This document shows positions 1 to 64,000 of a stretch of 64,000 nt of DNA, piece by piece. Made by a program: the position numbers and the translations under genes. This DNA is from Deltaproteobacteria bacterium (GTDB lineage: Bacteria > Desulfobacterota > Desulfobacteria > Desulfobacterales > Desulfatibacillaceae). A model generated the notes under the pieces. That model ran no database searches. It was given only the letters and a program-made list of their open reading frames with translations, and was not told where the DNA came from. How positions within the stretch are numbered: position 1 is the first letter of the stretch; every line of letters starts with the position of its first letter. The stretch lies in assembly GCA_016235345.1 (NCBI GenBank), contig JACRLG010000015.1:124001-188000 (forward strand), written 5' to 3'.

Positions 1-1
1 C

Positions 2-757
2 CGGTACATCAGGGTATCCGTGGGAAAACCCGATGAGAACCAAAGGTTCCTGGAAGCCTTCGCCAAGGTCATGGGCAAAGGCTCCGGGCGCAGGCCGCCC
101 ATCGTCACCATAGACGGCCCAAGCGGAGCGGGCAAGACCACCGTGGGAAAACTGCTCGCCCAAAGGCTTGGCTTCACCTACGTGGACACAGGCGCGCTCT
201 ACCGGGGCCTTGCGGTGATCGCCCGCGAGGCCGGGGTGTCCGCCGACGACGACCAAGGGCTTGCCGGTCTGTGCGACAGGACGTCCCTCGCCTTCAGGCC
301 GGGAATCGACGGCTCCAGGCTTTTTGCGGGGGACCGCGACATCACAGATCTTCTTCGCACCCCTGAAATCTCCATGCTCTCATCCGCAGTTTCCGCGCGT
401 CCCTGCGTCAGAGCCTGGCTTTTGTCGGTCCAAAGGGAGCTTGGAAAGGACGGCGGCGCGGTTTTCGAGGGCAGGGACACCGGAACAGTGGTCTTTCCCG
501 ATGCTTCCGCAAAATTTTTCCTCAGGGCCGATCCAAAAATCCGCGCCCTTCGCAGATACCAGGAACTGCTGGCAAAGGGCTCAAGCGTAAGCCTTTCTGA
601 TGTCGAGCGGGACATGGAAAAGCGGGACGAAAATGACTCGAAACGAGCCCTTGCGCCCCTGAAACCCGCAGAAGACGCCGTTATTCTTGATTCCACGGCC
701 CTTACCATAGAAGAGGTGGTGGAAGCGATGATTGAAAGGGTCGAAAGCCTTTCCTGA
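2..757 (+). CDS. cmk: Cytidylate kinase, apparently fused in frame to the C-terminus of histidinol-phosphate aminotransferase (5' partial)
   Basis: Phosphorylates CMP/dCMP to the diphosphates in the cytoplasm. The kinase part shows the P-loop GPSGAGKTT about 39 residues from the left edge, the YVDTGALYRG nucleotide-binding segment and the FEGRDTGTVVFPDA segment, and its length (about 225 aa) is normal. The reading frame is open to the left edge, and its first two dozen residues (RYIRVSVGKPDENQRFLEAF) resemble the last strand and helix of HisC-type aminotransferases. No stop codon separates the two parts. The kinase could still start internally: GTG at 20 or ATG at 71, but neither has a strong ribosome binding site. 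rpsA follows, and cmk-rpsA adjacency is common in bacteria. Cmk identity is firm; the HisC fusion is inference because the rest of hisC is outside the window. Confidence 0.9.
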   Translation, partial: RYIRVSVGKPDENQRFLEAFAKVMGKGSGRRPPIVTIDGPSGAGKTTVGKLLAQRLGFTYVDTGALYRGLAVIAREAGVSADDDQGLAGLCDRTSLAFRPGIDGSRLFAGDRDITDLLRTPEISMLSSAVSARPCVRAWLLSVQRELGKDGGAVFEGRDTGTVVFPDASAKFFLRADPKIRALRRYQELLAKGSSVSLSDVERDMEKRDENDSKRALAPLKPAEDAVILDSTALTIEEVVEAMIERVESLS

Positions 758-810
758 AAAGTAACCAGGGACAAGTTGACAGCCCTTTACGCAAGGCCAT
801 CAAATGTCTT

Positions 811-839
811 TTGACTTGCCTCGATTTATCTGCTATGAG
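811..839 (+). promoter_or_regulatory. Candidate sigma70-type promoter for rpsA
   Basis: TTGACT (811-816) and TATGAG (834-839) are separated by 17 nt, upstream of rpsA and downstream of cmk. A second TTGACA lies at 776-781 without a clear -10. The resulting leader of about 65 nt carries a 6-bp hairpin (CGCCCG/CGGGCG, 865-884) before the ribosome binding site. Read by eye only. Confidence 0.4.
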
Positions 840-910
840 GATTCGTTTTTAAAATGCAGCAACGCCCGAAGCGGTCCGGGCGAAATCTCGTGAAGGGGGT
901 ACCTCTTTTG

Positions 911-2749
911 ATGGACGATACGGAAATGGACGAACTGGTGGTAGAGGAACGTAACAACGAAACCGATACCGAGATGGATGAGGTCGTGAAGAAGCCCTCG
1001 CCCAAGGCGATGGTTACGACCAGGATGAACCTGGATGACGAGGCCGAAGACACCGGCCCATCCGAGTTCCAAACACTCTATGAGGAGAGTTTCAAGCGCT
1101 TCGACGAAGGCGAGGTTGTCCACGGGCGCATAGTCCAGGTGGACAAGGAATTCGTCCTGGTGGACATCGGATACAAATCCGAGGGGATGATCCCCATTCG
1201 TGAGTTCTACGAGCCTGACGGCACCATGAGCGCCAAAGTTGGCGACGAGGTGGACGTCATGGTGGAACGCCTGGAATCCGACGAGGAAGGCGTCATCGTC
1301 TCCAAGGAAAAGGCGTCCAAGATAAAGGTCTGGGAAGAAATCAAGAAGGCCTACGAGGAAGACGGCACCGTCACCGGCGTCATCACCCACAGGGTCAAGG
1401 GCGGCTTCTCAGTGGATATCGGGGTCCAGGCATTTCTGCCCGGCTCCCAGGTTGATCTGCGGCCCGTGCGCGACCTGGATGCAATGGTTTCCAAGACCTT
1501 CACTTTCAAGGTTTTAAAATACAACCGCAAGCGCAGCAACATCGTGCTTTCCCGCAGGGTCATACTGGAGAAGGAACGCGAAACCCAGCGCTCCACCACC
1601 CTGTCCGCCATCCACGTCGGCAAGGTCATGCAGGGCCAGGTAAAGAACATCACCGAATACGGCGTGTTCGTGGACCTTGGCGGCATAGACGGCCTTCTGC
1701 ACATCACGGACATCTCCTGGGGCCGTGTGAAGCACCCCAACGAGCTTTTCTCCGTTGGCGACACCATCAACGTGAAGGTTCTCGATCTCGACCTCGAGCG
1801 CGAGCGCGTGTCCCTTGGCATGAAGCAGTTGAAGCCCGATCCGTGGTCGCTGGCAATGGAGCGCTACCCGGTTGGGACCAAGGTTTCCGGCAAGGTGGTG
1901 AGCCTCACCGATTACGGCGCCTTCGTCGAGCTTGAAGAGGGCATCGAGGGCTTGATCCACGTGTCCGAAATGAGCTGGACCAAAAAGGTGCGCCACCCGT
2001 CCAAGGTTGTCTCGGTTGGCGACATGGTGGACGCGGTGGTTCTGGACATCAAGCCCAACAACCGCAGGGTCAGCCTCGGCATGAAGCAGGTCGCGCCCAA
2101 CCCCTGGGATGTCATCGCCGACAAGTACCCGGTGGGCACCACCATCGAGGGCAAGATCAAGAACATCACCGATTTCGGCATGTTCATAGGAATCGATGAG
2201 GGAATCGACGGACTGGTCCACATCTCCGACATCTCCTGGACCAAGCGCGTCAACCACCCCGGCGAAATCTACAAGAAGGGCGACGAGGTCCAGGCCATCG
2301 TTTTGCATATCGACAAGGAAAACGAGCGCTTCTCCCTTGGAATCAAGCAGCTCACCCCCGACCCCTGGGCCACCATTGAAGACCGTTACCGCGTAGGCAC
2401 CCGCATCAAGGGGCTTGTCACCTCGGTGACCGATTTCGGCATCTTCGTGGAGCTTGAGGAAGGCATCGAAGGCCTTGTGCATGTGTCCGAGGTTTCCAAG
2501 GACAAGATCAAGACCCCGGTTGGCCTCTACAACGTGGGCCAGGATGTTGACGCCATAGTGGTCAACATCAATCCCAAGGAACGCCGCATCGGCCTTTCCA
2601 TCAAGCGTCTGGAATCCGATGAAGAGGATTCCTATCTGGCCGATTATCTCACCAACGCCAAGTCTTCCGGCTCCGCCCTGGGCGAGGCCCTGAAACTCTC
2701 CCTCCAGGAAAAGATCAAGGGGCAAAAGGGCGAGGAAGAAGAAGAATAG
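911..2749 (+). CDS. rpsA: 30S ribosomal protein S1
   Basis: Binds mRNA on the 30S subunit and helps initiate translation. Six successive S1 (OB-fold) repeats are visible. The first two are divergent (starting GEVVHGRIVQVDKEF and GTVTGVITHRVKGGF) and the last four are near-identical in pattern (for example GKVMQGQVKNITEYGVFVDL). The tail is acidic (EEEEE). I start at ATG 911 because it has a strong AGGGGG site 11 nt upstream; the frame is open to ATG 854 but that start has no such site. The product of 612 aa is slightly longer than E. coli S1 (557 aa). A structured repeat begins at the base after the TAG stop, and an intrinsic terminator follows at 2943-2984. Confidence 0.97.
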   Translation: MDDTEMDELVVEERNNETDTEMDEVVKKPSPKAMVTTRMNLDDEAEDTGPSEFQTLYEESFKRFDEGEVVHGRIVQVDKEFVLVDIGYKSEGMIPIREFYEPDGTMSAKVGDEVDVMVERLESDEEGVIVSKEKASKIKVWEEIKKAYEEDGTVTGVITHRVKGGFSVDIGVQAFLPGSQVDLRPVRDLDAMVSKTFTFKVLKYNRKRSNIVLSRRVILEKERETQRSTTLSAIHVGKVMQGQVKNITEYGVFVDLGGIDGLLHITDISWGRVKHPNELFSVGDTINVKVLDLDLERERVSLGMKQLKPDPWSLAMERYPVGTKVSGKVVSLTDYGAFVELEEGIEGLIHVSEMSWTKKVRHPSKVVSVGDMVDAVVLDIKPNNRRVSLGMKQVAPNPWDVIADKYPVGTTIEGKIKNITDFGMFIGIDEGIDGLVHISDISWTKRVNHPGEIYKKGDEVQAIVLHIDKENERFSLGIKQLTPDPWATIEDRYRVGTRIKGLVTSVTDFGIFVELEEGIEGLVHVSEVSKDKIKTPVGLYNVGQDVDAIVVNINPKERRIGLSIKRLESDEEDSYLADYLTNAKSSGSALGEALKLSLQEKIKGQKGEEEEE

Positions 2750-2872
2750 CAGCCCGTCTAAAAACGCGAATTGCTGTGTCAGGCGGTAACGCCAATTCCG
2801 CCATGTACGAAAAGTACACTTGCTCATTGGCGTTGCCGCTTTCCTTGCGCTTCATCGTTTTTATCCAGGCTG
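2750..2872 (+). repeat. Stop-codon-tethered structured repeat, copy 1 (after rpsA)
   Basis: Starts at the nucleotide after the rpsA TAG. Outer arms 2750-2766 and 2856-2872 pair except for four central bases. The inner stem GGCGGTAACGCCAAT/ATTGGCGTTGCCGCT pairs almost fully, and the apex is TGTAC-GAAAA-GTACA. It shares with the other copies the left motif GCGAANTGCTGTGTC and the right motif CCTTGC...TTCATCG. Orientation is sense relative to rpsA. There is no T-run after the right arm, so it is not itself a classical terminator; one follows 70 nt later. Confidence 0.85.
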
Positions 2873-2942
2873 CACGTATAGCCTGCTTTAACTGGTTGTT
2901 TGTTCGAGTCTTTTTTCACCGTGTTTTCAAGCAATCCCCCAT

Positions 2943-2984
2943 GACGTTGCACCGCAGAATATGCGGTGCAACGTCGTTTTTTTA
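2943..2984 (+). terminator. Rho-independent terminator of the rpsA transcript
   Basis: A perfect 14-bp stem (2943-2956 with 2962-2975, containing ACGTTGCACCGCA) around a 5-nt loop is followed by seven Ts (2977-2983). It lies only 12 nt before the sppA start codon, so sppA either depends on readthrough or has a promoter within or upstream of the stem. Confidence 0.9.
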
Positions 2985-2995
2985 GCGAGGCCCCC

Positions 2996-3889
2996 ATGTT
3001 CTCCCGCCGCCATCCGTTGCTTTTCACCTTCCTCGTGCTTGTCGGCATTTTCATGTCCGGCATGGTAGCCCTTTCACTCATAACGGTGGCCGCGTCGGGA
3101 GGAAGGTTCGGAACCGGGCTTTCAAACAAGGTCGGAGTGGTGGAGCTTGACGGAACCATCACCGATTCCCGAATAATTGTCGAAAGCCTTGCCGATTTCA
3201 GGAAAAACGACAAGATAAAGGCCATTGTGCTGCGCGTCGATTCGCCCGGAGGCTCCCTGGGCCCAAGCCAGGAAATCTACGCCGAAGTCAAAAAAACCGT
3301 GGCGGAAAAAAAGGTCATCGTGTCAATGGGCTCGGTGGCGGCATCAGGGGGCTACTACGTCTCCTCCTGCGCCTCCGGCATCATGGCCAACCCGGGCACC
3401 ATAACCGGCTCCATCGGCGTAATCATGGCCTACACCAACGCCAAGGGCCTGATGGACAAGGTGGGGCTTTCACCAGTTGTCATCAAAAGCGGCAAGTTCA
3501 AGGACATAGGCTCTCCCTTCCGGGACATGACCGCCGATGAGCGCGCCTTTTTGAACGAAACCATCCAGGCCATGTACATGCAGTTTGTGGACGACATCGT
3601 AAAGGGCCGCAAGATGGACAAGGAAAAGCTGCTCCAGCTTGCGGACGGCAGGATATTCACGGGGATAAAGGCCAAGGAGCTTGGGCTCATCGACAGGCTG
3701 GGCAACATGGAAGACGCCATTGCCTGGGCCGGAGAGCTTGGCGGCCTGGGTGAAGACCCCGCCGTGATTTACGCCAACCGCAGCCGCTTCGCGGGCCTGG
3801 AAAAAATGATGGAATCGGCCTCGAAGGTGATGGAAGGCGCAACCTCAGCGGTTCCGTTGCTTGCTTACCTGTGGATGCCCCCCGTCTGA
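2996..3889 (+). CDS. sppA: Signal peptide peptidase SppA (short, 36 kDa type)
   Basis: Membrane-anchored serine protease (S49 family) that degrades cleaved signal peptides. An N-terminal transmembrane segment (about residues 7-30) is followed by one S49 domain. The nucleophile Ser sits in GSVAASGGYYVSS and the general-base Lys in IKSGKFKDIGSPFR. The length of 297 aa fits the single-domain class rather than the 600-residue E. coli type. I start at ATG 2996, preceded by GCGAGG; the frame extends to a GTG at 2966, but that lies inside the preceding terminator stem. The gene is monocistronic and converges on alaS across a bidirectional terminator. Confidence 0.95.
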   Translation: MFSRRHPLLFTFLVLVGIFMSGMVALSLITVAASGGRFGTGLSNKVGVVELDGTITDSRIIVESLADFRKNDKIKAIVLRVDSPGGSLGPSQEIYAEVKKTVAEKKVIVSMGSVAASGGYYVSSCASGIMANPGTITGSIGVIMAYTNAKGLMDKVGLSPVVIKSGKFKDIGSPFRDMTADERAFLNETIQAMYMQFVDDIVKGRKMDKEKLLQLADGRIFTGIKAKELGLIDRLGNMEDAIAWAGELGGLGEDPAVIYANRSRFAGLEKMMESASKVMEGATSAVPLLAYLWMPPV

Positions 3890-3905
3890 AAAAGGCGCAA
3901 TATTG

Positions 3906-3949
3906 ATAAAAGCAAAGGGGCGGCCAGACGGCCGCCCCTTTGCTTTTAT
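3906..3949. terminator. Bidirectional intrinsic terminator between sppA and alaS
   Basis: A perfect 20-bp stem (3906-3925 with 3930-3949) encloses the tetraloop AGAC. The outermost bases are A/T-rich (ATAAAAGC...GCTTTTAT), giving T-rich 3' ends on both strands. It lies between the convergent sppA and alaS stops and can serve both. Confidence 0.9.
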
Positions 3950-3972
3950 GCGGCAAGGAAACCAGCCTTACA

Positions 3973-6612
3973 TCAGCCCTTTTCAGCCACTATTCCGAAC
4001 ACCCTTTCAAGGGCCTCGTCGAGTTTCGCAGGGTCTGTACCGCCCGCCTGGGCCATGTCCGGCCTTCCTCCGCCCGATCCGCCCACCATGCCCGCGATTT
4101 CCTTCACGATGTTACCGGCGTGGAATTTCTTCGCAAGGTCCTTGGTGACCATGGCCACCAGAAAAACCTTACCCTCAAAGGCGCTGCCCAGAACCACCAC
4201 TCCGCTTCCGATCTTGTCCCGGAACCTGTCGGCGGCTTCTCGAAGCGCGTTTTGGTTGTCGGCTTCAACCTTGCGTGAAATCACCTTTGTTCCGTTTATC
4301 TCTTTGATGATATCCGCCGAGCCCGCCCCGGTTTCGCCTGCGGCCATGCGGACCTTCAGGTCCGAAAGGGCCTTTTCCTTCTCCTTTATTGTGGAGAGAA
4401 GTTTTTCAACCCGCTCCGGTACGGCTTCCGGCTTGTCCTTCAGGAGCTTCGCAGCAGAGTTCAGAAGGGCGAAGCGCTCCTTGGCGTAGTCGTAGGCCCC
4501 CTGCCCCGTAACGGCCTCTATGCGCCGCACGCCCGCAGCAACCGAGCTTTCCGAGACGATGAAAAACGAGCCGATGTCGCCGGTGCGCCCGGTGTGAGTT
4601 CCGCCGCAAAGCTCCCTTGAAAAATCGCCCATTTCCACCACCCGAACGCGGTCGCCGTATTTTTCCTCGAAAAGGGCCGTAGCCCCGCTGGCCCTTGCAG
4701 CGGCTGCGTCCATCTCGGTGGTGCAGATTGCCGCGTTGGCCCGGATTTTTTCGTTGACAGCAGCCTCGATGGCGGCGATTTCTTCATCGGTAAGGGCCGA
4801 AAAATGCGTGAAGTCGAAACGCAGGCGCTCCGCGTTCACGAAGCTTCCGGCCTGCTTGGCGTGATCCCCCACAACCGCCCGCAGGGCCGCGTGAAGAAGG
4901 TGCGTTGCGCTGTGGTTCAAGGCAGTGGCCCTGCGCCTGTCTTCGTTGACGGCAAGATTGACGGGCTCATTCCTGGAAAGGCTTCCGCGCGAAATTTTTC
5001 CGTGATGGATGAAAAGGCCCGTTGGATCCTTTCTGGTGTCCGTGACCTGCATCTCGCCGCCCGGCCCGGTGATAAGACCTTGGTCGCCCGCCTGGCCGCC
5101 CGATTCGCCGTAAAAGGAGGTCCGGTCGCTAACAAGGTCGATCAAATCCCCTTCCACCGCCTTTTCCACGGCCTTTCCATCGGCCATGAGGAGCAGGATT
5201 CGTCCCTTGGCGGTTGTACCGGTGTAGCCCAGAAATTCGGTTTTAACTCCCGCAGCAGTCAGTTCCTTCACCGCGTCGCTGGCCCCGGCGAAGCTGACAA
5301 CCGTGCGGCTCTGCTCGCGCTGCCGGTTCATGGCGGCGGTAAACCCCACGTGATCGAGGGTGATGTTCCTGTCCCGAACCACGTCCTCCACTATGTCCAC
5401 CGGAAAGCCATAGGTGTCGTAGAGTTTGAAAATCACATCGCCCGGAATCACGGTCTCGTTTTTGGCGGCAAGCTCTTCCAATGCCTCGTTCAAAACCGAA
5501 AGCCCGTGATCCAGGGTTTCCCGGAACCGGATTTCCTCATTTGAAAGAACATTTCCGATAAAGGCCATGTTCTGGCCGAGTTCCGGGTAGGGTTCGGCCA
5601 TGGCCTTCGCCACGGCTCCCGCCGTGTCGTGGAGAAAGGGTTTTGTTAGCCCCAGCTGGCGGCCGTAGCGGATGGCCCGGCGAAGGATGCGCCGCAGAAC
5701 ATAGCCCCGACCCTCGTTTGAGGGAAGAATTCCGTCGCCGATGAGAAACGCGGCGGCCCGGCTGTGATCGGCTATAACCTTCATGCACACGTCGTCGGCG
5801 GCGTCCGCTCCCAGCGCCTTTTCGGAGAGTTTCTGGATTTCGGCAAAAATGGGCGAAAAGATATCGGAATCGTAGTTGGTGGGCGTGTTCTGCAGGACCG
5901 ATGCGATGCGCTCAAGCCCCATGCCAGTGTCGATGGAAGGTTTGGGAAGGGGCGTCATTTTGCCCGATGCGTCACGGTTATACTGCATGAAAACAAGGTT
6001 CCAGATTTCCAGGAACCGGTCGCAGTCGCAGTCCGCGCCGCAGGTGGCAATGCCGCAGCCGAGGTTTTCGCCACGGTCTATGTGAATTTCGCTGCATGGG
6101 CCGCAGGGGCCGGTATCGCCCATGGCCCAGAAATTGTCCTTCTCGCCTAGGCGCACTATGCGGTTGTCCGGCACGCCCATCTTGTCGCGCCAGATTCCGT
6201 GGGCCTCGTCGTCGTCGCGGAAAACGGTGATCCACAGCTTGTCCTTCGGGAGCCTGAACACGTTGGTGAGAAGGTCCCAGGCGTATTCTATGGCTTCCTC
6301 CTTGAAGTAATTGCCGAAGGAAAAATTTCCCAGCATTTCGAAAAAGGTGTGATGGCGGGCCGTGTAGCCCACGTTTTCCAGGTCGTTGTGCTTGCCGCCC
6401 GCACGAACGCATTTCTGGGAGGTGGCGGCCCGCACGTAGTCGCGCTTTTCCTCCCCCAGAAAGGTGCGCTTGAACTGAACCATGCCCGCGTTGGTGAATA
6501 AAAGGGTGGGGTCGTCCTGGGGCACGAGGGAACTGGACACCGTCACCCTGTGCTCTCGATCTTTGAAAAAATCCAGGAAAAGCGACCTTATTTCGTTACC
6601 GGTTTTGTACAT
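3973..6612 (-). CDS. alaS: Alanyl-tRNA synthetase
   Basis: Charges tRNA-Ala. The protein has the usual length (879 aa) and order. The class II catalytic core is at the N-terminus (FTNAGMVQFKRTFLG and GNFSFGNYFKEEAIEYAWD). The editing domain carries NHSATHLLHAALR and the Cys/His zinc site RELCGGTHTGRTGDIG. The C-terminal DHHA1 region contains GGSGGGRPDMAQAGG. ATG 6612 is preceded by GAGG at 5 nt. It is transcribed separately from recA, since a recA terminator lies in the 130 bp between them. Its 3' end abuts the bidirectional terminator shared with sppA. Confidence 0.98.
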   Translation of the reverse strand: MYKTGNEIRSLFLDFFKDREHRVTVSSSLVPQDDPTLLFTNAGMVQFKRTFLGEEKRDYVRAATSQKCVRAGGKHNDLENVGYTARHHTFFEMLGNFSFGNYFKEEAIEYAWDLLTNVFRLPKDKLWITVFRDDDEAHGIWRDKMGVPDNRIVRLGEKDNFWAMGDTGPCGPCSEIHIDRGENLGCGIATCGADCDCDRFLEIWNLVFMQYNRDASGKMTPLPKPSIDTGMGLERIASVLQNTPTNYDSDIFSPIFAEIQKLSEKALGADAADDVCMKVIADHSRAAAFLIGDGILPSNEGRGYVLRRILRRAIRYGRQLGLTKPFLHDTAGAVAKAMAEPYPELGQNMAFIGNVLSNEEIRFRETLDHGLSVLNEALEELAAKNETVIPGDVIFKLYDTYGFPVDIVEDVVRDRNITLDHVGFTAAMNRQREQSRTVVSFAGASDAVKELTAAGVKTEFLGYTGTTAKGRILLLMADGKAVEKAVEGDLIDLVSDRTSFYGESGGQAGDQGLITGPGGEMQVTDTRKDPTGLFIHHGKISRGSLSRNEPVNLAVNEDRRRATALNHSATHLLHAALRAVVGDHAKQAGSFVNAERLRFDFTHFSALTDEEIAAIEAAVNEKIRANAAICTTEMDAAAARASGATALFEEKYGDRVRVVEMGDFSRELCGGTHTGRTGDIGSFFIVSESSVAAGVRRIEAVTGQGAYDYAKERFALLNSAAKLLKDKPEAVPERVEKLLSTIKEKEKALSDLKVRMAAGETGAGSADIIKEINGTKVISRKVEADNQNALREAADRFRDKIGSGVVVLGSAFEGKVFLVAMVTKDLAKKFHAGNIVKEIAGMVGGSGGGRPDMAQAGGTDPAKLDEALERVFGIVAEKG

Positions 6613-6663
6613 TGAAGCCTCGTTTGTTAGTCGCTGTGAAAATCGCGCGAAGTTGGAATTTAA

Positions 6664-6702
6664 GTAAAAGGCGGGAAAGAGCCTTGGCCGCCCTTTCCCG
6701 CC
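6664..6702 (-). terminator. Rho-independent terminator of recA
   Basis: On the minus strand a 10-bp stem (GGCGGGAAAG/CTTTCCCGCC; 6693-6702 with 6670-6679) with a 13-nt loop is followed by TTTTACTT. It lies 44 bp after the recA stop and upstream of alaS, so alaS needs its own promoter in the remaining AT-rich leader. Confidence 0.8.
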
Positions 6703-6745
6703 CCTGATGAGTTCAAAGGCTTTCTGCCTCTTACCAATAAATACG

Positions 6746-7819
6746 TCATTCGTCCATTATATCATCGGGTGGAACCACGGGCGGAGGGCCGGAAATGGCC
6801 ATTTTCTCCCTGACCACTTCCGTGATCTTGGCCAGAACGTCCGGGTTTTGCGCCAGAAACTTCTTGGACTGCTCCCTACCCTGCCCAAGGCGTTCGCCCG
6901 CGTACGAATACCACGCCCCACTTTTTTCCACCACTCCGAGATCGACCCCGACGTCCAAAAGCTCGCCGGTCTTGGAAACCCCCTCGCCATAGATGACGTC
7001 GAACTCGGTTTCACGGAAAGGCGGGGCCATCTTGTTTTTGACGATCTTGACCTTGGTGCGGTTCCCGAGGGTTTCCTGGCCGTCGCGTATGGCCTGGCCC
7101 CGGCGCACGTCGAGGCGCACGGAAGCGTAAAATTTTAGAGCGTTGCCGCCGGTGGTGGTTTCCGGGTTTCCGTAGACCACCCCTATCTTCATGCGTATCT
7201 GGTTTATGAAGATTACGGTTGACGATGTCCGGCTGATGACGGCTGTAAGTTTGCGCAGGGCCTGGCTCATGAGCCGGGCTTGGAGGCCCATGTGGGAATC
7301 CCCCATCTCGCCCTCGATTTCGGCCTTGGGAACCAGGGCCGCCACCGAGTCCACGACGATGATGTCAACAGCGCCGGAGCGCACCAGGACATCGGTGATT
7401 TCAAGGGCCTGCTCGCCGGTGTCCGGCTGTGAGACCAGAAGCTCGTCGGTTTTGACTCCCAGCTTGTGGGCGTAGGAAACGTCCAGGGCGTGCTCGGCGT
7501 CTATGAAGGCCGCAGTTCCGCCCAGTTTCTGGGCCTCGGCCACAGCGTGTAGGGCCAGGGTCGTCTTGCCGGATGATTCCGGGCCGTAGATTTCCACTAT
7601 CCTTCCACGGGGATAGCCACCTATGCCAAGGGCCCGGTCAAGGCCCAGGGAGCCGGTGGGGATGACCGGAATGGCCTCGATCTTGTTGTCGCCAAGTTTC
7701 ATCAGGCTTCCCTTGCCGAACTGCCGCTCGATCTGGCTCACCGCGTCGGAAAGGGCCTTGGCGCGCTCCTTTGCCGGGTCTTTTTCAGCGTCCTTTGAAC
7801 TGTCCTTTTCTCTCACCAT
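6746..7819 (-). CDS. recA: Recombinase A
   Basis: ATP-dependent strand-exchange protein and SOS co-protease. Walker A is GPESSGKTT (residues 79-87), Walker B follows in [21 protein letters not shown], and the DNA-binding L2 segment is [22 protein letters not shown]. The length (357 aa) is normal, with a Pro/Asp-rich tail. The start ATG overlaps the thpR stop in ATGGTGA, so translation is probably coupled. It is the last gene of the pgpA-thpR-recA group. I saw no obvious LexA box because the true promoter lies further upstream. Confidence 0.98.
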
Positions 7820-8409
7820 GATTTTTCCTCGTTGGGTTTTCCGGTAAGGTTCGAGCAGGCGAGCACGGTGTAACGCGGCCCGCCGGGTAGCAATTCACTT
7901 CTGTACAGGGTAAGCGCCCGAACGGCAAAGGCCCCGGACTCGTGGGAGCCAAAGGTTTTCAGCGCTTCGGTCATTTTTATGGGGTCAATCCTGTCCCTGG
8001 CTCTCCCCACCGTGAGATGGCCCTTGAAGGGCCGGTCCTCCGGGGGGAACTTCAAGGCCCGCCAGCGCTTTTCCAGATCAGTGGCGAGATTTTCCAGGAT
8101 ATGAGTGTCTCCCCCAAGGCCCACCCACACCACGCGCGGGTTTTTATAGCCGGGAAAGGCCCCAAGGCCGCGCGCCGAAAGCGAAAAAGGCGGAAAAATT
8201 TCCGCAGATTTTTCCATTTCCGCTTTTATCAGCTCCACCTGATTTATGGTGACGTCGCCAAAAAATTTCACCGTAAGGTGCATGGCGGTTTTCGCCACCG
8301 GCCTGATTTTCACGCCGGAATCGACAAGCTCCTGACCTATGCGGAAAATTCCCTCTTTTACTTCAAGGGGAAGGTCTATTGCCAAAAAGGCGCGGAGAAA
8401 TTTACTCAC
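7813..8409 (-). CDS. thpR: RNA 2',3'-cyclic phosphodiesterase (2'-5' RNA ligase family)
   Basis: Two-histidine phosphoesterase that opens 2',3'-cyclic phosphates on RNA. Both HxTx motifs are present: HLTV at residues 44-47 and again at 131-134 (GHLTVGRAR). The length of 198 aa is typical. The gene lies 10 nt after pgpA and overlaps the recA start by 7 nt, an arrangement consistent with one operon. The physiological substrate of this family in bacteria is not settled, and nothing in the sequence narrows it. Confidence 0.92.
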
Positions 8410-8419
8410 GGCGCACCCG

Positions 8420-8884
8420 TCAAATGATGTTCAGATGATTCATGAGATGAAGCACCGGAAGCGCCAAAAGGCCAGCCATCACGTCATCGGCGGTAATCCC
8501 GGTTCCACCCGAAAAATTCCGGTCAAAATACCTTACGGGCCAGGGCTTCAAAATGTCAAGAAGCCGGAAAAGAACGAAACCCGCCGCGACCGTGGAAAAA
8601 TTGAACGGAAGCCCGAAGACCGCCACGCAATAGCCCGCGATTTCATCAATGACTATGCTTCCGGGGTCTTTTTGGCTCATTATCATGGAGGCCCGCTCGG
8701 AAACCACCACGGAAAAAACGATGAGCCCAAAAAGCAGGGCCAGATCGAGCGGGCGCGGAAGAATTGAGATCACGAAGGAAAGCGGTATCCCCAAAAGCGT
8801 ACCGAAGGTTCCGGGCGCGCGCCGCACGTTTCCGATTCCGCATCCCGTTGCCCAAAACACCGCGCTTTCGCCAGGTTTATTCAT
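8420..8884 (-). CDS. pgpA: Phosphatidylglycerophosphatase A
   Basis: Membrane phosphatase that converts phosphatidylglycerophosphate to phosphatidylglycerol. It has the family signatures ATGCGIGNVRRAPGTFGTL near the N-terminus and DPGSIVIDEIAGY in the middle, with hydrophobic helices between and after them. The length (154 aa) is normal. I chose ATG 8884 because GAGG lies 6 nt upstream; ATG 8890 (in an ATGA overlap with the preceding small gene) is the alternative. It heads the pgpA-thpR-recA group. Confidence 0.93.
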   Translation of the reverse strand: MNKPGESAVFWATGCGIGNVRRAPGTFGTLLGIPLSFVISILPRPLDLALLFGLIVFSVVVSERASMIMSQKDPGSIVIDEIAGYCVAVFGLPFNFSTVAAGFVLFRLLDILKPWPVRYFDRNFSGGTGITADDVMAGLLALPVLHLMNHLNII

Positions 8885-8886
8885 GC

Positions 8887-9195
8887 TCATCCTCTTAACC
8901 GCCAAATTTTGCCATCCGAATAATAGATGTTAAAATATGCGAGCAAAAATATTAAATCCACAGACAGAGTATATATTATCCCTGTTAGCCTGATAAGCAG
9001 TGGCAGGTGAGGCCGGTTAGTTGATGGGTTACGTGTTATAATCCTTCCAAAGGGTTGAATTCCAAACAGATGAATTTGCATATATTTTTCAAGTAATTTG
9101 ATACAGTAATGTGGAAAAATCGCCATGAAAGGTCCTAATAAAACATATATTGCCACAACAATAGGGAGTATAACTACTTCCAGTATTCGGATCAT
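8887..9195 (-). CDS. Small AT-rich hypothetical membrane protein
   Basis: I do not recognise the family. The predicted product is 102 aa with an N-terminal hydrophobic segment (about residues 4-29) and a second one near the C-terminus (about residues 66-91), and a basic loop between (RIITRNPSTNRPHLP). The coding region is clearly more AT-rich than its neighbours ftsK and pgpA and uses AT-rich codons (ATA, TTA, TAT), which suggests recent acquisition. Its stop overlaps the pgpA start region. An AAGG lies 8 nt before ATG 9195; a GTG at 9198 is also possible. No homology evidence is available, so reality as a gene is only moderately supported. Confidence 0.5.
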   Translation of the reverse strand: MIRILEVVILPIVVAIYVLLGPFMAIFPHYCIKLLEKYMQIHLFGIQPFGRIITRNPSTNRPHLPLLIRLTGIIYTLSVDLIFLLAYFNIYYSDGKIWRLRG

Positions 9196-9236
9196 CACTT
9201 GAGCCTTCGATAAGATCGCGTCCTGAACGTATTATC

Positions 9237-11879
9237 CTATTGGGGCGGCAACAAGACTTCGCGTGGCTTCACCCCGTCACTCGGCCCCACCATGCCGTCC
9301 TTTTCCATGCGCTCTATTATGCGGGCCGCCCGGTTGTAGCCTATGCGGAGCCGACGCTGGATCATGGATATGCTGGCCTGCCGGGTTTCGGCCACTATTG
9401 CCACGGCCTCGTCGAATTTTTCGTCGTATTCCTCGTCATCCTCTTCGCCGTTGCCGTTGCCATTCCCTGCTGCGCTCTCGGTGACGGAAATGTCGTAGCA
9501 GGGCCTGCCCTGTTCCTTGACGAATGTGAGGAGGCGGCCCAATTCCTCGTCCGAGAGAAAGGCACCGTGAAGGCGCTGGATTTTGCCCACTCCGGGGGGC
9601 ATGAAAAGCATGTCGCCCGCGCCCAGAAGGCTTTCCGCGCCGTTTGAATCGAGGATGGTGCGGCTATCTATGCGGCTTGAGACCTGGAAGGCCATGCGGG
9701 TGGGGAAGTTGGCCTTTATGGTGCCGGTTAAAACGTCCACCGAAGGCCGCTGTGTCGCCAGAATAAGATGGATTCCGCAGGCGCGGGCCATCTGGGCCAG
9801 GCGCATCAGCGCAGTTTCCACGTCTTTCGAGGCCACCATCATGAGGTCGGCCAACTCGTCGATAACTATCACCACGTAGGGAAAGGCCTTCAGTTCCGGG
9901 GGCGGAACGCCTGCCACGCCGGAAAAATCCTCGGAGCTGTCCTCGCCGTAGTCGGAATCCTCGCCGCTTTTTTCGGCGTCTTGGGCTGCCTCTGAAAGGC
10001 GTTCCTCCTCCTTTTTCGCCCTCTCCTCCTCCTGTTTTTGCTTAAGATGCGCGATTTTCTGGTTGTAGCCGATTATGTTGCGGGCTCCAAGGGCCGCCAT
10101 TGCCTCGTACCGGGCCTCCATCTCCTTAACGGCCCAGAACAGCGCGTTGGTGGCTTTTTTGGGGTCGGTCACAACCGGGCAGATGAGGTGCGGGATTCCG
10201 TCGTAGTTGGCGAGTTCGATGCGCTTGGGGTCTATCATCACGAACTTCACTTCGTCCGGCGTGCATTTGTACAGAAGGCTTGCGATCATGGAGTTTAAGC
10301 CCACCGATTTTCCCGAACCAGTGGCCCCGGCGATGAGAAGATGGGGCATCCGGGCAAGGTCGCTCACGGTGGGAATGCCCACGATGTCCTTTCCAAGGCA
10401 GACCGTGAGCTTGGTCTTGTTGCGGGAAAATTCGCTCGAGGCCACCATTTCCTTGAAGCCCACAAGCTCGCGCACCTTGTTGGGCACCTCGATTCCCACC
10501 ACGGCCTTTCCCGGAATGGGACCGACAATACGCACGGAAAGGGCTTTCAGGCCCAGTGCGAGATCGTTTTCAAGGCTTGTGATGCGGTTGATTTTGACCC
10601 CGGCTGCCGGCTCGTACTCGTAGGTGGTGATGACCGGTCCCGGCGAGACCTCAACCACGCGGCCCTTTACGCCGAAGTCCTCCAATTTTTGCTCCACGAG
10701 CCTTGCCTGGGCCATGAGGTTTTCCTGGTCCACGGATTCCGGGCGCGGGGGCGGGTCGTCCAGAAGGCTTAAGGGTGGAAGCTGGTAGATACGCTCCTCC
10801 CGGGCAAGGGTTCCGGCCGGCGGCAGAAAGGAGTCGTCCCTCGAGTCTGGCGGGTCTTCCCGAAGAACGGGCCTGGGCCTTATGCGGGGCGGCTTCCTGG
10901 GCGGCTCGTCAGGGGCGACAGGAGAATCATTGACGGATAACGGGGCCTCTGCCTGATCGGCCTCCACCGGCTCAGACCCGACGTTTTCATGTGACACGCC
11001 GTTTATGACGGGCGGAAAGGGAAGCGGCTCCTGCTTCGGATCGTCAAAGGGCTTTTTCCTGCGGGACTTGCCGTTATCGTTGGCTATGGGGGCGAAGCCG
11101 CCAGCAGGACCTGCCTGGGGTTTTTCCCGGCCAAAACCGGTAAAGCGCTTTTTTCCGGCTTTTACACCGGTCAGACCCAGGCGGCTTAAAATCCTCGCCG
11201 AGTCGGTGAGGGAAAGGCCGGTGGCGGCAACGAGGCTTGCCAAAAATCCGCAGAAAAGGACCAGAAATGAGCCCGCCGGGTTGAGAATTTCGGTGAGGGT
11301 CTTGGCCAGAAGCCCCACCAGCATTCCGCCGCCCGGAATACCTACGCCGAAAAGGTCGTATTTCGCCTGCCCGGAAAAGAGAGCGCCGGTGAAAATCGCC
11401 AGAAAAAAGGCCGAAACCCCCAAAAGGAACATGCGTTTGGCTTTTGCGCCCTGGATGAAGCGGATTACGGCGATTATGAGCAAAACGGGAATCCAGTAGG
11501 CCCCGGCCCCAAGGGTGGCGTTGATGAAAAAATCGGCGACAAGAGCCCCTGCCCTGCCGAAAAGATTCCTTATGGCGGCGTCGGGGTTCGCGGTATTGAA
11601 GGACGGGTCCGCGGGGCTGTAGGAAATGAGGCTTCCGGTAAGAAGCACCATCACCATGAATAGCCCGATTGCGAAAATCTCCCGCTTCTGGCGCGAGTTC
11701 CGCTCAGGCCGCACGGCCTTTTTAGGCTTTATCCGCCTGCCATCCTTGGCGGCTTCCTTTTTGGCCCCGGCCTTTGGCTTACCGGACTCCCCCGATTTTT
11801 TCACAGTCTTCACCGCCGCCTCTTTTTCAGGCTTTTTCTTGGGAGCTTTTTTCGCTCCGTTTTTCTTGGTCTCCGCCAT
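9237..11879 (-). CDS. ftsK: DNA translocase FtsK
   Basis: Hexameric ATP-driven DNA pump that links chromosome segregation and dimer resolution to septation. Layout: a Lys/Ala-rich basic N-terminus (about residues 1-65), four or so transmembrane helices (about 70-230), a Pro-rich linker, the motor with Walker A GATGSGKS near residue 515 and the ATQRPSVDVLTGTIKANFPTR segment, and a C-terminal winged-helix gamma domain (SMIQRRLRIGYNRAARIIE). A charged insertion (KQKQEEERAKKEEERLSEA onward) interrupts the motor, as is common in FtsK. I start at ATG 11879 with AAGG upstream; the frame is open to 11915. Confidence 0.97.
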   Translation of the reverse strand: MAETKKNGAKKAPKKKPEKEAAVKTVKKSGESGKPKAGAKKEAAKDGRRIKPKKAVRPERNSRQKREIFAIGLFMVMVLLTGSLISYSPADPSFNTANPDAAIRNLFGRAGALVADFFINATLGAGAYWIPVLLIIAVIRFIQGAKAKRMFLLGVSAFFLAIFTGALFSGQAKYDLFGVGIPGGGMLVGLLAKTLTEILNPAGSFLVLFCGFLASLVAATGLSLTDSARILSRLGLTGVKAGKKRFTGFGREKPQAGPAGGFAPIANDNGKSRRKKPFDDPKQEPLPFPPVINGVSHENVGSEPVEADQAEAPLSVNDSPVAPDEPPRKPPRIRPRPVLREDPPDSRDDSFLPPAGTLAREERIYQLPPLSLLDDPPPRPESVDQENLMAQARLVEQKLEDFGVKGRVVEVSPGPVITTYEYEPAAGVKINRITSLENDLALGLKALSVRIVGPIPGKAVVGIEVPNKVRELVGFKEMVASSEFSRNKTKLTVCLGKDIVGIPTVSDLARMPHLLIAGATGSGKSVGLNSMIASLLYKCTPDEVKFVMIDPKRIELANYDGIPHLICPVVTDPKKATNALFWAVKEMEARYEAMAALGARNIIGYNQKIAHLKQKQEEERAKKEEERLSEAAQDAEKSGEDSDYGEDSSEDFSGVAGVPPPELKAFPYVVIVIDELADLMMVASKDVETALMRLAQMARACGIHLILATQRPSVDVLTGTIKANFPTRMAFQVSSRIDSRTILDSNGAESLLGAGDMLFMPPGVGKIQRLHGAFLSDEELGRLLTFVKEQGRPCYDISVTESAAGNGNGNGEEDDEEYDEKFDEAVAIVAETRQASISMIQRRLRIGYNRAARIIERMEKDGMVGPSDGVKPREVLLPPQ

Positions 11880-11998
11880 TAAAGCCTTTCCGCATTCCAA
11901 TTTGAAATGAAACAAGGATTTTCATATTTGAAAACCCGCCGTAACACCTACTGAATATCAATTTTCTATATCAGTGTTTTAAGCATGATTATTCATCC

Positions 11999-12523
11999 TT
12001 ACCAATATGGTTCATTAGGAAAATACACCTTAAGTATAGCATTGAGACGGTTTTCAAATTCTTTAAGTTCCTTTGGTTTTTTTAACGACGGTGGAGTATC
12101 TGCTGAATCATCAAACATGTAATAACTTACTATTGACCTATAAGGGCCCTCAGAGTATATTAATGACAATACACACATATCGCCTATGAATGTTTTCGGA
12201 TCCGAAGTATCGTTCTCATTTGCTTCGGCATATTTCTCTACAATGCTTTTTACCTCTGTTATCAAAGAATGAGCAACAAATATAGGAATTTTTACGGTAC
12301 TGCTTCTTTCGAAATCTATTCGTTGCATGTCTATAGATTTATATGAACAGACTCCATACTTATCAATTTTAATCGAAACGTTTAATAAATCAGATGGAGC
12401 GAATCCACCGTAAAAATATTCAAATTTTCCTTTAAAATTATTTGCAAATTTTTCTACTATATATATTGTGGAAGGAGTAAAACTGATGATTAAAAATATT
12501 GATATGACAAAAAATTTTTTCAC
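11999..12523 (-). CDS. AT-rich hypothetical secreted or lipid-anchored protein
   Basis: I do not recognise this protein. From GTG 12523 (AAGGA 7 nt upstream) it is 174 aa with a signal-peptide-like N-terminus (MKKFFVISIFLIISFTPS), then a soluble, mixed alpha/beta-looking region with no repeated motif. Base composition is strikingly AT-rich compared with ftsK and the acyl-CoA synthetase on either side. An upstream ATG at 12574 gives a longer, less convincing N-terminus. The sharp composition change and orphan position suggest horizontal acquisition. Confidence 0.6.
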   Translation of the reverse strand: MKKFFVISIFLIISFTPSTIYIVEKFANNFKGKFEYFYGGFAPSDLLNVSIKIDKYGVCSYKSIDMQRIDFERSSTVKIPIFVAHSLITEVKSIVEKYAEANENDTSDPKTFIGDMCVLSLIYSEGPYRSIVSYYMFDDSADTPPSLKKPKELKEFENRLNAILKVYFPNEPYW

Positions 12524-12881
12524 TGTTATTTCCTTATACAATATTAACAATACAGTTGAAGAGCCAAACGTCAATTACACATCAATTTTTCCTGTCATTT
12601 TTGTTAATGTATAAAGCTGCTGATAGCTTTGGGTGCATAAGCTAATGCTGCTTAAGTTCAAAGAAGCGAACTTAGGCATCTAACGCCCCGCCCGTCGCCC
12701 CATCATCCATCTTATGCATCATTAAGCGACCAAGCAAAAAATATAAGAGCTTCCCATCGTGGCCTCGTCCAGCGGGCCATATATCCAAAACACAAGGAAG
12801 CTGAGCAGGGCGGGCATATATCCAAAAGAACCCAGCCACGATCTTTTTCTCTTCCCGGTTTTTCCTTTATCGCAAGCCTCG
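12524..12881. other. Gene-free stretch with a hairpin and a short direct repeat
   Basis: No convincing gene. It holds an 11-bp stem with one G-T pair (12649-12659 with 12668-12678, TGCTTAAGTTC/GAACTTAGGCA) and a direct repeat of about 18 bases containing CATATATCCAAAA (12772-12790 and 12810-12827). The first 80 bp are AT-rich and probably carry the promoter of the preceding orphan gene. The frames seen across 12712-12978 show no codon bias or start signal. Confidence 0.5.
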
Positions 12882-13008
12882 GCCAGAGGGCGTGAGAGAG
12901 ATGAGATGCAAGGCGTGCGAGCGAGTGGCGCGGGAGCGTACGCTTTTGTACGTGACCAAGCCGCGAGGCGAAGCACACGCCGCAGATCGCTCTCTCACGC
13001 CCTCTGGC
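12882..13008 (-). repeat. Stop-codon-tethered structured repeat, copy 2 (after the acyl-CoA synthetase)
   Basis: Sense relative to the minus-strand acyl-CoA synthetase, starting 6 nt after its TGA. The outer arms (12990-13008 with 12882-12900) are a perfect 19-bp inverted repeat. The apex is CGTAC-AAAAGC-GTACG, with the shared flanks CTTGGTCA and GCTCCC. The arm sequence CCAGAGGGCGTGAG also occurs as the last codons and stop of the upstream gene (13014-13027). Confidence 0.85.
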
Positions 13009-13014
13009 GCGCCC

Positions 13015-15144
13015 TCACGCCCTCTGGAGCATTATGCGGCTGTCGGCGATAGTGCATCCCTGTCCCTCAGCATACACGATAACCGGGTTCAAGTCCATCT
13101 CCGATATTCGCGGATGATCGCTCACAAGCTGGCTCATGCGGAGGATGCAGTCCTTTATGGCCTCGATGTCGGAGGGCGGCGCGCCCCGAACTCCCTGGAG
13201 TATGCGGAAGGCCTTGATGGAGCGGATCATCTCCTCCGCCGAAAGCTCCCACATGGGCGCGAGCCGGAAGGTGACGTCCTTTAGGGCTTCCACGAAGGTG
13301 CCGCCAAGGCCGAACATGCAAAGGGGGCCGAACTTGGGGTCCTGGTTCGCGCCCAGAATGACCTCGATTCCGCCCTTGGCCATTTTTTCCATGAGAATGC
13401 CGTCGATTATGGCCTTTGGCTCGGCCCGGCGCACGTTGGCGATGATCTTTTTATATGCCTCGCGGGCCTGCTCGGCTGTTTCGATCTTTAAAATCACGCC
13501 GCCCACGTCGAACTTGTGAACGATCTCGCGGGAGGAGATTTTCATGACAACGGGCGGCCCCACGAACTTGAGCGCGGCCTCTATTTCATCCTCGTTCGTT
13601 ATGAGGCGGCTTTTGAGCAGGGGAAAGCCGTAGAGGGCGAGAATCTCGTTGGCCTCCTGCTCGGGCAGGTGCACGCGGTCGGCGTCTTTGAGTTTCGCGT
13701 CGATTATGGCGGTAACCGCGGCCTTATCGACAGCATAGGTCACGTGGCGGCGCTTCTGGCTTTTTCCCGGGGCCAGGCGGTCGGAAAACTTGGTCATGGA
13801 GGCGAAAGCGCGCACGGCGGCTTCGGGGAAGCTGTAGTTGGGGATGTTGTGTTCCACGAGGTATTTCACGCCAGCCGAAACGTCCACGATGCCCATAAAG
13901 GAGCACAGAACCGGCTTGTGCACGGTTTCCAGCACCTTGGGCACGATCTGGGCGGTTTCCAGGACGTCGGTCATTTTCTGGGGGGTCAGCACCACGATTG
14001 CGCCGTCCACGCCTGGGTCGTCCAGGACCGATTTAAGCGCGCACTCGTAGCGCTGGTAGTCGGCGTCTCCGATAACGTCAACCGGATTATGGATGTTGGC
14101 GGTGGGAGGAAGGTGCTCCTTTAAGTCCGCCTCTGTTTCCGGGGTGAATTTCGCAAGCGTGAGACCGTGGCGGATGGCGGCATCCGTGGTCATGATTCCG
14201 GGTCCGCCCGCGTTGGTGACTATGGCCAGGCGCTTTCCTTCGGGAAGAGGCATACGCGAGAAGGCCTCGGCGTAGTGGAACATCTCGTTCACGTCCTCCA
14301 CGCGCTGGATGCCGCTTTGGAGGAAAATGGCGTCGTAGGAGGCGTCCGAACCCGCAAGGCTTCCGGTGTGCGAGCTTGCGGCCTTGGCCCCCTCCTCGCT
14401 CCTGCCGCTTTTTATGGCCAGAATGGGCTTGTTGTGCTTCCAGGTGACGTCGCTTGCCACGTCGGCGAATTTGCGTCCATCCGAGATGTCTTCGAGATAC
14501 ATGAGGATGACGGAGGTCTGGGGATCGTCCGCAAGATACTGGAGAAGCTCCACCTCGTTCACGTCGGCCTTGTTGCCGAAGCTGATGAACTTGGAAAATC
14601 CGATGTCCCGGCCCTTGGCCAAATCGAGGACTGCGGTGCAGAGCGCGCCCGATTGGGAGATGAAGCCGATGTTGCCGGGCTTGGGCATGGTCTGGGCGAA
14701 GCTGGCGTTCATGGAAAAAGCAGGGTCGGTGTTTATGACGCCAAGGCAGTTGGGGCCGACAAGCCTTATGCCACGCTCCTTTGCCGCCGCCTTGACCGCT
14801 TCTTCAAGTTCAACGCCTGCGCCGCCCACCTCTTTGAAACCGGCGGTTATGACCACCACGCCCTTTGCGCCCTTGTCCGCCGCCTCGTGAATGACCTTGG
14901 GAACCAGCGGGGCCGGAACGATGATGACCGCCATGTCAACTTCGCCCGGAATATCCGTTATGGTGGGATAGGCCCGGTTGCAGACAACGGATTTTGCGCG
15001 GGGATTGACCGGATAAAGGACTCCCGTGTAGCCGCCTTCGATGAGATTGGTGACCACTGCGCGGCCCACGCTGCCCCGGCGGTCGGTTGCACCCACCACC
15101 GCGATGGAGCGGGGTTCCATGATGGCCTTTATGTTCTCAGCCAT
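13015..15144 (-). CDS. ADP-forming acyl-CoA (acetate-CoA) synthetase, alpha-beta fusion
   Basis: Interconverts acyl-CoA plus ADP and phosphate with free acid plus ATP and CoA, conserving energy as ATP. Domains in order: CoA-binding Rossmann domain (IMEPRSIAVVGATDRRGSVG), succinyl-CoA-ligase-like domains with the phosphohistidine region SHTGSLAGSDASYDAIF, then a C-terminal ATP-grasp domain (PPVVMKISSREIVHKFDVGG...VILGANQDPKFGP). The length (709 aa) fits the fused form. ATG 15144 has GGAGG 5 nt upstream. It is the last gene of the run pgk-like, DUF2284, DUF2284, synthetase, and a structured repeat follows its stop. The acyl substrate cannot be read from sequence. Confidence 0.93.
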   Translation of the reverse strand: MAENIKAIMEPRSIAVVGATDRRGSVGRAVVTNLIEGGYTGVLYPVNPRAKSVVCNRAYPTITDIPGEVDMAVIIVPAPLVPKVIHEAADKGAKGVVVITAGFKEVGGAGVELEEAVKAAAKERGIRLVGPNCLGVINTDPAFSMNASFAQTMPKPGNIGFISQSGALCTAVLDLAKGRDIGFSKFISFGNKADVNEVELLQYLADDPQTSVILMYLEDISDGRKFADVASDVTWKHNKPILAIKSGRSEEGAKAASSHTGSLAGSDASYDAIFLQSGIQRVEDVNEMFHYAEAFSRMPLPEGKRLAIVTNAGGPGIMTTDAAIRHGLTLAKFTPETEADLKEHLPPTANIHNPVDVIGDADYQRYECALKSVLDDPGVDGAIVVLTPQKMTDVLETAQIVPKVLETVHKPVLCSFMGIVDVSAGVKYLVEHNIPNYSFPEAAVRAFASMTKFSDRLAPGKSQKRRHVTYAVDKAAVTAIIDAKLKDADRVHLPEQEANEILALYGFPLLKSRLITNEDEIEAALKFVGPPVVMKISSREIVHKFDVGGVILKIETAEQAREAYKKIIANVRRAEPKAIIDGILMEKMAKGGIEVILGANQDPKFGPLCMFGLGGTFVEALKDVTFRLAPMWELSAEEMIRSIKAFRILQGVRGAPPSDIEAIKDCILRMSQLVSDHPRISEMDLNPVIVYAEGQGCTIADSRIMLQRA

Positions 15145-15204
15145 TATTCCTCCTTCAAAAACTCGCGTCAAACGCTATAAATTCGTTAAGCAGAAACTGA
15201 TAAA

Positions 15205-15327
15205 AAGCCTGGATAAAAACGATGAAGCGCGAAGGTTCGCGAACGGCGCGGGGAGGAATAATACTTTTCGTATATGACGACCCGCAAAGTTTCGCGTGAC
15301 ACAGCGATTCGAGTTTTTAGACGGACG
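15205..15327 (-). repeat. Stop-codon-tethered structured repeat, copy 3 (after the first DUF2284 gene)
   Basis: The right arm ends at 15327, directly against the TAA of the DUF2284 gene (15328-15330). The outer arms GTCTAAAAAC and CGTTTTTATC pair less well than in other copies. Inner stems GCGAA/TTCGC and GCGGG/CCCGC pair, and the apex is ATAC-GAAAA-GTAT, a paired-base variant of the GTAC apex elsewhere. It separates two genes of what looks like one operon. Confidence 0.75.
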
Positions 15328-16308
15328 TTATAATTTTTTCGGACGCCCGGCAAACATGACCTTGTAGGACTGTGCCACGTCCAGCCAGGAGCCGGAAAGC
15401 TCGCGCATGTTCTTTGTAAGTCGCATCCAGAGCCTTCTCTGGCGAAGAAGCGCTGGAGCCTGTGTAAGTTTCACGTTGGCCTGGGAATAGGCGGCGCGGT
15501 TGCGGGAAAGGTCCCGGATTACCCGCCGGATGTTTTCGGCAGGCTCGGCTCCGGGCCTGGTCACCGGGTCGGGATCGGACAAGGGAGCCTTCGCGGGCCT
15601 TTCCGCTCTCTGGCCCTTGGGCACGGGGCCTATGAGGGCAAGGCCCATGAGGCTTCCCGTGCCCACGCTCTCCGGGCCGCAGGTGCCGCCTATGGGGAAG
15701 ACGTCCCAGCCAGCGATGGCCCCCATTTTGAATGCGTTCATTCCGCACGATTCCATGGAAGGGGCCGAAAGCCCCGGATGGCGGCACTTGCCGGTTGCCA
15801 TGTGGCGGCAGTTGGGCTGAAAGTGGCACAGGGCGTCCCGGCAGTTTCCGGCCCCGTAGCAGGCCTCGGAAAGATAGCCCATGTCGCGGGCGGTTTTCTG
15901 CAGAAGGCGCGCTATGGTGAAGGCGAGCATGTAATGGCCGCCGAGATTCATAAGGTTTCCGGCGTCGTCCATCACGCCGCCCGCTATATCGGCTCCAAGT
16001 CCCTTGGCCGCGATGATGGAGGGCGGCACCTTCACCCGAAAAAAAATCGCCCAGGTGTGGCGGCCCACGATCTCCCGCACCTCGTCTATGCTCCATCCGT
16101 TGGGCGGGCAGTGGGAGCAGCCGCCCGACATGTAGCACTTGGGGACCATGCACTTGAACCGCACCCTTGGGTCGATCAGGACGTCCTTCGCTTCAAGAAG
16201 GGCCACGTTGTCGGCCCCCCACTTTTTTGCGAGGAGTTGAAGCTCGTCCAGATCGGTGGGCATCACCCACTCCTTATCCAGGATGGGATTTTTACGAAGC
16301 TTGATCAT
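15328..16308 (-). CDS. DUF2284 family predicted metal-binding protein (Cys-rich)
   Basis: Function is not established for this family, which is common in anaerobes. Two Cys clusters are visible: C53, C58, C64 and C67 (FKCMVPKCYMSGGCSHCPPN), and a second in ACYGAGNCRDALCHFQPNCR and TGKCRHPGLSAPSMESCG. The pattern suggests an Fe-S or other metal site. The length is 326 aa, with a basic, Arg-rich tail of about 90 residues that the second DUF2284 protein lacks. It sits between that paralogue and the acyl-CoA synthetase, with a structured repeat on each side. A link to acyl-CoA metabolism is only suggested by context. Confidence 0.8.
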   Translation of the reverse strand: MIKLRKNPILDKEWVMPTDLDELQLLAKKWGADNVALLEAKDVLIDPRVRFKCMVPKCYMSGGCSHCPPNGWSIDEVREIVGRHTWAIFFRVKVPPSIIAAKGLGADIAGGVMDDAGNLMNLGGHYMLAFTIARLLQKTARDMGYLSEACYGAGNCRDALCHFQPNCRHMATGKCRHPGLSAPSMESCGMNAFKMGAIAGWDVFPIGGTCGPESVGTGSLMGLALIGPVPKGQRAERPAKAPLSDPDPVTRPGAEPAENIRRVIRDLSRNRAAYSQANVKLTQAPALLRQRRLWMRLTKNMRELSGSWLDVAQSYKVMFAGRPKKL

Positions 16309-16391
16309 GGTAACGCACCTTGGTTATTTCGCCGGAAAATCTTTGAATAATAAGATATCTGGCCGGTTAGCACTCCCAAAAAAGGCACGGT

Positions 16392-16516
16392 AACGCCTGG
16401 ATAAAAACGATGAAATGCAAGGAGCGCGAGCCAAAAAGGAGGGCGCGTACGCTTTTGTACGTAACCGACTTTTTGGCGATGCGCGACACAGCAGTTCGCG
16501 TTTTTAGACAGGCGTT
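16392..16516 (-). repeat. Stop-codon-tethered structured repeat, copy 4 (after the second DUF2284 gene)
   Basis: Abuts the TGA at 16517-16519. Outer arms 16499-16516 and 16392-16409 pair (AACGCCTG and TAAAAACG) around a 2-nt mismatch. Middle stems are GCGC/GCGC and GCCAAAAAG/CTTTTTGGC; the apex is CGTAC-AAAAGC-GTACG. Sense relative to the upstream gene. Confidence 0.87.
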
Positions 16517-17176
16517 TCAATCAACGAATATTATGCCCGCCAGAAGCGGCCCCGTCTCCTCGTTCCAGAATTCCCAGCCGAGGGCCTTGGCCATTGACTC
16601 CACGTCAAGGCCCATTGCTATGGCCGAAGGGCGGGCCTTGTAGGGATGCCTGCACGTCCTGCCCTTAATTACCGCCATGCAGCGTTTTTCCTTGTGGCAG
16701 TAAATTGCCCGGCAGTTGCCCGCGCCGAAGCCGAGAGTCAGCTGATAGCCCTTGTAAAAGGCCGACGACTCCACCTGGGTTGTGATGAAATTGAGTTTTT
16801 CGTAGAGCTTCCTGTAGCCCGGCTCCGTTATGAGGCCCTGGCCGTGATCGGGCATGTCCGCCGGGGTCTTCAGCCTGAAGAACACGGCGCTGGAAAAGGC
16901 CCTTACTGCGTCGGCAACGGAATCGTTTGGGTAGCCGATGGGCCAGTGGGCGGAAGTGTAGGTTTTGACTGCGTCCGCCCCGCCGGATGAATCGGGATCG
17001 AGCACTATGTCGTCCGGCCCCAGGATCGCCGCGTCGTCGGCTCCCATGGAAAGGGCGAGGTTCCGCATCTCGGCCAGATCAAGGGCAAGGCGTTTCTCGT
17101 CGTTCACCGCCGATATCTGCCTTACGCCCTGGCGGCCCTTGGAGGATTGGACAAGGTAGAGTTCAGCACGCGCCAT
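16517..17176 (-). CDS. DUF2284-related protein lacking the N-terminal Cys cluster
   Basis: Paralogue of the next gene downstream. The shared part is GFGAGNCRAIYCHKEKRCM followed by CRHPYKARPSAIAMGLDV, the DUF2284 C-terminal signature. Where the paralogue has four cysteines before CPPN, this protein has YTSAHWPIGYPND with no Cys at all, so any metal site formed by that cluster is lost. It is 219 aa and its start overlaps the 3' end of the pgk-like gene by 14 nt, implying co-transcription. Function is unknown; a partner or regulatory role for the Cys-rich paralogue is speculation. Confidence 0.75.
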   Translation of the reverse strand: MARAELYLVQSSKGRQGVRQISAVNDEKRLALDLAEMRNLALSMGADDAAILGPDDIVLDPDSSGGADAVKTYTSAHWPIGYPNDSVADAVRAFSSAVFFRLKTPADMPDHGQGLITEPGYRKLYEKLNFITTQVESSAFYKGYQLTLGFGAGNCRAIYCHKEKRCMAVIKGRTCRHPYKARPSAIAMGLDVESMAKALGWEFWNEETGPLLAGIIFVD

Positions 17177-18473
17177 TTTTTTTGTTCTCCATGAGGGCCT
17201 TCACGGGCTCCATTCCGTAGGGGTCGCCCTCCTCGATTACCTTTAAAACCGCGCCGCCGCCGGTGAAGAAGTAATATTGGGCATCGTCCATGGCCGAAAG
17301 GTAGAGGCCGGGGCTTAGGTTCTTGAACTCCTGGAGGGTGTCGCCGCCGCCGTAGAGCTTCATGGCCGTGCGGTTCTTGTCTATGGTGGAGTCGAGCTTG
17401 GCCGAGCCTTCTGTAAAGTGCGGGGTGAAGCCCATGACGGCGTTCACGAAGATGGTCTTCGCCTCGGCCATTGTCTCGGCCACTCCGGGGGCCTCGAAGG
17501 ACTCTGCGGCCACGTCAAGGAAATAGCCGTACTGGTTTCCGGGCTTGAAATCGGAGACCTTCACCTTGCGGTATTTGCCTTCCTCGCGCCCCAGAACGTC
17601 GGACTCCACCACCACCGGAAGTTCAACGATCTTTTTGGCAACCGCGTCCTGGGCCACAAGTTCCTTTGCGGCCTCTATGTCGCTCTCGCCCACGCCCGCC
17701 ACTTTTATGCCGTACTTGGCGCAAAGGAAGGTGTTGTACATGACCCCGCCCAGAATGAGCCGGTCCACCTTCTTGTATATCTCCTTCAACGGGCCGATCT
17801 TGGTGTCGTATTTCGCGCCCGCCACCACCGCCACGAAGGGCCGGGCGGGCTCAAGAACCTGCCTTAAGTTTCCAAGCTCCTTTTGGAGCAGGAAACCCGC
17901 GTAGCTCGGAAGGTATTTGGTTATGTCGTAGGTGGAGGCGTGGGGCTGCCATGAGCCGAAGGCGTCGTTCACGAAAACGTCCGCAAGGCCCGCAAGCTGG
18001 CGCGCGAAAGCGTCCCTTCTCGCGTCCTTGGTTTCCTCACCGGCAAACCAGCGGGTGTTGGGGAGATAAATTCCGCCGATCTTGCGGGCCACCAAATCCC
18101 TTATGTGCCAGTTGATGGATGTGTCGATCTGCTCGATGCCGTTTGTCTCGTCCACGGGAAAGTCCGGCACCACGAACCTGGTGTGGAGCTTTCTCTCCAG
18201 GTACTCCACCACGGGCTTCACCGAAGAATCGTCCTTCACGGTTATCTTGCCGGTTTTCTTGTCGTAGGGCCGCCCCACATGGCTCATCAGAATGAGCCTC
18301 CCGCCCTGCTCCACGATGTAATAGAGCGTTCCTATGGTGGATTCGATGCGGTACGGGTCTTCCACCATGCCCTTTTTCACCACGTTGTGGTCCACGCGGA
18401 CCAGGACGATCTTGTCTCGAAGATCCGCTTCTTCCAAAAGCGGCAGGTCGGGATGGAGCTTGGTCTGGTCCAT
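17163..18473 (-). CDS. pgk: Divergent phosphoglycerate kinase
   Basis: PGK family: transfers phosphate between 1,3-bisphosphoglycerate and ADP. Recognisable elements are VLVRVDHNV (usual RVDFNV), MSHVGRP, VNDAFG, the catalytic-Lys segment AGAKYDTKIGPL and GGGDT near the C-terminus. It is 436 aa, about 40 longer than typical PGK. The segment after VNDAFG reads SWQPHAS instead of the usual TAHRAHAS, so a normally conserved substrate-binding Arg appears to be missing, and MGVFE is replaced by MGFTPHF. ATG 18473 is preceded by AGGAGG at 7 nt. It heads the run with the two DUF2284 genes. It may have altered specificity or be an alternative PGK. Confidence 0.82.
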   Translation of the reverse strand: MDQTKLHPDLPLLEEADLRDKIVLVRVDHNVVKKGMVEDPYRIESTIGTLYYIVEQGGRLILMSHVGRPYDKKTGKITVKDDSSVKPVVEYLERKLHTRFVVPDFPVDETNGIEQIDTSINWHIRDLVARKIGGIYLPNTRWFAGEETKDARRDAFARQLAGLADVFVNDAFGSWQPHASTYDITKYLPSYAGFLLQKELGNLRQVLEPARPFVAVVAGAKYDTKIGPLKEIYKKVDRLILGGVMYNTFLCAKYGIKVAGVGESDIEAAKELVAQDAVAKKIVELPVVVESDVLGREEGKYRKVKVSDFKPGNQYGYFLDVAAESFEAPGVAETMAEAKTIFVNAVMGFTPHFTEGSAKLDSTIDKNRTAMKLYGGGDTLQEFKNLSPGLYLSAMDDAQYYFFTGGGAVLKVIEEGDPYGMEPVKALMENKKNGAC

Positions 18474-18688
18474 GATGGATCCTCCTTGTGGGCTGTTGGA
18501 AAAATACAGTGCGGCGCATCTTTCTTTAATGCAAATACGATTTGCTTGCAAGAAGTTACGCGCAATCGGACGGAAACCGGGCAGAGGGCGCAGTGCTGCG
18601 CTGATGAACCCGATGCGGGCCGACCGGAAGATCGACGGCCTGCATCGCATCGTCAATGAACTTGAATAGCTGAAAAATATCTTATTTC

Positions 18689-19888
18689 TTAAACCACTGG
18701 TTGAATTGAATCGCAGGCCACCATGGAAGTGACTGAAACGCAGTTGGCTATGTGCTCCACGAAATGCTTCACGATTGGGGAGGCAAGGTCGTATTCCGCC
18801 TGCATCCGGTCAGTGTCAATGGGCTGGGTCTTGAAATTGGGGGTGACGAAGATGGAGGCCGCGTTCGGCTCGTGGCCGATGTTGATAAAGGGAAGCTGCC
18901 CCACGAAATCGCCCTTGCCGCAACGGGCAAGCGGTACGTGGCCCTCGCCCACCATCCGTGCGATCACGGCGTTTCCCTCGGCTATGAGAAAGGAGCCCGC
19001 GCCCTTGTCGCCCTGCTTCATGAAGGTCCTGCCCCCGGAGATGAGGGCTGCCGCCCCGTCCTGGCCGGTACCGGCCATGAGGTCGGAAATCTGCACCCAG
19101 CGGTTGTCGAGCGAAAGGAATATGCGCCGGAGCTGGTAGGAGAGCTTGGCGAAATCGGCGTTCAGGCGCGCCGCGTCGAAAAGGCCCACCTTCACGCTTC
19201 CGGCGGCCACCGCGCTTATGGAAAGGGCGCTCCCTTTGGTGTTGAAGCCCGGAATGCTGCCCGAAAGCGCGCCGGGACCCAGCCTGCACATGCGCACCGG
19301 GTCGTCGCCCGCCTTCTTGTACACGTTTGCGAAGCCTTCCAGGATAAGGCACATGAAGGCCGCGTTGGGGTTTTTGCCCACCAGTTCACAGCCGCGCTCG
19401 AAAACCGCCTCGCTGGTTATGAACTGCTGGTTTCTGATGGGAAGCCTGATTATTGGGATGCCCTTCAGCTTGGGCCGCTGCTTGGCCTTTTCGGTCTGGG
19501 GCGCCGGGGCTTCCTCGGTTGCTCCGTCCGGGGAGGTTTCGGCGGAAAGGACCTTTATCTGGTCGTCGTCCAGAAGCCTTGCCCCGTCCATCACTATTTC
19601 CATTATGCCCTGGTTGATGGTGCGCTCGGCGCTTACAGCCACGCCGTCCACGAACTCGAAATCCCCGTCGGTCCAGCCGAAAAGGGAGTACAGGGCGTCT
19701 ATGCCGGTTTCCGCGAATGCTTTGGCGTTTACGGGATAACCCTTTGAAAAATAAACGACTCCGGCTTCCTTGGCAAAACGGCTCTTTATGCGAAGCTCAC
19801 CCGTGGCGGCGGTGGTTCCAAGGGTTTGAAGGACCTCTCCCAGGCTTAAAAAGCGCAGGCGTCCTGACAGGGCGACTTCGGGCGGCAT
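18689..19888 (-). CDS. DUF4388 plus cyclic-nucleotide-binding-like domain protein (paralogue 1)
   Basis: The N-terminal DUF4388 domain (about residues 1-115: SLGEVLQTLGTTAATGELRI and IDALYSLFGWTDGDFEF) is followed by a cNMP-binding-like beta-barrel region and a second, similar barrel (GAGSFLIAEGNAVIARMVGEG). No DNA-binding domain is visible, so it is more likely a signalling or scaffold protein than a transcription factor. The paralogue at 56813-58000 has the same architecture and the same ending pattern (SMVACD versus TSLACD). The start is uncertain: I used ATG 19888, at the beginning of the domain, although its ribosome binding site is weak and the frame is open to 19993. Confidence 0.75.
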   Translation of the reverse strand: MPPEVALSGRLRFLSLGEVLQTLGTTAATGELRIKSRFAKEAGVVYFSKGYPVNAKAFAETGIDALYSLFGWTDGDFEFVDGVAVSAERTINQGIMEIVMDGARLLDDDQIKVLSAETSPDGATEEAPAPQTEKAKQRPKLKGIPIIRLPIRNQQFITSEAVFERGCELVGKNPNAAFMCLILEGFANVYKKAGDDPVRMCRLGPGALSGSIPGFNTKGSALSISAVAAGSVKVGLFDAARLNADFAKLSYQLRRIFLSLDNRWVQISDLMAGTGQDGAAALISGGRTFMKQGDKGAGSFLIAEGNAVIARMVGEGHVPLARCGKGDFVGQLPFINIGHEPNAASIFVTPNFKTQPIDTDRMQAEYDLASPIVKHFVEHIANCVSVTSMVACDSIQPVV

Positions 19889-19957
19889 AATGGAACGCAA
19901 CCTTTCACGGAAAATATATGGCCGGTTTCGGGTCAGCCGGAGCAAAAACCACAATAA

Positions 19958-19971
19958 TCTATAATTATAGA
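19958..19971. promoter_or_regulatory. 14-bp perfect palindrome containing a -10-like hexamer on both strands
   Basis: TCTATAATTATAGA lies between the divergent DUF4388 and TPR genes and contains TATAAT in both directions. It could be overlapping -10 elements of divergent promoters or an operator. I could not find convincing -35 boxes at the right distance. Confidence 0.3.
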
Positions 19972-20171
19972 GGGCCGCGAGCCTTTGGCGCAAGACAATT
20001 CACGCGCTCCGTCAATCAGGGCGCGCTTTTCGGGGAAACCATCAAAAATCCCGCACAAAGCCTGATTAAGTTTCCGCCGTTTCGCGCCGGATTTTTAAGG
20101 ATTTTTATTTGGTTTTGCCCAAAGCCTCGTGATATGGTTGTGTAAAACGAACATGACCCTGCGAGGAACCC

Positions 20172-20954
20172 ATGCCGATAGCAGCCCTTTCGCTTCTCAT
20201 CCAGGTCCTTTTCACAGTCCACGCCCTTAAAACGGGCCGGGACCGTTCCTGGGCCTACATCATCATGTTCATTCCGGGCGTTGGAGCGCTGGCCTATTTC
20301 GTAGTGGAGCTTTTGCCCGAGATGCTATATGGCCGCACCGGGGCACAGGCCAAGAAAATGGGGGCGGAAATCTCGCGGAAACTCAACCCGGACAAACATT
20401 TGAGAAGGCTTGAGGAAGACCTTGCCGCAACGGATTCCCTGGCGAACCGCAAAAAGCTCGCTTCGGCCTACCTGTCCTCAGGAAGGCCAAAGGAGGCGCT
20501 CGAACTCTACGCCCAGTGCCTTGGAGGAATATACAGGGACGATTCCGACCTCATGCTGGAGGTGGCCCAGGCTCATTTCATGGTGGGGGATTACGAAAAA
20601 TCCTCGGAATTTCTCGCGGGCATAAAGGGCGGGACCATGGAAAAGCGCCGCCTGGAAAAAGAGTTCCTGCTGGCCCGCATAGCGGACGAAACCGGACGCG
20701 AAAAAGAAGCCCTCGATCGCTGGAGCGGGCTGGTCAACGTCTGGCCCGGCGAGGAGGCGCGATGCCGCCTCGCCTACTACCTGGGAAAAAACGGCTCGTC
20801 TGAAAAGGCCCACGCGCTATACAAGGAAATCCTTCTAAACGCCAGGCGCAGCCCCGGCTACTACCGCAAAAGCGAAAAGGCCTGGATCGAAATCGCCAAG
20901 GGGGAGCTTGCAAAGGTGAATAACGAAAAACAATGTGAAACAGGAAGGCGATAA
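20172..20954 (+). CDS. TPR-repeat inner-membrane protein
   Basis: The N-terminus has two hydrophobic helices (about residues 4-18 and 26-46) separated by TGRDRSWAY, resembling the phospholipase D N-terminal anchor domain. Then come TPR-like helices (ANRKKLASAYLSSGRPKEALELYAQC, VAQAHFMVGDYEKSSEFL and LAYYLGKNGSSEKAHALYKE). The length is 260 aa. GAGG precedes the ATG. The stop overlaps the next start by one base (TAATG), so the two genes are probably translated together. It is likely a scaffold at the membrane; no enzymatic motif is visible. Confidence 0.75.
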   Translation: MPIAALSLLIQVLFTVHALKTGRDRSWAYIIMFIPGVGALAYFVVELLPEMLYGRTGAQAKKMGAEISRKLNPDKHLRRLEEDLAATDSLANRKKLASAYLSSGRPKEALELYAQCLGGIYRDDSDLMLEVAQAHFMVGDYEKSSEFLAGIKGGTMEKRRLEKEFLLARIADETGREKEALDRWSGLVNVWPGEEARCRLAYYLGKNGSSEKAHALYKEILLNARRSPGYYRKSEKAWIEIAKGELAKVNNEKQCETGRR

Positions 20955-21775
20955 TGGCCCTTTCGGTGGTTACCCTTTATCGTGACGTTCTGCCCAGGAC
21001 CAACTGCGGCGACTGCGGATATTCAACCTGCATGGCCTTTGCCGCCTCCGTGGTGGCGGACCGGCACCCCCTTGCGGGCTGCCCTCATTTAAGCCTTGAG
21101 ATTCTCGCAAAATGCCAGCCTGAACTGGAGGAGCAGTACGCGAAAAACCGCTGGACGCGCCGGGACATGCAAGCCGACGCCCTGGCGTTTGCCATGGAGA
21201 GGGCGGCCAAAATCGGAATGGCGGAGCTTCCGGCAAGGCTTGGCGGCGAGCCCGCAACAGGCCCGGAAGGCGAGCCGGCGGTTAAGCTGCCCTATTGGGG
21301 CGGTTTCGTCATGATCACGGAAAAAGGCGTGACGGATGCCGGCGGAAAGGAGCTTTCGAGGCTCGAACAGACATTTTTGTACAACCATGTGGCAATGGGC
21401 GGGAGCCGGGTTCCTAAGGGCAGATGGATAGGCTTCGAGGAAATTCCCAACACGGTGTCCAAGCAGAAATCCATGAGGAGCAATATTACGGAGCCTCTTG
21501 TCAGGGCTTTTTCGGGCAGGCTCGATTTAATGGCAGAAAAGGCCCTTGCAGCCGGGGGCGAAAACCGGACCGGCGGGGAGCATAACGCCGATCTGGCCTA
21601 TTTTTTCAGGCCCCTGCCGAAGGTTCCCCTGATGCTCCTCTTTTGGGACGCCGCCGAAGGCGACGGCATGGAGGCCGCAGCCAAGATACTGATGGACGAG
21701 ACCATAACCGAACACCTGGACATTGAGTCCATGCTGTTTCTCTGCGAGCACCTGGTGGGGCTTCTGGAAAGTTGA
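20954..21775 (+). CDS. Fe-S cluster domain plus DUF3786 protein
   Basis: The N-terminus carries a four-Cys motif of the 4Fe-4S type (TNCGDCGYSTCMAFAASV...LAGCPH, Cys at about 18, 21, 26 and 43), as in corrinoid/CO dehydrogenase-associated proteins. The rest matches the DUF3786 pattern found in anaerobes (YWGGFVMITEKGVTDAGG, FLYNHVAMGG, LFWDAAEGDGMEAAAKILMDETITEHLDIES). The length is 273 aa. Translationally coupled to the TPR gene. A role in cofactor or corrinoid metabolism is inferred from the domain pairing only. Confidence 0.8.
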   Translation: MALSVVTLYRDVLPRTNCGDCGYSTCMAFAASVVADRHPLAGCPHLSLEILAKCQPELEEQYAKNRWTRRDMQADALAFAMERAAKIGMAELPARLGGEPATGPEGEPAVKLPYWGGFVMITEKGVTDAGGKELSRLEQTFLYNHVAMGGSRVPKGRWIGFEEIPNTVSKQKSMRSNITEPLVRAFSGRLDLMAEKALAAGGENRTGGEHNADLAYFFRPLPKVPLMLLFWDAAEGDGMEAAAKILMDETITEHLDIESMLFLCEHLVGLLES

Positions 21776-21793
21776 GGCCGGGGCAATCGCCCG

Positions 21794-22555
21794 TTACGCC
21801 TCCGGCCTGATTTTCGGAGAGAGGCGGGCGGGCACCCATCCCCTTTTGTCCGGGCTTATCATTATGAGCCTGAAACCGGACTCCTGCCGTTCGCTATCCG
21901 CCATTGCGCCCTCGTTCAGGGTGAAAAGCACCGTCTCCTTGAGGCTTGGGCCGGAGCGCACCTCCACCTTGGGGGCCGTTATCACGCAGGCCTTGTCGGT
22001 GCGCGAATCCCAATACATGGCCCCCGCGAAAAGACCTGTGCTGATCCAGGCAATGCCCAAAGCCGCAACGAGATAATAGGTCCATTCCCGGCGCATCCAG
22101 AGCCTTAGGGCCAGGGCCAGGAAAAAGGCGGCGTTGATGACTGCGAAAACGCCGAACGCCTCCCGGTCCGTGAAATTCCTCAGAATGCCCTTCCGGGCCT
22201 CTTCGGCCAAAGAATCCGGCGGGTTGAGCCTTTTATCCAGCGCGAAACGCAGGTTGTGCACAAGGTCCCGGTCACGGGGCATGAAAAGCCTCGCCCGCTG
22301 GTAGTTGAGTATCGCCTCTCCAATGCGGTTCTGCCTGAAACGGGTGTTTCCCAGGTTATAGTAGACATCGCCCCCCGCCCTGCCCGATTTCACCAGGGAT
22401 TCATATTTTTCTGCGGCCTGTTCGAAATTGCCCTGCCGGAAATCCCGGTTGGCGGAAAAATAGAGGGCGTGGCCGGTTTCGGACGCAGCGAAGGCCGGGC
22501 CGACAAGCCCTAAAAAAATCGCAAAAGCCGCTATGATGGTCATCCGTATTTTCAT
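21794..22555 (-). CDS. batE: BatE-like TPR/SH3 protein of the Bat operon
   Basis: Signal peptide (residues 1-23), TPR helices (ANRDFRQGNFEQAAEKYESL and YYNLGNTRFRQNRIGEAILNYQRARLFMP), two transmembrane helices (about 138-180) and a C-terminal bacterial SH3-like domain (APKVEVRSGPSLKETVLFTLNEG). That order is typical of BatE. It is the last gene of the moxR-DUF58-bat operon and its ATGA overlaps the batD stop. Bat proteins were linked to aerotolerance in Bacteroides; their exact function is unknown, and they are thought to form a periplasmic or inner-membrane complex. Confidence 0.82.
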   Translation of the reverse strand: MKIRMTIIAAFAIFLGLVGPAFAASETGHALYFSANRDFRQGNFEQAAEKYESLVKSGRAGGDVYYNLGNTRFRQNRIGEAILNYQRARLFMPRDRDLVHNLRFALDKRLNPPDSLAEEARKGILRNFTDREAFGVFAVINAAFFLALALRLWMRREWTYYLVAALGIAWISTGLFAGAMYWDSRTDKACVITAPKVEVRSGPSLKETVLFTLNEGAMADSERQESGFRLIMISPDKRGWVPARLSPKIRPEA

Positions 22556-24354
22556 TGCTTGCGGATCGCCTTGTCCACGGTTTTTACCATCGTCCCCAGC
22601 CGCTTGCGGTCTTCCTCGGTAAAGGCCGTGGGAGTGCGCGAAAAGACGGCCGCTTCCAGGCTTGCGAAAACCCCGGCCAGCCGGTCGGCGTCTTCACGGC
22701 CCACCTTCGCGTTAACCAGCATGTCCCGCGCCTCGGTAGGCGTTATGCTTCCGCCCAAGCCTGAAAGGCGCACCGTAAGATAGGTCGAAAGAGCCTTGAA
22801 AAGAGCCTCCGCGTCATCGGGCGGAATTTTCTTCAAAGCGCCCAGAAAGACCGGCAGGGCCTTTTTGGCGAAATTGTTCCTGGCCTGCCCCCGGTTTCTT
22901 GCGGAAACGCTTCTTGCAAAAACCGAAACCGCAAGCGGAAGCAAGGGGAGGAAAAAGAGCGACAGGGCAAGGGGCAGGGTCATCCCCCCATCGGGTGAAA
23001 GGACGGCCCCGGCGTTTTCGTGTATCGTCTGGATGTCCCGAACAAGGGGGTCTTCCTCCTGGTCAGGCTTGGCGCGCCCAGGGCCTTCGAAAGCTGCTGC
23101 CGCCGTCTGCCTCTCGCCCTTTGGAACGGAAAGGGTGAGCACCGGAGTTCTTGCGGTCTCGTAGGCCCCAGTTTCGGGATTGAAAAAGGAAAGGGAAAAC
23201 GCCGGGATGGAATACTCGCCCCTGGCCTGGGGAATGAGCGCCCATTTCAGGACCTTCTCCCCCCTGGTGCCCTCGGAAATCTGGGTCTTGCTGAAAACCG
23301 GCCTGTCCGCGTAAATCTTTAGGCCCTCCACGTCTTTCAGGGAAAGATCGGGCAAAAGGGCCACGTTTCCCCTGCCCTTCAGGGTCACCGTGAGGGTCGC
23401 GGCCTCGCCGGTCTTGACGCTTGAAGGCGCAAGCGACGCTTCGACCTTGAACCGGCCCACCAGTCCGCCGAAATCGGCGGGCCTGCCCTTTTCCGGGAAG
23501 GCCTTTACCACAAGGGTCAGAGGCTGGGTCGAAACGTCCACGACCCTGGTCTGGCGAAGCATGAAACCGGGAAAGGCGTCACTGGGCATGCCCATGCCCA
23601 GGGGGCCGTCATCCATTGCCATCTGGCCGGTCACCGTAACCTTGAGGTCAACCGGGGGTATCCTGTAGACGCCGGGCTTGGAGGCGGTAATTGCCCATGA
23701 CGCCTCGGTCACGCCGTAGGGCCTGCCGGATATGACCACCTCCCTGTCCGTGGACTCGCCGACCTGTGAAAAGGCAAGGTTTTCGACATCGGGAAGCGAA
23801 ACGCCGATTTTGTCGGAAAGGGGCGGCTCATGGTAGATGGAGAGCCTGAAAATCATCTCCTGGCCAGGATAACCCTTTGAAGCCAGCAAGCGGGCGTCGG
23901 CGAAAACCGATCCCCTGGCTGCGGTCGGCGCGGGTGGGGCTTCGGCCCGGACCAGCACGCTTACGCTCGTGGTTTCATAACGTTTTCCATCCACCGTGCA
24001 GGATGCCGGGCCGATGGAAAAGTCGCCGGGACGCCTGGGCCTCAGGCGATAGACGTAGAGGGCCTTCTGAAAGGCCTTGCCGTTGACAGAAATCTCCTCC
24101 CTCGCCTGACGGGCGGAAATGACCTCAAAGTTGGACACGGCGTTTTTCAACTGGGGATCGGAGATGTCCCCTTCGCTCAAAATGGTGAAACGGAGGATTA
24201 TCTCGTCTGTTATGAAGGCCTCGGTGCGGTCTGCGGAAAGCTCCACGACCACCTGCCCGAACGCGGAAAACGGCGCAAGCGCCAGTATGGCGAAAAGAAA
24301 AGCCGTAAATTTCATGTGCCGGTAAAAGCTCATTTCGCTCACACCCAGGGTCAC
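22552..24354 (-). CDS. batD: BatD-like protein with oxygen-tolerance domain
   Basis: Inner-membrane protein of 600 aa with a signal sequence (LFAILALAPFSAFG), several immunoglobulin-like beta repeats (VVELSADRTEAFITDEIILRF...; FKVEASLAPSSVKTGEAATL), one transmembrane helix (about residue 467) and a helical cytoplasmic tail with a DUF4381-like pattern. The start used is a GTG that overlaps the batC stop (GTGA) with AGGA 8 nt upstream; ATG 24333 would give a more standard signal peptide. Acts with the vWA proteins BatA and BatB, by family analogy. Confidence 0.85.
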   Translation of the reverse strand: MTLGVSEMSFYRHMKFTAFLFAILALAPFSAFGQVVVELSADRTEAFITDEIILRFTILSEGDISDPQLKNAVSNFEVISARQAREEISVNGKAFQKALYVYRLRPRRPGDFSIGPASCTVDGKRYETTSVSVLVRAEAPPAPTAARGSVFADARLLASKGYPGQEMIFRLSIYHEPPLSDKIGVSLPDVENLAFSQVGESTDREVVISGRPYGVTEASWAITASKPGVYRIPPVDLKVTVTGQMAMDDGPLGMGMPSDAFPGFMLRQTRVVDVSTQPLTLVVKAFPEKGRPADFGGLVGRFKVEASLAPSSVKTGEAATLTVTLKGRGNVALLPDLSLKDVEGLKIYADRPVFSKTQISEGTRGEKVLKWALIPQARGEYSIPAFSLSFFNPETGAYETARTPVLTLSVPKGERQTAAAAFEGPGRAKPDQEEDPLVRDIQTIHENAGAVLSPDGGMTLPLALSLFFLPLLPLAVSVFARSVSARNRGQARNNFAKKALPVFLGALKKIPPDDAEALFKALSTYLTVRLSGLGGSITPTEARDMLVNAKVGREDADRLAGVFASLEAAVFSRTPTAFTEEDRKRLGTMVKTVDKAIRKQ

Positions 24355-25205
24355 CAGTCTTTTCCTGACCCGGTTTTTCTTTTTTGCCCTTCAAGGCCGC
24401 GAAAAAGAAGGCTTGAATCTTCGGTTACGTTTTCCACCATCGCTTCGGCCCTCAGCCTCTCCATGCTTGGGGCTTTTCCCGCCCCGGCCTTGGCCTGTTG
24501 CCCCGGCTTTGAATGCGCACCCTGGGCGGACAGCGCACCTTTCAGGTCTTCGGGCCTTACGGGTGAAGGCTCGTCGCCCTTTGTTTCCCGCCCCTGGTCC
24601 TTTTCCTTGCCGCCCTGCTGTTTTCCGTCCCTGCCGCTATCTTCCTTTCCCTGCCCGGTTTCGCTCTTTTTGCCGTCCTTGCCTTCGTCCTTCTTTTTTT
24701 CGTCCTTTTTTCCCTCCGAATCCTTTTTATCCTTCCCGGTTTCGGATTTTTCTCCGGCCTTTTCCTTTTCGGCGCGATAAGCGTTCCACAGGGCCAGTTG
24801 AAAATTGGCGCGGGCGTCGGGGTCTTTGGGTCTTTCAGCCAGGGCCTTTTTATAATAATCTGCGGCTTTGCGAAAATCCTTTTTTTCAAAGGCCGCGTTT
24901 CCCAGGTTATAAGCGCTCCTGTAGCGCACCTCGGAGTCTTTTGAGCGCGCAAGGGCGCTTTCCAGGGCGGCCTCGCCAGCTTCGGCCTCCCCGGCCTTGA
25001 GCGCCGCCACGCCACGGTTGTAGCGAAAGCGGATTTCATCCGGCCTGTCCATGTCAGCCTTGGCGAAGGCCTTGGCCGCTTCGGCGTATTTCCCCGCCCG
25101 GTAGAGGGAAAAGCCGTCCTCCCGCGCAAGCGCCGGTGAAGCCAAGGCAAGGCCGATAATAAGGCCGGTCGCAAGACTACAAAGAAGTATCGAGAGGCTT
25201 TTCAC
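24351..25205 (-). CDS. batC: BatC-like TPR protein with a highly charged Lys/Glu/Gly linker
   Basis: Starting from GTG 25205 (GGAGG 9 nt upstream) gives a signal peptide (KSLSILLCSLATGLIIGLAL). Three TPR repeats follow (FSLYRAGKYAEAAKAFAKAD, RYNRGVAALKAGEAEAGEAALESAL and YNLGNAAFEKKDFRKAADYYKKAL). The C-terminal half is low complexity (repeated KDKK, EGKKDEKKK, GQGKEDSGRDGKQQGG), probably disordered. The 5' end overlaps batB by 29 nt and the 3' end overlaps batD. BatC-type proteins often have such tails. No enzymatic motif. Confidence 0.82.
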   Translation of the reverse strand: MKSLSILLCSLATGLIIGLALASPALAREDGFSLYRAGKYAEAAKAFAKADMDRPDEIRFRYNRGVAALKAGEAEAGEAALESALARSKDSEVRYRSAYNLGNAAFEKKDFRKAADYYKKALAERPKDPDARANFQLALWNAYRAEKEKAGEKSETGKDKKDSEGKKDEKKKDEGKDGKKSETGQGKEDSGRDGKQQGGKEKDQGRETKGDEPSPVRPEDLKGALSAQGAHSKPGQQAKAGAGKAPSMERLRAEAMVENVTEDSSLLFRGLEGQKRKTGSGKDW

Positions 25206-26178
25206 GCAGCACACCCTCCAGCAGAAACAGGATAAAGGACAGAAAAATGAAATAGTAGAACCTGTCCTCCCTTATGGTCATTTTTCCCGATTTTAAAACG
25301 GACTTTCTGGTCTTTTGATTTATTCCCTCGAAATAGACCTTGTCCAGGTCAAGGTCGCCCTCGGTGGACCGGGCGTAGACGCCGTCCGCAGCCTGCGCGA
25401 TTTCGTTAAGGCCGGTCTCGTCCAGGCGGCTTAACACCATCTTGCCGGTTTCGTCCTGCTGCAGGCTCCCCCCGTCGCCCGGAAGAGGCGCGCCGTCAGG
25501 ATCACCCATGCCGAAAACGAAGATTCTCACGCCCTGTTCGGCGGCCTTTTTGGCTGCAGCGAGGCCCATGCCCTCGTTGTCCTCGCCGTCGGTTACGAGG
25601 ATTATCACCTTGTCGGCCCCGCTTTCCTTGTCGAAGGAGGCGGTGGCCGTCTCTATGGCCTGGCCCAGGTCCGTTCCAGCCGATGGTATGACATCCGGGT
25701 TGATCTGGGACAGGAACATGTCCACCGCGCCGTAATCCAGGGTGAGTGGGCACAGGAGAAAGGCGTTTCCGGAAAAGGCAACCAGTCCCAGGCGGTCGCC
25801 GGTCACCACCCTCATGAGGTCGGCCACCTCCCTGCGCGCCCGTTCCAGGCGGTTGGGCTTCACGTCCTCCACCATCATGGAACGGGATACGTCCATCGCT
25901 ATTATGATGTCAACACCCTGGCGGCTCACGTCCTGGAGCTTCTCTCCCCACTGCGGCCCTGCCAGGGCGAAGACAGCGGAGGAAATTGCGCATACCAGTA
26001 CGGCCCCCCGCACCGCCTGCCGGGTGCGGCCCTCCACCGGCATGAGGCGCGACAGAAGATGTGGCGCGGCCAGGCGGAGCATCTCCCGGCGGCGCTTTCG
26101 GCCCGATACCATGAGAAAGAACACAAGGATGGGCAGGGCCCAAAAAAAATGGAGAACCCAGGAATGGGCGAAGGTCAT
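25177..26178 (-). CDS. batB: von Willebrand factor A domain protein BatB
   Basis: Two N-terminal membrane helices (about residues 8-24 and 56-74), then a vWA domain with an intact MIDAS start, DVSRS at residues 96-100, plus AGTDLGQAIETA and ILVTDGEDNEG. A C-terminal transmembrane helix (FYYFIFLSFILFLLEG) completes the typical BatA/BatB layout (333 aa). It overlaps batA by 4 nt (ATGA). The MIDAS suggests metal-dependent ligand binding, likely to another Bat subunit or a MoxR target; partners are inferred from operon context. Confidence 0.9.
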   Translation of the reverse strand: MTFAHSWVLHFFWALPILVFFLMVSGRKRRREMLRLAAPHLLSRLMPVEGRTRQAVRGAVLVCAISSAVFALAGPQWGEKLQDVSRQGVDIIIAMDVSRSMMVEDVKPNRLERARREVADLMRVVTGDRLGLVAFSGNAFLLCPLTLDYGAVDMFLSQINPDVIPSAGTDLGQAIETATASFDKESGADKVIILVTDGEDNEGMGLAAAKKAAEQGVRIFVFGMGDPDGAPLPGDGGSLQQDETGKMVLSRLDETGLNEIAQAADGVYARSTEGDLDLDKVYFEGINQKTRKSVLKSGKMTIREDRFYYFIFLSFILFLLEGVLREKPLDTSL

Positions 26179-27164
26179 GGCAGGGCCCTCCGTGAAACCG
26201 CGAGAATTTCCAGAAGAGCCAAAATCAGGGCCGGGATCAGGAAAATGGGAAAAAGCTCGCGGTAATGGGAATACTCCTTAACCTTCACCTCGCTCTTTTC
26301 CGCCTTGTCGATCTCTTTGTAAATGCTTTCAAGGGTTTCGGTGTCCCCGGCATAGAAATACCGGCCATTGCCTATGACTGCGATCTCCTTTAAGAGCTTG
26401 TCGTCGAAGTCCACGTTCTGGTAAATCATGCGGTCCCCGAAAAGGCCGGGAACCCTGAACGGGACCCTTCCGTAGGTGCCCACCCCTATGGTGTAAATCT
26501 TCATTCCCAGGGCGGCCAGGGCGCTGGCTGCATCCCTTGCCTCAAGGGTCCCGGCGTTCTGGCGTCCGTCCGTGAGAAGTATGATGATTTTGGTGGGCGC
26601 GGACACGGCCTTCATGCGTTTTCCCGAAAGGGCCAGGGCGTCGCCTATGGCCGTGGTGTCGCCAGCCATGCCCACAGAAAGCCGGTCCACCAGAGACAGC
26701 AGAAGGCCCTTGTCCAGGGTTAGCGGGGCCTGGGTATAGGCCTGGCTGCCGAAGACGACCAGTCCCATCCTGTCGTGGGCGCGCTTTTTCACGAAATCGT
26801 GCAGCACCTTCTTGACCGCCGTAAGCCGCTCCACGGGCTGGCCGTCGATGTTGAAATCCATGCCGCGCATGGAGCCGGACGTATCGATGCAGAGCATTAT
26901 GTCGACGCCGGAGTCGCTTACTTCGCGGGTAAGGGTGTAAGTCTGGGGCCTTGCCGCCGATAAAACCAAAAAAACGAGAACCGCCGTGCGCAGAAAAAGG
27001 GGAAGCCTGGCCCTTAACGCTGACATCCGGTCCGCAAGCGGTTTCAGCCTCGCCGCAGAGGGAAAGGCCACCGAAGACGGCCTGGACAAAAGCCGCCAGA
27101 CAAGAAAGCCGGCCACCGGCAACAGGAGCAGAAGAACCGGGAGATAGGCGAAACGGTAGCTCAT
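26175..27164 (-). CDS. batA: von Willebrand factor A domain protein BatA
   Basis: Same design as BatB: N-terminal membrane helices, a vWA domain with canonical MIDAS DTSGS (residues 94-98), then GDTTAIGDALALSG and ILLTDGRQNAGTL, and a C-terminal membrane helix (ELFPIFLIPALILALLEIL). The length is 329 aa. Overlaps both neighbours by 4 nt, so the operon is tightly coupled. BatA and BatB probably form a membrane complex served by the MoxR AAA+ ATPase, a pairing known for MoxR-vWA systems. Confidence 0.9.
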   Translation of the reverse strand: MSYRFAYLPVLLLLLPVAGFLVWRLLSRPSSVAFPSAARLKPLADRMSALRARLPLFLRTAVLVFLVLSAARPQTYTLTREVSDSGVDIMLCIDTSGSMRGMDFNIDGQPVERLTAVKKVLHDFVKKRAHDRMGLVVFGSQAYTQAPLTLDKGLLLSLVDRLSVGMAGDTTAIGDALALSGKRMKAVSAPTKIIILLTDGRQNAGTLEARDAASALAALGMKIYTIGVGTYGRVPFRVPGLFGDRMIYQNVDFDDKLLKEIAVIGNGRYFYAGDTETLESIYKEIDKAEKSEVKVKEYSHYRELFPIFLIPALILALLEILAVSRRALP

Positions 27165-28147
27165 GGCCGGGCCTCCCCCGGCTGGGGCAGTGCAGCCCCG
27201 TCCGTAAGAGCGGGCCGGGTGGCTTCCACGTAGGCGCGCACCCTCGCCACCTGTTCCGCCCGGTCCTTCACGCTCGGAAGGTGTTCGGCGAACTTCACCA
27301 TGTCCATTGCTCTCAGTACCGGCAGTATCTCCCTGTCTTCGGCAAGGGAGGCTGCCGCAGATATTTCCTCGAAGGTCATCTCGGCAGCCGGAAAATCCCT
27401 GATCGACCCCATGTAGGTCCGCAGTATGGCCGAAAGCCTGAACGCGAAAACCTTGGCGGAAAGCGTGTCATCGTCCTCAAGCCGGGCAAGCGCGAACAGG
27501 GCCGCCTCGTGCGGGGCGATGGTGTGAACGGAAATGAATTTCTTTTTCCTGCGCGAAAAAAACCTCCACAACAGAAACGAGGCCAGAAGCAAGGCAAGAA
27601 CAGCCGAGGCGATTATAACCTGCCTCTTGTAGGCGAAACCAACCGGCAAAAGCTCCTTCATGGGCCTTGGCGACTGGGCTTTTGGATCGGAGGCAAGGGC
27701 CGTGGTGACGGAGATGGCTGCTGGCTCGCTTAGAAGGGTGCGCCTTTTTCCGTCCTTGTCCGCGTATTCCAGGATCAGCGGCCCAACCCGGAAGGAGCCA
27801 AGGGTATCGGCAAGAAAAGTGAGGGAAAGGCCGGAATCGGTTTTTTTGACATCAAGCGGCGCGCCCGGAATGCCGGAAATCCTGGGCGGATCATCCAGCA
27901 CGGCCTTTTCCGGCAGGCTGAATGAAAGCAGAAGATTTACTGTGTCGCCCGCCTCGACGGTTTTTGAGGCGAACCTGGCCTTCATGGGAAGCGGGGCCGG
28001 GGCCGCCGGGGATTTGGCCTCAACCGGGCTTGCGCCGACGGGTTGGGCCGGAGCGGAAGCTGCGGGGACTTCGGGCGCTCCGAAAACAGGGGAAACCGTT
28101 GCCAGGAAAAGGAGCGACATAATAAGGGTGAGACGCATTTTCCTCAT
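27161..28147 (-). CDS. Bat-operon membrane protein with BatD/DUF4381-like features
   Basis: Signal peptide (LIMSLLFLATVSPVFGAP), an Ala/Pro-rich linker (about residues 25-53), a beta-rich domain resembling an oxygen-tolerance repeat (ARFASKTVEAGDTVNLLLSF), one transmembrane helix (about 175-193) and a cytoplasmic helical domain (PHEAALFALARLEDDDTLSAK, FAFRLSAILRTYMG) as in DUF4381 proteins. It lies between the DUF58 gene and batA, overlapping both (ATGA at 28144-28147). It is effectively a second, shorter BatD-type subunit. Function is inferred from position. Confidence 0.78.
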   Translation of the reverse strand: MRKMRLTLIMSLLFLATVSPVFGAPEVPAASAPAQPVGASPVEAKSPAAPAPLPMKARFASKTVEAGDTVNLLLSFSLPEKAVLDDPPRISGIPGAPLDVKKTDSGLSLTFLADTLGSFRVGPLILEYADKDGKRRTLLSEPAAISVTTALASDPKAQSPRPMKELLPVGFAYKRQVIIASAVLALLLASFLLWRFFSRRKKKFISVHTIAPHEAALFALARLEDDDTLSAKVFAFRLSAILRTYMGSIRDFPAAEMTFEEISAAASLAEDREILPVLRAMDMVKFAEHLPSVKDRAEQVARVRAYVEATRPALTDGAALPQPGEARP

Positions 28148-29052
28148 CTGCGCCCCTCCCTTTTCCTGAAGTAGGCGGCTAAAGGCTCCACCACGGATTC
28201 CATGCGGGTGGAAAGGTCCACCACAGGAACCCCGTTGCGGGCGAAAAGCTGGTTGAACTCTATCTCGCGTTTCTTGGCGTCCGCCGCGTAGCGGGCGCGA
28301 AGCCGACGGTTGCCGGTGTCCGCCACCGTTAAAAGCCCTGTTTCCGGGTCGGAAAACCAGGCAAGGCCCACTTCGGGAAGAACCGTCTCCGCAGGATCGG
28401 AGACCCTTACCACGGTGAGGTCATGCTTGCGGGCCGTAAGTGACAAGGCCGTGGCAAACCGCTGGTCAGGACCGGGCACGATGAAATCGCTTATCAGAAA
28501 AACTATGGCCCGCCTTCTCACCACCCGGTTTAAGGTGTCAAGGGCCGCGCTGATGTCCGTGGCCCCTTCGGGTTTCTTGGCGAAGATTTCCCTTATCATG
28601 CGCCAAACGTGGCCCGGACCCTTTCGCGGGGGGATGAAGCGGTCAACCTGGCCGGAAAAAAGCACAGCCCCAACCTTGTCGTTGGTGCGCACGGCGGTGA
28701 AGCCCAGAAGACCGGCCACTTCCGCCGCAACGTCGGCCTTGGGCCTGTTCACGGTGGCGAAGAGGTTGGATGCGGAAACGTCCACAACCAGTATCACCGT
28801 AAGCTCGCGCTCTTCGGCGAAGACCTTGACAAAGGGCCTGCCGAAGCGGGCGGTGACCTTCCAGTCTATGTCCCGCACGTCGTCGCCGTCCATGTATTCC
28901 CGCACTTCCAGGAATTCCATGCCCTTGCCCCTGAAGGCGCTGACGTACTGGCCCGCGAACACCTCGTTGGCCATATGCCGGGTGCGGAAATGAAACCTCT
29001 GGACCTTGCTTATGAGCTCCTTCGGGAGGGACGCGGCGTCCGGCGATTCCAT
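28144..29052 (-). CDS. DUF58 domain protein of the MoxR/Bat operon
   Basis: Cytoplasmic protein carrying the DUF58 signature (GKGMEFLEVREYMDGDDVRDIDWKVTARFGRPFVKVFAEERE), followed by a degenerate vWA-like fold (ILVVDVSASNLFATVNRPK). DUF58 proteins almost always accompany MoxR and vWA proteins. I used ATG 29052, with GGAG 9 nt upstream. A GTG at 29118 (MTVFFGRKKK...) has a comparable GGAG and is a real alternative; the frame is open to 29262, but the far upstream residues do not look coding. A structured repeat and about 200 bp separate it from moxR. Confidence 0.88.
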   Translation of the reverse strand: MESPDAASLPKELISKVQRFHFRTRHMANEVFAGQYVSAFRGKGMEFLEVREYMDGDDVRDIDWKVTARFGRPFVKVFAEERELTVILVVDVSASNLFATVNRPKADVAAEVAGLLGFTAVRTNDKVGAVLFSGQVDRFIPPRKGPGHVWRMIREIFAKKPEGATDISAALDTLNRVVRRRAIVFLISDFIVPGPDQRFATALSLTARKHDLTVVRVSDPAETVLPEVGLAWFSDPETGLLTVADTGNRRLRARYAADAKKREIEFNQLFARNGVPVVDLSTRMESVVEPLAAYFRKREGRR

Positions 29053-29257
29053 AGGGCTGTACTCCACCCTTGGAACCGTTTCGCCGCCCGCGACTTTTTT
29101 CTTTCTTCCGAAAAACACGGTCTTTGTCTCCGTAGAGCCCCGCGCTTTTAACGCCGCTTTAAATCCCGTCAACCCGCAAAAAGCTGTTTCATCTAAATCT
29201 GATTCAGCACCGTAAGGGCGTGTACAAGCGAAAGCTCCAAAATATTCCGGCAAACAG

Positions 29258-29384
29258 CCCAAGTGGTCTGAAAACGATGAAATGCAAGGAAGGCGAGCCT
29301 AAAAGGAGGGAGCGTACGCTGTTGTACGTGACCGACTTTTAGGGGATGCCTGACACCGCAGTTCGCGTTTTCAGACCACTTGGG
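29258..29384 (-). repeat. Stop-codon-tethered structured repeat, copy 5 (after moxR)
   Basis: Outer arms 29366-29384 and 29258-29276 form a perfect 19-bp stem starting at the base next to the moxR TGA (29385-29387). Inner stems are AGGC/GCCT and CCTAAAAG/CTTTTAGG; the apex is CGTAC-AACAGC-GTACG. It contains the conserved GCGAACTGC and CCTTGCATTTCATCG motifs, sense relative to moxR. It splits moxR from the rest of the Bat operon. Confidence 0.9.
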
Positions 29385-30362
29385 TCAGGGGACTTCGATG
29401 CGTTCTAAGAGTTTAGCTACAATCTGTTCGGCTGTGACCCCCTCGGCCAGGGCCTCGTAGCTCGGAATTATCCTGTGCCGCAAAACGTCCGGGGCCAGGG
29501 ATTTAACGTCCTGGGGGGTCACGTAGGCCCTACCGTTCAGGAAGGCGTGGGATCGGGCGGCGTCCGCAAGGTAGAGGGAGGCCCTTACCGATGCTCCGTA
29601 GAGTATGAACCTGTCCAGCGGCAGGCCGAAGCTTCCGGGAGCGCGGGTGGCGTGGACGAGGTTTATGATGTAGTCCCGGATTTTCTCCTCCATGTGGATG
29701 GAGGCGGCCACCTGTCGGGCCCTTAAGATGGCCGCCACGTCCACCACCGGTTTTATGGAGATGTCGCCGCCTTCCTTGCGGCGCATGATCTCTTTTTCCT
29801 CGGAGGGCGTTGGGTAGTCCACCTTTATTTTCAGCATGAAGCGGTCCACCTGGGCCTCCGGGAGCGGATAGGTGCCTTCCTGCTCTATGGGGTTCTGGGT
29901 GGCAAGGACCATGAAGGGCGTATCGAGAGAAAAGGTCGTCCCGCCTATGCTTATCTGGCGTTCGGCCATGGCTTCCAGAAGGGCGCTCTGGACCTTGGCC
30001 GGGGCGCGGTTGATTTCATCGGCGAGGATTATGTTGTGGAAAAGCGGGCCTTTCCGAATTTCAAACTGCCCCGTGTCCGGGCGGAAAATCTGGGTGCCCA
30101 GGATATCGGCGGGCAACAGGTCGGGCGTGAACTGTATGCGCACGAAATCGGCGTGAATGGCCGAGGCCAGGGCCTTGACCGCCGTGGTCTTGGCAAGGCC
30201 CGGAAGGCCTTCCACAAGAAGGTGCCCGTCGCACAGAAGGCCGATGAGAAGCCTTTCTATTAGCGCCTTCTGGCCCACGATGACCTTTTCCACCTGAGCG
30301 GTCACATCCTTCAACACCAGGCTCTCCCGCTCCACATTTTTTGCGATTTCCTGAATTTCCAT
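29385..30362 (-). CDS. moxR: MoxR family AAA+ ATPase
   Basis: Chaperone-like AAA+ ATPase. Walker A is GLPGLAKTT (residues 52-60), Walker B is ILADEINRAPAKVQSALLEAM, sensor 1 is VLATQNPIEQEGTYPLPEAQ, and the C-terminal lid carries the sensor 2 region. The length of 325 aa is typical. ATG 30362 has GGAGG 6 nt upstream. First gene of the Bat cluster. MoxR proteins are thought to remodel or load cofactors into partners via vWA proteins; here the partners would be BatA and BatB. Confidence 0.95.
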   Translation of the reverse strand: MEIQEIAKNVERESLVLKDVTAQVEKVIVGQKALIERLLIGLLCDGHLLVEGLPGLAKTTAVKALASAIHADFVRIQFTPDLLPADILGTQIFRPDTGQFEIRKGPLFHNIILADEINRAPAKVQSALLEAMAERQISIGGTTFSLDTPFMVLATQNPIEQEGTYPLPEAQVDRFMLKIKVDYPTPSEEKEIMRRKEGGDISIKPVVDVAAILRARQVAASIHMEEKIRDYIINLVHATRAPGSFGLPLDRFILYGASVRASLYLADAARSHAFLNGRAYVTPQDVKSLAPDVLRHRIIPSYEALAEGVTAEQIVAKLLERIEVP

Positions 30363-30467
30363 CCACCGCCTCCGAATAAAACGAATTGAATTTGTTGCGG
30401 ATAGCCCCCCAAAAACCGGTAGAAACATAAGTCCGGCGCATCTTTATGTCAATACTTTCCACTCCCG

Positions 30468-30519
30468 CCAAAAAACAAAACGGGCGGAAAAGGCGCTTAA
30501 GCCGCGCCCTCCCCGCCCG
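30468..30519 (-). terminator. Rho-independent terminator of fhs
   Basis: On the minus strand CGGGCGG (30513-30519) pairs with CCGCCCG (30481-30487), with an inner GGCGC/GCGCC stem, followed by TTTTGTTTTTT. It lies 81 nt beyond the repeat that follows the fhs stop. The rest of 30363-30600 should hold the moxR promoter; I cannot pick one confidently. Confidence 0.75.
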
Positions 30520-30600
30520 ATCACATCAACTGTCTTTTCATTCCAGCCTTTATAGCCCAGCCCGTAATTCCGTTTTGCCTTTAATCAGCCACGGACTTGA

Positions 30601-30723
30601 GGGCTGGTCGGAAACGATGAGCTGCAAGGAGGATGAGCCGGGTGCGGGCGCAAGCGTATCAAGGATACGTGCGCACCGCGCCCGGCGATATCCGACACAG
30701 CAGATCGCGTTTCAGGACAGCCC
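30601..30723 (-). repeat. Stop-codon-tethered structured repeat, copy 6 (after fhs)
   Basis: The outer arm runs into the first base of the fhs TAG (30723-30725). Arms 30708-30723 and 30601-30616 pair (GGGCTG and GAAACG) around a 4-nt mismatch. Middle stem GGAT/ATCC and inner stem GCCGGG/CCCGGC both differ from the other copies yet stay paired. The apex is CGTATC-CTT-GATACG. Sense relative to fhs. Confidence 0.87.
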
Positions 30724-32486
30724 TAGAACAAACCGGATACTTTTCCGGTTTTAACATCCACATCCACGCGGCGGAAGGCCGGGTTGGAGGCGGTTCCGGG
30801 CATGAGGCTGATTGTTCCGGCGCAGGGGCACAGGAACTTCGCGCCGGAGTAAATGAGCACGTCGCGTATGGGAAGCGTCCAGCCCTTGGGCACGCCCTTC
30901 AGTGTGGGGTCGTGGGTGAGGGAAAGGTGCGTCTTCACCATCATGGTGGCGAAATCGGCGTACTTGGGATCATTTTCCAGCATCTTGGCCTTGGCTTCAG
31001 CTTCCGGGGCCCAGGACACGCCGTCGGCTCCGTAGCATTCCTTGGCGATGAGGGCGACGCGGTCGCGGAGCTTCATCTCGATGGGGTACAGGAACTGGAA
31101 GTTGTTGCCTTCGTTGGAGGCGTCGATGACGGCGTCCGCCAGTTCGAGGGCTCCGTCGCCGCCGTTGGCCCAATGGGTGGACTTGGCGCAGCGGGCGCCT
31201 GCGGCCTCGGCTATTCTCTTCACCAGGGCGATTTCCGCGTCGGTGTCGGTGTGGAAGCAGTTGATGCAGACAACCGGGTTGATGCCTGCCCGGCGGATGG
31301 TCTTGATGTGGTGGACCATGTTCTCGCAGCCCTTTTCAACCAGGGCCAAATCTTCCTTGGTGTACTCTTCGGGAAGGGCCTTGCCCGGAACGACCTTGGG
31401 CCCGCCGCCGTGCATTTTAAGGGCGCGGATGGTGGTGGTGAGAACTGACACGTGGGGCTTCAAGCCGGAGAAGCGGCACTTGACGTTCCAGAACTTCTCG
31501 AAACCGATGTCTGCGGCGAACCCGGACTCGGTGACGTGATAGTCGAAGAGCTTCAGGCCGATGCGATCAGCGATGATGGAGCTCTGGCCCACGGCGATGT
31601 TGGCGAAGGGGCCCGCATGCACGAAGCAGGGCTGATATTCGGCCGTCGACATGATGGTGGGGTTGATGGTGTTGCGCATCCAGGCGGTCATTGCGCCGCC
31701 CACTTCCAGGTCGCCGGTTGTGACGGGCTTGCCGGACTTGTCGAAGGCAACCGTGATCTTGTCGAGACGGTCCCTAAGGTCGGCAAGGTCGCGGATGATG
31801 GAAAGGATGGCCATGCACTCGGAACCCACCGCGATGCCGAACTTGCTCTGCATGGTGTAGCCGTCGGTGCGTCCGCCAAGGCCGATGACGATGTTGCGAA
31901 GGCTCTGGGCGCAGTAGTCAATGATCCAGCCCATTTCAACGCGGGTGGGGTCTATGTCCAGGCGGCGCATCTTGGTGAGGCGCTCAAGCTGCTCGTCGTT
32001 GTAGTTGCGCTCGTGCTGCATGCGGCTGGTCATGGCCACCATGGCCAAGTTGTGGGCGTTCATGATGTCGTTGATGTCGCCGGTGAGGCCAAGGGAGAAC
32101 TCGGTCATGGGGATGAGAAGGGCGTTTCCGCCGCCTGCCGCAGTTCCCTTCACGTTCATGGTGGGGCCGCCCGAGGGCTGGCGGAGCGCGCCGCCGACGT
32201 TCAAGCCGCGCTTGCCCAGGCCTTCCATGAGGCCCACGGAGGTGGTGCTCTTGCCTTCGCCCAGGGGGGTGGGGGTGATGGCGGTGACTTCGATGTACTT
32301 GCCGTCTTCCTTGTCCTTCAGGCGCTCTATCACCTTCAGGAAGTCCACCTTGGCGAGCTTGCCCATGGGAAGGATTTCGTCCTTCTGAAGGCCGAGCTTG
32401 TTCTGCCAGTCTTCGGGGGTGGGCATGTTCACTTCGGCAAGTTCGGAAATCTGCCAGTCAGCCAGTTTGGTCGCATCGTACGCCAT
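30723..32486 (-). CDS. fhs: Formate-tetrahydrofolate ligase
   Basis: ATP-dependent formation of 10-formyl-THF from formate; first methyl-branch step of the Wood-Ljungdahl pathway and a one-carbon entry point. The P-loop-like [20 protein letters not shown] lies near residue 75, followed by [20 protein letters not shown] and [11 protein letters not shown], all family hallmarks. The length (587 aa) is at the upper end of normal. The start has GGAGAGGAAG upstream. Monocistronic: a structured repeat then a terminator follow. In a sulfate reducer it could work either oxidatively or reductively; the window has no other pathway genes. Confidence 0.98.
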
Positions 32487-32715
32487 GGTTCTTCCTCTCC
32501 TTCACAGGGCGGCCTGCCGCCACAGCCGAAAACCGGCTGATCGGTCAGGCCCGGTATGGGGTTTTTACGTTTCGCGGGCCTTATTGTTCACAGGCCCCCG
32601 ATTGCCTTCCGATAAAACGCGGAATTCCCTTATCATGCGATTTTTCGTTTGACAAGACGCAGCTTGGCGATTCTGTAAAATTTACACTCGCCTTGGAACC
32701 GAAGCCCGTCAAAGT

Positions 32716-34692
32716 TCAGGCAAGGGCCAGGGAAATTTCCAGGGCTCTTGGATCGGCCTTTTTCACCACCACGAAAATCTCGTCCTGGGGCGCGAGATGC
32801 TTTACGCCGGTTAATGTGGCCTCCATCATGACGTCAGTGAGGAGAACCACCGTCCTGTCCCTTCGCTGCTCCAGGACCAGGGCGTGCTCCTTGGCGCCCA
32901 TGCGCTTTTCCAGGTACTTGATTATCCAGTACTTGACCCTTGAGCCCTGAAGCTGCACCACTCTGGAAAGGGGCTCCTGGGTGTTGACGATTATGTCTTC
33001 GATCTCACGCCTTGAAGACGGTTTCTCGATTCCCAGGACCGCGCGTATCTGGCGCTGGGTCACAAGGTCGAAGTATTTTCGTATCGGGCTTGTGGCGGTT
33101 ACGTAGGCCTCAACACCAAGGCCGGAATGGGACGCGGGTTCGGGGGAGAGAAGGAACCTCGAAAGGTGTTTCCGCTGCATCCAGTTTTCGAAAAGGGTCC
33201 CCTCGTCACGTGAAAAGAGCCTCTGCTTGGGTTCGGGCTGGGACCGGAAAACCGCCGGGCACCGGTTTTGCGCCAGAAACTTGGCCATGAGGCGGTTTCC
33301 CAGGATCATGAACTCCGAAACCAGCATCCGGCTGACGCTTTCCCGGTTGATGCGGTGAACCCCCACCTCCCGGAATTCATCCACCCACACGTTGACCTCA
33401 GGGAGGGTGATGTTGACAGCGCCCGCGTTCAGCCGAGCCTCCCTGAGTTTTTTGGCCAGTACCGAAAGGACGATTATCTCCTTGTCTGCGTCGCTCATTA
33501 TATTGGCGTCGTAGTAGGTGAGCTGGCGGCGCACCCTGATGAGGCTTGGAACGACCTCGAATTCCACAACCTCGGCTTCGGGGGTGACCAGGGCCATGAC
33601 GGATATAGCGGGCCGGACGCTGTCCGCCTTGAGACTTAGGAGCCCTTCGGCCAGGTTCGGGGGAAGCATGGGGATTTTCTGATCGGGAAGATATATGGAA
33701 CTGGCGCGGAGTTGGGCCTCTGCGTCCAGTTCGGAGCCCTTCTGGATGAAGTGGGCCACATCCGATATGTGAATGCCCACCCGGTACGAGTCGCCGTCCG
33801 TCTGAAGGCTTAAGGCGTCGTCGAAATCGCTCGTTGCCTGGCCGTCTATGGTGATTATGGGAAGCCCGGTGAAGTCGCGCCTTTCGCAGTGCTCGGTGAA
33901 AAGGCCGGGAGAAGCCGAAAGGCTCGCCGAGGCTTCCCTTGCAGCCTCGGAAAAGGCCACGGGAACGCCTAAGCGAGGGATGTCCAGGTTCTCGTCCCGG
34001 TTCCATTCTCCGGTCTTGATGAGAAATTCGAAAAGGGGCGCTCCGGTTTCCAAGCCTGCCACTGAAAGAATTTCCCTGGCGGTTTCCCCGTGGTGGCTTT
34101 CCTTGTCGAACAGGTACAAATCCTTGAGAATTTCCACCGTGTCCCGGTGTTCGGGCGGCACCTCCACAACCTCTGCGCCAAGGGTCGATTTGAGCCATAG
34201 CCCGCCTTCCAGGATTCTGCGCTCGCGCGCGGCCTCCTTTTCGGCCCTTATGACCGCCTGCTCGACCTCTTCGGGTGTATGCGGAAAAAAGCGGGTGACG
34301 TCGAACCTGAAAAAAATCCGGTCCTCGAAAAGCGCCCTTATGACGGCTGAGACCCGGTCATGGTCGGGAGGCGGGGGAAAGCTGAAGGAGGCCAGGGTTT
34401 CCGCGTCCATCCATTCGTTTTCGGTGTGGAGGGATTCCCAGAGTTCCTCAACGTTGACATCTTTTTTCAGGGACTCGCGGGCACGCGCGGTTCCGGCCAG
34501 TATTGCGGCCATGCGGTCCCGTCCCATGGCAGGGTCCAGCCGTCCCGACTCACCGAACAGACGGTTTTCGGACACGGAGACTTCCCTGTTGGATTCCGTG
34601 ATGAGCCGCACTTTCTGCTTCTTGGCCTGTACAACCGCTGCGCAGATGATTTTTTTGCGGTCAATATATTCTACGATAGTTCCGACTTCCAT
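32716..34692 (-). CDS. RNase II/R family 3'-5' exoribonuclease
   Basis: Degrades single-stranded RNA processively. The RNB catalytic domain begins near residue 275 with the metal-binding pattern TIDGQATSDFDDALSL and RVGIHISDVAHFI, and continues to the ATSPIRKYFDLVTQRQI signature. The N-terminal region (1-270) lacks a clear cold-shock domain and is helical, as in the shorter cyanobacterial-type RNase II. The C-terminal OB fold is short. Length 658 aa. I left the symbol empty because rnb versus rnr cannot be decided here. Not obviously in an operon. Confidence 0.9.
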   Translation of the reverse strand: MEVGTIVEYIDRKKIICAAVVQAKKQKVRLITESNREVSVSENRLFGESGRLDPAMGRDRMAAILAGTARARESLKKDVNVEELWESLHTENEWMDAETLASFSFPPPPDHDRVSAVIRALFEDRIFFRFDVTRFFPHTPEEVEQAVIRAEKEAARERRILEGGLWLKSTLGAEVVEVPPEHRDTVEILKDLYLFDKESHHGETAREILSVAGLETGAPLFEFLIKTGEWNRDENLDIPRLGVPVAFSEAAREASASLSASPGLFTEHCERRDFTGLPIITIDGQATSDFDDALSLQTDGDSYRVGIHISDVAHFIQKGSELDAEAQLRASSIYLPDQKIPMLPPNLAEGLLSLKADSVRPAISVMALVTPEAEVVEFEVVPSLIRVRRQLTYYDANIMSDADKEIIVLSVLAKKLREARLNAGAVNITLPEVNVWVDEFREVGVHRINRESVSRMLVSEFMILGNRLMAKFLAQNRCPAVFRSQPEPKQRLFSRDEGTLFENWMQRKHLSRFLLSPEPASHSGLGVEAYVTATSPIRKYFDLVTQRQIRAVLGIEKPSSRREIEDIIVNTQEPLSRVVQLQGSRVKYWIIKYLEKRMGAKEHALVLEQRRDRTVVLLTDVMMEATLTGVKHLAPQDEIFVVVKKADPRALEISLALA

Positions 34693-34874
34693 CGGCGGTA
34701 CATAGCAAGAGCCTTCATCAAAGTCAAACCGGGCGTTTGGGCGAGCCCTTAACCGGCGACTTTTTTGCCCGACAGGGCCGGGCGGCGGTCATGTCCGGGG
34801 CCTTATGATCACGGGAAACCGGGTTCGGGGACACATCGTACCATTCGGCTGCGATATTCGTCAGTATCGGCACG

Positions 34875-35150
34875 TCAACGGGGGCGGATTCCGGTCTGCT
34901 GTTCCCATTTGGATAGTACGGCATCGAATCGGCGTTGATGTTCCTCCTGCATTGTAATAATTTTTTCGGATTTTTTTTGAAGATTTTCATTAGCATCTAT
35001 TTGAGCATTCATTTTTATATAGTATGAATTTGTCATATCTTGTGATGAAGACTTATACTGATGCATTATAATTATATATGTAAACATAAGAATAATGCTG
35101 AATGATGCAGACTTCAAAATGAACAAGGCTATACTTTTAATTACTGACAT
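34875..35150 (-). CDS. Small AT-rich protein with a membrane anchor and coiled coil
   Basis: I do not recognise the family. It has 91 aa from ATG 35150 (AGGAG upstream). One transmembrane helix (about residues 4-30, IALFILKSASFSIILMFTYI) is followed by a polar, probably coiled-coil segment (NAQIDANENLQKKSEKIITMQEEHQRRF). Base composition is far more AT-rich than the flanking exonuclease and comF genes, as for the orphan at 11999-12523. Downstream (34693-34874) I see no gene. Confidence 0.6.
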   Translation of the reverse strand: MSVIKSIALFILKSASFSIILMFTYIIIMHQYKSSSQDMTNSYYIKMNAQIDANENLQKKSEKIITMQEEHQRRFDAVLSKWEQQTGIRPR

Positions 35151-35241
35151 GGAAATTCTCCTTTCAATTTCAGAAAATGTCATAACTAACCTCACCATAG
35201 AGTTGTTAAGTTAAGGGCATTTTAAGCGCAGCAGTTCATTA

Positions 35242-36075
35242 TTATATTCCTGCTGCCACGCGGGCCAGGGTGAGAACGTCCACGCGGGCGGCACCGGCCT
35301 TTTTCAGGACCTTGGCGCATTCGCGGGAGGTGGCCCCGGTGGTGAAGACGTCGTCCAGCAGAAGGATTTTTTTTCCCGCCACAAGCTCCGGCCTCTTTAC
35401 CGCAAAGGCCTTTCGCACGTTGGCGGCCCGGTGGGCGCGGTCGAGGGACGCCTGGGCCGGGGTTGGCCTGAGGCGCTTCAGGGCTTCGGGGACAAGAGGG
35501 GTAAAACCGGAAAATTTGGCCCAGTCGGCCACAAGGAGCACAACCTGGTTGGCTCCGCGCTTCCGAAGCCTTTTGTGGTGGAGGGGCACAGGTACTGCGA
35601 AATCCGGGGGATCTTCCGAAAAATGGCGCAAAAAGGCGTCGGCGAAAACAAGCCCCAGGGGGCGGCCAAGCTCCATCCTGCCCCTGTATTTCATGCTCTG
35701 GATCGCAAAGGCCAGGGCCTCTTCGTAAAAAAACACCGACCTTGCCCTGTCGAACGGAGGGGGATCGGCTGCGCATGCTCCGCAGAGATGATCGCTTCCG
35801 ACGCGGCTTTTGAACTCCTCTCCGCAGGAGGTGCAAAACGGTTGCGTAACGGGCGACAGGGATTCGCGGCAGGGAGGGCACAGCCAGCCTGCCAGAAGGC
35901 GGGCGAAATCGCCAGTTCCCAGAAGGGTCAGGGCCTGTTCCGGAGAAAGCCGGGAAAGGCCGTGGCTGATGGTGAGAAAACTTCCGCAGCCCATGCACCG
36001 GGGCGGATAGAGAACGTTCAGAAAAAAATCCGCCGCCCCGGAAAGGGCCGCAAATGGTCTGGACAGGCGGGTCAT
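35242..36075 (-). CDS. comF: ComF family phosphoribosyltransferase-like protein
   Basis: The N-terminal double zinc finger (C27 and C30 in PPRCMGC, then CPPC, CTSC and CGAC) is followed by a type I phosphoribosyltransferase domain with the PRPP loop ILLLDDVFTTGATS near residue 240. The length is 277 aa, with a short insertion between the first Cys pairs. ComF aids uptake of transforming DNA in Firmicutes and Haemophilus; elsewhere its role is unclear. It overlaps the upstream membrane gene by 4 nt, indicating co-transcription. Confidence 0.92.
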   Translation of the reverse strand: MTRLSRPFAALSGAADFFLNVLYPPRCMGCGSFLTISHGLSRLSPEQALTLLGTGDFARLLAGWLCPPCRESLSPVTQPFCTSCGEEFKSRVGSDHLCGACAADPPPFDRARSVFFYEEALAFAIQSMKYRGRMELGRPLGLVFADAFLRHFSEDPPDFAVPVPLHHKRLRKRGANQVVLLVADWAKFSGFTPLVPEALKRLRPTPAQASLDRAHRAANVRKAFAVKRPELVAGKKILLLDDVFTTGATSRECAKVLKKAGAARVDVLTLARVAAGI

Positions 36076-36509
36076 TTTTCCGGCTTTACGGCCTTTTCCT
36101 CGTCCGGGTCCTTGTAGTCCTTGAGGGAACTCAGGAATAGGCCCAGACCGCCGAAAAACAGCACGAAAATGATGATGAGATCAAAGGCCGACATGGGCCG
36201 GAAGGCGAAATGGATGCTTGCGATGACCCCCGCGATAATGGCCACAAGGGAGCCGGCAGCAAGAAACCAGCCGATGAGGTTCTTGCCGTTGTAAAAGATC
36301 ATGCCCACGCCGAAAATAAGGGGCACGCAGACCATGCCGCTCGTGATTTCATAGCCGTAGAATGAAAAAAGCCCGTAGCCCATCCCGAAAGGCTGATGTT
36401 GAACGGCTATGGACCGGAAAAAGAGATAGGCCCCGGCGCAGAGCATTATGAAACCAAGAAGAAAGCGCCCGGTGCCGCCGTCCGTTCCCCCAGCTCCCAG
36501 CTTCTGCAT
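36072..36509 (-). CDS. Hypothetical four-helix membrane protein
   Basis: I do not recognise it. It has 145 aa with four hydrophobic segments (about residues 15-32, 48-70, 77-100 and 108-128) and a charged C-terminus (LKDYKDPDEEKAVKPEK). The stop overlaps the comF start (ATGA), so they share a transcript. Composition is like the rest of the chromosome. No motif suggests a transporter or enzyme. Confidence 0.7.
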   Translation of the reverse strand: MQKLGAGGTDGGTGRFLLGFIMLCAGAYLFFRSIAVQHQPFGMGYGLFSFYGYEITSGMVCVPLIFGVGMIFYNGKNLIGWFLAAGSLVAIIAGVIASIHFAFRPMSAFDLIIIFVLFFGGLGLFLSSLKDYKDPDEEKAVKPEK

Positions 36510-36564
36510 GGCCGTTTCCTTTAACTTTCGGAGTCAACCGCGTTAAACCGCCCACCGCCGACTG

Positions 36565-37788
36565 CTATTGCATCAGTTCCGCAACGTATTTTGCGAAACC
36601 AGAACAGGATACCTTTGTTGCCCCCTCCATCTGCCGGGCGAGATCGTAGGTGACGACCTTCGCAGCAACGGCCTCGGATATCGCCTTTCGGGTCAAATCC
36701 GCAGCCTCGGTCCAGCCAATATGATCCAGCATCATGGCCCCGGAAAGAATGAGCGAGCCGGGGTTGACCATATCTTTACCGGCATACTTGGGCGCGGTTC
36801 CGTGGGTGGCCTCGAAGACCGCTGCAAAATCCCCAATATTGGCCCCCGGAGCCATGCCGAGGCCTCCAACCTGGGCCGCCAGGGCGTCGGAGATGTAGTC
36901 GCCGTTAAGATTGGGTGTGGCTATAACCCCGAATTCCTCCGGCCTCAAAAGCACCTGCTGAAAGAGCATGTCCGCGATCCTGTCCTTTATCATAACACGA
37001 CCGGCGGGCGCCCTGCCTTCAAATTTTTCAAAGGCTTCGGCTTCGGTCAGGGTGCGTTCCGGGAAAAGCTCCGCCGCCGCCTTGTAGCCCCAGTTGCGGA
37101 AGGCCCCCTCGGTGAACTTCATGATGTTGCCTTTGTGCATCAGGGTGACGCTTCCGCAGCCGTGGTCAATGGCATAGCGGACCGCGCGGGCAACAAGCCT
37201 TCGGGTGTTCTTCTCACTCATGGGCTTTATGCCGATACCCGATTCCGGCTCGACTTCAGCCCCCATTTCCTTAAGGAGCGCTATGAGCCGGGCCGCTTCC
37301 TGGGAGCCTGCGGCGTACTCGATTCCCGCGTAGAGGTCTTCGGTGTTTTCCCGGAAAATCACCATGTTTACGGCTTCCGGGTTTTTCACCGGGCTAGGAA
37401 CGCCCTTTATGTGACGTACTGGCCGCACGCAGGCGTAGAGATCAAGAACCTGCCGCAGAGCCACGTTCACCGACCGGATGCCCCCGCCCACCGGGGTGGT
37501 GAGCGGCCCCTTGATGGCCAACACGTTCTCCCGCACGGCCTCCAGGGTTTCTTCGGGCAGCCACTGGCCAGTTTGGTTGAAGGCCTTTTCTCCGGCAAGG
37601 ATTTCCTTCCAGGCGATTTGCCGACCGCCCTTGTACGCGGCCTTCACGGCGGCGTCCATCACCAGCCGGGACGCAGGCCAGATGTCAACGCCCGTGCCGT
37701 CGCCCTCGATAAAGCAGACAATTGGCTTATCCGGCACTAAAAGCGAGCCGTCGGCCCTTACCGTGATTTTTTGTCCCTCGTGGAGCAT
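36565..37788 (-). CDS. icd: Isocitrate dehydrogenase (NADP-type family)
   Basis: Oxidative decarboxylation of isocitrate to 2-oxoglutarate. Signatures present: [14 protein letters not shown] near the start, the substrate Ser/Arg segment [33 protein letters not shown], and the cofactor region [20 protein letters not shown] plus [14 protein letters not shown]. The length (407 aa) matches E. coli Icd. I start at ATG 37788 (GAGG 11 nt upstream); the frame is open to 37851. A REP-like palindrome lies 33 bp upstream, so the promoter must be close or beyond it. Such a gene supports a TCA-type acetyl-CoA oxidation route. Confidence 0.95.
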
Positions 37789-37820
37789 CGAGCCGATTTC
37801 CTCAATCTTTACTTTAAGTT

Positions 37821-37966
37821 GTAGGTTGGACTGAGGAACGAAGCCCAACAATTATAATAGGTTACAAGACTGCCGACCGGAGCCGAACAAAGGTGGAGCC
37901 AATATGCTGGGCAAAAAATATGGAATTAAATCAATTTGTTGGGCTTCGTTCCTCAGCCCAACTTAC
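37821..37966. repeat. REP-like inverted repeat pair between rlmB and icd
   Basis: Two arms of 25-29 nt (37821-37849 and 37938-37966), each itself nearly palindromic (GTTGGGCTGAGGAACGAAG and its reverse complement), point at each other across about 88 bp. The same arms and part of the inner sequence (AAAAAATATGGAA...AATCAATTT) recur at 50797-50888. This is the layout of REP elements mobilised by REP-associated transposases; no transposase is in the window. Confidence 0.8.
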
Positions 37967-38000
37967 GAGGCTGACACAGTTATTCGCGTTTTTGGACGGC
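37967..38000 (-). repeat. Truncated stop-tethered repeat overlapping the rlmB 3' end
   Basis: On the minus strand GTCCAAAAACGCGAATAACT and then GTGTCAGCCTC match the left part of the seven full copies. The rlmB TAA is inside this match (37980-37982). The remainder of the element is replaced by the REP-like pair. Confidence 0.7.
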
Positions 38001-38732
38001 TTGTTGGCGTTGACGCACAACCTCATACATCAGAAGCGCCCCGGCCACCGATGCGTTCAGAGAGCCCAGCGGCCCGGCCTGGGGGATTTTCACCAGTTGG
38101 TCGCATTCCCGCGCCACCAGGGGCCTTATCCCCCTGCCCTCCCCGCCCACCACTACAACCGTTGGAACCGAAAAGTCGCAGTCCCAGTAATTTATTCCTG
38201 CCCTGGCGTCCGCCCCGAAAATCCAGAACCCCGCGTCTTTCATCTGCGAGAGCGCCCGCACGAGATTTTTGACCCTGCACACGGTTGAATGCTCCAGGGC
38301 TCCCGAAGATGCCTTGGAGACCGAGGGCGAGAGCGGGGCGCAGTTGCGGTCGGGACTTATGACGGCGTCCACCCCGGCGCAGAGTGCGGTGCGGATCAGG
38401 GCTCCCAGATTCTGAGGGTCCTCGATGCCGTCCAGAACCAGGAAAAAAGGCGATTTGCCGGGCTTGGGACCGGAGGCCAGAACGTCTTCCAGCTCGCTTG
38501 CGGGAAAGGACGAAACCAGGGCCGCAACCCCTTGGTGGTTGGCTCCGGGGTCGCGCACGATGCCGGTTTCGAGAGGCTCCACCGGCACGCCCTGTTTCCG
38601 GGCCATCGCAATAATTTCGTCCACGGCCTTTCCGGTGCGGCTTTTTGCGGCGTAAACGCAGTAAACCCTGCGCCTGCCAGCCGCCAGGGCCTCCTTCACC
38701 GGATGGACTCCGTAGAGCGCTTCATCGTTCAT
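37980..38732 (-). CDS. rlmB: 23S rRNA 2'-O-ribose methyltransferase RlmB-like (SpoU family)
   Basis: Methylates a ribose in 23S rRNA (G2251 in E. coli). The N-terminal substrate-binding domain (EALYGVHPVKEALAAG) is followed by the SPOUT domain with motifs DGIEDPQNLGALIRTALCAG, VVVGGEGRGIRPLV and the C-terminal knot SLNASVAGALLMYEVVRQR. The length is 250 aa. Its last codons (VQKRE) and TAA lie within a truncated copy of the stop-tethered repeat, so the C-terminal tail is element-derived. It overlaps gmk by 4 nt. Confidence 0.93.
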   Translation of the reverse strand: MNDEALYGVHPVKEALAAGRRRVYCVYAAKSRTGKAVDEIIAMARKQGVPVEPLETGIVRDPGANHQGVAALVSSFPASELEDVLASGPKPGKSPFFLVLDGIEDPQNLGALIRTALCAGVDAVISPDRNCAPLSPSVSKASSGALEHSTVCRVKNLVRALSQMKDAGFWIFGADARAGINYWDCDFSVPTVVVVGGEGRGIRPLVARECDQLVKIPQAGPLGSLNASVAGALLMYEVVRQRQQAVQKRE

Positions 38733-39313
38733 GAGTCCGCCGTCCTGCTCGATTTTATATAGGAACTCACGAGATCGAAAAGCTCCGCCTTGGCTTTTTC
38801 AAGGTCGTCGTTCACCAGAACGTGGCGGTAGGCTTCCTTGTGGGCCATTTCCCACTCGGCGTTCACGAGCCTTTTTTCCACGGTGTCGGCGTCGTCGGTT
38901 CCGCGACCGGTGAGCCGCTCCCTGAGGGCCTCCATGGAAGGCGGCCTCACGAAGATGGTGACCGCGTCGGGAAAGGCCTGGGTGAGGATCTTCGCGCCAG
39001 CCACGTCGATGTCCAGAATCACCCGTGCGCCTTTTTCCAACTCCTGCCTTATGAACTCGGCACTGGTGCCGTAGAGGTTGCCGTGGACCTCAGCCCATTC
39101 GGCGAAGCGCCCGGCCTTTATCCCTTCCGTAAACTCCGCCCGCGAAATGAAGTGGTAGTCCCTTCCCTCCACCTCTCCGGGCCGGATTTTCCGCGTGGTG
39201 CAGGAAACCGAGTAGGAAAGGAGCGGAATGGCCTCGCAAAGGTACTTCCGAAGGGTGGTCTTTCCGGCTCCCGACGGGGCGGAAAGTATGAAAAGCTGGC
39301 CGCGATCAGTCAT
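38729..39313 (-). CDS. gmk: Guanylate kinase
   Basis: Phosphorylates GMP to GDP. P-loop [10 protein letters not shown] (residues 11-20), GMP-binding pattern [21 protein letters not shown], and [11 protein letters not shown]. The length of 194 aa is normal. The start overlaps the remA stop by 8 nt and the stop overlaps the rlmB start (ATGA), so yicC-remA-gmk-rlmB form one tightly packed group, a common gene order in this phylum and in Firmicutes. Confidence 0.97.
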
Positions 39314-39632
39314 GAACGGCCTCGTCCGGGCGTTTTTCCACCAGCGCCTGGTAGCGCTGGGCCAGGGTCTCGGCCTGAATGGCCGAGAGGATCACGTGGT
39401 TGGAGTCCATGATCAGAATGGCCCTTGTCCGTCGCCCGCAGGTGATGTCTATGAGCCTGTTGTCGGCCAGGGCCTTGTCCTTGAGGCGTTTCATGGGGGC
39501 CGAGTTGGGGGTGGCTATGGCCACCAGGCGGCCCACCGGCAGGGTGTTGCCGAACCCTATGTTCAAAAGCGGCTCCACCCGGCTCCAGGAGGTGCCGTTG
39601 CCCAGAATCTTCAAAATGGTGCTCTCGTCCAT
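39306..39632 (-). CDS. remA: RemA-family protein (DUF370)
   Basis: Small DNA-binding regulator family. It contains the conserved core [34 protein letters not shown] and [21 protein letters not shown]. In Bacillus RemA activates biofilm matrix genes; in other phyla the role is unknown. The N-terminus (about 20 residues) is longer than in Bacillus. It lies between yicC and gmk, the usual position. The start codon ATG 39632 has only a weak ribosome binding site, and a GTG further in cannot be excluded. Confidence 0.88.
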
Positions 39633-39695
39633 CCGTGTTTCCCCCCTCGTGAAACGTCTGTTTCAGTCGCGCCCGGAAAAGTCGGTCCCCTCCGG

Positions 39696-40580
39696 TCACT
39701 CGATGTTCTGAATCTGCTCCCGGATTTTTTCCAGTTCGCTCTTTGCGTCCACAACCGTGTGGGAAAGGGGCGCAAGATGGCTTTTGGCCCCCATTGTGGA
39801 GAACTCCCGCGCAAGTTCCTGGCACAGGAAATTCAAGGTCCGGCCGCAGGGCTCGCTTTTTTCGGAAAGGGCGGTGAACTGGGCGATGTGGCTCCTTGCC
39901 CGCACGATTTCCTCGGTGATGTCGCCCTTGTCCGCCCAGAAAGCGGCCTCCTGGGCGATTCTTTCGTTATCTGCGGGAAGGCCGGAATCGGACAGAAGCG
40001 AGTTCATGCGCTGGGCGAATCGCTCCATGTTCTGGATGGGCTGGTCCTTTGCCAGATACTCAATGTCGTCCAGAAGCGAGGAAATGAAATCGAGCCTCGC
40101 CTCCACGTCGTTCCAGAGCGCCTCGCCCTCGGTGGTCCTCATGGCGCAGAAGGTGTTCACGGCTTCAATAAGGGCCTCAGAAACCGCAGGCCAGTCGGCT
40201 TCGGGGTCGGGCGCGTGAAAGGACCTCGCAAGCACTCCCTCGGCCCGGAGAACCTGGGCCAGGGTGACGGGTTCCTCGATGCCCAGGGCCTCCCTCACCG
40301 CCGTGGCCTCGCAAAACCAGGAACGGGCCAGGGCCGTATCAGCCGAGTAGGGCCGGGACAGGCCGTCGTTTGAGGCGATATCAACGGAGACATCCACCTT
40401 GCCGCGACCGGCGCAGGCCTTGACGGCGGTCTTCACCCGGTCCTCAAGGGCCGAGTGGGTGCGCGGAAGCCTTACCGAAAGCTCCAGGTTCTTGTGATTG
40501 ACGGACCTTATTTCCACCGTCACGGTCTTGTTTTCCATGGACGCCTGCGCGTGGGCGAACGCCGTCATTGATCTTATCAT
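39696..40580 (-). CDS. yicC: YicC family endoribonuclease
   Basis: The YicC N-terminal domain begins at the start (MIRSMTAFAHAQ, TVEIRSVNHKNLELSVRLPR), and the C-terminal DUF1732 region carries NTFCAMRTTEGEALWNDVEAR, FWADKGDITEEIVRARSHIAQF and LNFLCQELAREFSTMGAKS. The length of 294 aa is normal. E. coli YicC is an endoribonuclease involved in small RNA turnover. First gene of the yicC-remA-gmk-rlmB group; a 63-nt gap separates it from remA. Confidence 0.93.
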   Translation of the reverse strand: MIRSMTAFAHAQASMENKTVTVEIRSVNHKNLELSVRLPRTHSALEDRVKTAVKACAGRGKVDVSVDIASNDGLSRPYSADTALARSWFCEATAVREALGIEEPVTLAQVLRAEGVLARSFHAPDPEADWPAVSEALIEAVNTFCAMRTTEGEALWNDVEARLDFISSLLDDIEYLAKDQPIQNMERFAQRMNSLLSDSGLPADNERIAQEAAFWADKGDITEEIVRARSHIAQFTALSEKSEPCGRTLNFLCQELAREFSTMGAKSHLAPLSHTVVDAKSELEKIREQIQNIE

Positions 40581-40608
40581 GGATTCATTCGTTCATTTCG
40601 TTGATGTT

Positions 40609-41169
40609 CTAAACGGAAACGCCCAAGCAAGGTTCCGGGGCGTCTTTTCTTCTGGCCGCCAGAAGGCCGCTGCGCAATCGAAGAAGAAAGCCCCGGATGC
40701 CCTCCTCGGCGTAATCGGGATAGGTCCAGAAAAGGGGTTCGTACCCGCCCTGCCTATACACCAGGGTGAGGTCCGCGTAAATCCCTTTTAAAAGGTATAT
40801 CCGATGGATATAGTTTTTTCCGGTTGCCAGTACGAATCTTTCCGGCGTGAGATAACCGGGGTCGAGATTTATCCGCCGCCCCCCCGAAGGTGCGAGCCAG
40901 GAGGATTCCAGCCGGTTGGTGGAAAGCTTGATATCGGCCAGGTCTCCCTGGTCCACAAGTTTTTTGAAGCTGACGAGCCTGCGAAAAAGCGGGCCTCCCA
41001 TCTCGTCGTTGTAATAGGACGTGTGATGGAAGGAAAACCAGGGGCTTGCGGCGTCCAGGGGACCGAAAAGGCCCGTGACGGCGGAAACCGCTTCGGGGAA
41101 AAGCTCCTTCTCCGCAGTGAATGCCCCCACAACAAGCCGGGCCGGGTCTGATGGCCTGGGGATGCTCAT
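40609..41169 (-). CDS. DUF4416 family protein
   Basis: Family of unknown function found mainly in Desulfobacterota and related anaerobes. Recognisable stretches are PARLVVGAFTAEKELFPEAV, FHHTSYYNDEMGGPLFRRLV, SFKKLVDQGDLADIKLSTN and INLDPGYLTPERFVLATGKN. The product has 186 aa. The ATG overlaps the stop of the small zinc-binding gene upstream (ATGA), so they are translated together. The conserved Asp/Asn/His residues might form an active site, but I would not assign a reaction. Confidence 0.85.
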   Translation of the reverse strand: MSIPRPSDPARLVVGAFTAEKELFPEAVSAVTGLFGPLDAASPWFSFHHTSYYNDEMGGPLFRRLVSFKKLVDQGDLADIKLSTNRLESSWLAPSGGRRINLDPGYLTPERFVLATGKNYIHRIYLLKGIYADLTLVYRQGGYEPLFWTYPDYAEEGIRGFLLRLRSGLLAARRKDAPEPCLGVSV

Positions 41170-41363
41170 GACAAAATGAGTCTGGCGCTTTTTGGCAGAA
41201 GATCGGGGATTCCGTCGCTCACCGGAAAGGCCAGCCCGCAGGCCCTGCACACAAGGAGGACCGGGGATTTTTCATCCTCCTCGAAAAGAGGCCCTCTGCA
41301 GAAAGGGCAGCCGAAAACAGCCATTAGGTCGGAAGGAATCGACTTTTGGGTATCGGGTTTCAT
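41166..41363 (-). CDS. Trm112-like small zinc-binding protein
   Basis: A 65-aa protein with the Trm112/YcaR pattern: CPFCRGPL near residue 19, CRACGLAFPV near 39 and DGIPDLLP at the end, giving four cysteines that should bind zinc. In eukaryotes and archaea Trm112 activates methyltransferases; in Gram-negative bacteria the homologue sits beside lipid A genes, as here next to an lpxL-like gene. Overlaps both neighbours by 4 nt. The frame runs upstream to 41465, but that region belongs to the preceding gene. Confidence 0.85.
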   Translation of the reverse strand: MKPDTQKSIPSDLMAVFGCPFCRGPLFEEDEKSPVLLVCRACGLAFPVSDGIPDLLPKSARLILS

Positions 41364-42337
41364 TCGGGCGGATTCCTGATTTTTTTCCTGGCCTCGTCGG
41401 GTATGGGAAGCACCCGCCAGCGGCGATGCACCCAGAGCCACTGTTCCGGGGTCTCGCGTATCCATTTTTCCAGGATATCGTTCAGGCGCTGGGTGTTGAT
41501 CTCAAGATCATCCGGCTCGCTTCCCGTGCGGACCATTTCCACGGCCTTCTCGCAGGTAAGCCTGTACATGCCGTTTTGCTGGCGTATGCAGAAAAGCGGA
41601 ACCACGAGGCTTCCGGTCATCATGGCGAGCTTTACCGGGCCCTTGTTGGTGCAGGCCTTGCGGTTGAAAAAGTTTACGTAAACCCCCTCGAACCAGGCCG
41701 CGTTCTGATCCAGCAAAAGGGCCACCACCCCGCCCTGCCCCAGGATTCTCAGGATATGTGCTCCGCTCTTCTCCTTGGGAACCGCCACGCTTCCTGTGCC
41801 CGACCGGCACTCGTAAACCAGCCGGTGCACCGCCGGATTGTCCAGGACACGGGTTATCATGAGGGTTGGTTGTTTCGATACTATGCTGAAAAGCCTGCCG
41901 AGCATTTCCCAGTTACCTAGGTGGGCCGACACCAGCACCACGCCGCGCCCCTTGGCTATGGCATCCAGAAGATTGGACTGGCCAACCAGCCGGACCATCG
42001 TGCCCAGGTTTTTTTCCGTGAGATTGAAAAGATACGGGAGCTCGAAGGCCACCACCGAAAGGTTTCTGAAAACCGACCGAGCCATGTTTTTCACCCAGGC
42101 GGCGTCCTTTTCCGGGTAGGCTGCGGCGAGGTTTTCAAGGGCCACCGTACGATGACGCCTGTCGATGCGCCACCAGAGGCCGGAAAGCCCTTCCGCGAAC
42201 CGGTTGGTCCAGGGCCGTGGAATGGCTGCGATGAGGCGGAAAACCGCTTTCAGGACAATATAAAGCAGGCGCTGCGCGGCGGTCGGCAGTGGCGGGGTTG
42301 CGTATCGTATGCATGAGGATGCTTCCGGCCAGGGCAA
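41360..42337 (-). CDS. lpxL: Lipid A late acyltransferase (LpxL/HtrB family)
   Basis: Transfers an acyl chain to Kdo-lipid A precursors at the inner membrane. The HxxxxD/E catalytic motif is in SAHLGNWEMLGR, with the usual LLDQNAAW and WLWVHRRWR near the C-terminus. The N-terminal anchor is RLLYIVLKAVFRLIAAIPRP. The start is uncertain: TTG 42337 is the most upstream candidate, no ATG is available before the conserved region, and the 5' end overlaps the O-antigen ligase frame by up to 203 nt. Identity as an LpxL-type enzyme is firm, exact acyl position unknown. Confidence 0.85.
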   Translation of the reverse strand: MPWPEASSCIRYATPPLPTAAQRLLYIVLKAVFRLIAAIPRPWTNRFAEGLSGLWWRIDRRHRTVALENLAAAYPEKDAAWVKNMARSVFRNLSVVAFELPYLFNLTEKNLGTMVRLVGQSNLLDAIAKGRGVVLVSAHLGNWEMLGRLFSIVSKQPTLMITRVLDNPAVHRLVYECRSGTGSVAVPKEKSGAHILRILGQGGVVALLLDQNAAWFEGVYVNFFNRKACTNKGPVKLAMMTGSLVVPLFCIRQQNGMYRLTCEKAVEMVRTGSEPDDLEINTQRLNDILEKWIRETPEQWLWVHRRWRVLPIPDEARKKIRNPPE

Positions 42338-43559
42338 AAAGGTAACTTACAAGCGCGTGATACCAGCTGTAGTAAATATTCTCCCCCGAAATTCCCAGTA
42401 CGAGAAGGGCCACGGGCCATCCTGCCAAACCCAGCCGAAGGCCTTTCGGGGCCTTCCAGATCATCCCGCAAGCCCTCACGAAAAGCCAGCCGAAGGCCAA
42501 AAGGCCCAGGATGCCGGTGGATGACAAAAGCATGAGCACCAGGTTGTGGGCGTGCGTCTCCAAGGGCTTTTGAAAAAGGCGTCCCGACGGGTCCAGCACC
42601 CCCTCCACCAGCCCGTGGGTGGAGATTTCCGCGAACGCGTCCCTGAAAGAGGAAACACCCACGCCCAGGATGGGGTTATCCAGAAAAATGCCCCAGGAGA
42701 CCTTCCAGATGTAGAGCCGGTCGTAGACCGAGGCGATGTCCCAGAGCCTGAGCAGAAAAACGGTTGCGACAGCCCCGCCAAGAAATACCCCTGCCAGAAG
42801 AGGCCCCAGGGCCGATCCGCTGCCCCTTGCCCTGCCTCGCCACAGGCCGAAAACAAGGCCGCAGAATGCCGCCGCAATGGGGGTGCGGCTGTGTATCTGA
42901 AAAAGCTGGAGCATGGCGATTATAGCGATTACCGCGTAAATCCGGCGGCTTTTTACGGAAAGGCCCGCATCGCAGGCCGCCAGGACGCCGAAAAAGGATA
43001 CCGCGTAGATGGCCACCCCTGAAATCTGCGGGCTTATGCCAAGCTTTTTCGTGTAGGCCTCAAGGGGCCGCATAACCGGGTCAAAGCCCACCAAGTGGGC
43101 GAAAACCGTGTTGAAGGCGGCCAGGATCACCGCCCCGGCCATGCCCCGAACCACGAAACGGGCAAGCTCCGGCCTTTTGCGCCCGATATCCAGCAGGGCG
43201 AAGCCGAAAAGCACGTCGCGCACAAAGGCCACATCGTGGCCCGCTCCCTTGCTTCCGGGGCCGTTCACGACAAGGCTCAAAACGATTACGCAGTACCACG
43301 CCAGCCAGGGAATCACCAGGGGGTGTTTTTTAAGATAAGGGATGGGGTTTTGCCGTTCAACGGCAAGCGACAGGAGCCAGAAAAGGACGGTGAGAGCGGC
43401 CAGAGCCTCGAACACAACATTTCCCAGAACAAGCCCCACCGGGAAAAGCCCGGCGCTCCACAGCACCGCGTTCTGGAAGCGCCTTGCCCAGGGCTTTGCG
43501 GCCACGGGCGGGGTGGCGGGTTGCGCTGGCAGGGACTTGTTTTTCTTTCGGCGGCTCAT
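42135..43559 (-). CDS. O-antigen ligase/polymerase family membrane protein
   Basis: About ten to twelve hydrophobic helices across residues 25-420, with a large periplasmic loop (about 270-320: YIWKVSWGIFLDNPILGVGV) typical of WaaL/Wzy (GVGxxxF pattern in GVGVSSFRDAFAE). It likely joins O-antigen to lipid A core. The last 60 or so residues (after SILMHTIRN) are Arg/Pro/His-rich and coincide with the lpxL-like N-terminus in another frame, so the true end may be earlier in evolution or the tail may be non-functional. Start ATG 43559 lacks a strong ribosome binding site. Confidence 0.82.
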   Translation of the reverse strand: MSRRKKNKSLPAQPATPPVAAKPWARRFQNAVLWSAGLFPVGLVLGNVVFEALAALTVLFWLLSLAVERQNPIPYLKKHPLVIPWLAWYCVIVLSLVVNGPGSKGAGHDVAFVRDVLFGFALLDIGRKRPELARFVVRGMAGAVILAAFNTVFAHLVGFDPVMRPLEAYTKKLGISPQISGVAIYAVSFFGVLAACDAGLSVKSRRIYAVIAIIAMLQLFQIHSRTPIAAAFCGLVFGLWRGRARGSGSALGPLLAGVFLGGAVATVFLLRLWDIASVYDRLYIWKVSWGIFLDNPILGVGVSSFRDAFAEISTHGLVEGVLDPSGRLFQKPLETHAHNLVLMLLSSTGILGLLAFGWLFVRACGMIWKAPKGLRLGLAGWPVALLVLGISGENIYYSWYHALVSYLFALAGSILMHTIRNPATADRRAAPALYCPESGFPPHRSHSTALDQPVRGRAFRPLVAHRQASSYGGP

Positions 43560-43593
43560 TAAGGAAAAGTCCGTTCAGGCTCGTTACGTCCGT

Positions 43594-44604
43594 TCATAAA
43601 AGGCCGTCTGCGACTATCCGGGCGAAAACGCTTTCCGGGCTTATGGGATCGAGGCAGGCGTGATGGAATCTTTTCGGGCAGCGCTTTTTGAAACAGGGCG
43701 AGCAGGCTGCGTCAGAGTTTGAAAGCACCCTTTCCCCCTGGCCCTGGGCGTGGGCGCGAAGGCCGGAGGTGGGCCCGAAAAACGCGAAGACCGGAATCCC
43801 GGCGGCAGCAGAAAGATACATGGGCCCGGAATCGGCGGTAACCGCTAAACGGGCGGATTTGGCCAGTTCGTAAACGCCTATGGGCGGAAAAAGCGAGGTG
43901 GCGTCAACTCCGGCGCTTTTGGCGAGCTCCGCGTGGATCGCCATGTCATCAGGCCCGCCCGTCCACACCACCCGGATACCGGCCTTTTCGATCATCTCCG
44001 AAAGCGCCCGGAAACTTTCCAGGGGCCAGCGCTTGGAGGGAAAATTGGCCGCGCTTCCGGCGTGGATCATGGCGAAGCCGCCCTTTTGAAGGCCCCTTGA
44101 CTCAATGAATTCGGCAACCGCGAGTCTTTCGGCCTCCCCCACGTAAAAACGCGTTAAGGGCTCAGCCTTGCCGATTCCGCCCGCCTTGAGAATCATGTCC
44201 ATGAAATCAATGAAATTGACCGGAAAATCGTCGGTATAGGAATAGCCCCTGGGCGGATGCCTGAAATAGACCGAGTCAGGATGCGGCCCCACGGTCAGTT
44301 TCGCCCCGCTTTTCCTCACCAGGTCGCGGCTGGTGCGGTTGCCCTGGAAATCGTAGATGGCGTCAAAGGCTTGGTTTCTTATCCATTTTGAAACCCCCGA
44401 CTTGCTTTTGGGGCCGAAAAAACGCTTTCTGTCGATGACCACAGTTGAAAGGCCCGGATGATGATCGAAAAGACCCGCGTGGGCGGGTTCGGTGAGAAGA
44501 TGAATTTTTTCGCCCTCGTGATGACGCACCACCGCCTCGATGTGGGGAGTCGTGCGCACCACGTCCCCAAGCGCGCTCATCTTGATTATCAGAATCTTGC
44601 CCAT
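43594..44604 (-). CDS. Glycosyltransferase family 9 (LPS heptosyltransferase-like)
   Basis: Starts with the family hallmark KILIIKMSALGDVVRTTPHIEA and ends with the nucleotide-sugar region (DSGPMYLSAAAGIPVFAFFGPTSGLRAHAQG). It would add heptose or a similar sugar to the LPS core. The length is 336 aa from ATG 44604; the frame opens upstream to 44670, which overlaps the GT4 gene. A CSPCFKKRCPKRFHHAC motif near the C-terminus resembles that of other GT9 proteins. Acceptor and sugar cannot be named. Confidence 0.88.
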   Translation of the reverse strand: MGKILIIKMSALGDVVRTTPHIEAVVRHHEGEKIHLLTEPAHAGLFDHHPGLSTVVIDRKRFFGPKSKSGVSKWIRNQAFDAIYDFQGNRTSRDLVRKSGAKLTVGPHPDSVYFRHPPRGYSYTDDFPVNFIDFMDMILKAGGIGKAEPLTRFYVGEAERLAVAEFIESRGLQKGGFAMIHAGSAANFPSKRWPLESFRALSEMIEKAGIRVVWTGGPDDMAIHAELAKSAGVDATSLFPPIGVYELAKSARLAVTADSGPMYLSAAAGIPVFAFFGPTSGLRAHAQGQGERVLSNSDAACSPCFKKRCPKRFHHACLDPISPESVFARIVADGLL

Positions 44605-44647
44605 TTGCGTCCGGTTTCCCAAAAATCGGGCCTGTTCCGCTGATTGT

Positions 44648-45784
44648 CTATTTTTCACCAAGAACTTCATAATATAGGTCGAGAATCCTTTCGCACATGG
44701 ATTCCGACGAAAAACTGGCCGCCACGAACCTCGATGCGGCCTTGCCCATCCTCGCCCTCAGACCCTCATCGGTGAGGATTTTTTCCAGGGCGGCGGCAAG
44801 GGACGCCTCGTCTCCCTTGGGTACCAGAAACCCTGTGACGCCGTCCTTCACCGTGTCCAGGCTTCCGCCGTGGGCGGTTGCCACAACAGGGCGGCCCAGG
44901 GCCTGGGCCTCTATTGCCACGCGCCCGAAGGATTCCGGCTCAAGGCTCGGTGAAACCGCCACGCTGCAAAGGGCGTAGGCGGCGGGCATGTCGGCGCACC
45001 TTCCGGGAAAAATCACCCTTCCAGCAAGTCCCCTCTCCTTCACCATCATTAAAAGATCTTCCGCGTAAACCGGGTTTTCCGCAGGGTCCCCCACGCAAAC
45101 GGCGGTAAAGGGCAATTGCCTTATTCTCTCAAGGGCCGTGAGAAAAAACCGGTGTCCCTTCCAGGGGGTGATGCGGGCCGGAAGAAGAATCACCGGGCCG
45201 GATTTTTCCGAAAGCCCCCAGGCCGAGGCGAGCCCGTCGCGCCTCTCTTTTTCGACAGCGCCCGGAAAAAAGCGCCTCTCGTCGTAGCCCGCCGGGATGA
45301 GCCTGAGCTGCGGCGGGCGGATTCCGTAATTATCAGCCGCGTGGCGGAAGATGAACCGGCTTTCGGCTGTGACCCTTTCGCCCCTTGCCATGATCCCGGA
45401 AAAATAATGCACCGAATAGGTTCCGTGAAAGGTGGTGACCACCTTGGGGCGCAGCCTTTCCGGCAGGCTCTTCACCACGGCCAGTCCAAGCCAGGCCGGA
45501 ACCCTGCTTCTTAGGTGCAGGATATCGGCCCCGGAATCGATTATAAGTTTTCGCAGGGGCGCGAAGGCTGTAAGCAGGCGCGGCCCCTTTTCGCCCACCG
45601 GAAGGCTTAAGTGCCTCGCTCCGGCAGCTTCCAGGCGCGGAACCAGCCTTCCCCCGCCGGAGACCACTATGGAGCGATGCCCGCGACCCGCAAGCCAGGA
45701 GGAAAATTCCAGCGTGGTTTCCTCCACTCCCCCGGTGTCCATCTCAGGCAGAAGCTGTATGGCGCAAAGTTTGCCCCGGCTCAT
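44648..45784 (-). CDS. Glycosyltransferase family 4
   Basis: GT-B fold enzyme of 378 aa. The N-terminal domain begins AIQLLPEMDTGGVEETTLEF; the C-terminal GT1-type domain shows ILLPARITPWKGHRFFLTAL and the donor-binding E(x7)E-like segment PSLEPESFGRVAIEAQALGR, followed by PVVATAHGGSLDTVKDGVTG. It overlaps the FkbM gene by 4 nt and lies upstream of the GT9 gene, so it likely acts in LPS core or O-antigen assembly on the cytoplasmic face. The sugar is unknown. Confidence 0.9.
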   Translation of the reverse strand: MSRGKLCAIQLLPEMDTGGVEETTLEFSSWLAGRGHRSIVVSGGGRLVPRLEAAGARHLSLPVGEKGPRLLTAFAPLRKLIIDSGADILHLRSRVPAWLGLAVVKSLPERLRPKVVTTFHGTYSVHYFSGIMARGERVTAESRFIFRHAADNYGIRPPQLRLIPAGYDERRFFPGAVEKERRDGLASAWGLSEKSGPVILLPARITPWKGHRFFLTALERIRQLPFTAVCVGDPAENPVYAEDLLMMVKERGLAGRVIFPGRCADMPAAYALCSVAVSPSLEPESFGRVAIEAQALGRPVVATAHGGSLDTVKDGVTGFLVPKGDEASLAAALEKILTDEGLRARMGKAASRFVAASFSSESMCERILDLYYEVLGEK

Positions 45785-46569
45785 CGAAAAAGCTCCGCCG
45801 GAAAGCTTTCCTTGCGATTTACATGGATGAAAAAATACTCGGTCTTTTCCCTTGGGATGTTTCCAGGGTCCACGTAAAAGAGCTTTTTGGACTTATCCGG
45901 CAGATAGGCCCGATACCCAAGGCTTTCCAGGAAATCGAACACTGCCCGCAAGGGCACCTTGTTCCTGTCGCAGCAGAGCTTGTCCACCTCGCAGTAGATG
46001 GTGGGGTGAAACCGGGTAAGAACCCTGGTCCCGGCCCGAAAGACCTTGAGTTCCGCGCCTTCCACGTCGCACTTTATGAAATCCAGGCGGCCAACTCCGT
46101 TTTCCTCGCAAAAGGCGTCCAGGGTGCTGACCCCTACGGTCTCGGTCTTGTGCGGGTCCTCATTTTCACCGTCCAGATGTCCGCAGGCGCTCTTGGGCTT
46201 CCAGCCGTCTTTTAGGGGGATGGTAATTTCAGCAGTTCCGGGCGAATCCGACAGGGCCTTGTCCACTATGATCACCTGGGAAAGGCTCCTCACGGATTTC
46301 ATCTGGGTCAGAATCTTTCGCGGATACTGCTGGGGCTCGAAGCTGTAAACCCGGCCCTTGGGACCCGCGAGGGCGGCGGCGAGGCTGGTGAACCGGCCCA
46401 CGTTGGCCCCGATGTCGAACACCGTGTCGCCTTTTTGAATGAAATTGGGAACCATTGCGGTTCCCTCCTCCTTTATCTTCAGGAAGACGCTCTGATAGAT
46501 GTCCGAGATGTAGCCGAAGGTTTTCAGGTAGTTTTCATCGCCTATTAGTCGGCGGACCAGCTTTTTCAA
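45781..46569 (-). CDS. FkbM family methyltransferase
   Basis: SAM-dependent methyltransferase. Motif I is VFDIGANVGRFTSLAAALAG (about residue 51), then YSFEPQQYPRKIL, and the FkbM signature LDFIKCDVEGAELKVFRAG. The length is 262 aa. Members near glycosyltransferases methylate sugars. It heads the glycosylation block FkbM-GT4-GT9-ligase-LpxL with 4-nt overlap to the GT4 gene. The acceptor is unknown. Confidence 0.9.
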   Translation of the reverse strand: MKKLVRRLIGDENYLKTFGYISDIYQSVFLKIKEEGTAMVPNFIQKGDTVFDIGANVGRFTSLAAALAGPKGRVYSFEPQQYPRKILTQMKSVRSLSQVIIVDKALSDSPGTAEITIPLKDGWKPKSACGHLDGENEDPHKTETVGVSTLDAFCEENGVGRLDFIKCDVEGAELKVFRAGTRVLTRFHPTIYCEVDKLCCDRNKVPLRAVFDFLESLGYRAYLPDKSKKLFYVDPGNIPREKTEYFFIHVNRKESFPAELFR

Positions 46570-46706
46570 GGAAGCCTCCCGATGATGTTTTTAGGCCAGC
46601 TTTTAAAATCAGCGAAGCGATATGTCAAGGAGTGTAAAAAAAGCGGTTTTTTGATGATGGCACCAGCGATTCCCCTGCCCCGCGCCATTTTATTAAGGAT
46701 GAGCGC

Positions 46707-47378
46707 TCAGACTCCTCTTTTTTCCGGATCCCAGACGTACTTGTGAAGCTGAAGCCCAAGGCGCACAGGAAGGCGCGCGTCCAGAATCCAGCGGGCGAGA
46801 AGGGCGGGATCGCAAACGTCGAAAACCGGCGAAAAATGAACAGCGCGGCAGTTTGAAAGGACCCCTGGATGGTCTTTTAGCACGGATGCGGCGTAATCGA
46901 AATCCTGGTTTTGCGCAATCACGAACTTCACCTCGTCGCGGGATGTGAGCGTTTCCAGGTTTTCACGGAGAATGCTTCCGGCCTCCCCCGAAGACGGGCA
47001 TTTCACGTCCAGTATCACCTTAGCCCGGCGATCCAGGCGGGAAATGTAGAAGCTGCCGTTGGTTTCAACCAGTACCTCGAAGCCTTCATCCAGCAGGGCC
47101 TTCACCAAAAGCGGCGTCTCCGCCTGGAGCAGGGGCTCCCCTCCGGTCACCTCCACAAGGCCGATTCCCAAGGCTTTCACCTTTGGAAGAATCTCATCGA
47201 GAGGCGTTTCCAGGCCGCCCTGCCGCGCATAGGCCGTGTCGCACCATTTGCAGGAAAGGTTGCATCCCGTAAGCCTTACAAACGAGCACGGGCGCCCCGC
47301 GTGGGAGCTTTCGCCCTGGATGCTCGCAAAAATCTCGGTTATCCGCAATGACAACAGCCGTCCTCCGTCGCCGCTCAT
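46707..47378 (-). CDS. queE: 7-carboxy-7-deazaguanine synthase (radical SAM)
   Basis: Converts CPH4 to 7-carboxy-7-deazaguanine on the path to preQ0 and queuosine. The radical SAM motif is CNLSCKWC (C39, C43 and C46), preceded by FASIQGESSHAGRPCSFVRL and followed by TGGEPLLQ. The length (223 aa) is normal. ATG 47378 overlaps the queD stop (ATGA); the longer open frame upstream lies on top of queD and is not used. No queC or queF is in the window. Confidence 0.95.
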   Translation of the reverse strand: MSGDGGRLLSLRITEIFASIQGESSHAGRPCSFVRLTGCNLSCKWCDTAYARQGGLETPLDEILPKVKALGIGLVEVTGGEPLLQAETPLLVKALLDEGFEVLVETNGSFYISRLDRRAKVILDVKCPSSGEAGSILRENLETLTSRDEVKFVIAQNQDFDYAASVLKDHPGVLSNCRAVHFSPVFDVCDPALLARWILDARLPVRLGLQLHKYVWDPEKRGV

Positions 47379-47755
47379 TCCACCCAATATGAAGCGCTCG
47401 CCTCCGGCCCTTCGGCCACCTTCACCCTGGACACCCTCGTTCCAGGAGAATTCAGGCGCTCGGAGAGAAAACGGTAAAGGTGGCGGGCAAGGTTTTCCGC
47501 AGTGGGATTTTGGTCCGTAAACGCAGGAAGATCGTTCAAATTCAAGTGATCCAGGCCCGCCACGGCTTCGGCCACGGCCTCGCTCACCGCCTTGAAATCC
47601 ACCCCCATGCCAAGCCCGTCCAGTTTCCCGCATCGAACGCAGACTTGGGCGGTAAAGCTGTGCCCGTGAAGGCGCGCGCAGTCGCCAGGATAGCCCTTAA
47701 GGCTGTGGGCGGCAGAAAACGAAGCCTTTACGCAGATTTCAAAAACTTCGGCCAT
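47375..47755 (-). CDS. queD: 6-carboxy-5,6,7,8-tetrahydropterin synthase
   Basis: Second step of 7-deazaguanine biosynthesis, from dihydroneopterin triphosphate. Zinc ligands H17, H30 and H32 (FSAAHSLK...LHGHSF) are present, as is the catalytic Cys26 in YPGDCARLHGH, and the DHLNLND segment follows. The length of 126 aa is typical. First gene of the queD-queE pair. The intergenic region upstream is divergently shared with the acyltransferase-like gene at 48058. Confidence 0.95.
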   Translation of the reverse strand: MAEVFEICVKASFSAAHSLKGYPGDCARLHGHSFTAQVCVRCGKLDGLGMGVDFKAVSEAVAEAVAGLDHLNLNDLPAFTDQNPTAENLARHLYRFLSERLNSPGTRVSRVKVAEGPEASASYWVE

Positions 47756-48057
47756 GAACGTCCTTTCCGGTCAATTTAAGGCGGATGATAGCCCAGTGAC
47801 GCCTGCTAAGCAATCCCCACGGCAAAAATTCCAACGGACGCCGAAATTGCAGGGCGTAAAATTTTTCCTTGACAAAGGGACAGTGGTTAAAATATATGTG
47901 CGTACATCTGTTTTGACAGTAATGCTTACATTAAAAAAAACATGATGACTTACAATAAGCAAAACATATAAACGCAAATACGTTTTAAATATACGGCTTT
48001 TTATATGAATCCGGGCGTTTGAGACAACCGAAAGCAAAAACCGAGGGGGAAAGAGTC
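47756..48057. promoter_or_regulatory. AT-rich divergent promoter region between queD and the acyltransferase-like genes
   Basis: No gene. Two TTGACA hexamers (47869-47874 and 47913-47918) face the plus-strand gene; the first is followed by AT-rich TAAAATATAT at about 17 nt. An inverted pair AAACG/CGTTT around CAAATA lies at about 47968-47985 and could be an operator. No minus-strand promoter for queD is obvious. The very AT-rich tract (47880-48005) stands out from the GC-rich surroundings. Confidence 0.45.
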
Positions 48058-49080
48058 ATGAAAAAGATGAGAAAAGCGTCGAAAGCCGACCCGATGGAAA
48101 TCTTCAGGGACAAGGACGGCCAATTTGAATCCGGCAAAGGCATGGGAATGCACATGTCCGCCATGAAGCCCTACGTCGACTACGTTCTCGGCAACCTGGT
48201 GAAGGACGCCCGACTGGTCAACCCCGAACTGGCTCTGCCCTTTGACGGCAGGCCGGTGGTGATAATCGCCTCCCACGGCCCCGGCATCGCATGGGTGCCC
48301 CTCGTGGCCCTTGTGGGCAAGGCCTACAGGGACCACGGCTGCGAGGACATGATAGGTGGCATGTTTCCGCACCCGGCGGTTTTCTGGGTTCCGGGACTTC
48401 GGAAAAAGTACGAAAAGGTTCTTGGTACGCCCACCAGCATTACCAGCGTGGAAGGCATGGTGGACCTTCTCGAAAGAAAGGTCTTCGCGGTCACCGGCAC
48501 GGCCCCCGAAGGCGCCAACTGCCTTGTTTCCTTCGACGAGTACGTCACCCCCTTCCGTAGCGGCGGCATGGTGGCGGCGGCCATCCTCTCCGGGGCGGCC
48601 ATCTGCCTTGCGGCCCACAAGGGCGCGGAGGAGTGGAACCTAAGGCTCAACCTGCCCTTTGGCTGGAAAATACCTTACACCGGCGGCCTCAGGGGAGTCA
48701 ACGTGGCCCTTCCCCCTTACAAGAAGCTCGACTCGTATGTCGCCATGTGCCGCCGTTACGAGCCCATCGCCAGCCGCGAGGAAATGGCCAACGCCGACAA
48801 AAGGCGCAGGAGGCTTCTCCTTCACGTTGAAATGGAGCGCATAAGGGCCGAGTTGAACCTCATGACCGACAACGTGGCGGACATGATGAAGGAAAACGCC
48901 CGCGCGAAAGTTTACAGACCTGCGCACCCGGTGTCCGGTCCCGTGATCGATACCATGGACGACCCCACGGCCTGGACCGCCCTTGACAACCAGGGCGAGT
49001 TCGACAGGGGCCGCCTTGCGGACGAGTCCTACATGAGGGTGCCCTGGCTTCCGGGCGAAAACCGGGCTATCCGGCACTGA
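48058..49080 (+). CDS. Acyltransferase-like protein (DAGAT/PlsC-type fold suspected)
   Basis: No confident family. The pattern PFDGRPVVIIASHGPGIAWVP, then FPHPAVFWVPGLRKKYEKVL, EGANCLVSFDEYVTPFRSGG and ILSGAAICLAAHKGAEEWNL follows the order of motifs in diacylglycerol acyltransferase-like lysophospholipid acyltransferases, with SHGPG in the place of the HxxxxD-type motif. 340 aa. ATG 48058 has GGGGAAAG upstream; the frame is open to 48019. The next gene is also acyltransferase-like, 45 bp downstream. Function is tentative: membrane or storage lipid acylation. Confidence 0.55.
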   Translation: MKKMRKASKADPMEIFRDKDGQFESGKGMGMHMSAMKPYVDYVLGNLVKDARLVNPELALPFDGRPVVIIASHGPGIAWVPLVALVGKAYRDHGCEDMIGGMFPHPAVFWVPGLRKKYEKVLGTPTSITSVEGMVDLLERKVFAVTGTAPEGANCLVSFDEYVTPFRSGGMVAAAILSGAAICLAAHKGAEEWNLRLNLPFGWKIPYTGGLRGVNVALPPYKKLDSYVAMCRRYEPIASREEMANADKRRRRLLLHVEMERIRAELNLMTDNVADMMKENARAKVYRPAHPVSGPVIDTMDDPTAWTALDNQGEFDRGRLADESYMRVPWLPGENRAIRH

Positions 49081-49125
49081 TCATTAAATTCCACCCAAAC
49101 CATTAGCGAATAACGGGGGTCTTCC

Positions 49126-50058
49126 ATGCAGTACAGCGTTTTGCACGACCGGTTTCCAGAAAACGTCGTTCCCCTTTTTCCTGAAAGGGATATCCCGGAT
49201 CAAACCCCGGCAGCCCCCGAAGAAAACGCCATCCGCCATTACATCGGAAAAAGGGCGAAAAGCCGGTGGAACACCAAAGGTCCCGACCCCGCCTTCATGC
49301 GCCTTCAGGACGGCATGTGGGACTTTCTGCTGGACCGCTATTTCCGGGTGGAGACAACGGGATGGGAGAACCTGCCGAAGTCGCCTTCGCTCCTGGTGGG
49401 AATCCATTCCGGGACATGGCTCACCATGGACGCCTGGACCCTGTGCGCGGCCTTCTGGAAAAGATTCGGACAGGAGCGCATTCTTCACGGCACCGCCCAC
49501 GACGCCCTCATGGCCCTGCCCGGCCTGGGCTCGTACTTCCGCAAGGTGGGCGTGGTTCCCGCCGCGCGAGAGAGCGTTTCGGCCTGCCTGGAAGCGGGCC
49601 ACGACGTGGTGGTCTGGCCGGGCGGCGAAGTCGACGCCATGCGCTCTTGGAAAAAACGCGACAAGGTGGTTTTCGGGGGCCGCAAGGGTTTCATTCGCCA
49701 AGCCATGAGGAGCGGGGTTCCCATAGTGCCCGTGGCCACCATCGGCGGGGCGGACACCGTGTTCGTGCTCTCCGAAGGCAGGTTCCTTGCAAAAATACTC
49801 AGGGGGAAAAAGCTCATGCGCAGCGAGGTCTGCCCCCTGGTGCTGGGCGCGCCCTTCGGCCTTTTTCTGGAGGTACTGCCCATGCACATTCCCCTTCCCT
49901 CGAAAATCCGTACGAAAATCCTAGAGCCCGTATTGGTGGAACAGGGCCGGGAAGACGACGAAGAATATGTGGATCAGATATATCGGACAGTGGAAAGCCG
50001 CATCCAGGAGGCCGTCATCGATCTTGCCCGGCAAAGACGTTTTCCGGTTTTCGGCTGA
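49126..50058 (+). CDS. Lysophospholipid acyltransferase family protein
   Basis: PlsC-related motifs are present in order: a His-containing catalytic block LLVGIHSGTWLTMDAW, then GLGSYFRKVGVVPAARESVS, VVVWPGGEVDAMRSWKKRDK (motif III-like) and GVPIVPVATIGGADTVFVL (motif IV). This matches the MGAT/DAGAT-like branch of LPLATs. 310 aa. GGGGG precedes the ATG. Likely co-transcribed with the acyltransferase-like gene upstream. The acceptor lipid is not known. Confidence 0.82.
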   Translation: MQYSVLHDRFPENVVPLFPERDIPDQTPAAPEENAIRHYIGKRAKSRWNTKGPDPAFMRLQDGMWDFLLDRYFRVETTGWENLPKSPSLLVGIHSGTWLTMDAWTLCAAFWKRFGQERILHGTAHDALMALPGLGSYFRKVGVVPAARESVSACLEAGHDVVVWPGGEVDAMRSWKKRDKVVFGGRKGFIRQAMRSGVPIVPVATIGGADTVFVLSEGRFLAKILRGKKLMRSEVCPLVLGAPFGLFLEVLPMHIPLPSKIRTKILEPVLVEQGREDDEEYVDQIYRTVESRIQEAVIDLARQRRFPVFG

Positions 50059-50064
50059 AATGGC

Positions 50065-50099
50065 AGGGGCGCGTTATCCTCCCCCAATGACGCGCCCTC
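50065..50099. terminator. Stem-loop after the acyltransferase gene
   Basis: AGGGGCGCGT (50065-50074) pairs with ACGCGCCCT (50090-50098) with one bulged G. No T-run follows on either strand, so it may only be a partial terminator or a processing hairpin. Confidence 0.35.
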
Positions 50100-50181
50100 T
50101 GTCAGCTTGACAAGTCCGGTCCGGGGCCGATACTGTAAAGGATGAAGGCGTTAGGCAGTTGTCCGTTACAGTGGAGGCCCC

Positions 50182-50757
50182 ATGATCCAGCAGGAAGAAG
50201 GCACGACGTCGCTTAAGGGGCATTTTCTCATCTCCATGCCCAATCTTTCCGACCCCAATTTTTCCTCCACGGTCACCTGCATCTGCGTGCACAATCACGA
50301 AGGCGCTTTCGGAATCGTCATAAACCGCACGCTTCCGGGCGGAACCTTAAGGGACGTGTTCAAGGAACTGGGCCTTCCCGCTGTGCCCGAAACTGCTGAC
50401 CATCCCGTCCACATAGGCGGGCCGGTGCATCCCGGCCACGTTTTCGTGCTTCACGGCCTGCCCTTTACCTGGGACGCCACCATCCCGGTGACCGACACCA
50501 TTGCCATGACCAATTCCCCCGACATACTGGAAGCCATTGCAGGCGGATTCGGCCCAAGGCGCTTCCTGGTGGTGCTGGGCTGCGCGGGCTGGGGCCCCGG
50601 ACAGTTGGAATGCGAAATAGTCGAAAACTCCTGGCTCACCTGCCCCGCTTCCGACGACATCCTTTTTTCCGCGCCCCTTTCCGACAGATGGGACAGGGCG
50701 GCCCGCTCCCTGGGCATCGATCCGCGCCTGCTGTCAGAAAATTCAGGCCATGCATGA
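50182..50757 (+). CDS. YqgE/AlgH family protein
   Basis: Contains the conserved LKGHFLISMPNLSDPNFSST start, the HEGAFGIVINRTL segment, the GGPVHPGHVFVLH segment and FLVVLGCAGWGPGQLECEI. The length of 191 aa fits the family. YqgE is widespread and of uncertain function; AlgH in Pseudomonas affects alginate regulation. GGAGG precedes ATG 50182. A truncated structured repeat and a REP-like pair follow the stop. Confidence 0.93.
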   Translation: MIQQEEGTTSLKGHFLISMPNLSDPNFSSTVTCICVHNHEGAFGIVINRTLPGGTLRDVFKELGLPAVPETADHPVHIGGPVHPGHVFVLHGLPFTWDATIPVTDTIAMTNSPDILEAIAGGFGPRRFLVVLGCAGWGPGQLECEIVENSWLTCPASDDILFSAPLSDRWDRAARSLGIDPRLLSENSGHA

Positions 50758-50767
50758 TTTATGGCGA

Positions 50768-50796
50768 ACCAAAACGTGGACTCCAGTGTCAGCCTC
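50768..50796 (+). repeat. Truncated stop-tethered repeat after yqgE
   Basis: CCAAAACG and then CCAGTGTCAGCCTCG resemble the left end of the full elements and of the copy at rlmB, in the sense orientation, 10 nt after the TGA. The rest is replaced by the REP-like pair that follows directly. Confidence 0.5.
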
Positions 50797-50888
50797 GTTG
50801 GGCTGAGGAACGAAGTCCAACAAGTGGTCTGATCAAAAAATATGGAAAGAAATCAATTTGTTGGGCTTCGTTCCTCAGCCCAACCTAC
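50797..50888. repeat. REP-like inverted repeat pair between yqgE and truA
   Basis: Arms 50797-50821 and 50860-50888 (GTTGGGCTGAGGAACGAAG and reverse complement) match the pair at 37821-37966, and the inner AAAAAATATGGAA...AATCAATTT is shared. The spacer is shorter here (38 bp) than in the other copy (88 bp). Located in the leader of truA. Confidence 0.8.
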
Positions 50889-50982
50889 GAGTCTGCGAGG
50901 CTCAATCCAGCCTGCGCGAAGTTTTCCAATTACCTCTTCAAAAAACAAATCACCGGCTGAACTGGGTGCAATTGTCGTAATC

Positions 50983-51750
50983 ATGGAAAAACGGTTCAAA
51001 ATCATACTGGAATACGACGGAACCGGATACCACGGCTGGCAGCTGCAGGCGGGTGACGTCACCGTGCAGGAAAAGGTGGAGGACGCACTTGAAATCCTGA
51101 CCGGCAAGGCAGTCAGGGTCCACGGATCGGGTCGGACGGACGCGGGCGTCCACGCCCTGGCCCAGGTTGCCCATTTTTCCGTCGAAACGAGGCTTGGCCC
51201 GGAAGACTTGCAAAAAGCCCTCAACGGACTTTTACCCCAAGACATCATGGTTAAAGGCTGTTTTGAGGCCGACCCCGCCTTTCACGCGCGCAAGAGCGCA
51301 AAAAAAAAGACCTACGCCTATTACATACTCAACCGGCCCTTCCGTTCAGCCCTTTTGCGAAACCACTCCTGGCACATAAAGCGCCCCCTCGACCTTGACG
51401 CCATGAACCGGGCCGCGTCCAGACTTGCCGGAACCCTCGATTTCAAGTCCTTTGAAAGCACCGGAAGCCCCAGGGCCAGCACCGTGCGCACCGTCTTTTC
51501 ATCGTCCTTTGAAAATGCGGAAGGCGTGCCGGGCTTTTTCGCGCCGACTGACGGCCTTCTCGCCTTCACCATCAGCGCGGACGGCTTTTTGAGGTGCATG
51601 GTGAGAAACATCGTGGGAACCCTGGTGGAAGCGGGCCGGGGCAAGCTCGCACCCGATGATGTCACAGGAATTCTTGCCGCCCGCGACCGCCAAAAGGCCG
51701 GACCCGCCGCCCCGCCCCAGGGTCTTTTTCTTGTGGAAGTGGTTTATTGA
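50983..51750 (+). CDS. truA: tRNA pseudouridine(38-40) synthase
   Basis: Isomerises uridines 38-40 of tRNA anticodon stems. The catalytic Asp53 sits in GSGRTDAGVHALAQV, with the N-terminal RFKIILEYDGTGYHGWQ and the C-terminal FLRCMVRNIVGTLVEAGRG signatures. The length of 255 aa is normal. I start at ATG 50983; the frame extends upstream to 50842, but those residues come from the REP-like repeat. It lies ahead of the waaA-lpxK pair, possibly in the same transcript. Confidence 0.96.
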   Translation: MEKRFKIILEYDGTGYHGWQLQAGDVTVQEKVEDALEILTGKAVRVHGSGRTDAGVHALAQVAHFSVETRLGPEDLQKALNGLLPQDIMVKGCFEADPAFHARKSAKKKTYAYYILNRPFRSALLRNHSWHIKRPLDLDAMNRAASRLAGTLDFKSFESTGSPRASTVRTVFSSSFENAEGVPGFFAPTDGLLAFTISADGFLRCMVRNIVGTLVEAGRGKLAPDDVTGILAARDRQKAGPAAPPQGLFLVEVVY

Positions 51751-51841
51751 CTCGTGTAAGATGAATGAGCTTGATGTGGCCTCTTATATAAACGGCTCCT
51801 TTCCGGCCTTTTCAACCGGCAGAACATATCGAATTAAATCA

Positions 51842-53113
51842 ATGGCCCTGCAAATCATATACAACCTGGCGTCGTTTCTGGCGGCGCTCGTCCTGGCTCC
51901 GGTCGGCTACGTCCTTTCCCTTTTCGTGGAAAAGCGGCGGAAGACCTTCGCCCCCCGCCTGGGTTTCCAGAAATTTCCCGATCACGGGCCGACAAGGCCC
52001 ATATGGGTCCACGCGCTTTCGGTGGGCGAGGCCAAGGCCGCCGCGCCCCTGGCCAGGGCCCTGGCCCGGAGACACCCCGAACGCGGAGTAGTGGTTTCGG
52101 CCAGCACTGCCACCGGTTACGAAATTTTGAAGGAAGAGACCCAACCCTGGGTCCGCCACGTGTTTTATTATCCGTACGACCTTCTCTTCTCCGTAAAAAA
52201 GGCCTTCAACCGGGTTGATCCGGCGCTTGTGGTAATAGTGGAATCGGACCTGTGGCCCAATTTCCTGTTCGAGGCCAAAAGAAGGTCCGTCCCGGTGGTT
52301 CTGGTCAACGCCAGGCTTTCCGAGCGTTCCCTTTCGGGTTACCGGAGGTTCTCGTTTTTCTTCCGTCCCGTATTCGGGCTTTTCTCAGCGGTGTGCGCGG
52401 CTTCGGAAATGCAGAAGGAGCGGTTCGAGAGCCTTCTGGGCGACTGGGAAAAGGTCCTTGTGACCGGAAACATAAAATTCGACTCAAGGCCCGAAGAAGC
52501 CCCGGCCACGGGTCGCCAAAGCCTCGGAATTCCTGAAGACGCCCCTGTTCTGGTGGCCGGCTCCACCCACGAGGGGGAGGAGGAAATCCTCGCCCGGCTC
52601 TTTCCCCTGTGGCGGGAAAGCTCTCCTGGCCTGGTTCTGGTAGCGGCCCCAAGGGACCCTGGCAGGGCATGCAAGGCCGCGGAGCTTTTCAGATCGATCG
52701 GGCTGACCACGGCCCTTTTCTCCGAGATCGTTCAAAGCCCCAGCCCCGGCAGCGACGTGATCGTGGTGGACGCAATGGGGGCCCTGGCGTCCCTCTACGG
52801 CCTTGCCGACGCGGCCTTTGTGGGAGCAAGCATGATTCCCCTTGGCGGGCACAACCCGCTGGAAGGCGCGGCCCACGGAAAACCGGTGGTATTCGGCCCC
52901 CACATGGAGGACTTCGCCGAAATCGCCGAGCTTCTTGTGGATGAACGCGCCGCCATCCAGGTTGTTGATGAAAACGAACTGGAAAGCGCCATCAGGGTCC
53001 TGTTGTGCGACCGGGAAAAGGCTGAGGAAATCGGCGAGCGGGCAAAAAGCGTTGTTCTGGCCAACCGGGGGGCGGTGGACAAGATGGTGGAGGCCATATC
53101 CCGATTTTTATGA
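51842..53113 (+). CDS. waaA: 3-deoxy-D-manno-octulosonic acid transferase
   Basis: Adds Kdo to lipid IVA at the inner membrane. An N-terminal membrane anchor (about residues 8-30) leads to the GT30 domain: IWVHALSVGEAKAAAPLARA, VVIVESDLWPNFLFEA, LVNARLSERSLSGYRRFSF, VTGNIKFD and GGHNPLEGAAHGKPVVFGPH. The length is 423 aa. ATG 51842 is the start that matches the family N-terminus, though its ribosome binding site is weak; the frame is open to 51656. It overlaps lpxK by 4 nt (ATGA). Confidence 0.95.
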   Translation: MALQIIYNLASFLAALVLAPVGYVLSLFVEKRRKTFAPRLGFQKFPDHGPTRPIWVHALSVGEAKAAAPLARALARRHPERGVVVSASTATGYEILKEETQPWVRHVFYYPYDLLFSVKKAFNRVDPALVVIVESDLWPNFLFEAKRRSVPVVLVNARLSERSLSGYRRFSFFFRPVFGLFSAVCAASEMQKERFESLLGDWEKVLVTGNIKFDSRPEEAPATGRQSLGIPEDAPVLVAGSTHEGEEEILARLFPLWRESSPGLVLVAAPRDPGRACKAAELFRSIGLTTALFSEIVQSPSPGSDVIVVDAMGALASLYGLADAAFVGASMIPLGGHNPLEGAAHGKPVVFGPHMEDFAEIAELLVDERAAIQVVDENELESAIRVLLCDREKAEEIGERAKSVVLANRGAVDKMVEAISRFL

Positions 53114-54228
53114 GGCTTCTAAAAGATAATTTCCAGCGGATGATCCGGGACGACAGCCAGGATGACGACAACGTCAAAAAGGCGATTACCGGAGCGGCGC
53201 GGATTTACGCGAAGGCCGCGAGCATCAAGGCGGGCCTCTACCTAAGGGGAGTCATCCGCCCCACGCGCCTGTCCCGCCCGGTGATCTCCATAGGAAACCT
53301 TACCGTGGGCGGAACGGGCAAGACTCCGGCTGCGATTGCCGTGGCGAAGCTCTTGAAGGACATGGGCCGAAATCCCGCCATCTTAAGCCGGGGTTACGGG
53401 GGAACCCTTCAAAAGCGCGGTGGCTTGGTTTCCGACGGGAATCTCGTAAGGCTGTCCCCCGGCGAGGCCGGAGACGAGCCCTGCCTCATGGCCCTTGCCC
53501 TCCCATCGGTGCCCGTGGCCGTGGGCCGGAATCGGGCGGCGAACGGGGCCTTTTGCATCAACAAGCTCGGAAGCGACGTTATTCTGCTTGATGACGGATT
53601 TCAGCACCTGACCCTTTACCGGGACATCAATATCGTGCTGGCCGACGCGGAAAGGCCCTTCGGCAACGGGCGCACACTGCCGCGCGGACCCTTGCGGGAA
53701 CCGGCGTGTGAGATCGAGAGGGCCGACGCCCTGGTGCTCTCCCGCGCCCTTCCCTATTCACCGGCCCCTGAAATCTGGCCTTCCGGGCGTCCCTGTTTCC
53801 GCGCCTGCCACCGTCCGACGGGTTTTCTTGAACACGAGTTTCTCAATGCCCCCGGGCCGGTGTCCGAAACCCGCCCCATGCTCCCCCTGTCCTTCCTTAA
53901 AGGAAAAAGGGTTGCCGCCTTTTCGGGAATAGCCGACAACGCCGGCTTTTTCGATACCGTCGCCGAACTTGGCGGAAAAATCGTTTTAAGGCGGGGCTTT
54001 GACGACCATCACCCTTACACTGCGGATGAACTTAAAGGCCTTTTCGCGGATGCCCGGAAACTTGGGGCCGATCTTGTCGTCACCACCGAAAAGGACGCCG
54101 TGCGGATAGCGGAAATTCCGGGCGGCTTTCCTCCCCTACTGGCCCTTTGCGTTGAGTTTTCCTTTTACGGGGAAGCCCTTTTTGCTGAATGGCTGAAAAA
54201 GAGCCTGGAAACCCTTGAAGACAGATAA
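53110..54228 (+). CDS. lpxK: Tetraacyldisaccharide 4'-kinase
   Basis: Phosphorylates the lipid A precursor at the 4' position. The P-loop SIGNLTVGGTGKTPAAI lies at about residues 60-76, followed by LSRGYGG, VILLDDGFQHLTLYRDINIV and FSGIADNAGFFDTV. A 30-residue N-terminal extension with an acidic stretch (DDSQDDDN) precedes the usual start. The length is 372 aa. Translationally coupled to waaA. Together with waaA it commits this region to lipid A/Kdo assembly. Confidence 0.96.
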   Translation: MRLLKDNFQRMIRDDSQDDDNVKKAITGAARIYAKAASIKAGLYLRGVIRPTRLSRPVISIGNLTVGGTGKTPAAIAVAKLLKDMGRNPAILSRGYGGTLQKRGGLVSDGNLVRLSPGEAGDEPCLMALALPSVPVAVGRNRAANGAFCINKLGSDVILLDDGFQHLTLYRDINIVLADAERPFGNGRTLPRGPLREPACEIERADALVLSRALPYSPAPEIWPSGRPCFRACHRPTGFLEHEFLNAPGPVSETRPMLPLSFLKGKRVAAFSGIADNAGFFDTVAELGGKIVLRRGFDDHHPYTADELKGLFADARKLGADLVVTTEKDAVRIAEIPGGFPPLLALCVEFSFYGEALFAEWLKKSLETLEDR

Positions 54229-54249
54229 ACACTTCCTGGAAACACCCTG

Positions 54250-55248
54250 GTGAGCCCTGACCAAAAAACAGAGCCCCTGAAGGTCGCGGCCTTCTGGGAC
54301 ACACGGCCCGGACACAGAAAGCAGACGTCGGGGGTCCTGACAGCCCTTTCAGCACGAACGCCCATAGTCGTCCACGATTTTTCGCTTCCCTACTATAGCC
54401 TGGGCGCTTCTGTGGCCGACTGGGCGAAACTTGTCGGCCATCTCGCGGGCCTTCCGGTTTCCGTTCCCCACTTTGAGGCCAACCGGCCCGTGCCGCCCCG
54501 GTTCGACCTCATTCTCGGCACGGGAAGCCACACCCACGTTCCCATGACCCTTTTTAAAAGGAGGCTCGGCGGACGCCTTGTAACCTGCATGACGCCCGAC
54601 CCACTGCTTTCCGGCTTCTTCGACCTGTGCCTGGTTCCAGAACACGACAGGCCAAAGCCCCGGGAAAACGTGTTTCTCACCCTGGGCCCGCCCAACCCTT
54701 CGCCCAAGGACGGCCCCCATCGAACGGACACGGGCCTGATACTTGTGGGCGGGGTGGATGAGAAATCCCACGAGTGGGACCCGGCGGCCACCGTTTCGCA
54801 AATTTCCGCCATTGCCCGAAACCATCCAAAGGTTTTCTGGACGGTCTCCTCATCCCCCAGAACCCCGGCTGACATGCTCCCCGCCCTTGAAAGGCTTACC
54901 GGCCTTCACTCCAATTTGAGCTTTTTCCGTTCGGCGGACACCCCCCCCGGCTGGGTGGAGGAACGCTATGCCGAAAGCGCCTTCGTGTGGGTTACAGCCG
55001 ACTCTGTTTCAATGATTTACGAGGCGCTCACGGCGGGATGCGTGGTTGGGGTGATGCCGGTGAAATGGAAAAAGCCCGACGGAAAGATACCGTACGGGCT
55101 TCAAAGGCTTCGGGACAAGGGAATGATAATCGATTTTGACGCCTGGCTGAAAAACCCCGACGACCGGCCCACCCCCTTCTGCCTGGACGAGGCCGGACGC
55201 TCGGCTGACGAAATCCTCCGCCGCTTCTTCCCGGACAGATTGAAATAA
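54250..55248 (+). CDS. ELM1/GtrOC1-family (mitochondrial fission ELM1-like) protein
   Basis: Family name comes from the plant ELM1; bacterial members usually sit beside lipid A genes. Recognisable stretches: FWDTRPGHRKQTSGVLTAL, DLILGTGSHTHVPM, DTGLILVGGVDEKSHEWD and FVWVTADSVSMIYEALTAG. The fold resembles GT-B glycosyltransferases. The length is 332 aa with a GTG start at 54250, 21 nt after lpxK. Probably a glycosyltransferase-like step of LPS assembly, but no reaction has been established to my knowledge. Last gene of the truA/waaA-lpxK group. Confidence 0.85.
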   Translation: MSPDQKTEPLKVAAFWDTRPGHRKQTSGVLTALSARTPIVVHDFSLPYYSLGASVADWAKLVGHLAGLPVSVPHFEANRPVPPRFDLILGTGSHTHVPMTLFKRRLGGRLVTCMTPDPLLSGFFDLCLVPEHDRPKPRENVFLTLGPPNPSPKDGPHRTDTGLILVGGVDEKSHEWDPAATVSQISAIARNHPKVFWTVSSSPRTPADMLPALERLTGLHSNLSFFRSADTPPGWVEERYAESAFVWVTADSVSMIYEALTAGCVVGVMPVKWKKPDGKIPYGLQRLRDKGMIIDFDAWLKNPDDRPTPFCLDEAGRSADEILRRFFPDRLK

Positions 55249-55296
55249 CGCAGTTATCGATGGGCGGTTGCTCCGCTGCTAACCCTTCATCCGCAT

Positions 55297-55421
55297 CCGG
55301 GGCTCGCAGAAGCGATGAAATGCAAGGAAGGGGAGTTGAAAAGGAGGGAGCGTAAGCTTTTGTACGTGACCGACTTTTCAACTATGCCTGACACAGCAGT
55401 TCGCGCTTCTGCGAGCCCCGG
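55297..55421 (-). repeat. Stop-codon-tethered structured repeat, copy 7 (after the zinc-ribbon gene)
   Basis: Outer arms 55404-55421 and 55297-55314 form a perfect 18-bp stem (CCGGGGCTCGCAGAAGCG) starting at the base next to the TAG (55422-55424). The inner stem is AGTTGAAAAG/CTTTTCAACT; the apex is CGTA...TACG with one mismatch. Sense relative to the minus-strand gene. Confidence 0.9.
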
Positions 55422-56672
55422 CTAAACGTCTTTGCCGTATATCAGCGCCTGCTTGCTGACCGCTATCCCCAACTCCTCCTGAACCAACTCTCCGCCCCTG
55501 GGCGTACAGGGAACGTAAACCAGCATGCCCTTTTTGGGGGTGATGGAAATCTCCGGGAGCTTCAAGAAAATGGTCCGCTTGGGGGTGCCGAAGGTCGCAA
55601 GCACCGATTTCAGGCTTTGCATGGCCTCAACCAGCGGGAAGTTGACCGGAAGCAGGCTGCCCGAATCGGGCACGCGGGCCTCCATGGCCCCCAGAAACGG
55701 CGTTATTGTAACCTGCTTGGCCACCCGCAGAAAAAGATGGGGATGAATTTTAAACGCGGGAATCCAGAAGTAGAAATCGTCGGTTTCCCACTCCTTCTTT
55801 ATGGCCTTGGGGAGATTCGCCACCCTGATCAGGTCGGCGTAGGTATCGAGCTTGACGCCCTTGATGGAGGAGCCAATGCACCAGAAGGGCAGATAAACGA
55901 GGTCATTTCCCTTTCCTGGGATGGTCCGCACCAGAATCGGCCTGAATTCGTCCCCCCTGGGATACCAGCCCATGTTGCAGACTTTGCAGAGAAAGACTTC
56001 CGCAGTCTTGTCGCCCTTCAAGTCGAATCCGCACTGGGGGCACATGGAGGACAGAAAACGCGGCATCCAGTGCAGTTCGTCCGTTGCAGCCCCGGCCAGG
56101 GCATCGATGGCCGCCTGTTCCGGCGCGGGCCCCACGGGCTTTTTGTTGATGAGGTCCACCACGTTTCCGCCGTCAAGGGCGTAGGGTGCGAAAATCACTC
56201 CGGCGGATTCGCCCACCCAGGCGTTTTCGTAGGTTTCAGGGCCTGATGCCGTTTCCTTCAGGCCGCTTGCAGCCTTGTCCATTTTCCCCAATACCTGGAA
56301 CAGGTCCAGCTCCGGAGGCACGAACCGTCCGGCGACGCCCCTTTCGGCAAACCGGAGCTGCGGGGACTTGGTATTGTTGGGCAGGTCTTTTAAAGCAAAG
56401 GCGCCTTTTAAGCCGACGTGCGCCGAATCGAGGCTTACGGGATCGATTTTGAAGGATGACACGGCCTTGTAGACCGTTCCCTTCAGCCGCCAGTAGGGAA
56501 GATATAGGAAATCGCCTGAGCCTTCAGGGGCTTCCATGTAATAGCGGAAAGGCCCCCTTGACGTTATGTGGACGCGCACCCTGCAGGCCGGACAAATCAG
56601 CATCCGATCCGTCTCATCCAGGATCACGGGGGCCTGGCACTGGGGGCACGGGTGTTCTATCTTGAAATTCAA
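55422..56672 (-). CDS. Zinc-ribbon protein with an internal duplication
   Basis: I do not recognise a named family. Two zinc ribbons are visible, CPQCQAPV...CPACRV near the N-terminus and CPQCGFDL...CKVCNM in the middle. Each is followed by a similar beta-rich block (FLYLPYWRLKG and LVYLPFWCIGSSIKG), so the protein looks like two copies of one module. 416 aa from TTG 56672, which has AAGGAG 6 nt upstream; the frame is open to 56789. A role in protein or metal binding is likely; nothing points to catalysis. A structured repeat begins at its stop. Confidence 0.75.
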   Translation of the reverse strand: MNFKIEHPCPQCQAPVILDETDRMLICPACRVRVHITSRGPFRYYMEAPEGSGDFLYLPYWRLKGTVYKAVSSFKIDPVSLDSAHVGLKGAFALKDLPNNTKSPQLRFAERGVAGRFVPPELDLFQVLGKMDKAASGLKETASGPETYENAWVGESAGVIFAPYALDGGNVVDLINKKPVGPAPEQAAIDALAGAATDELHWMPRFLSSMCPQCGFDLKGDKTAEVFLCKVCNMGWYPRGDEFRPILVRTIPGKGNDLVYLPFWCIGSSIKGVKLDTYADLIRVANLPKAIKKEWETDDFYFWIPAFKIHPHLFLRVAKQVTITPFLGAMEARVPDSGSLLPVNFPLVEAMQSLKSVLATFGTPKRTIFLKLPEISITPKKGMLVYVPCTPRGGELVQEELGIAVSKQALIYGKDV

Positions 56673-56812
56673 CACGTTCTCCTTGAGAATCGGCGCGGGG
56701 CCGACCTGTTTAAGCTCATGATCCCGGCTTGAGCTTAAATGGGCTTGGGGACCATTTGAAAATATAATCAGAAAAACAGGCCAGGGCAAGCGGAACGTCC
56801 GCAGCCCTTACG

Positions 56813-58000
56813 TCACCGTGAGGTGACCTGCCTGCCCAGCTTGGCTATATCACAGGCCAAAGACGTGGTTATGGAGATGCTCATGGCCACGTGATCGATG
56901 ATCTGCTTTATCATGGGAGACACCAGCTCGTATTCATGGGTGAGAGACAAAACGTCCATTCCCGCCACCTGGCAGTCGGGCGAGGCGTAAACCGTGGCAT
57001 GGCGCACCTCGTGGCCGATTTTCGCAAGGGGGAACTCTCCGAGGAAATCGCCCTTCCCAAGACGCACAAGAGGCCTTACGCCCTTTTCCGTCTTTCTGGC
57101 CACCACGGCGCTTCCGCTGTTTATCCTGAAAAGCCCTTCCTCGTTTGCGCCTTCGGCGAACATCACCTTCATGTCCTTAAGAAAGGAGGAGCTGTCGTCC
57201 TTGCCGAGAAAGGCGTCAACCACTCTGTCGGTGGTTTCCCGAAGCCTTGTGTCCAGACTGATGCAAAGGTGCCGGAGCTCGTATGACAGGACCGCGAACT
57301 CGGAGTGAATTCTCGGAAGGTCGAGCACTCCCAGCACGGTGTTGCCAACCGCCATGAGGGAGGCCGTGCGGACGCTGGACTGGCTAAGAAGCGAGGAAAT
57401 GTTGCCCACCAGGGCTCCCGGCCCCAGCCTCACTATGCGCAGGGGGCCTTTGGCGGTTTCCCTCACGACGTCGGCGTAGCCCTCCAGGATAACGGAAATC
57501 CAGTTTCCGAATCCGCCTTCCTTCACTATCATCTGGTTGTCGGGAATCTCCTCCTCGTTCACCACGTAGCCGTAATTGGAAACCGGGCGCTTTACAACCG
57601 GGATATCGCCGTATTCGTCACAGGGGGCGGATGCGTCGGTCTTGCACTCCAGCTTCGGGCCAAGCGTTTCCACCTGGCCGTCATCCAGCATACGAAGGCC
57701 GTCTAAGACTATCTCCATCACTCCGGTCTGGATGAGGGTCTCGGTGGCCGGCTCCTGGGCGGTGAAATCAAATTCGCCCTCAAGCCAGCCGAAAAGGGCG
57801 TAGGCCGCTTCCAGCCCCTTTTTTCCGGCGGCTTCCGCGTTTATGGGGTTTCCCCCAAGGAAATAAAAAACTCCCGGATCAGTTGCATACTTGTTTCTAA
57901 GGCGCAAAAGCCCCGTTGAGGCGTTGGAGTTCAAAAGCTGAAGAATCTCGCCGAGGCTGATGAAGTCCAGGCTGCCTGAAAGAACCATTCGATGTTCCAT
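56813..58000 (-). CDS. DUF4388 plus cyclic-nucleotide-binding-like domain protein (paralogue 2)
   Basis: Same architecture as the protein at 18689-19888: DUF4388 at the N-terminus (LDFISLGEILQLLNSNASTG, EAAYALFGWLEGEFDFTAQE), then two cNMP-binding-like barrels (GNWISVILEGYADVVRE and EEGLFRINSGSAVVARKTEKG). 395 aa. DUF4388 is common in Deltaproteobacteria and Myxococcota signalling proteins. No output domain is visible, so it may act by protein contact. The start ATG 58000 coincides with the domain start, with GGGA upstream. Confidence 0.78.
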   Translation of the reverse strand: MEHRMVLSGSLDFISLGEILQLLNSNASTGLLRLRNKYATDPGVFYFLGGNPINAEAAGKKGLEAAYALFGWLEGEFDFTAQEPATETLIQTGVMEIVLDGLRMLDDGQVETLGPKLECKTDASAPCDEYGDIPVVKRPVSNYGYVVNEEEIPDNQMIVKEGGFGNWISVILEGYADVVRETAKGPLRIVRLGPGALVGNISSLLSQSSVRTASLMAVGNTVLGVLDLPRIHSEFAVLSYELRHLCISLDTRLRETTDRVVDAFLGKDDSSSFLKDMKVMFAEGANEEGLFRINSGSAVVARKTEKGVRPLVRLGKGDFLGEFPLAKIGHEVRHATVYASPDCQVAGMDVLSLTHEYELVSPMIKQIIDHVAMSISITTSLACDIAKLGRQVTSR

Positions 58001-58036
58001 GTCGATTCCCGAAATGAGGTCCGGTTCGCCGGTTCC

Positions 58037-58717
58037 TTATAACAAATAGGGCCGGTCGTTAACGTGAAATGTTGCGTCGTGCCTGCGGGCGGCGCGGAAA
58101 AAGCCGACATGGGCGAGCCAGACGTAAAGAGCAGGCGGCAGCACGGGCCGGGCCATGAGCAAGGCGGCGCGGTAGGGCACGGCGTCACCGGCTGCGAGAG
58201 ATTTTGCCGCAAGATTCAAGGCCCGTATGGCGTTTCTGGCAAGTATCCTGTTGACTGTTAGCGGCTTTCCCGAAAGAAGCTCTCCCGCTCCCGTTGCAAG
58301 TCCGCCCGCCCACACCAGGTTGCACTGGCGGGCGAAAATGCGGCACACGGCAAGGGCGGTGTCGCACTCGGAGGCATCCGGAAGGCCGCTTGCCACCAGG
58401 GCGCAAAACCTCTTGGGCATTATGGCCCTCACTGCGGCCCTGCGCCTTGCGATGCTTTCCAGGGCCTTCACCGCCGGGCCGGGTATGGAGTCGGCGTAAA
58501 CAGGAGCTGTCAGGACTATGAGATCGCTCCGGTCAACCGCCTTCAACAGGGCGTCCATGCCCTTGTCGCTTTCCATGCACCGGTTGACCAGAAGGGCCTC
58601 CGATTCCATGCCGTGGCGGGCGAGCCGGGCTGCGAGATAACCGGCAAGGCTTGCGGACGTGCTTTTCAGGCCGCGAGGGGAGCCGATGAGGAAAACCGCC
58701 GATTTTTGGGCCTTCAT
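58037..58717 (-). CDS. Flavodoxin-like (NADPH-dependent FMN reductase-type) protein
   Basis: Begins with a flavodoxin-like phosphate-binding pattern (VFLIGSPRGLKSTSASLAGY) and the strand-helix IVLTAPVYADSIPGPAVKAL typical of NAD(P)H-dependent FMN reductases. The C-terminal third is longer and less typical, with a hydrophobic helix (ALLMARPVLPPALYVWLAHV). 226 aa. Overlaps the second flavodoxin-like gene by 4 nt, so the two products may form a heterodimer. Electron donor and acceptor unknown. Confidence 0.78.
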   Translation of the reverse strand: MKAQKSAVFLIGSPRGLKSTSASLAGYLAARLARHGMESEALLVNRCMESDKGMDALLKAVDRSDLIVLTAPVYADSIPGPAVKALESIARRRAAVRAIMPKRFCALVASGLPDASECDTALAVCRIFARQCNLVWAGGLATGAGELLSGKPLTVNRILARNAIRALNLAAKSLAAGDAVPYRAALLMARPVLPPALYVWLAHVGFFRAARRHDATFHVNDRPYLL

Positions 58718-59289
58718 CTCATGACCTCCACACGGGCCAGGGCGTTTCTTATGTTTTCGGCCAAAAGCCCCTGTCCGTGGCGCCCGGAAAGCACCACCGA
58801 AGCATGGGCCGGGGCTTGCATCTTAGCGGCGTTCACGCCCACGATGGAGGAAAAGACCCTGACGGATTCCATGTCCATTGCAGCGAGCATTCCTATGCCC
58901 ACCATGCGGGGAGGTCTTGGGTAGCGTCCCTTGTGAATGAAGCCGTCTCCCTTTTTCATGAAAAACGGCGACACCAGAGGAGGCATCCTGTCCACGAAGT
59001 TCTTGAGGATGGCGCTGTAACCGCCGAAGGTCACGGGGGTAAGAAAAACCAGAAGATCGCTTTTTACGATGGCCCTTAAAATGTTTTCGGCGTCGTCTTT
59101 AATGACGCACCGTCCCGGAGTGGCGCACCAGCAGGACCGGCAGCCGGTGCATGGGGCGATGTCGCATTCATCCAGCAAAAACTGCGTCATCTCCCACGAC
59201 AGCCCGGAAAGCTCGCCTTCCACTATGCAGCGAATCCTGCGGAAGGCCGGGTCTCCCGACAGCGCCCCATCCAGAACAACGGCTCTCAC
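58714..59289 (-). CDS. Flavodoxin family oxidoreductase with a Cys-rich loop
   Basis: NADPH-dependent FMN reductase type: CDIAPCTGCRSCWCATPGRC is the Cys-rich loop seen in the iron-sulfur flavoprotein branch, followed by DDAENILRAIVKSDLLVFLT and PVTFGGYSAILKNFVDRM (FMN contacts). 191 aa. The Cys spacing could hold a 4Fe-4S cluster or only a structural site; this cannot be decided here. Upstream gene of a two-gene unit with the other flavodoxin-like gene. Confidence 0.85.
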   Translation of the reverse strand: MRAVVLDGALSGDPAFRRIRCIVEGELSGLSWEMTQFLLDECDIAPCTGCRSCWCATPGRCVIKDDAENILRAIVKSDLLVFLTPVTFGGYSAILKNFVDRMPPLVSPFFMKKGDGFIHKGRYPRPPRMVGIGMLAAMDMESVRVFSSIVGVNAAKMQAPAHASVVLSGRHGQGLLAENIRNALARVEVMR

Positions 59290-59723
59290 TTTATCTGCCT
59301 TTCCGATTCCCCGGATTCCATGACAGCGTGGAAACCGGGGAATATGATTTTACGGCAAGGGTCCGGCCCAACCTGTGCCCGATCCGGAATTTTCAGGGTT
59401 CAAACCCGCAGACCCCGGCCACACCGGCCTCAGAGGGCCTTCGCCTCGCCTGCCCGCCAAAGTCCCATATGCTGATGCCGATGTGAAATATAACACATTA
59501 TTTAGGCGCTTTGACAGCCCCTGCAGGGCTTTTAGGGGACTCATCTCCAATTGCTTCTCAGAATGACCAGTGTTAGCAGATTATGACCCACGGGGCAACA
59601 AGGATAGCCGCATCACGTTAAAATTGCGCCCGGCCCACGGGATGTGATAGCTTGCCGCAGGGCCGATTGCAAGTCGGCGCGGCCAATGACCATCACATCA
59701 TGGCGAGGTCCGGAACTTAATTT
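59290..59723. other. Gene-free stretch with a structured leader upstream of the M48 gene
   Basis: No convincing gene in 434 bp. At 59641-59699 a nested hairpin may form: outer GATGTGAT/ATCACATC and inner CCGA-TTGCAAG-TCGG within GGCC/GGCC. It lies 24 bp upstream of the M48 protease start, so it could be a leader structure. The remainder should hold the divergent promoters of the flavodoxin pair and the protease; no clear boxes were found. Confidence 0.4.
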
Positions 59724-61574
59724 ATGTTCTTCCAACTTTTTTTGGCGATAGTCTGGATAATCCTCTACACTGCGGCCCCCGCCGACATCCCCAGGCACGG
59801 GGCAGGCTCCACCATCCTGGTGCTGACGGCCGGATTCGTCACCTGCGCCGTGGGGGGACGCCTGCATTTCCGCCACCTGGTGCTCCGCTCCTCGGACCTG
59901 TCGGTGATTTCACGAGGGGCCTTCATGGAAAGGGCGCTTTCCACCCACGGAATAATGGTTCTGGCCCTGTTCTCGTTTTATTTTTTCGCCACCGACGCAA
60001 GATATTATCTCGATCTTCTCACCAAACCGGTTCCCACTTTCGGGGCACTGGTCTTTTTTTTCTTCTTCATGGCCCACCTGAATTCGGCCATGGTTTCAGC
60101 CACCTGCCAGGAATCGGGCACCACCGAGGCCAGGGGGCCTTTCTCCATCAGGAATCCGGGCCTTTTCCCAATGACTTGGATGGCCTTCGCCCCGTGGTTC
60201 ATGCTTTCGGGCGTGTCGGACCTTTTGGGCCTGATTTCCTGGAGGCCCTTTCAACTGGCCTGGCAAAGCCCGTGGGGACAGGCGGTTTTTCTGATGTTGT
60301 CCTTTTTCGGAGTGGCGCTTTTCGGGCCCTTTCTGGTCATAAAATTATGGGGCAGCCGCCCTCTTCCGGAAAGCCCCTTGAAGGACTTTCTGGACGGGCT
60401 TTGCGAGCGCATGGGCCTCGAATACGCCGGAATAGTGACCTGGCCCATTTTGAACCACATGCCCACCGCCGCAGTGATGGGCATATGGGGCCGGTTCCGT
60501 TACATACTGGTCACAGAGGCCCTTTTGGCCATAGCCACTCCGGGGGAGTTGGCCGCCGTGATGGCCCACGAGATAGGGCACGTCAAGCGCAGGCACGTGT
60601 GGTACTATTTCGGGGCTGTGGCCGGGTTCTCGCTTCTGGCCTTTGGCGCGGAAACCCTTTCAAGCTGGGCCGCCCTCATCTTTTTCGGGCGCTTTCCGGC
60701 GCTTTACACAAAATATTTTTCCGACACCTCCATGGGAGCCTTCCAGGCCTTCACCCAGGCGGCTTTTTTCATCCTCTTCTTCCGGTACGTGTTCGGATAT
60801 TTCATGCGGAATTTCGAGAGGGAGGCGGACCTGTACATTTTCCAGAGCCCCGCCGATCCGACCGACCTAGTCACCTGCCTTGAAAAGATAGCGCGATTTT
60901 CCGGCAAGCCCATAGACGCAAAAAGCTGGCATCATTTCGGGATAAAGGAACGCATGGATTACGTGATGCTCGCCATGGACGATTCCAGGTGGATATCGCG
61001 CCACGCCGACAAGGTGAAAAAAAGCATAGTGGCGGCGGGGGTGTTCCTGGCCGTGGCAGGCCCCTTAAGTCTTGCCCTGGCCACCGGGCAGATGGGCAAA
61101 GGCGTACACGAAAAGCTCGTCACGGGCGTTTTCGAGTCATTGAAAAGCCTGCCCGAACCGCTCACGGGAAGCGCCTCGCTGGATTACGCGGATTTTCTTT
61201 TTTCGAGGGGTGACTACTCCGGGGCGCGATCGGAGTACGAGCGCGTTCTGGCCCTGGATCAAGGCAACGCAAGGGCCGCCAACAACCTTGCCTGGATGCT
61301 GGCCACATGCCCCGATCCCGTCGCGTGCGACAGGGGCCTTGCCCTCACGCTGGCCAAAAGGGCGGCTCTGGCCGAACCTTTGCCTCACATCTTGGACACC
61401 CTGGCCGAGGCTCTTTTTCAGAACGGTTTTTTTGATGAGGCCATAAAGGCCGAGCAGGAGGCCCTCAACGGGTCCGACCCCGACAACGAGTACTTCCAGG
61501 CCCAGCTGGAAAGATTTAAGGCAGCCGCTCAAAAGGCCGGGGGCTTTAGGGACACACAGGGAAAAGGCGCTTGA
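59724..61574 (+). CDS. M48 family metallopeptidase with C-terminal TPR
   Basis: Integral membrane zinc protease. Several N-terminal helices are followed by the M48 domain with zinc motif HEIGH (about residues 282-286, in VMAHEIGHVKRRHVWYYF) and a downstream Glu region (NFEREADLYIF). The C-terminal 130 residues contain TPR-like helices (ADFLFSRGDYSGARSEYERV and AANNLAWMLATCPDP). 616 aa. M48 proteases such as HtpX and BepA handle membrane or outer-membrane protein quality control; the TPR points to the BepA-like type, but the multi-helix N-terminus differs. Confidence 0.9.
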   Translation: MFFQLFLAIVWIILYTAAPADIPRHGAGSTILVLTAGFVTCAVGGRLHFRHLVLRSSDLSVISRGAFMERALSTHGIMVLALFSFYFFATDARYYLDLLTKPVPTFGALVFFFFFMAHLNSAMVSATCQESGTTEARGPFSIRNPGLFPMTWMAFAPWFMLSGVSDLLGLISWRPFQLAWQSPWGQAVFLMLSFFGVALFGPFLVIKLWGSRPLPESPLKDFLDGLCERMGLEYAGIVTWPILNHMPTAAVMGIWGRFRYILVTEALLAIATPGELAAVMAHEIGHVKRRHVWYYFGAVAGFSLLAFGAETLSSWAALIFFGRFPALYTKYFSDTSMGAFQAFTQAAFFILFFRYVFGYFMRNFEREADLYIFQSPADPTDLVTCLEKIARFSGKPIDAKSWHHFGIKERMDYVMLAMDDSRWISRHADKVKKSIVAAGVFLAVAGPLSLALATGQMGKGVHEKLVTGVFESLKSLPEPLTGSASLDYADFLFSRGDYSGARSEYERVLALDQGNARAANNLAWMLATCPDPVACDRGLALTLAKRAALAEPLPHILDTLAEALFQNGFFDEAIKAEQEALNGSDPDNEYFQAQLERFKAAAQKAGGFRDTQGKGA

Positions 61575-61588
61575 AAAACTCTGGAGGT

Positions 61589-62323
61589 TCAGGTTTTTTT
61601 CTTCTGCCTGCCGGTGACCGGTCTGTCACGAAAAAGCACGTAGGTGGCCCCTGCCCCGCCGTCGCAGGAACGGGCCGAGGCGAAGGCGATCACCCACTTG
61701 CGCCAGGCCCCCTTGGTGAGCCTGTAAAGAACCCGGTTTTTCAGAAGGGGCTCGTTTCTGGAAGAACGCCCCCGGCCATGAACCACCAGCACGGCCCTCA
61801 GGCCCTGGGCCAGCGATCTTGTGAGAAATTCGTCCAGGGCTTCCTCGGCCTCGTCAACCATCATTCCGTGCAGATCGACGTGGGCCTGTATGGAAAACTC
61901 TCCGGAGTGAAGGCGCTTGGCCATGTCCGGGTGGATGCCGTAGCCGGTGCCCTCGATGTATTCGCCGGTGTGGGACACAACGAATCCGCTTCCGCCTTCT
62001 ATGAGCTGCTTCAAAAGGCCAAGGGCCGTGGCGTCCGGGTCTTCAGCAACCGGCGGCTCGGAAATCGCGCCAGGCGCTCTGGGCAGACGCTCCTTTTTGG
62101 TATGAAGCGGGCTGACATCTGTGGTGTAGCGGGAAAACAGCGAGGCGTCGTCTTCGGGCGATGAAACGGCTTCGACAGGGGCTTTGACCAAAGGTTGGGC
62201 CGGTTTTTCGGGTGCTGCGGGGATATGGGGGAATTTCGGCTTTTTCTTTTTTCCCGGCCCGTTCAAAAGTCCGCCCAGGGCTTCAAAGGGCGTATGAAAA
62301 CCCTGGGGCTTTTTGGTTTTCAT
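61589..62323 (-). CDS. Smr domain protein (MutS2-type DNA/RNA nuclease domain)
   Basis: The C-terminal Smr domain begins at HVDLHGMMVDEAEEALDEFL and carries the conserved VLVVHGRGRSSRNEPLLKNR, ending in a GATYVLF strand. The N-terminal 110 residues are basic and Pro/Ala-rich, probably disordered. 244 aa. Stand-alone Smr proteins (SmrA/SmrB-like) can cleave nucleic acid; SmrB rescues collided ribosomes in E. coli. Convergent with the M48 gene, 14 bp apart. Confidence 0.88.
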   Translation of the reverse strand: MKTKKPQGFHTPFEALGGLLNGPGKKKKPKFPHIPAAPEKPAQPLVKAPVEAVSSPEDDASLFSRYTTDVSPLHTKKERLPRAPGAISEPPVAEDPDATALGLLKQLIEGGSGFVVSHTGEYIEGTGYGIHPDMAKRLHSGEFSIQAHVDLHGMMVDEAEEALDEFLTRSLAQGLRAVLVVHGRGRSSRNEPLLKNRVLYRLTKGAWRKWVIAFASARSCDGGAGATYVLFRDRPVTGRQKKKT

Positions 62324-62490
62324 GGAAAAACCCCGAAGGAAGTGGAAGGCTTTTGAACGGATTCCGCCCGGATGCTCGATGCCTTTGGGCCATGTGAATA
62401 AGCCCGTGAGAGCGCCCTTGCATGATCCGGCTTTTTTACGGAGCTGGAGGTCTCATCATGCATTTATGGGCCGTGCTTGTGCGGCCCGGT

Positions 62491-62685
62491 TCAGGACGAC
62501 TCCCGGCCAAGCGCCATCATGGGAGCGCCGGTGCTTTCGCCCGGCTGGCCCTGGGAGGAGCCTGCGGCCTTTCTCTTTTTCAGGCAGGTCTTGTCCTTGC
62601 GCACCACGGCGCAGACCTTGGGATTGTAATATTCCCTGCAATTCACCGGGTTGTATAGAGGGCATTCGGGATGCTTGTCAGCCAT
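62491..62685 (-). CDS. Small Cys-rich protein of unknown function
   Basis: A 64-aa product beginning with MADKHPECPLYNPVNCREYY and continuing NPKVCAVVRKDKTCLKKRK. Four Cys residues fall in the first 36 positions and could bind a metal. The tail is low complexity. AGGAG lies upstream of ATG 62685. Many small proteins of this style occur in sulfate reducers, but I cannot name a family with confidence. Frames on the plus strand over the same bases show no start signal. Confidence 0.65.
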   Translation of the reverse strand: MADKHPECPLYNPVNCREYYNPKVCAVVRKDKTCLKKRKAAGSSQGQPGESTGAPMMALGRESS

Positions 62686-62968
62686 TTATGAAACCGCTCC
62701 TTTTTTACGCATGCAAGGCCCGTCGACAAGGGGGCGACCCCTGGCCGACAAGCCGGATTAACTTCTATACCACATGGCCGCCGGTTTTGCAACGGATTGT
62801 GACACAGTTTTGACGCAATCAGACCTGAAAATCGCAACATCTTGATATATTACCGGGAGCGCAATTTATTTCCATTCTCCGCTTTACGGAAAATAGTGGA
62901 GGAGGAAGATCGGGGCGCTTCTTCCCGCATCGGACTTTCCTTGAAAAAAGAAAAGAACCATGCTCCGC
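62686..62968. other. Gene-free stretch upstream of the 167-bp palindromic repeat
   Basis: No gene recognised between the small Cys-rich gene and the palindrome at 62969. Together with the palindrome and the 35 bp before the ModE-like gene, 62686-63170 is the longest non-coding stretch (485 bp). It presumably holds the promoter of the small gene; an AT-rich patch lies at 62838-62880. Confidence 0.5.
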
Positions 62969-63135
62969 TTAGGGGCTGTTTCCTAAAAAAATTTGTTGCA
63001 CCGAGGTTGTGAATTCGCCCCGCCAACAAGGCGCGCGACTGAGGAATACTTAACGTATTTCGCAGGGAGCGCAACACAGTTGGCGGGGATGAAGGCGCAA
63101 CCGAATGCAAAAGTTTTTTTGGAAACAGCCCCTAA
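62969..63135. repeat. 167-bp long imperfect palindrome with perfect 15-bp ends
   Basis: Ends TTAGGGGCTGTTTCC (62969-62983) and its exact reverse complement (63121-63135). An inner stem CCCCGCCAAC/GTTGGCGGGG (63018-63027 and 63079-63088) and an apex AATAC-TTAAC-GTATT (63045-63059) complete it. It resembles the stop-tethered family in design but not in the conserved single-strand motifs, and it does not abut a stop codon. Confidence 0.8.
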
Positions 63136-63170
63136 TATCAAAAAGATCAATTGAAAGGATTGGAGCCGTC

Positions 63171-63533
63171 ATGACAGAGAAAAAAATCTGCGCCAGGGCG
63201 GGGCTTCGCCTGTGGCTGGAAACCGACGATGGGGTGCTGGTGGGCAAGGGCCGCATGGAGCTTCTGGGCAAGGTCGACGAGCTGGGATCCATTAAAAAGG
63301 CCGCCGAGGCCATGAACATGAGCTACAGGGCGGCCTGGGGCAAAATCAAGAAGACCGAGGGCGTTCTGGGGGAGAAAATCGTGGACGTTCCGGGCGGAAA
63401 CCGCAAGGGCTGCAGCCTGACCCCAAGAGGCCGTGAACTTCTGGCTTCCTTCACCTCCTGGCAGGACCGGGTTCTGGAATACGCCAAAAACACCGCTGAC
63501 GAGTTTTTCCCCTGGATGGCGGGCAAAATTTAA
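63171..63533 (+). CDS. ModE-like molybdate/tungstate regulator (HTH only)
   Basis: A 120-aa winged-helix protein with the ModE N-terminal pattern: LRLWLETDDGVLVGKGRMEL, LGKVDELGSIKKAAEAMNMS, YRAAWGKIKKTEGVLGEKIV and GCSLTPRGRELLASF. It lacks the C-terminal molbindin domains of E. coli ModE, so it cannot bind oxyanion in the usual way unless a partner supplies it. GGAG is 6 nt before ATG 63171. It lies immediately upstream of tupA and is likely its regulator. Confidence 0.9.
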   Translation: MTEKKICARAGLRLWLETDDGVLVGKGRMELLGKVDELGSIKKAAEAMNMSYRAAWGKIKKTEGVLGEKIVDVPGGNRKGCSLTPRGRELLASFTSWQDRVLEYAKNTADEFFPWMAGKI

Positions 63534-63543
63534 TATGCTCATC

Positions 63544-63570
63544 TTGACATAATTCAAGCGCAAGTATACA
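63544..63570 (+). promoter_or_regulatory. Candidate promoter of tupA
   Basis: TTGACA (63544-63549) and TATACA (63565-63570) with a 15-nt spacer, 40 bp before the tupA start. The short spacer makes it weaker; it would be a natural target for the ModE-like regulator. Confidence 0.35.
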
Positions 63571-63610
63571 AGACTCCCTCATGTGTCAAACTTTTTTCAG
63601 GGAGGCTTCC

Positions 63611-64000
63611 ATGCGAAGAAATCTCACCGCTTTAACCCTCTTGACGGCCCTGGTCCTTGGCCTTGGCTCTTTAGCCCTTGCAGGGGAAACCCTCATGATG
63701 GCCACCACCACCAGCACCCAGGACAGCGGGCTTCTGGACTACCTGGTTCCGATGTTCGAAAAGGACACCGGCATCACCCTCCGCTATACCGCCGTCGGAA
63801 CGGGAAAGGCCCTAGAGCACGGCAAGAACTGCGACGTGGACGTGCTTCTGGTCCATGCCCCGGCTGCTGAAAAAAAATACGTGGCAGACGGCAACGGCCT
63901 TGACCGCAGGCAGGTGATGTATAACGATTTCGTGCTGGTGGGGCCCGTGGCCGATCCCGCCGGAGCAAAAGGCAAAACCGTTGCCGCCGCCCTGGCCGCC
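63611..64000 (+). CDS. tupA: Tungstate ABC transporter substrate-binding protein TupA (3' partial)
   Basis: Periplasmic binding protein for tungstate (possibly molybdate). ATG 63611 with GGAGG 5 nt upstream gives a signal peptide (about residues 1-24, ending LALAG), then the TupA signature MATTTSTQDSGLLDYLVPMF, the YTAVGTGKALEHGKNCDVDV segment and VMYNDFVLVGP. The frame runs off the right edge after 130 codons. tupB and tupC would be expected next. Tungsten import fits an anaerobe with W-dependent formate dehydrogenases or aldehyde oxidoreductases (inference). Confidence 0.93.
   Translation, partial: MRRNLTALTLLTALVLGLGSLALAGETLMMATTTSTQDSGLLDYLVPMFEKDTGITLRYTAVGTGKALEHGKNCDVDVLLVHAPAAEKKYVADGNGLDRRQVMYNDFVLVGPVADPAGAKGKTVAAALAA

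Follow-up and report, generated by a model that had tools for sequence, protein, structure and literature searches.

The doubled end of a synthetase gene

In a 64,000-nt stretch of a Desulfatibacillaceae genome (here, the window), the last codons and stop of an acyl-CoA synthetase gene occur twice, at the end of the gene and again in an arm of the palindromic element beside it. Did the element take its arms from the gene, or the gene its end from the element? The 14-mer CTCACGCCCTCTGG occurs exactly at 12994-13007 (+), 13014-13027 (+), and 12883-12896 (-), as the first-pass annotation stated, and the synthetase TGA (13015-13017) falls within the outer of the two direct copies. With up to two mismatches, four matches are present in the 64-kb window, against 0.65 expected. 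The direct repeat is real, but its length had been understated, as it consists of two 20-bp units that abut (gap 0) and are identical at 18 of 20 positions. The features of the locus, and the other family copies in the window, are as follows.

2745..2876, minus strand: family copy (covariance model R1)
12882..12899, no strand: left (far) arm of the palindrome, GCCAGAGGGCGTGAGAGA, pairing 18/18 with 12991-13008
12900..12990, plus strand (model orientation): conserved element core, GATGAGATGC...GCAGATCGC, from BLAST copies and R1
12988..13007, minus strand: inner 20-bp unit CCAGAGGGCGTGAGAGAGCG, 18/20 identical to the outer unit
12991..13008, no strand: gene-side (right) arm; its TCA at 12995-12997, read as TGA on the minus strand, is the probable former gene stop
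13008..13027, minus strand: outer 20-bp unit CCAGAGGGCGTGAGGGCGCG, carrying the stop now in use and ending in TGA-GGGC-GCG, as arm/core junctions of the family normally read
13015..15144, minus strand: acyl-CoA synthetase (ADP-forming type; Pfam), 709 aa, ending ...RIMLQRA*, TGA at 13015-13017
15201..15333, plus strand: family copy upstream of the synthetase (R1)
16389..16520, plus strand: family copy (R1)
29256..29387, plus strand: family copy with perfect copy-specific arms CCCAAGTGGTCTGAAAAC (R1)
30596..30729, plus strand: family copy (R1)
55294..55425, plus strand: family copy with perfect copy-specific arms CCGGGGCTCGCAGAAGC (R1)

On the strand of the gene, the locus reads ATG CTC CAG AGG GCG TGA GGGCGCG CCAGAGGGCGTGAGAGA GCGATCTGC.... 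The locus folds strongly over 171 nt, as RNA at -94 kcal/mol (z -5.8) and as DNA with a z score of -2.9. Between the element and a large gene at 9237-11879 lies an AT-rich small ORF (11999-12574, minus strand, 191 aa), whose composition is unlike its GC-rich surroundings.

A family of palindromic repeats

The element at 12882-13008 belongs to a family of palindromes about 130 bp long. A BLAST search of the genome recovers about 40 members; model R1, built from 25 copies and comprising 133 positions with a variable foot, finds 115 in 829 kb (the window plus contigs C28 and C2), from which we extrapolate to about 550 in the whole genome. A sister species (G001, an 83%-complete genome) has at least 112 scored copies, and two genomes from a different genus in the same taxonomic family have 108 and 56, with tens of copies or none elsewhere in the order. 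No Rfam family reaches the gathering score in the window, and none relevant occurs at E<=1 over the element. The repeat was not found in the open-licence literature on Desulfatibacillum or on palindromes that supply stop codons. The hairpin family is large, seems to be undescribed, and merits its own description.

Copies share a conserved core of about 90 nt, flanked by outer arms of about 17 nt that vary among copies and pair within each. At arm positions, both partners have usually changed, and a change in one partner alone is rare; identity between own arm partners is 0.81 and 0.79, versus 0.56 and 0.59 for shuffled partners (0/5000 permutations). The inner arm ends also differ among copies (AAAC, AAGC, GGGC, GAGA, and GGGA). 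Over arm pairs 1 to 15, minus two conserved mismatch positions, there are 52 G-T cells and 18 A-C cells, or 34 versus 15 (p 0.009) after dropping one further, possibly inherited position. From this excess, the model strand may have a role as a single strand, although the test is weakened by the shared ancestry of the copies. In the common class of copies, the conserved pairing at arm pairs 8 and 9 is not Watson-Crick (a step of tandem G-A, or of A-A beside T-G), which suggests that a single-stranded hairpin is recognised.

Some copies depart from this anatomy. A nested small hairpin, CCCGCCCAAGAAATCGCAGAGTTCTTGGGC..., is present in 12 of 211 sampled copies (C28:126676, C2:243055, L222:801, L225:801, and others), always at one same spot in the terminal loop. 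Minimal 66-nt versions (L106:6165-6230 and L107:3999-4064) have the arms and the inner stem, with the central core missing. Elsewhere, several copies lie together in clusters.

Copies at gene ends

Of the 211 copies, 153 have a gene stop no more than 60 nt from their right end in model orientation; in this sample, those beyond contigs C28 and C2 were picked among the best-scoring. Stop offsets, in which individual values may be wrong given a home-made codon log-odds gene caller, have two sharp peaks: -16 (56/211), with the stop immediately outside the arm and 16 nt from the core, and -4 (17/211), with the stop within the arm and 4 nt from the core. The arm is about 17 nt long irrespective of where the stop falls. 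For genes of the -4 class, the final codons and stop coincide with the gene-side arm, mostly in the frame CAG-NNN-NNN-TGA/TAA; the arm supplies the end of the gene. Glutamine is third from last (Q-x-x) in 13 of these 17 proteins, compared to 32 of 649 genes overall, and the synthetase ends in Q-R-A.

The synthetase stop is at -24, and the inner TGA (12995-12997) is offset by -4 from the core, as in the 17 copies. The present stop is thus 20 nt farther out, the length of the tandem unit. As -24 less this unit is -4, the stop of the gene most likely lay within the arm before a 20-bp duplication took place. This agrees with one of two readings offered earlier, that the gene ended inside the element and its end was duplicated.

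Orthologues with and without the element

The closest named matches of the synthetase are from the metagenome-assembled genome WY2.bin34 (87%) and Desulfatibacillum alkenivorans (72%), which makes the host a relative of Desulfatibacillum. The sister-species synthetase is 87% identical and its 3' end is without an element; a family copy does lie upstream of the gene there, as here. In the comparison with an element-free orthologue that had been proposed earlier, the sister has KKA* in place of QRA* (IMLKKA* versus IMLQRA*, both proteins stopping at the same position). Q at the third-last place occurs in none of the synthetase relatives with a readable end. However, the sister differs at 4 of 9 bases over the last three codons and four-fold sites are only 55% identical, so that ordinary drift might account for QRA and the gene end might be native.

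Other genes were compared using one concatenated query of 28 gene ends, covering a subset of the copies. At three genes with an in-arm stop (L016, L035, and C28:253584), the sister tails differ and no element directly follows the gene; tails in the element-free sister and in the in-arm gene are GRNA* versus GRQGG*, QML* versus LQDQEG*, and SALG* versus FQGD*. At a further gene, the sister has EKLLA* with an AAAAAC-arm copy at the same place and the in-arm gene has DKITQGA*. The other pairs examined mostly have a copy in both species, usually with unlike arms. Because the element-free sister orthologues have different tails, these comparisons indicate that codons probably passed from element to gene, and they count against the earlier suggestion that arms are acquired from the target. 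In the sister orthologue of the L015 gene (L127, G001), EAHGA* is followed by AAGCGCGATC and only TGAAAGCGCGATC is retained, apparently the decayed remnant of a lost copy. Copies would thus also get lost, and some gene tails may predate the present arms.

Origin of the doubled end

We consider it probable that the synthetase gene formerly ended in the element arm, at 12995-12997, and that a 20-bp duplication followed. Given the observed repeat, tandem unit, offsets, family, and element-free sister locus, the most likely order and direction of events is as follows. With a family copy at its 3' end, the gene would have read into the arm and stopped at the TGA of the arm (12995-12997). A local 20-bp duplication, comprising the gene-side arm and the first three core bases, would then have placed a second CAG-AGG-GCG-TGA upstream. 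Of the two, the outer would now terminate the gene and the inner would persist as the arm. The unduplicated state at the synthetase is seen in no closer genome. The junction of the outer unit, TGA-GGGC-GCG, matches the arm/core junctions of C2:335639 and L019, whereas the inner unit ends TGA-GAGA-GCG and is matched 18/18 by the far arm. The copy at C2:335639 is mixed, with GGGC on the gene side and GAGA on the far side, which would be exactly the state expected before the duplication.

The doubling at the synthetase is a rare, small local accident. A check for arm sequence repeated in the adjacent gene end found a direct repeat outside the arm in only 3 of the 211 sampled copies, so that acquisition of arms from targets, which the first-pass annotation had suggested, is not general. 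Chance was rejected as the origin of the arm repeat, as the expected number of outer-arm matches in a copy's own flank, over all 211 copies, is 0.00 for 13/13 and 0.08 for 12/13. The two other cases are L025 and C28:247172. In L025, with the gene on the left, a 13-bp duplication accompanies a stop at -17, which is -4 less 13; the inner arm equals the opposite arm (17/17), and the outer copy differs from its inner arm. In C28:247172, an arm repeat of about 25 bp is on the side away from the gene.

It is close to an even chance that the duplication arose via template switching between the palindrome arms. We propose this because the inner unit equals the far arm at 18/18 positions and the outer unit retains the ordinary TGA-GGGC-GCG junction; in two of the three duplicated copies, an inner unit that inverts the opposite arm exactly is accompanied by an outer unit that differs. 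Plain slippage followed by substitutions is a possible alternative. Tentatively, and with somewhat less conviction, we suggest that across a family of hundreds of gene-end hairpins, template switching during replication continually re-copies the arms from side to side, which would mirror the coding bases and stop of the neighbouring gene in the far arm. An equally tentative part of this suggestion is that presence at the gene end is kept between species and arm sequence is not.

The opposite direction, in which a native gene end CCAGAGGGCGTGA was copied into the arms of a new element by insertion or later template switching, is unlikely. The native synthetase end would then read CTCCAGAGGGCGTGAGGGCGCG / CAGAGGGCGTGAGGGCGCG. 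Arms that are copy-specific and complementary within copies (the 0/5000 permutations above) count in its favour, as do a few copies with the last codon and stop of the neighbour mirrored in the far arm (GGATAG, GCGTAG, and GCCTGAGGGGCC). At a thiolase-like gene (C2:247411), a sister-specific base of codon CGG is also present in the far arm of the sister's copy. However, a copy of the arm beyond the arm exists in just those three copies, the arm keeps its length of about 17 nt wherever the stop falls, element-free sister genes are without the Q-x-x tail, and the exact -4/-24 relation would have to be put down to coincidence. A weaker form, in which one arm is copied onto the other after insertion, is compatible with these observations.

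Still less likely are two successive insertions, with the outer unit a leftover arm of an older copy beside which a second copy landed. The outer unit is indeed a full arm with the first three core bases, and clusters of copies are known elsewhere. However, the units abut with no other remnant between them, and the arm variant CCAGAGGGCGTGA is absent from the other listed GC-type arms; a second donor would need the same private variant. Duplication of a target site by transposition of the element, suggested by a direct repeat beside a mobile-looking repeat, is very improbable and contradicted by the layout, as both direct copies are on one side, one of them being the arm itself, and the other, differing flank, TCGCAAGCCTCGG, has no direct copy. 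On the favoured reading, an in-arm stop followed by local duplication, the locus is an explicit example in which a repeat wrote the final codons and the stop of a conserved metabolic gene, and hundreds of natural copies make arm copying, stop-codon supply, and repeat turnover traceable between species.

Comparison with known systems

The nearest parallel is ERIC / IRU (RU-1) of enterobacteria, palindromic repeats of about 127 bp with many intergenic copies (Delihas 2007, PMC2759123). In known cases an RU-1/ERIC copy is fused to the 3' end of a gene, which has lost its own stop and takes its C-terminus from the repeat (PMC2759123). The family described here likewise takes over the C-terminus and stop (17/211 at -4, 13/17 with Q-x-x, sister genes without the tail), but it differs in its fixed stop distance and copy-specific arms; in the Rfam comparison, which gave no match, no relation between the two was found. 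As for REP / BIME with RAYT, there are hundreds of palindromic copies per genome right after stops; REP within 15 nt of a stop in E. coli has a reported effect on translation (PMC12306157). However, the copies are about 130 bp rather than 20-40 bp, with a variable foot rather than a conserved tetranucleotide (GTAG or CGTC). Mobilisation by a RAYT seems less likely: a Y1_Tnp search gave one weak match (E 2.8e-8) in this genome (G000) and none in the 83%-complete G001, despite its complement of at least 112 copies. Integron attC sites were also rejected, as the conserved RYYYAAC / GTTRRRY ends are not present and inner arm ends vary.

Template-switch mutations at quasipalindromes, which produce inverted copies that complete hairpin arms or give rise to new ones (Monttinen and Loytynoja 2022, PMC8794818), are a mutation mechanism, unlike the element families above. 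Judging from the pattern of bases, they would account for inner units that are identical to the opposite arm.

Putative function of the common class

A simple scan finds no terminator at the synthetase copy, where a T-run is absent (CTCTCTCACG), and we rejected identification of this copy as an intrinsic terminator, as it does not combine a GC-rich stem with a T-run. The common class does resemble intrinsic terminators in having a stable stem followed by GTTTTT right after the gene. As the core stem is followed by GTTTTT in these copies, a putative role in termination or 3'-end protection is plausible.
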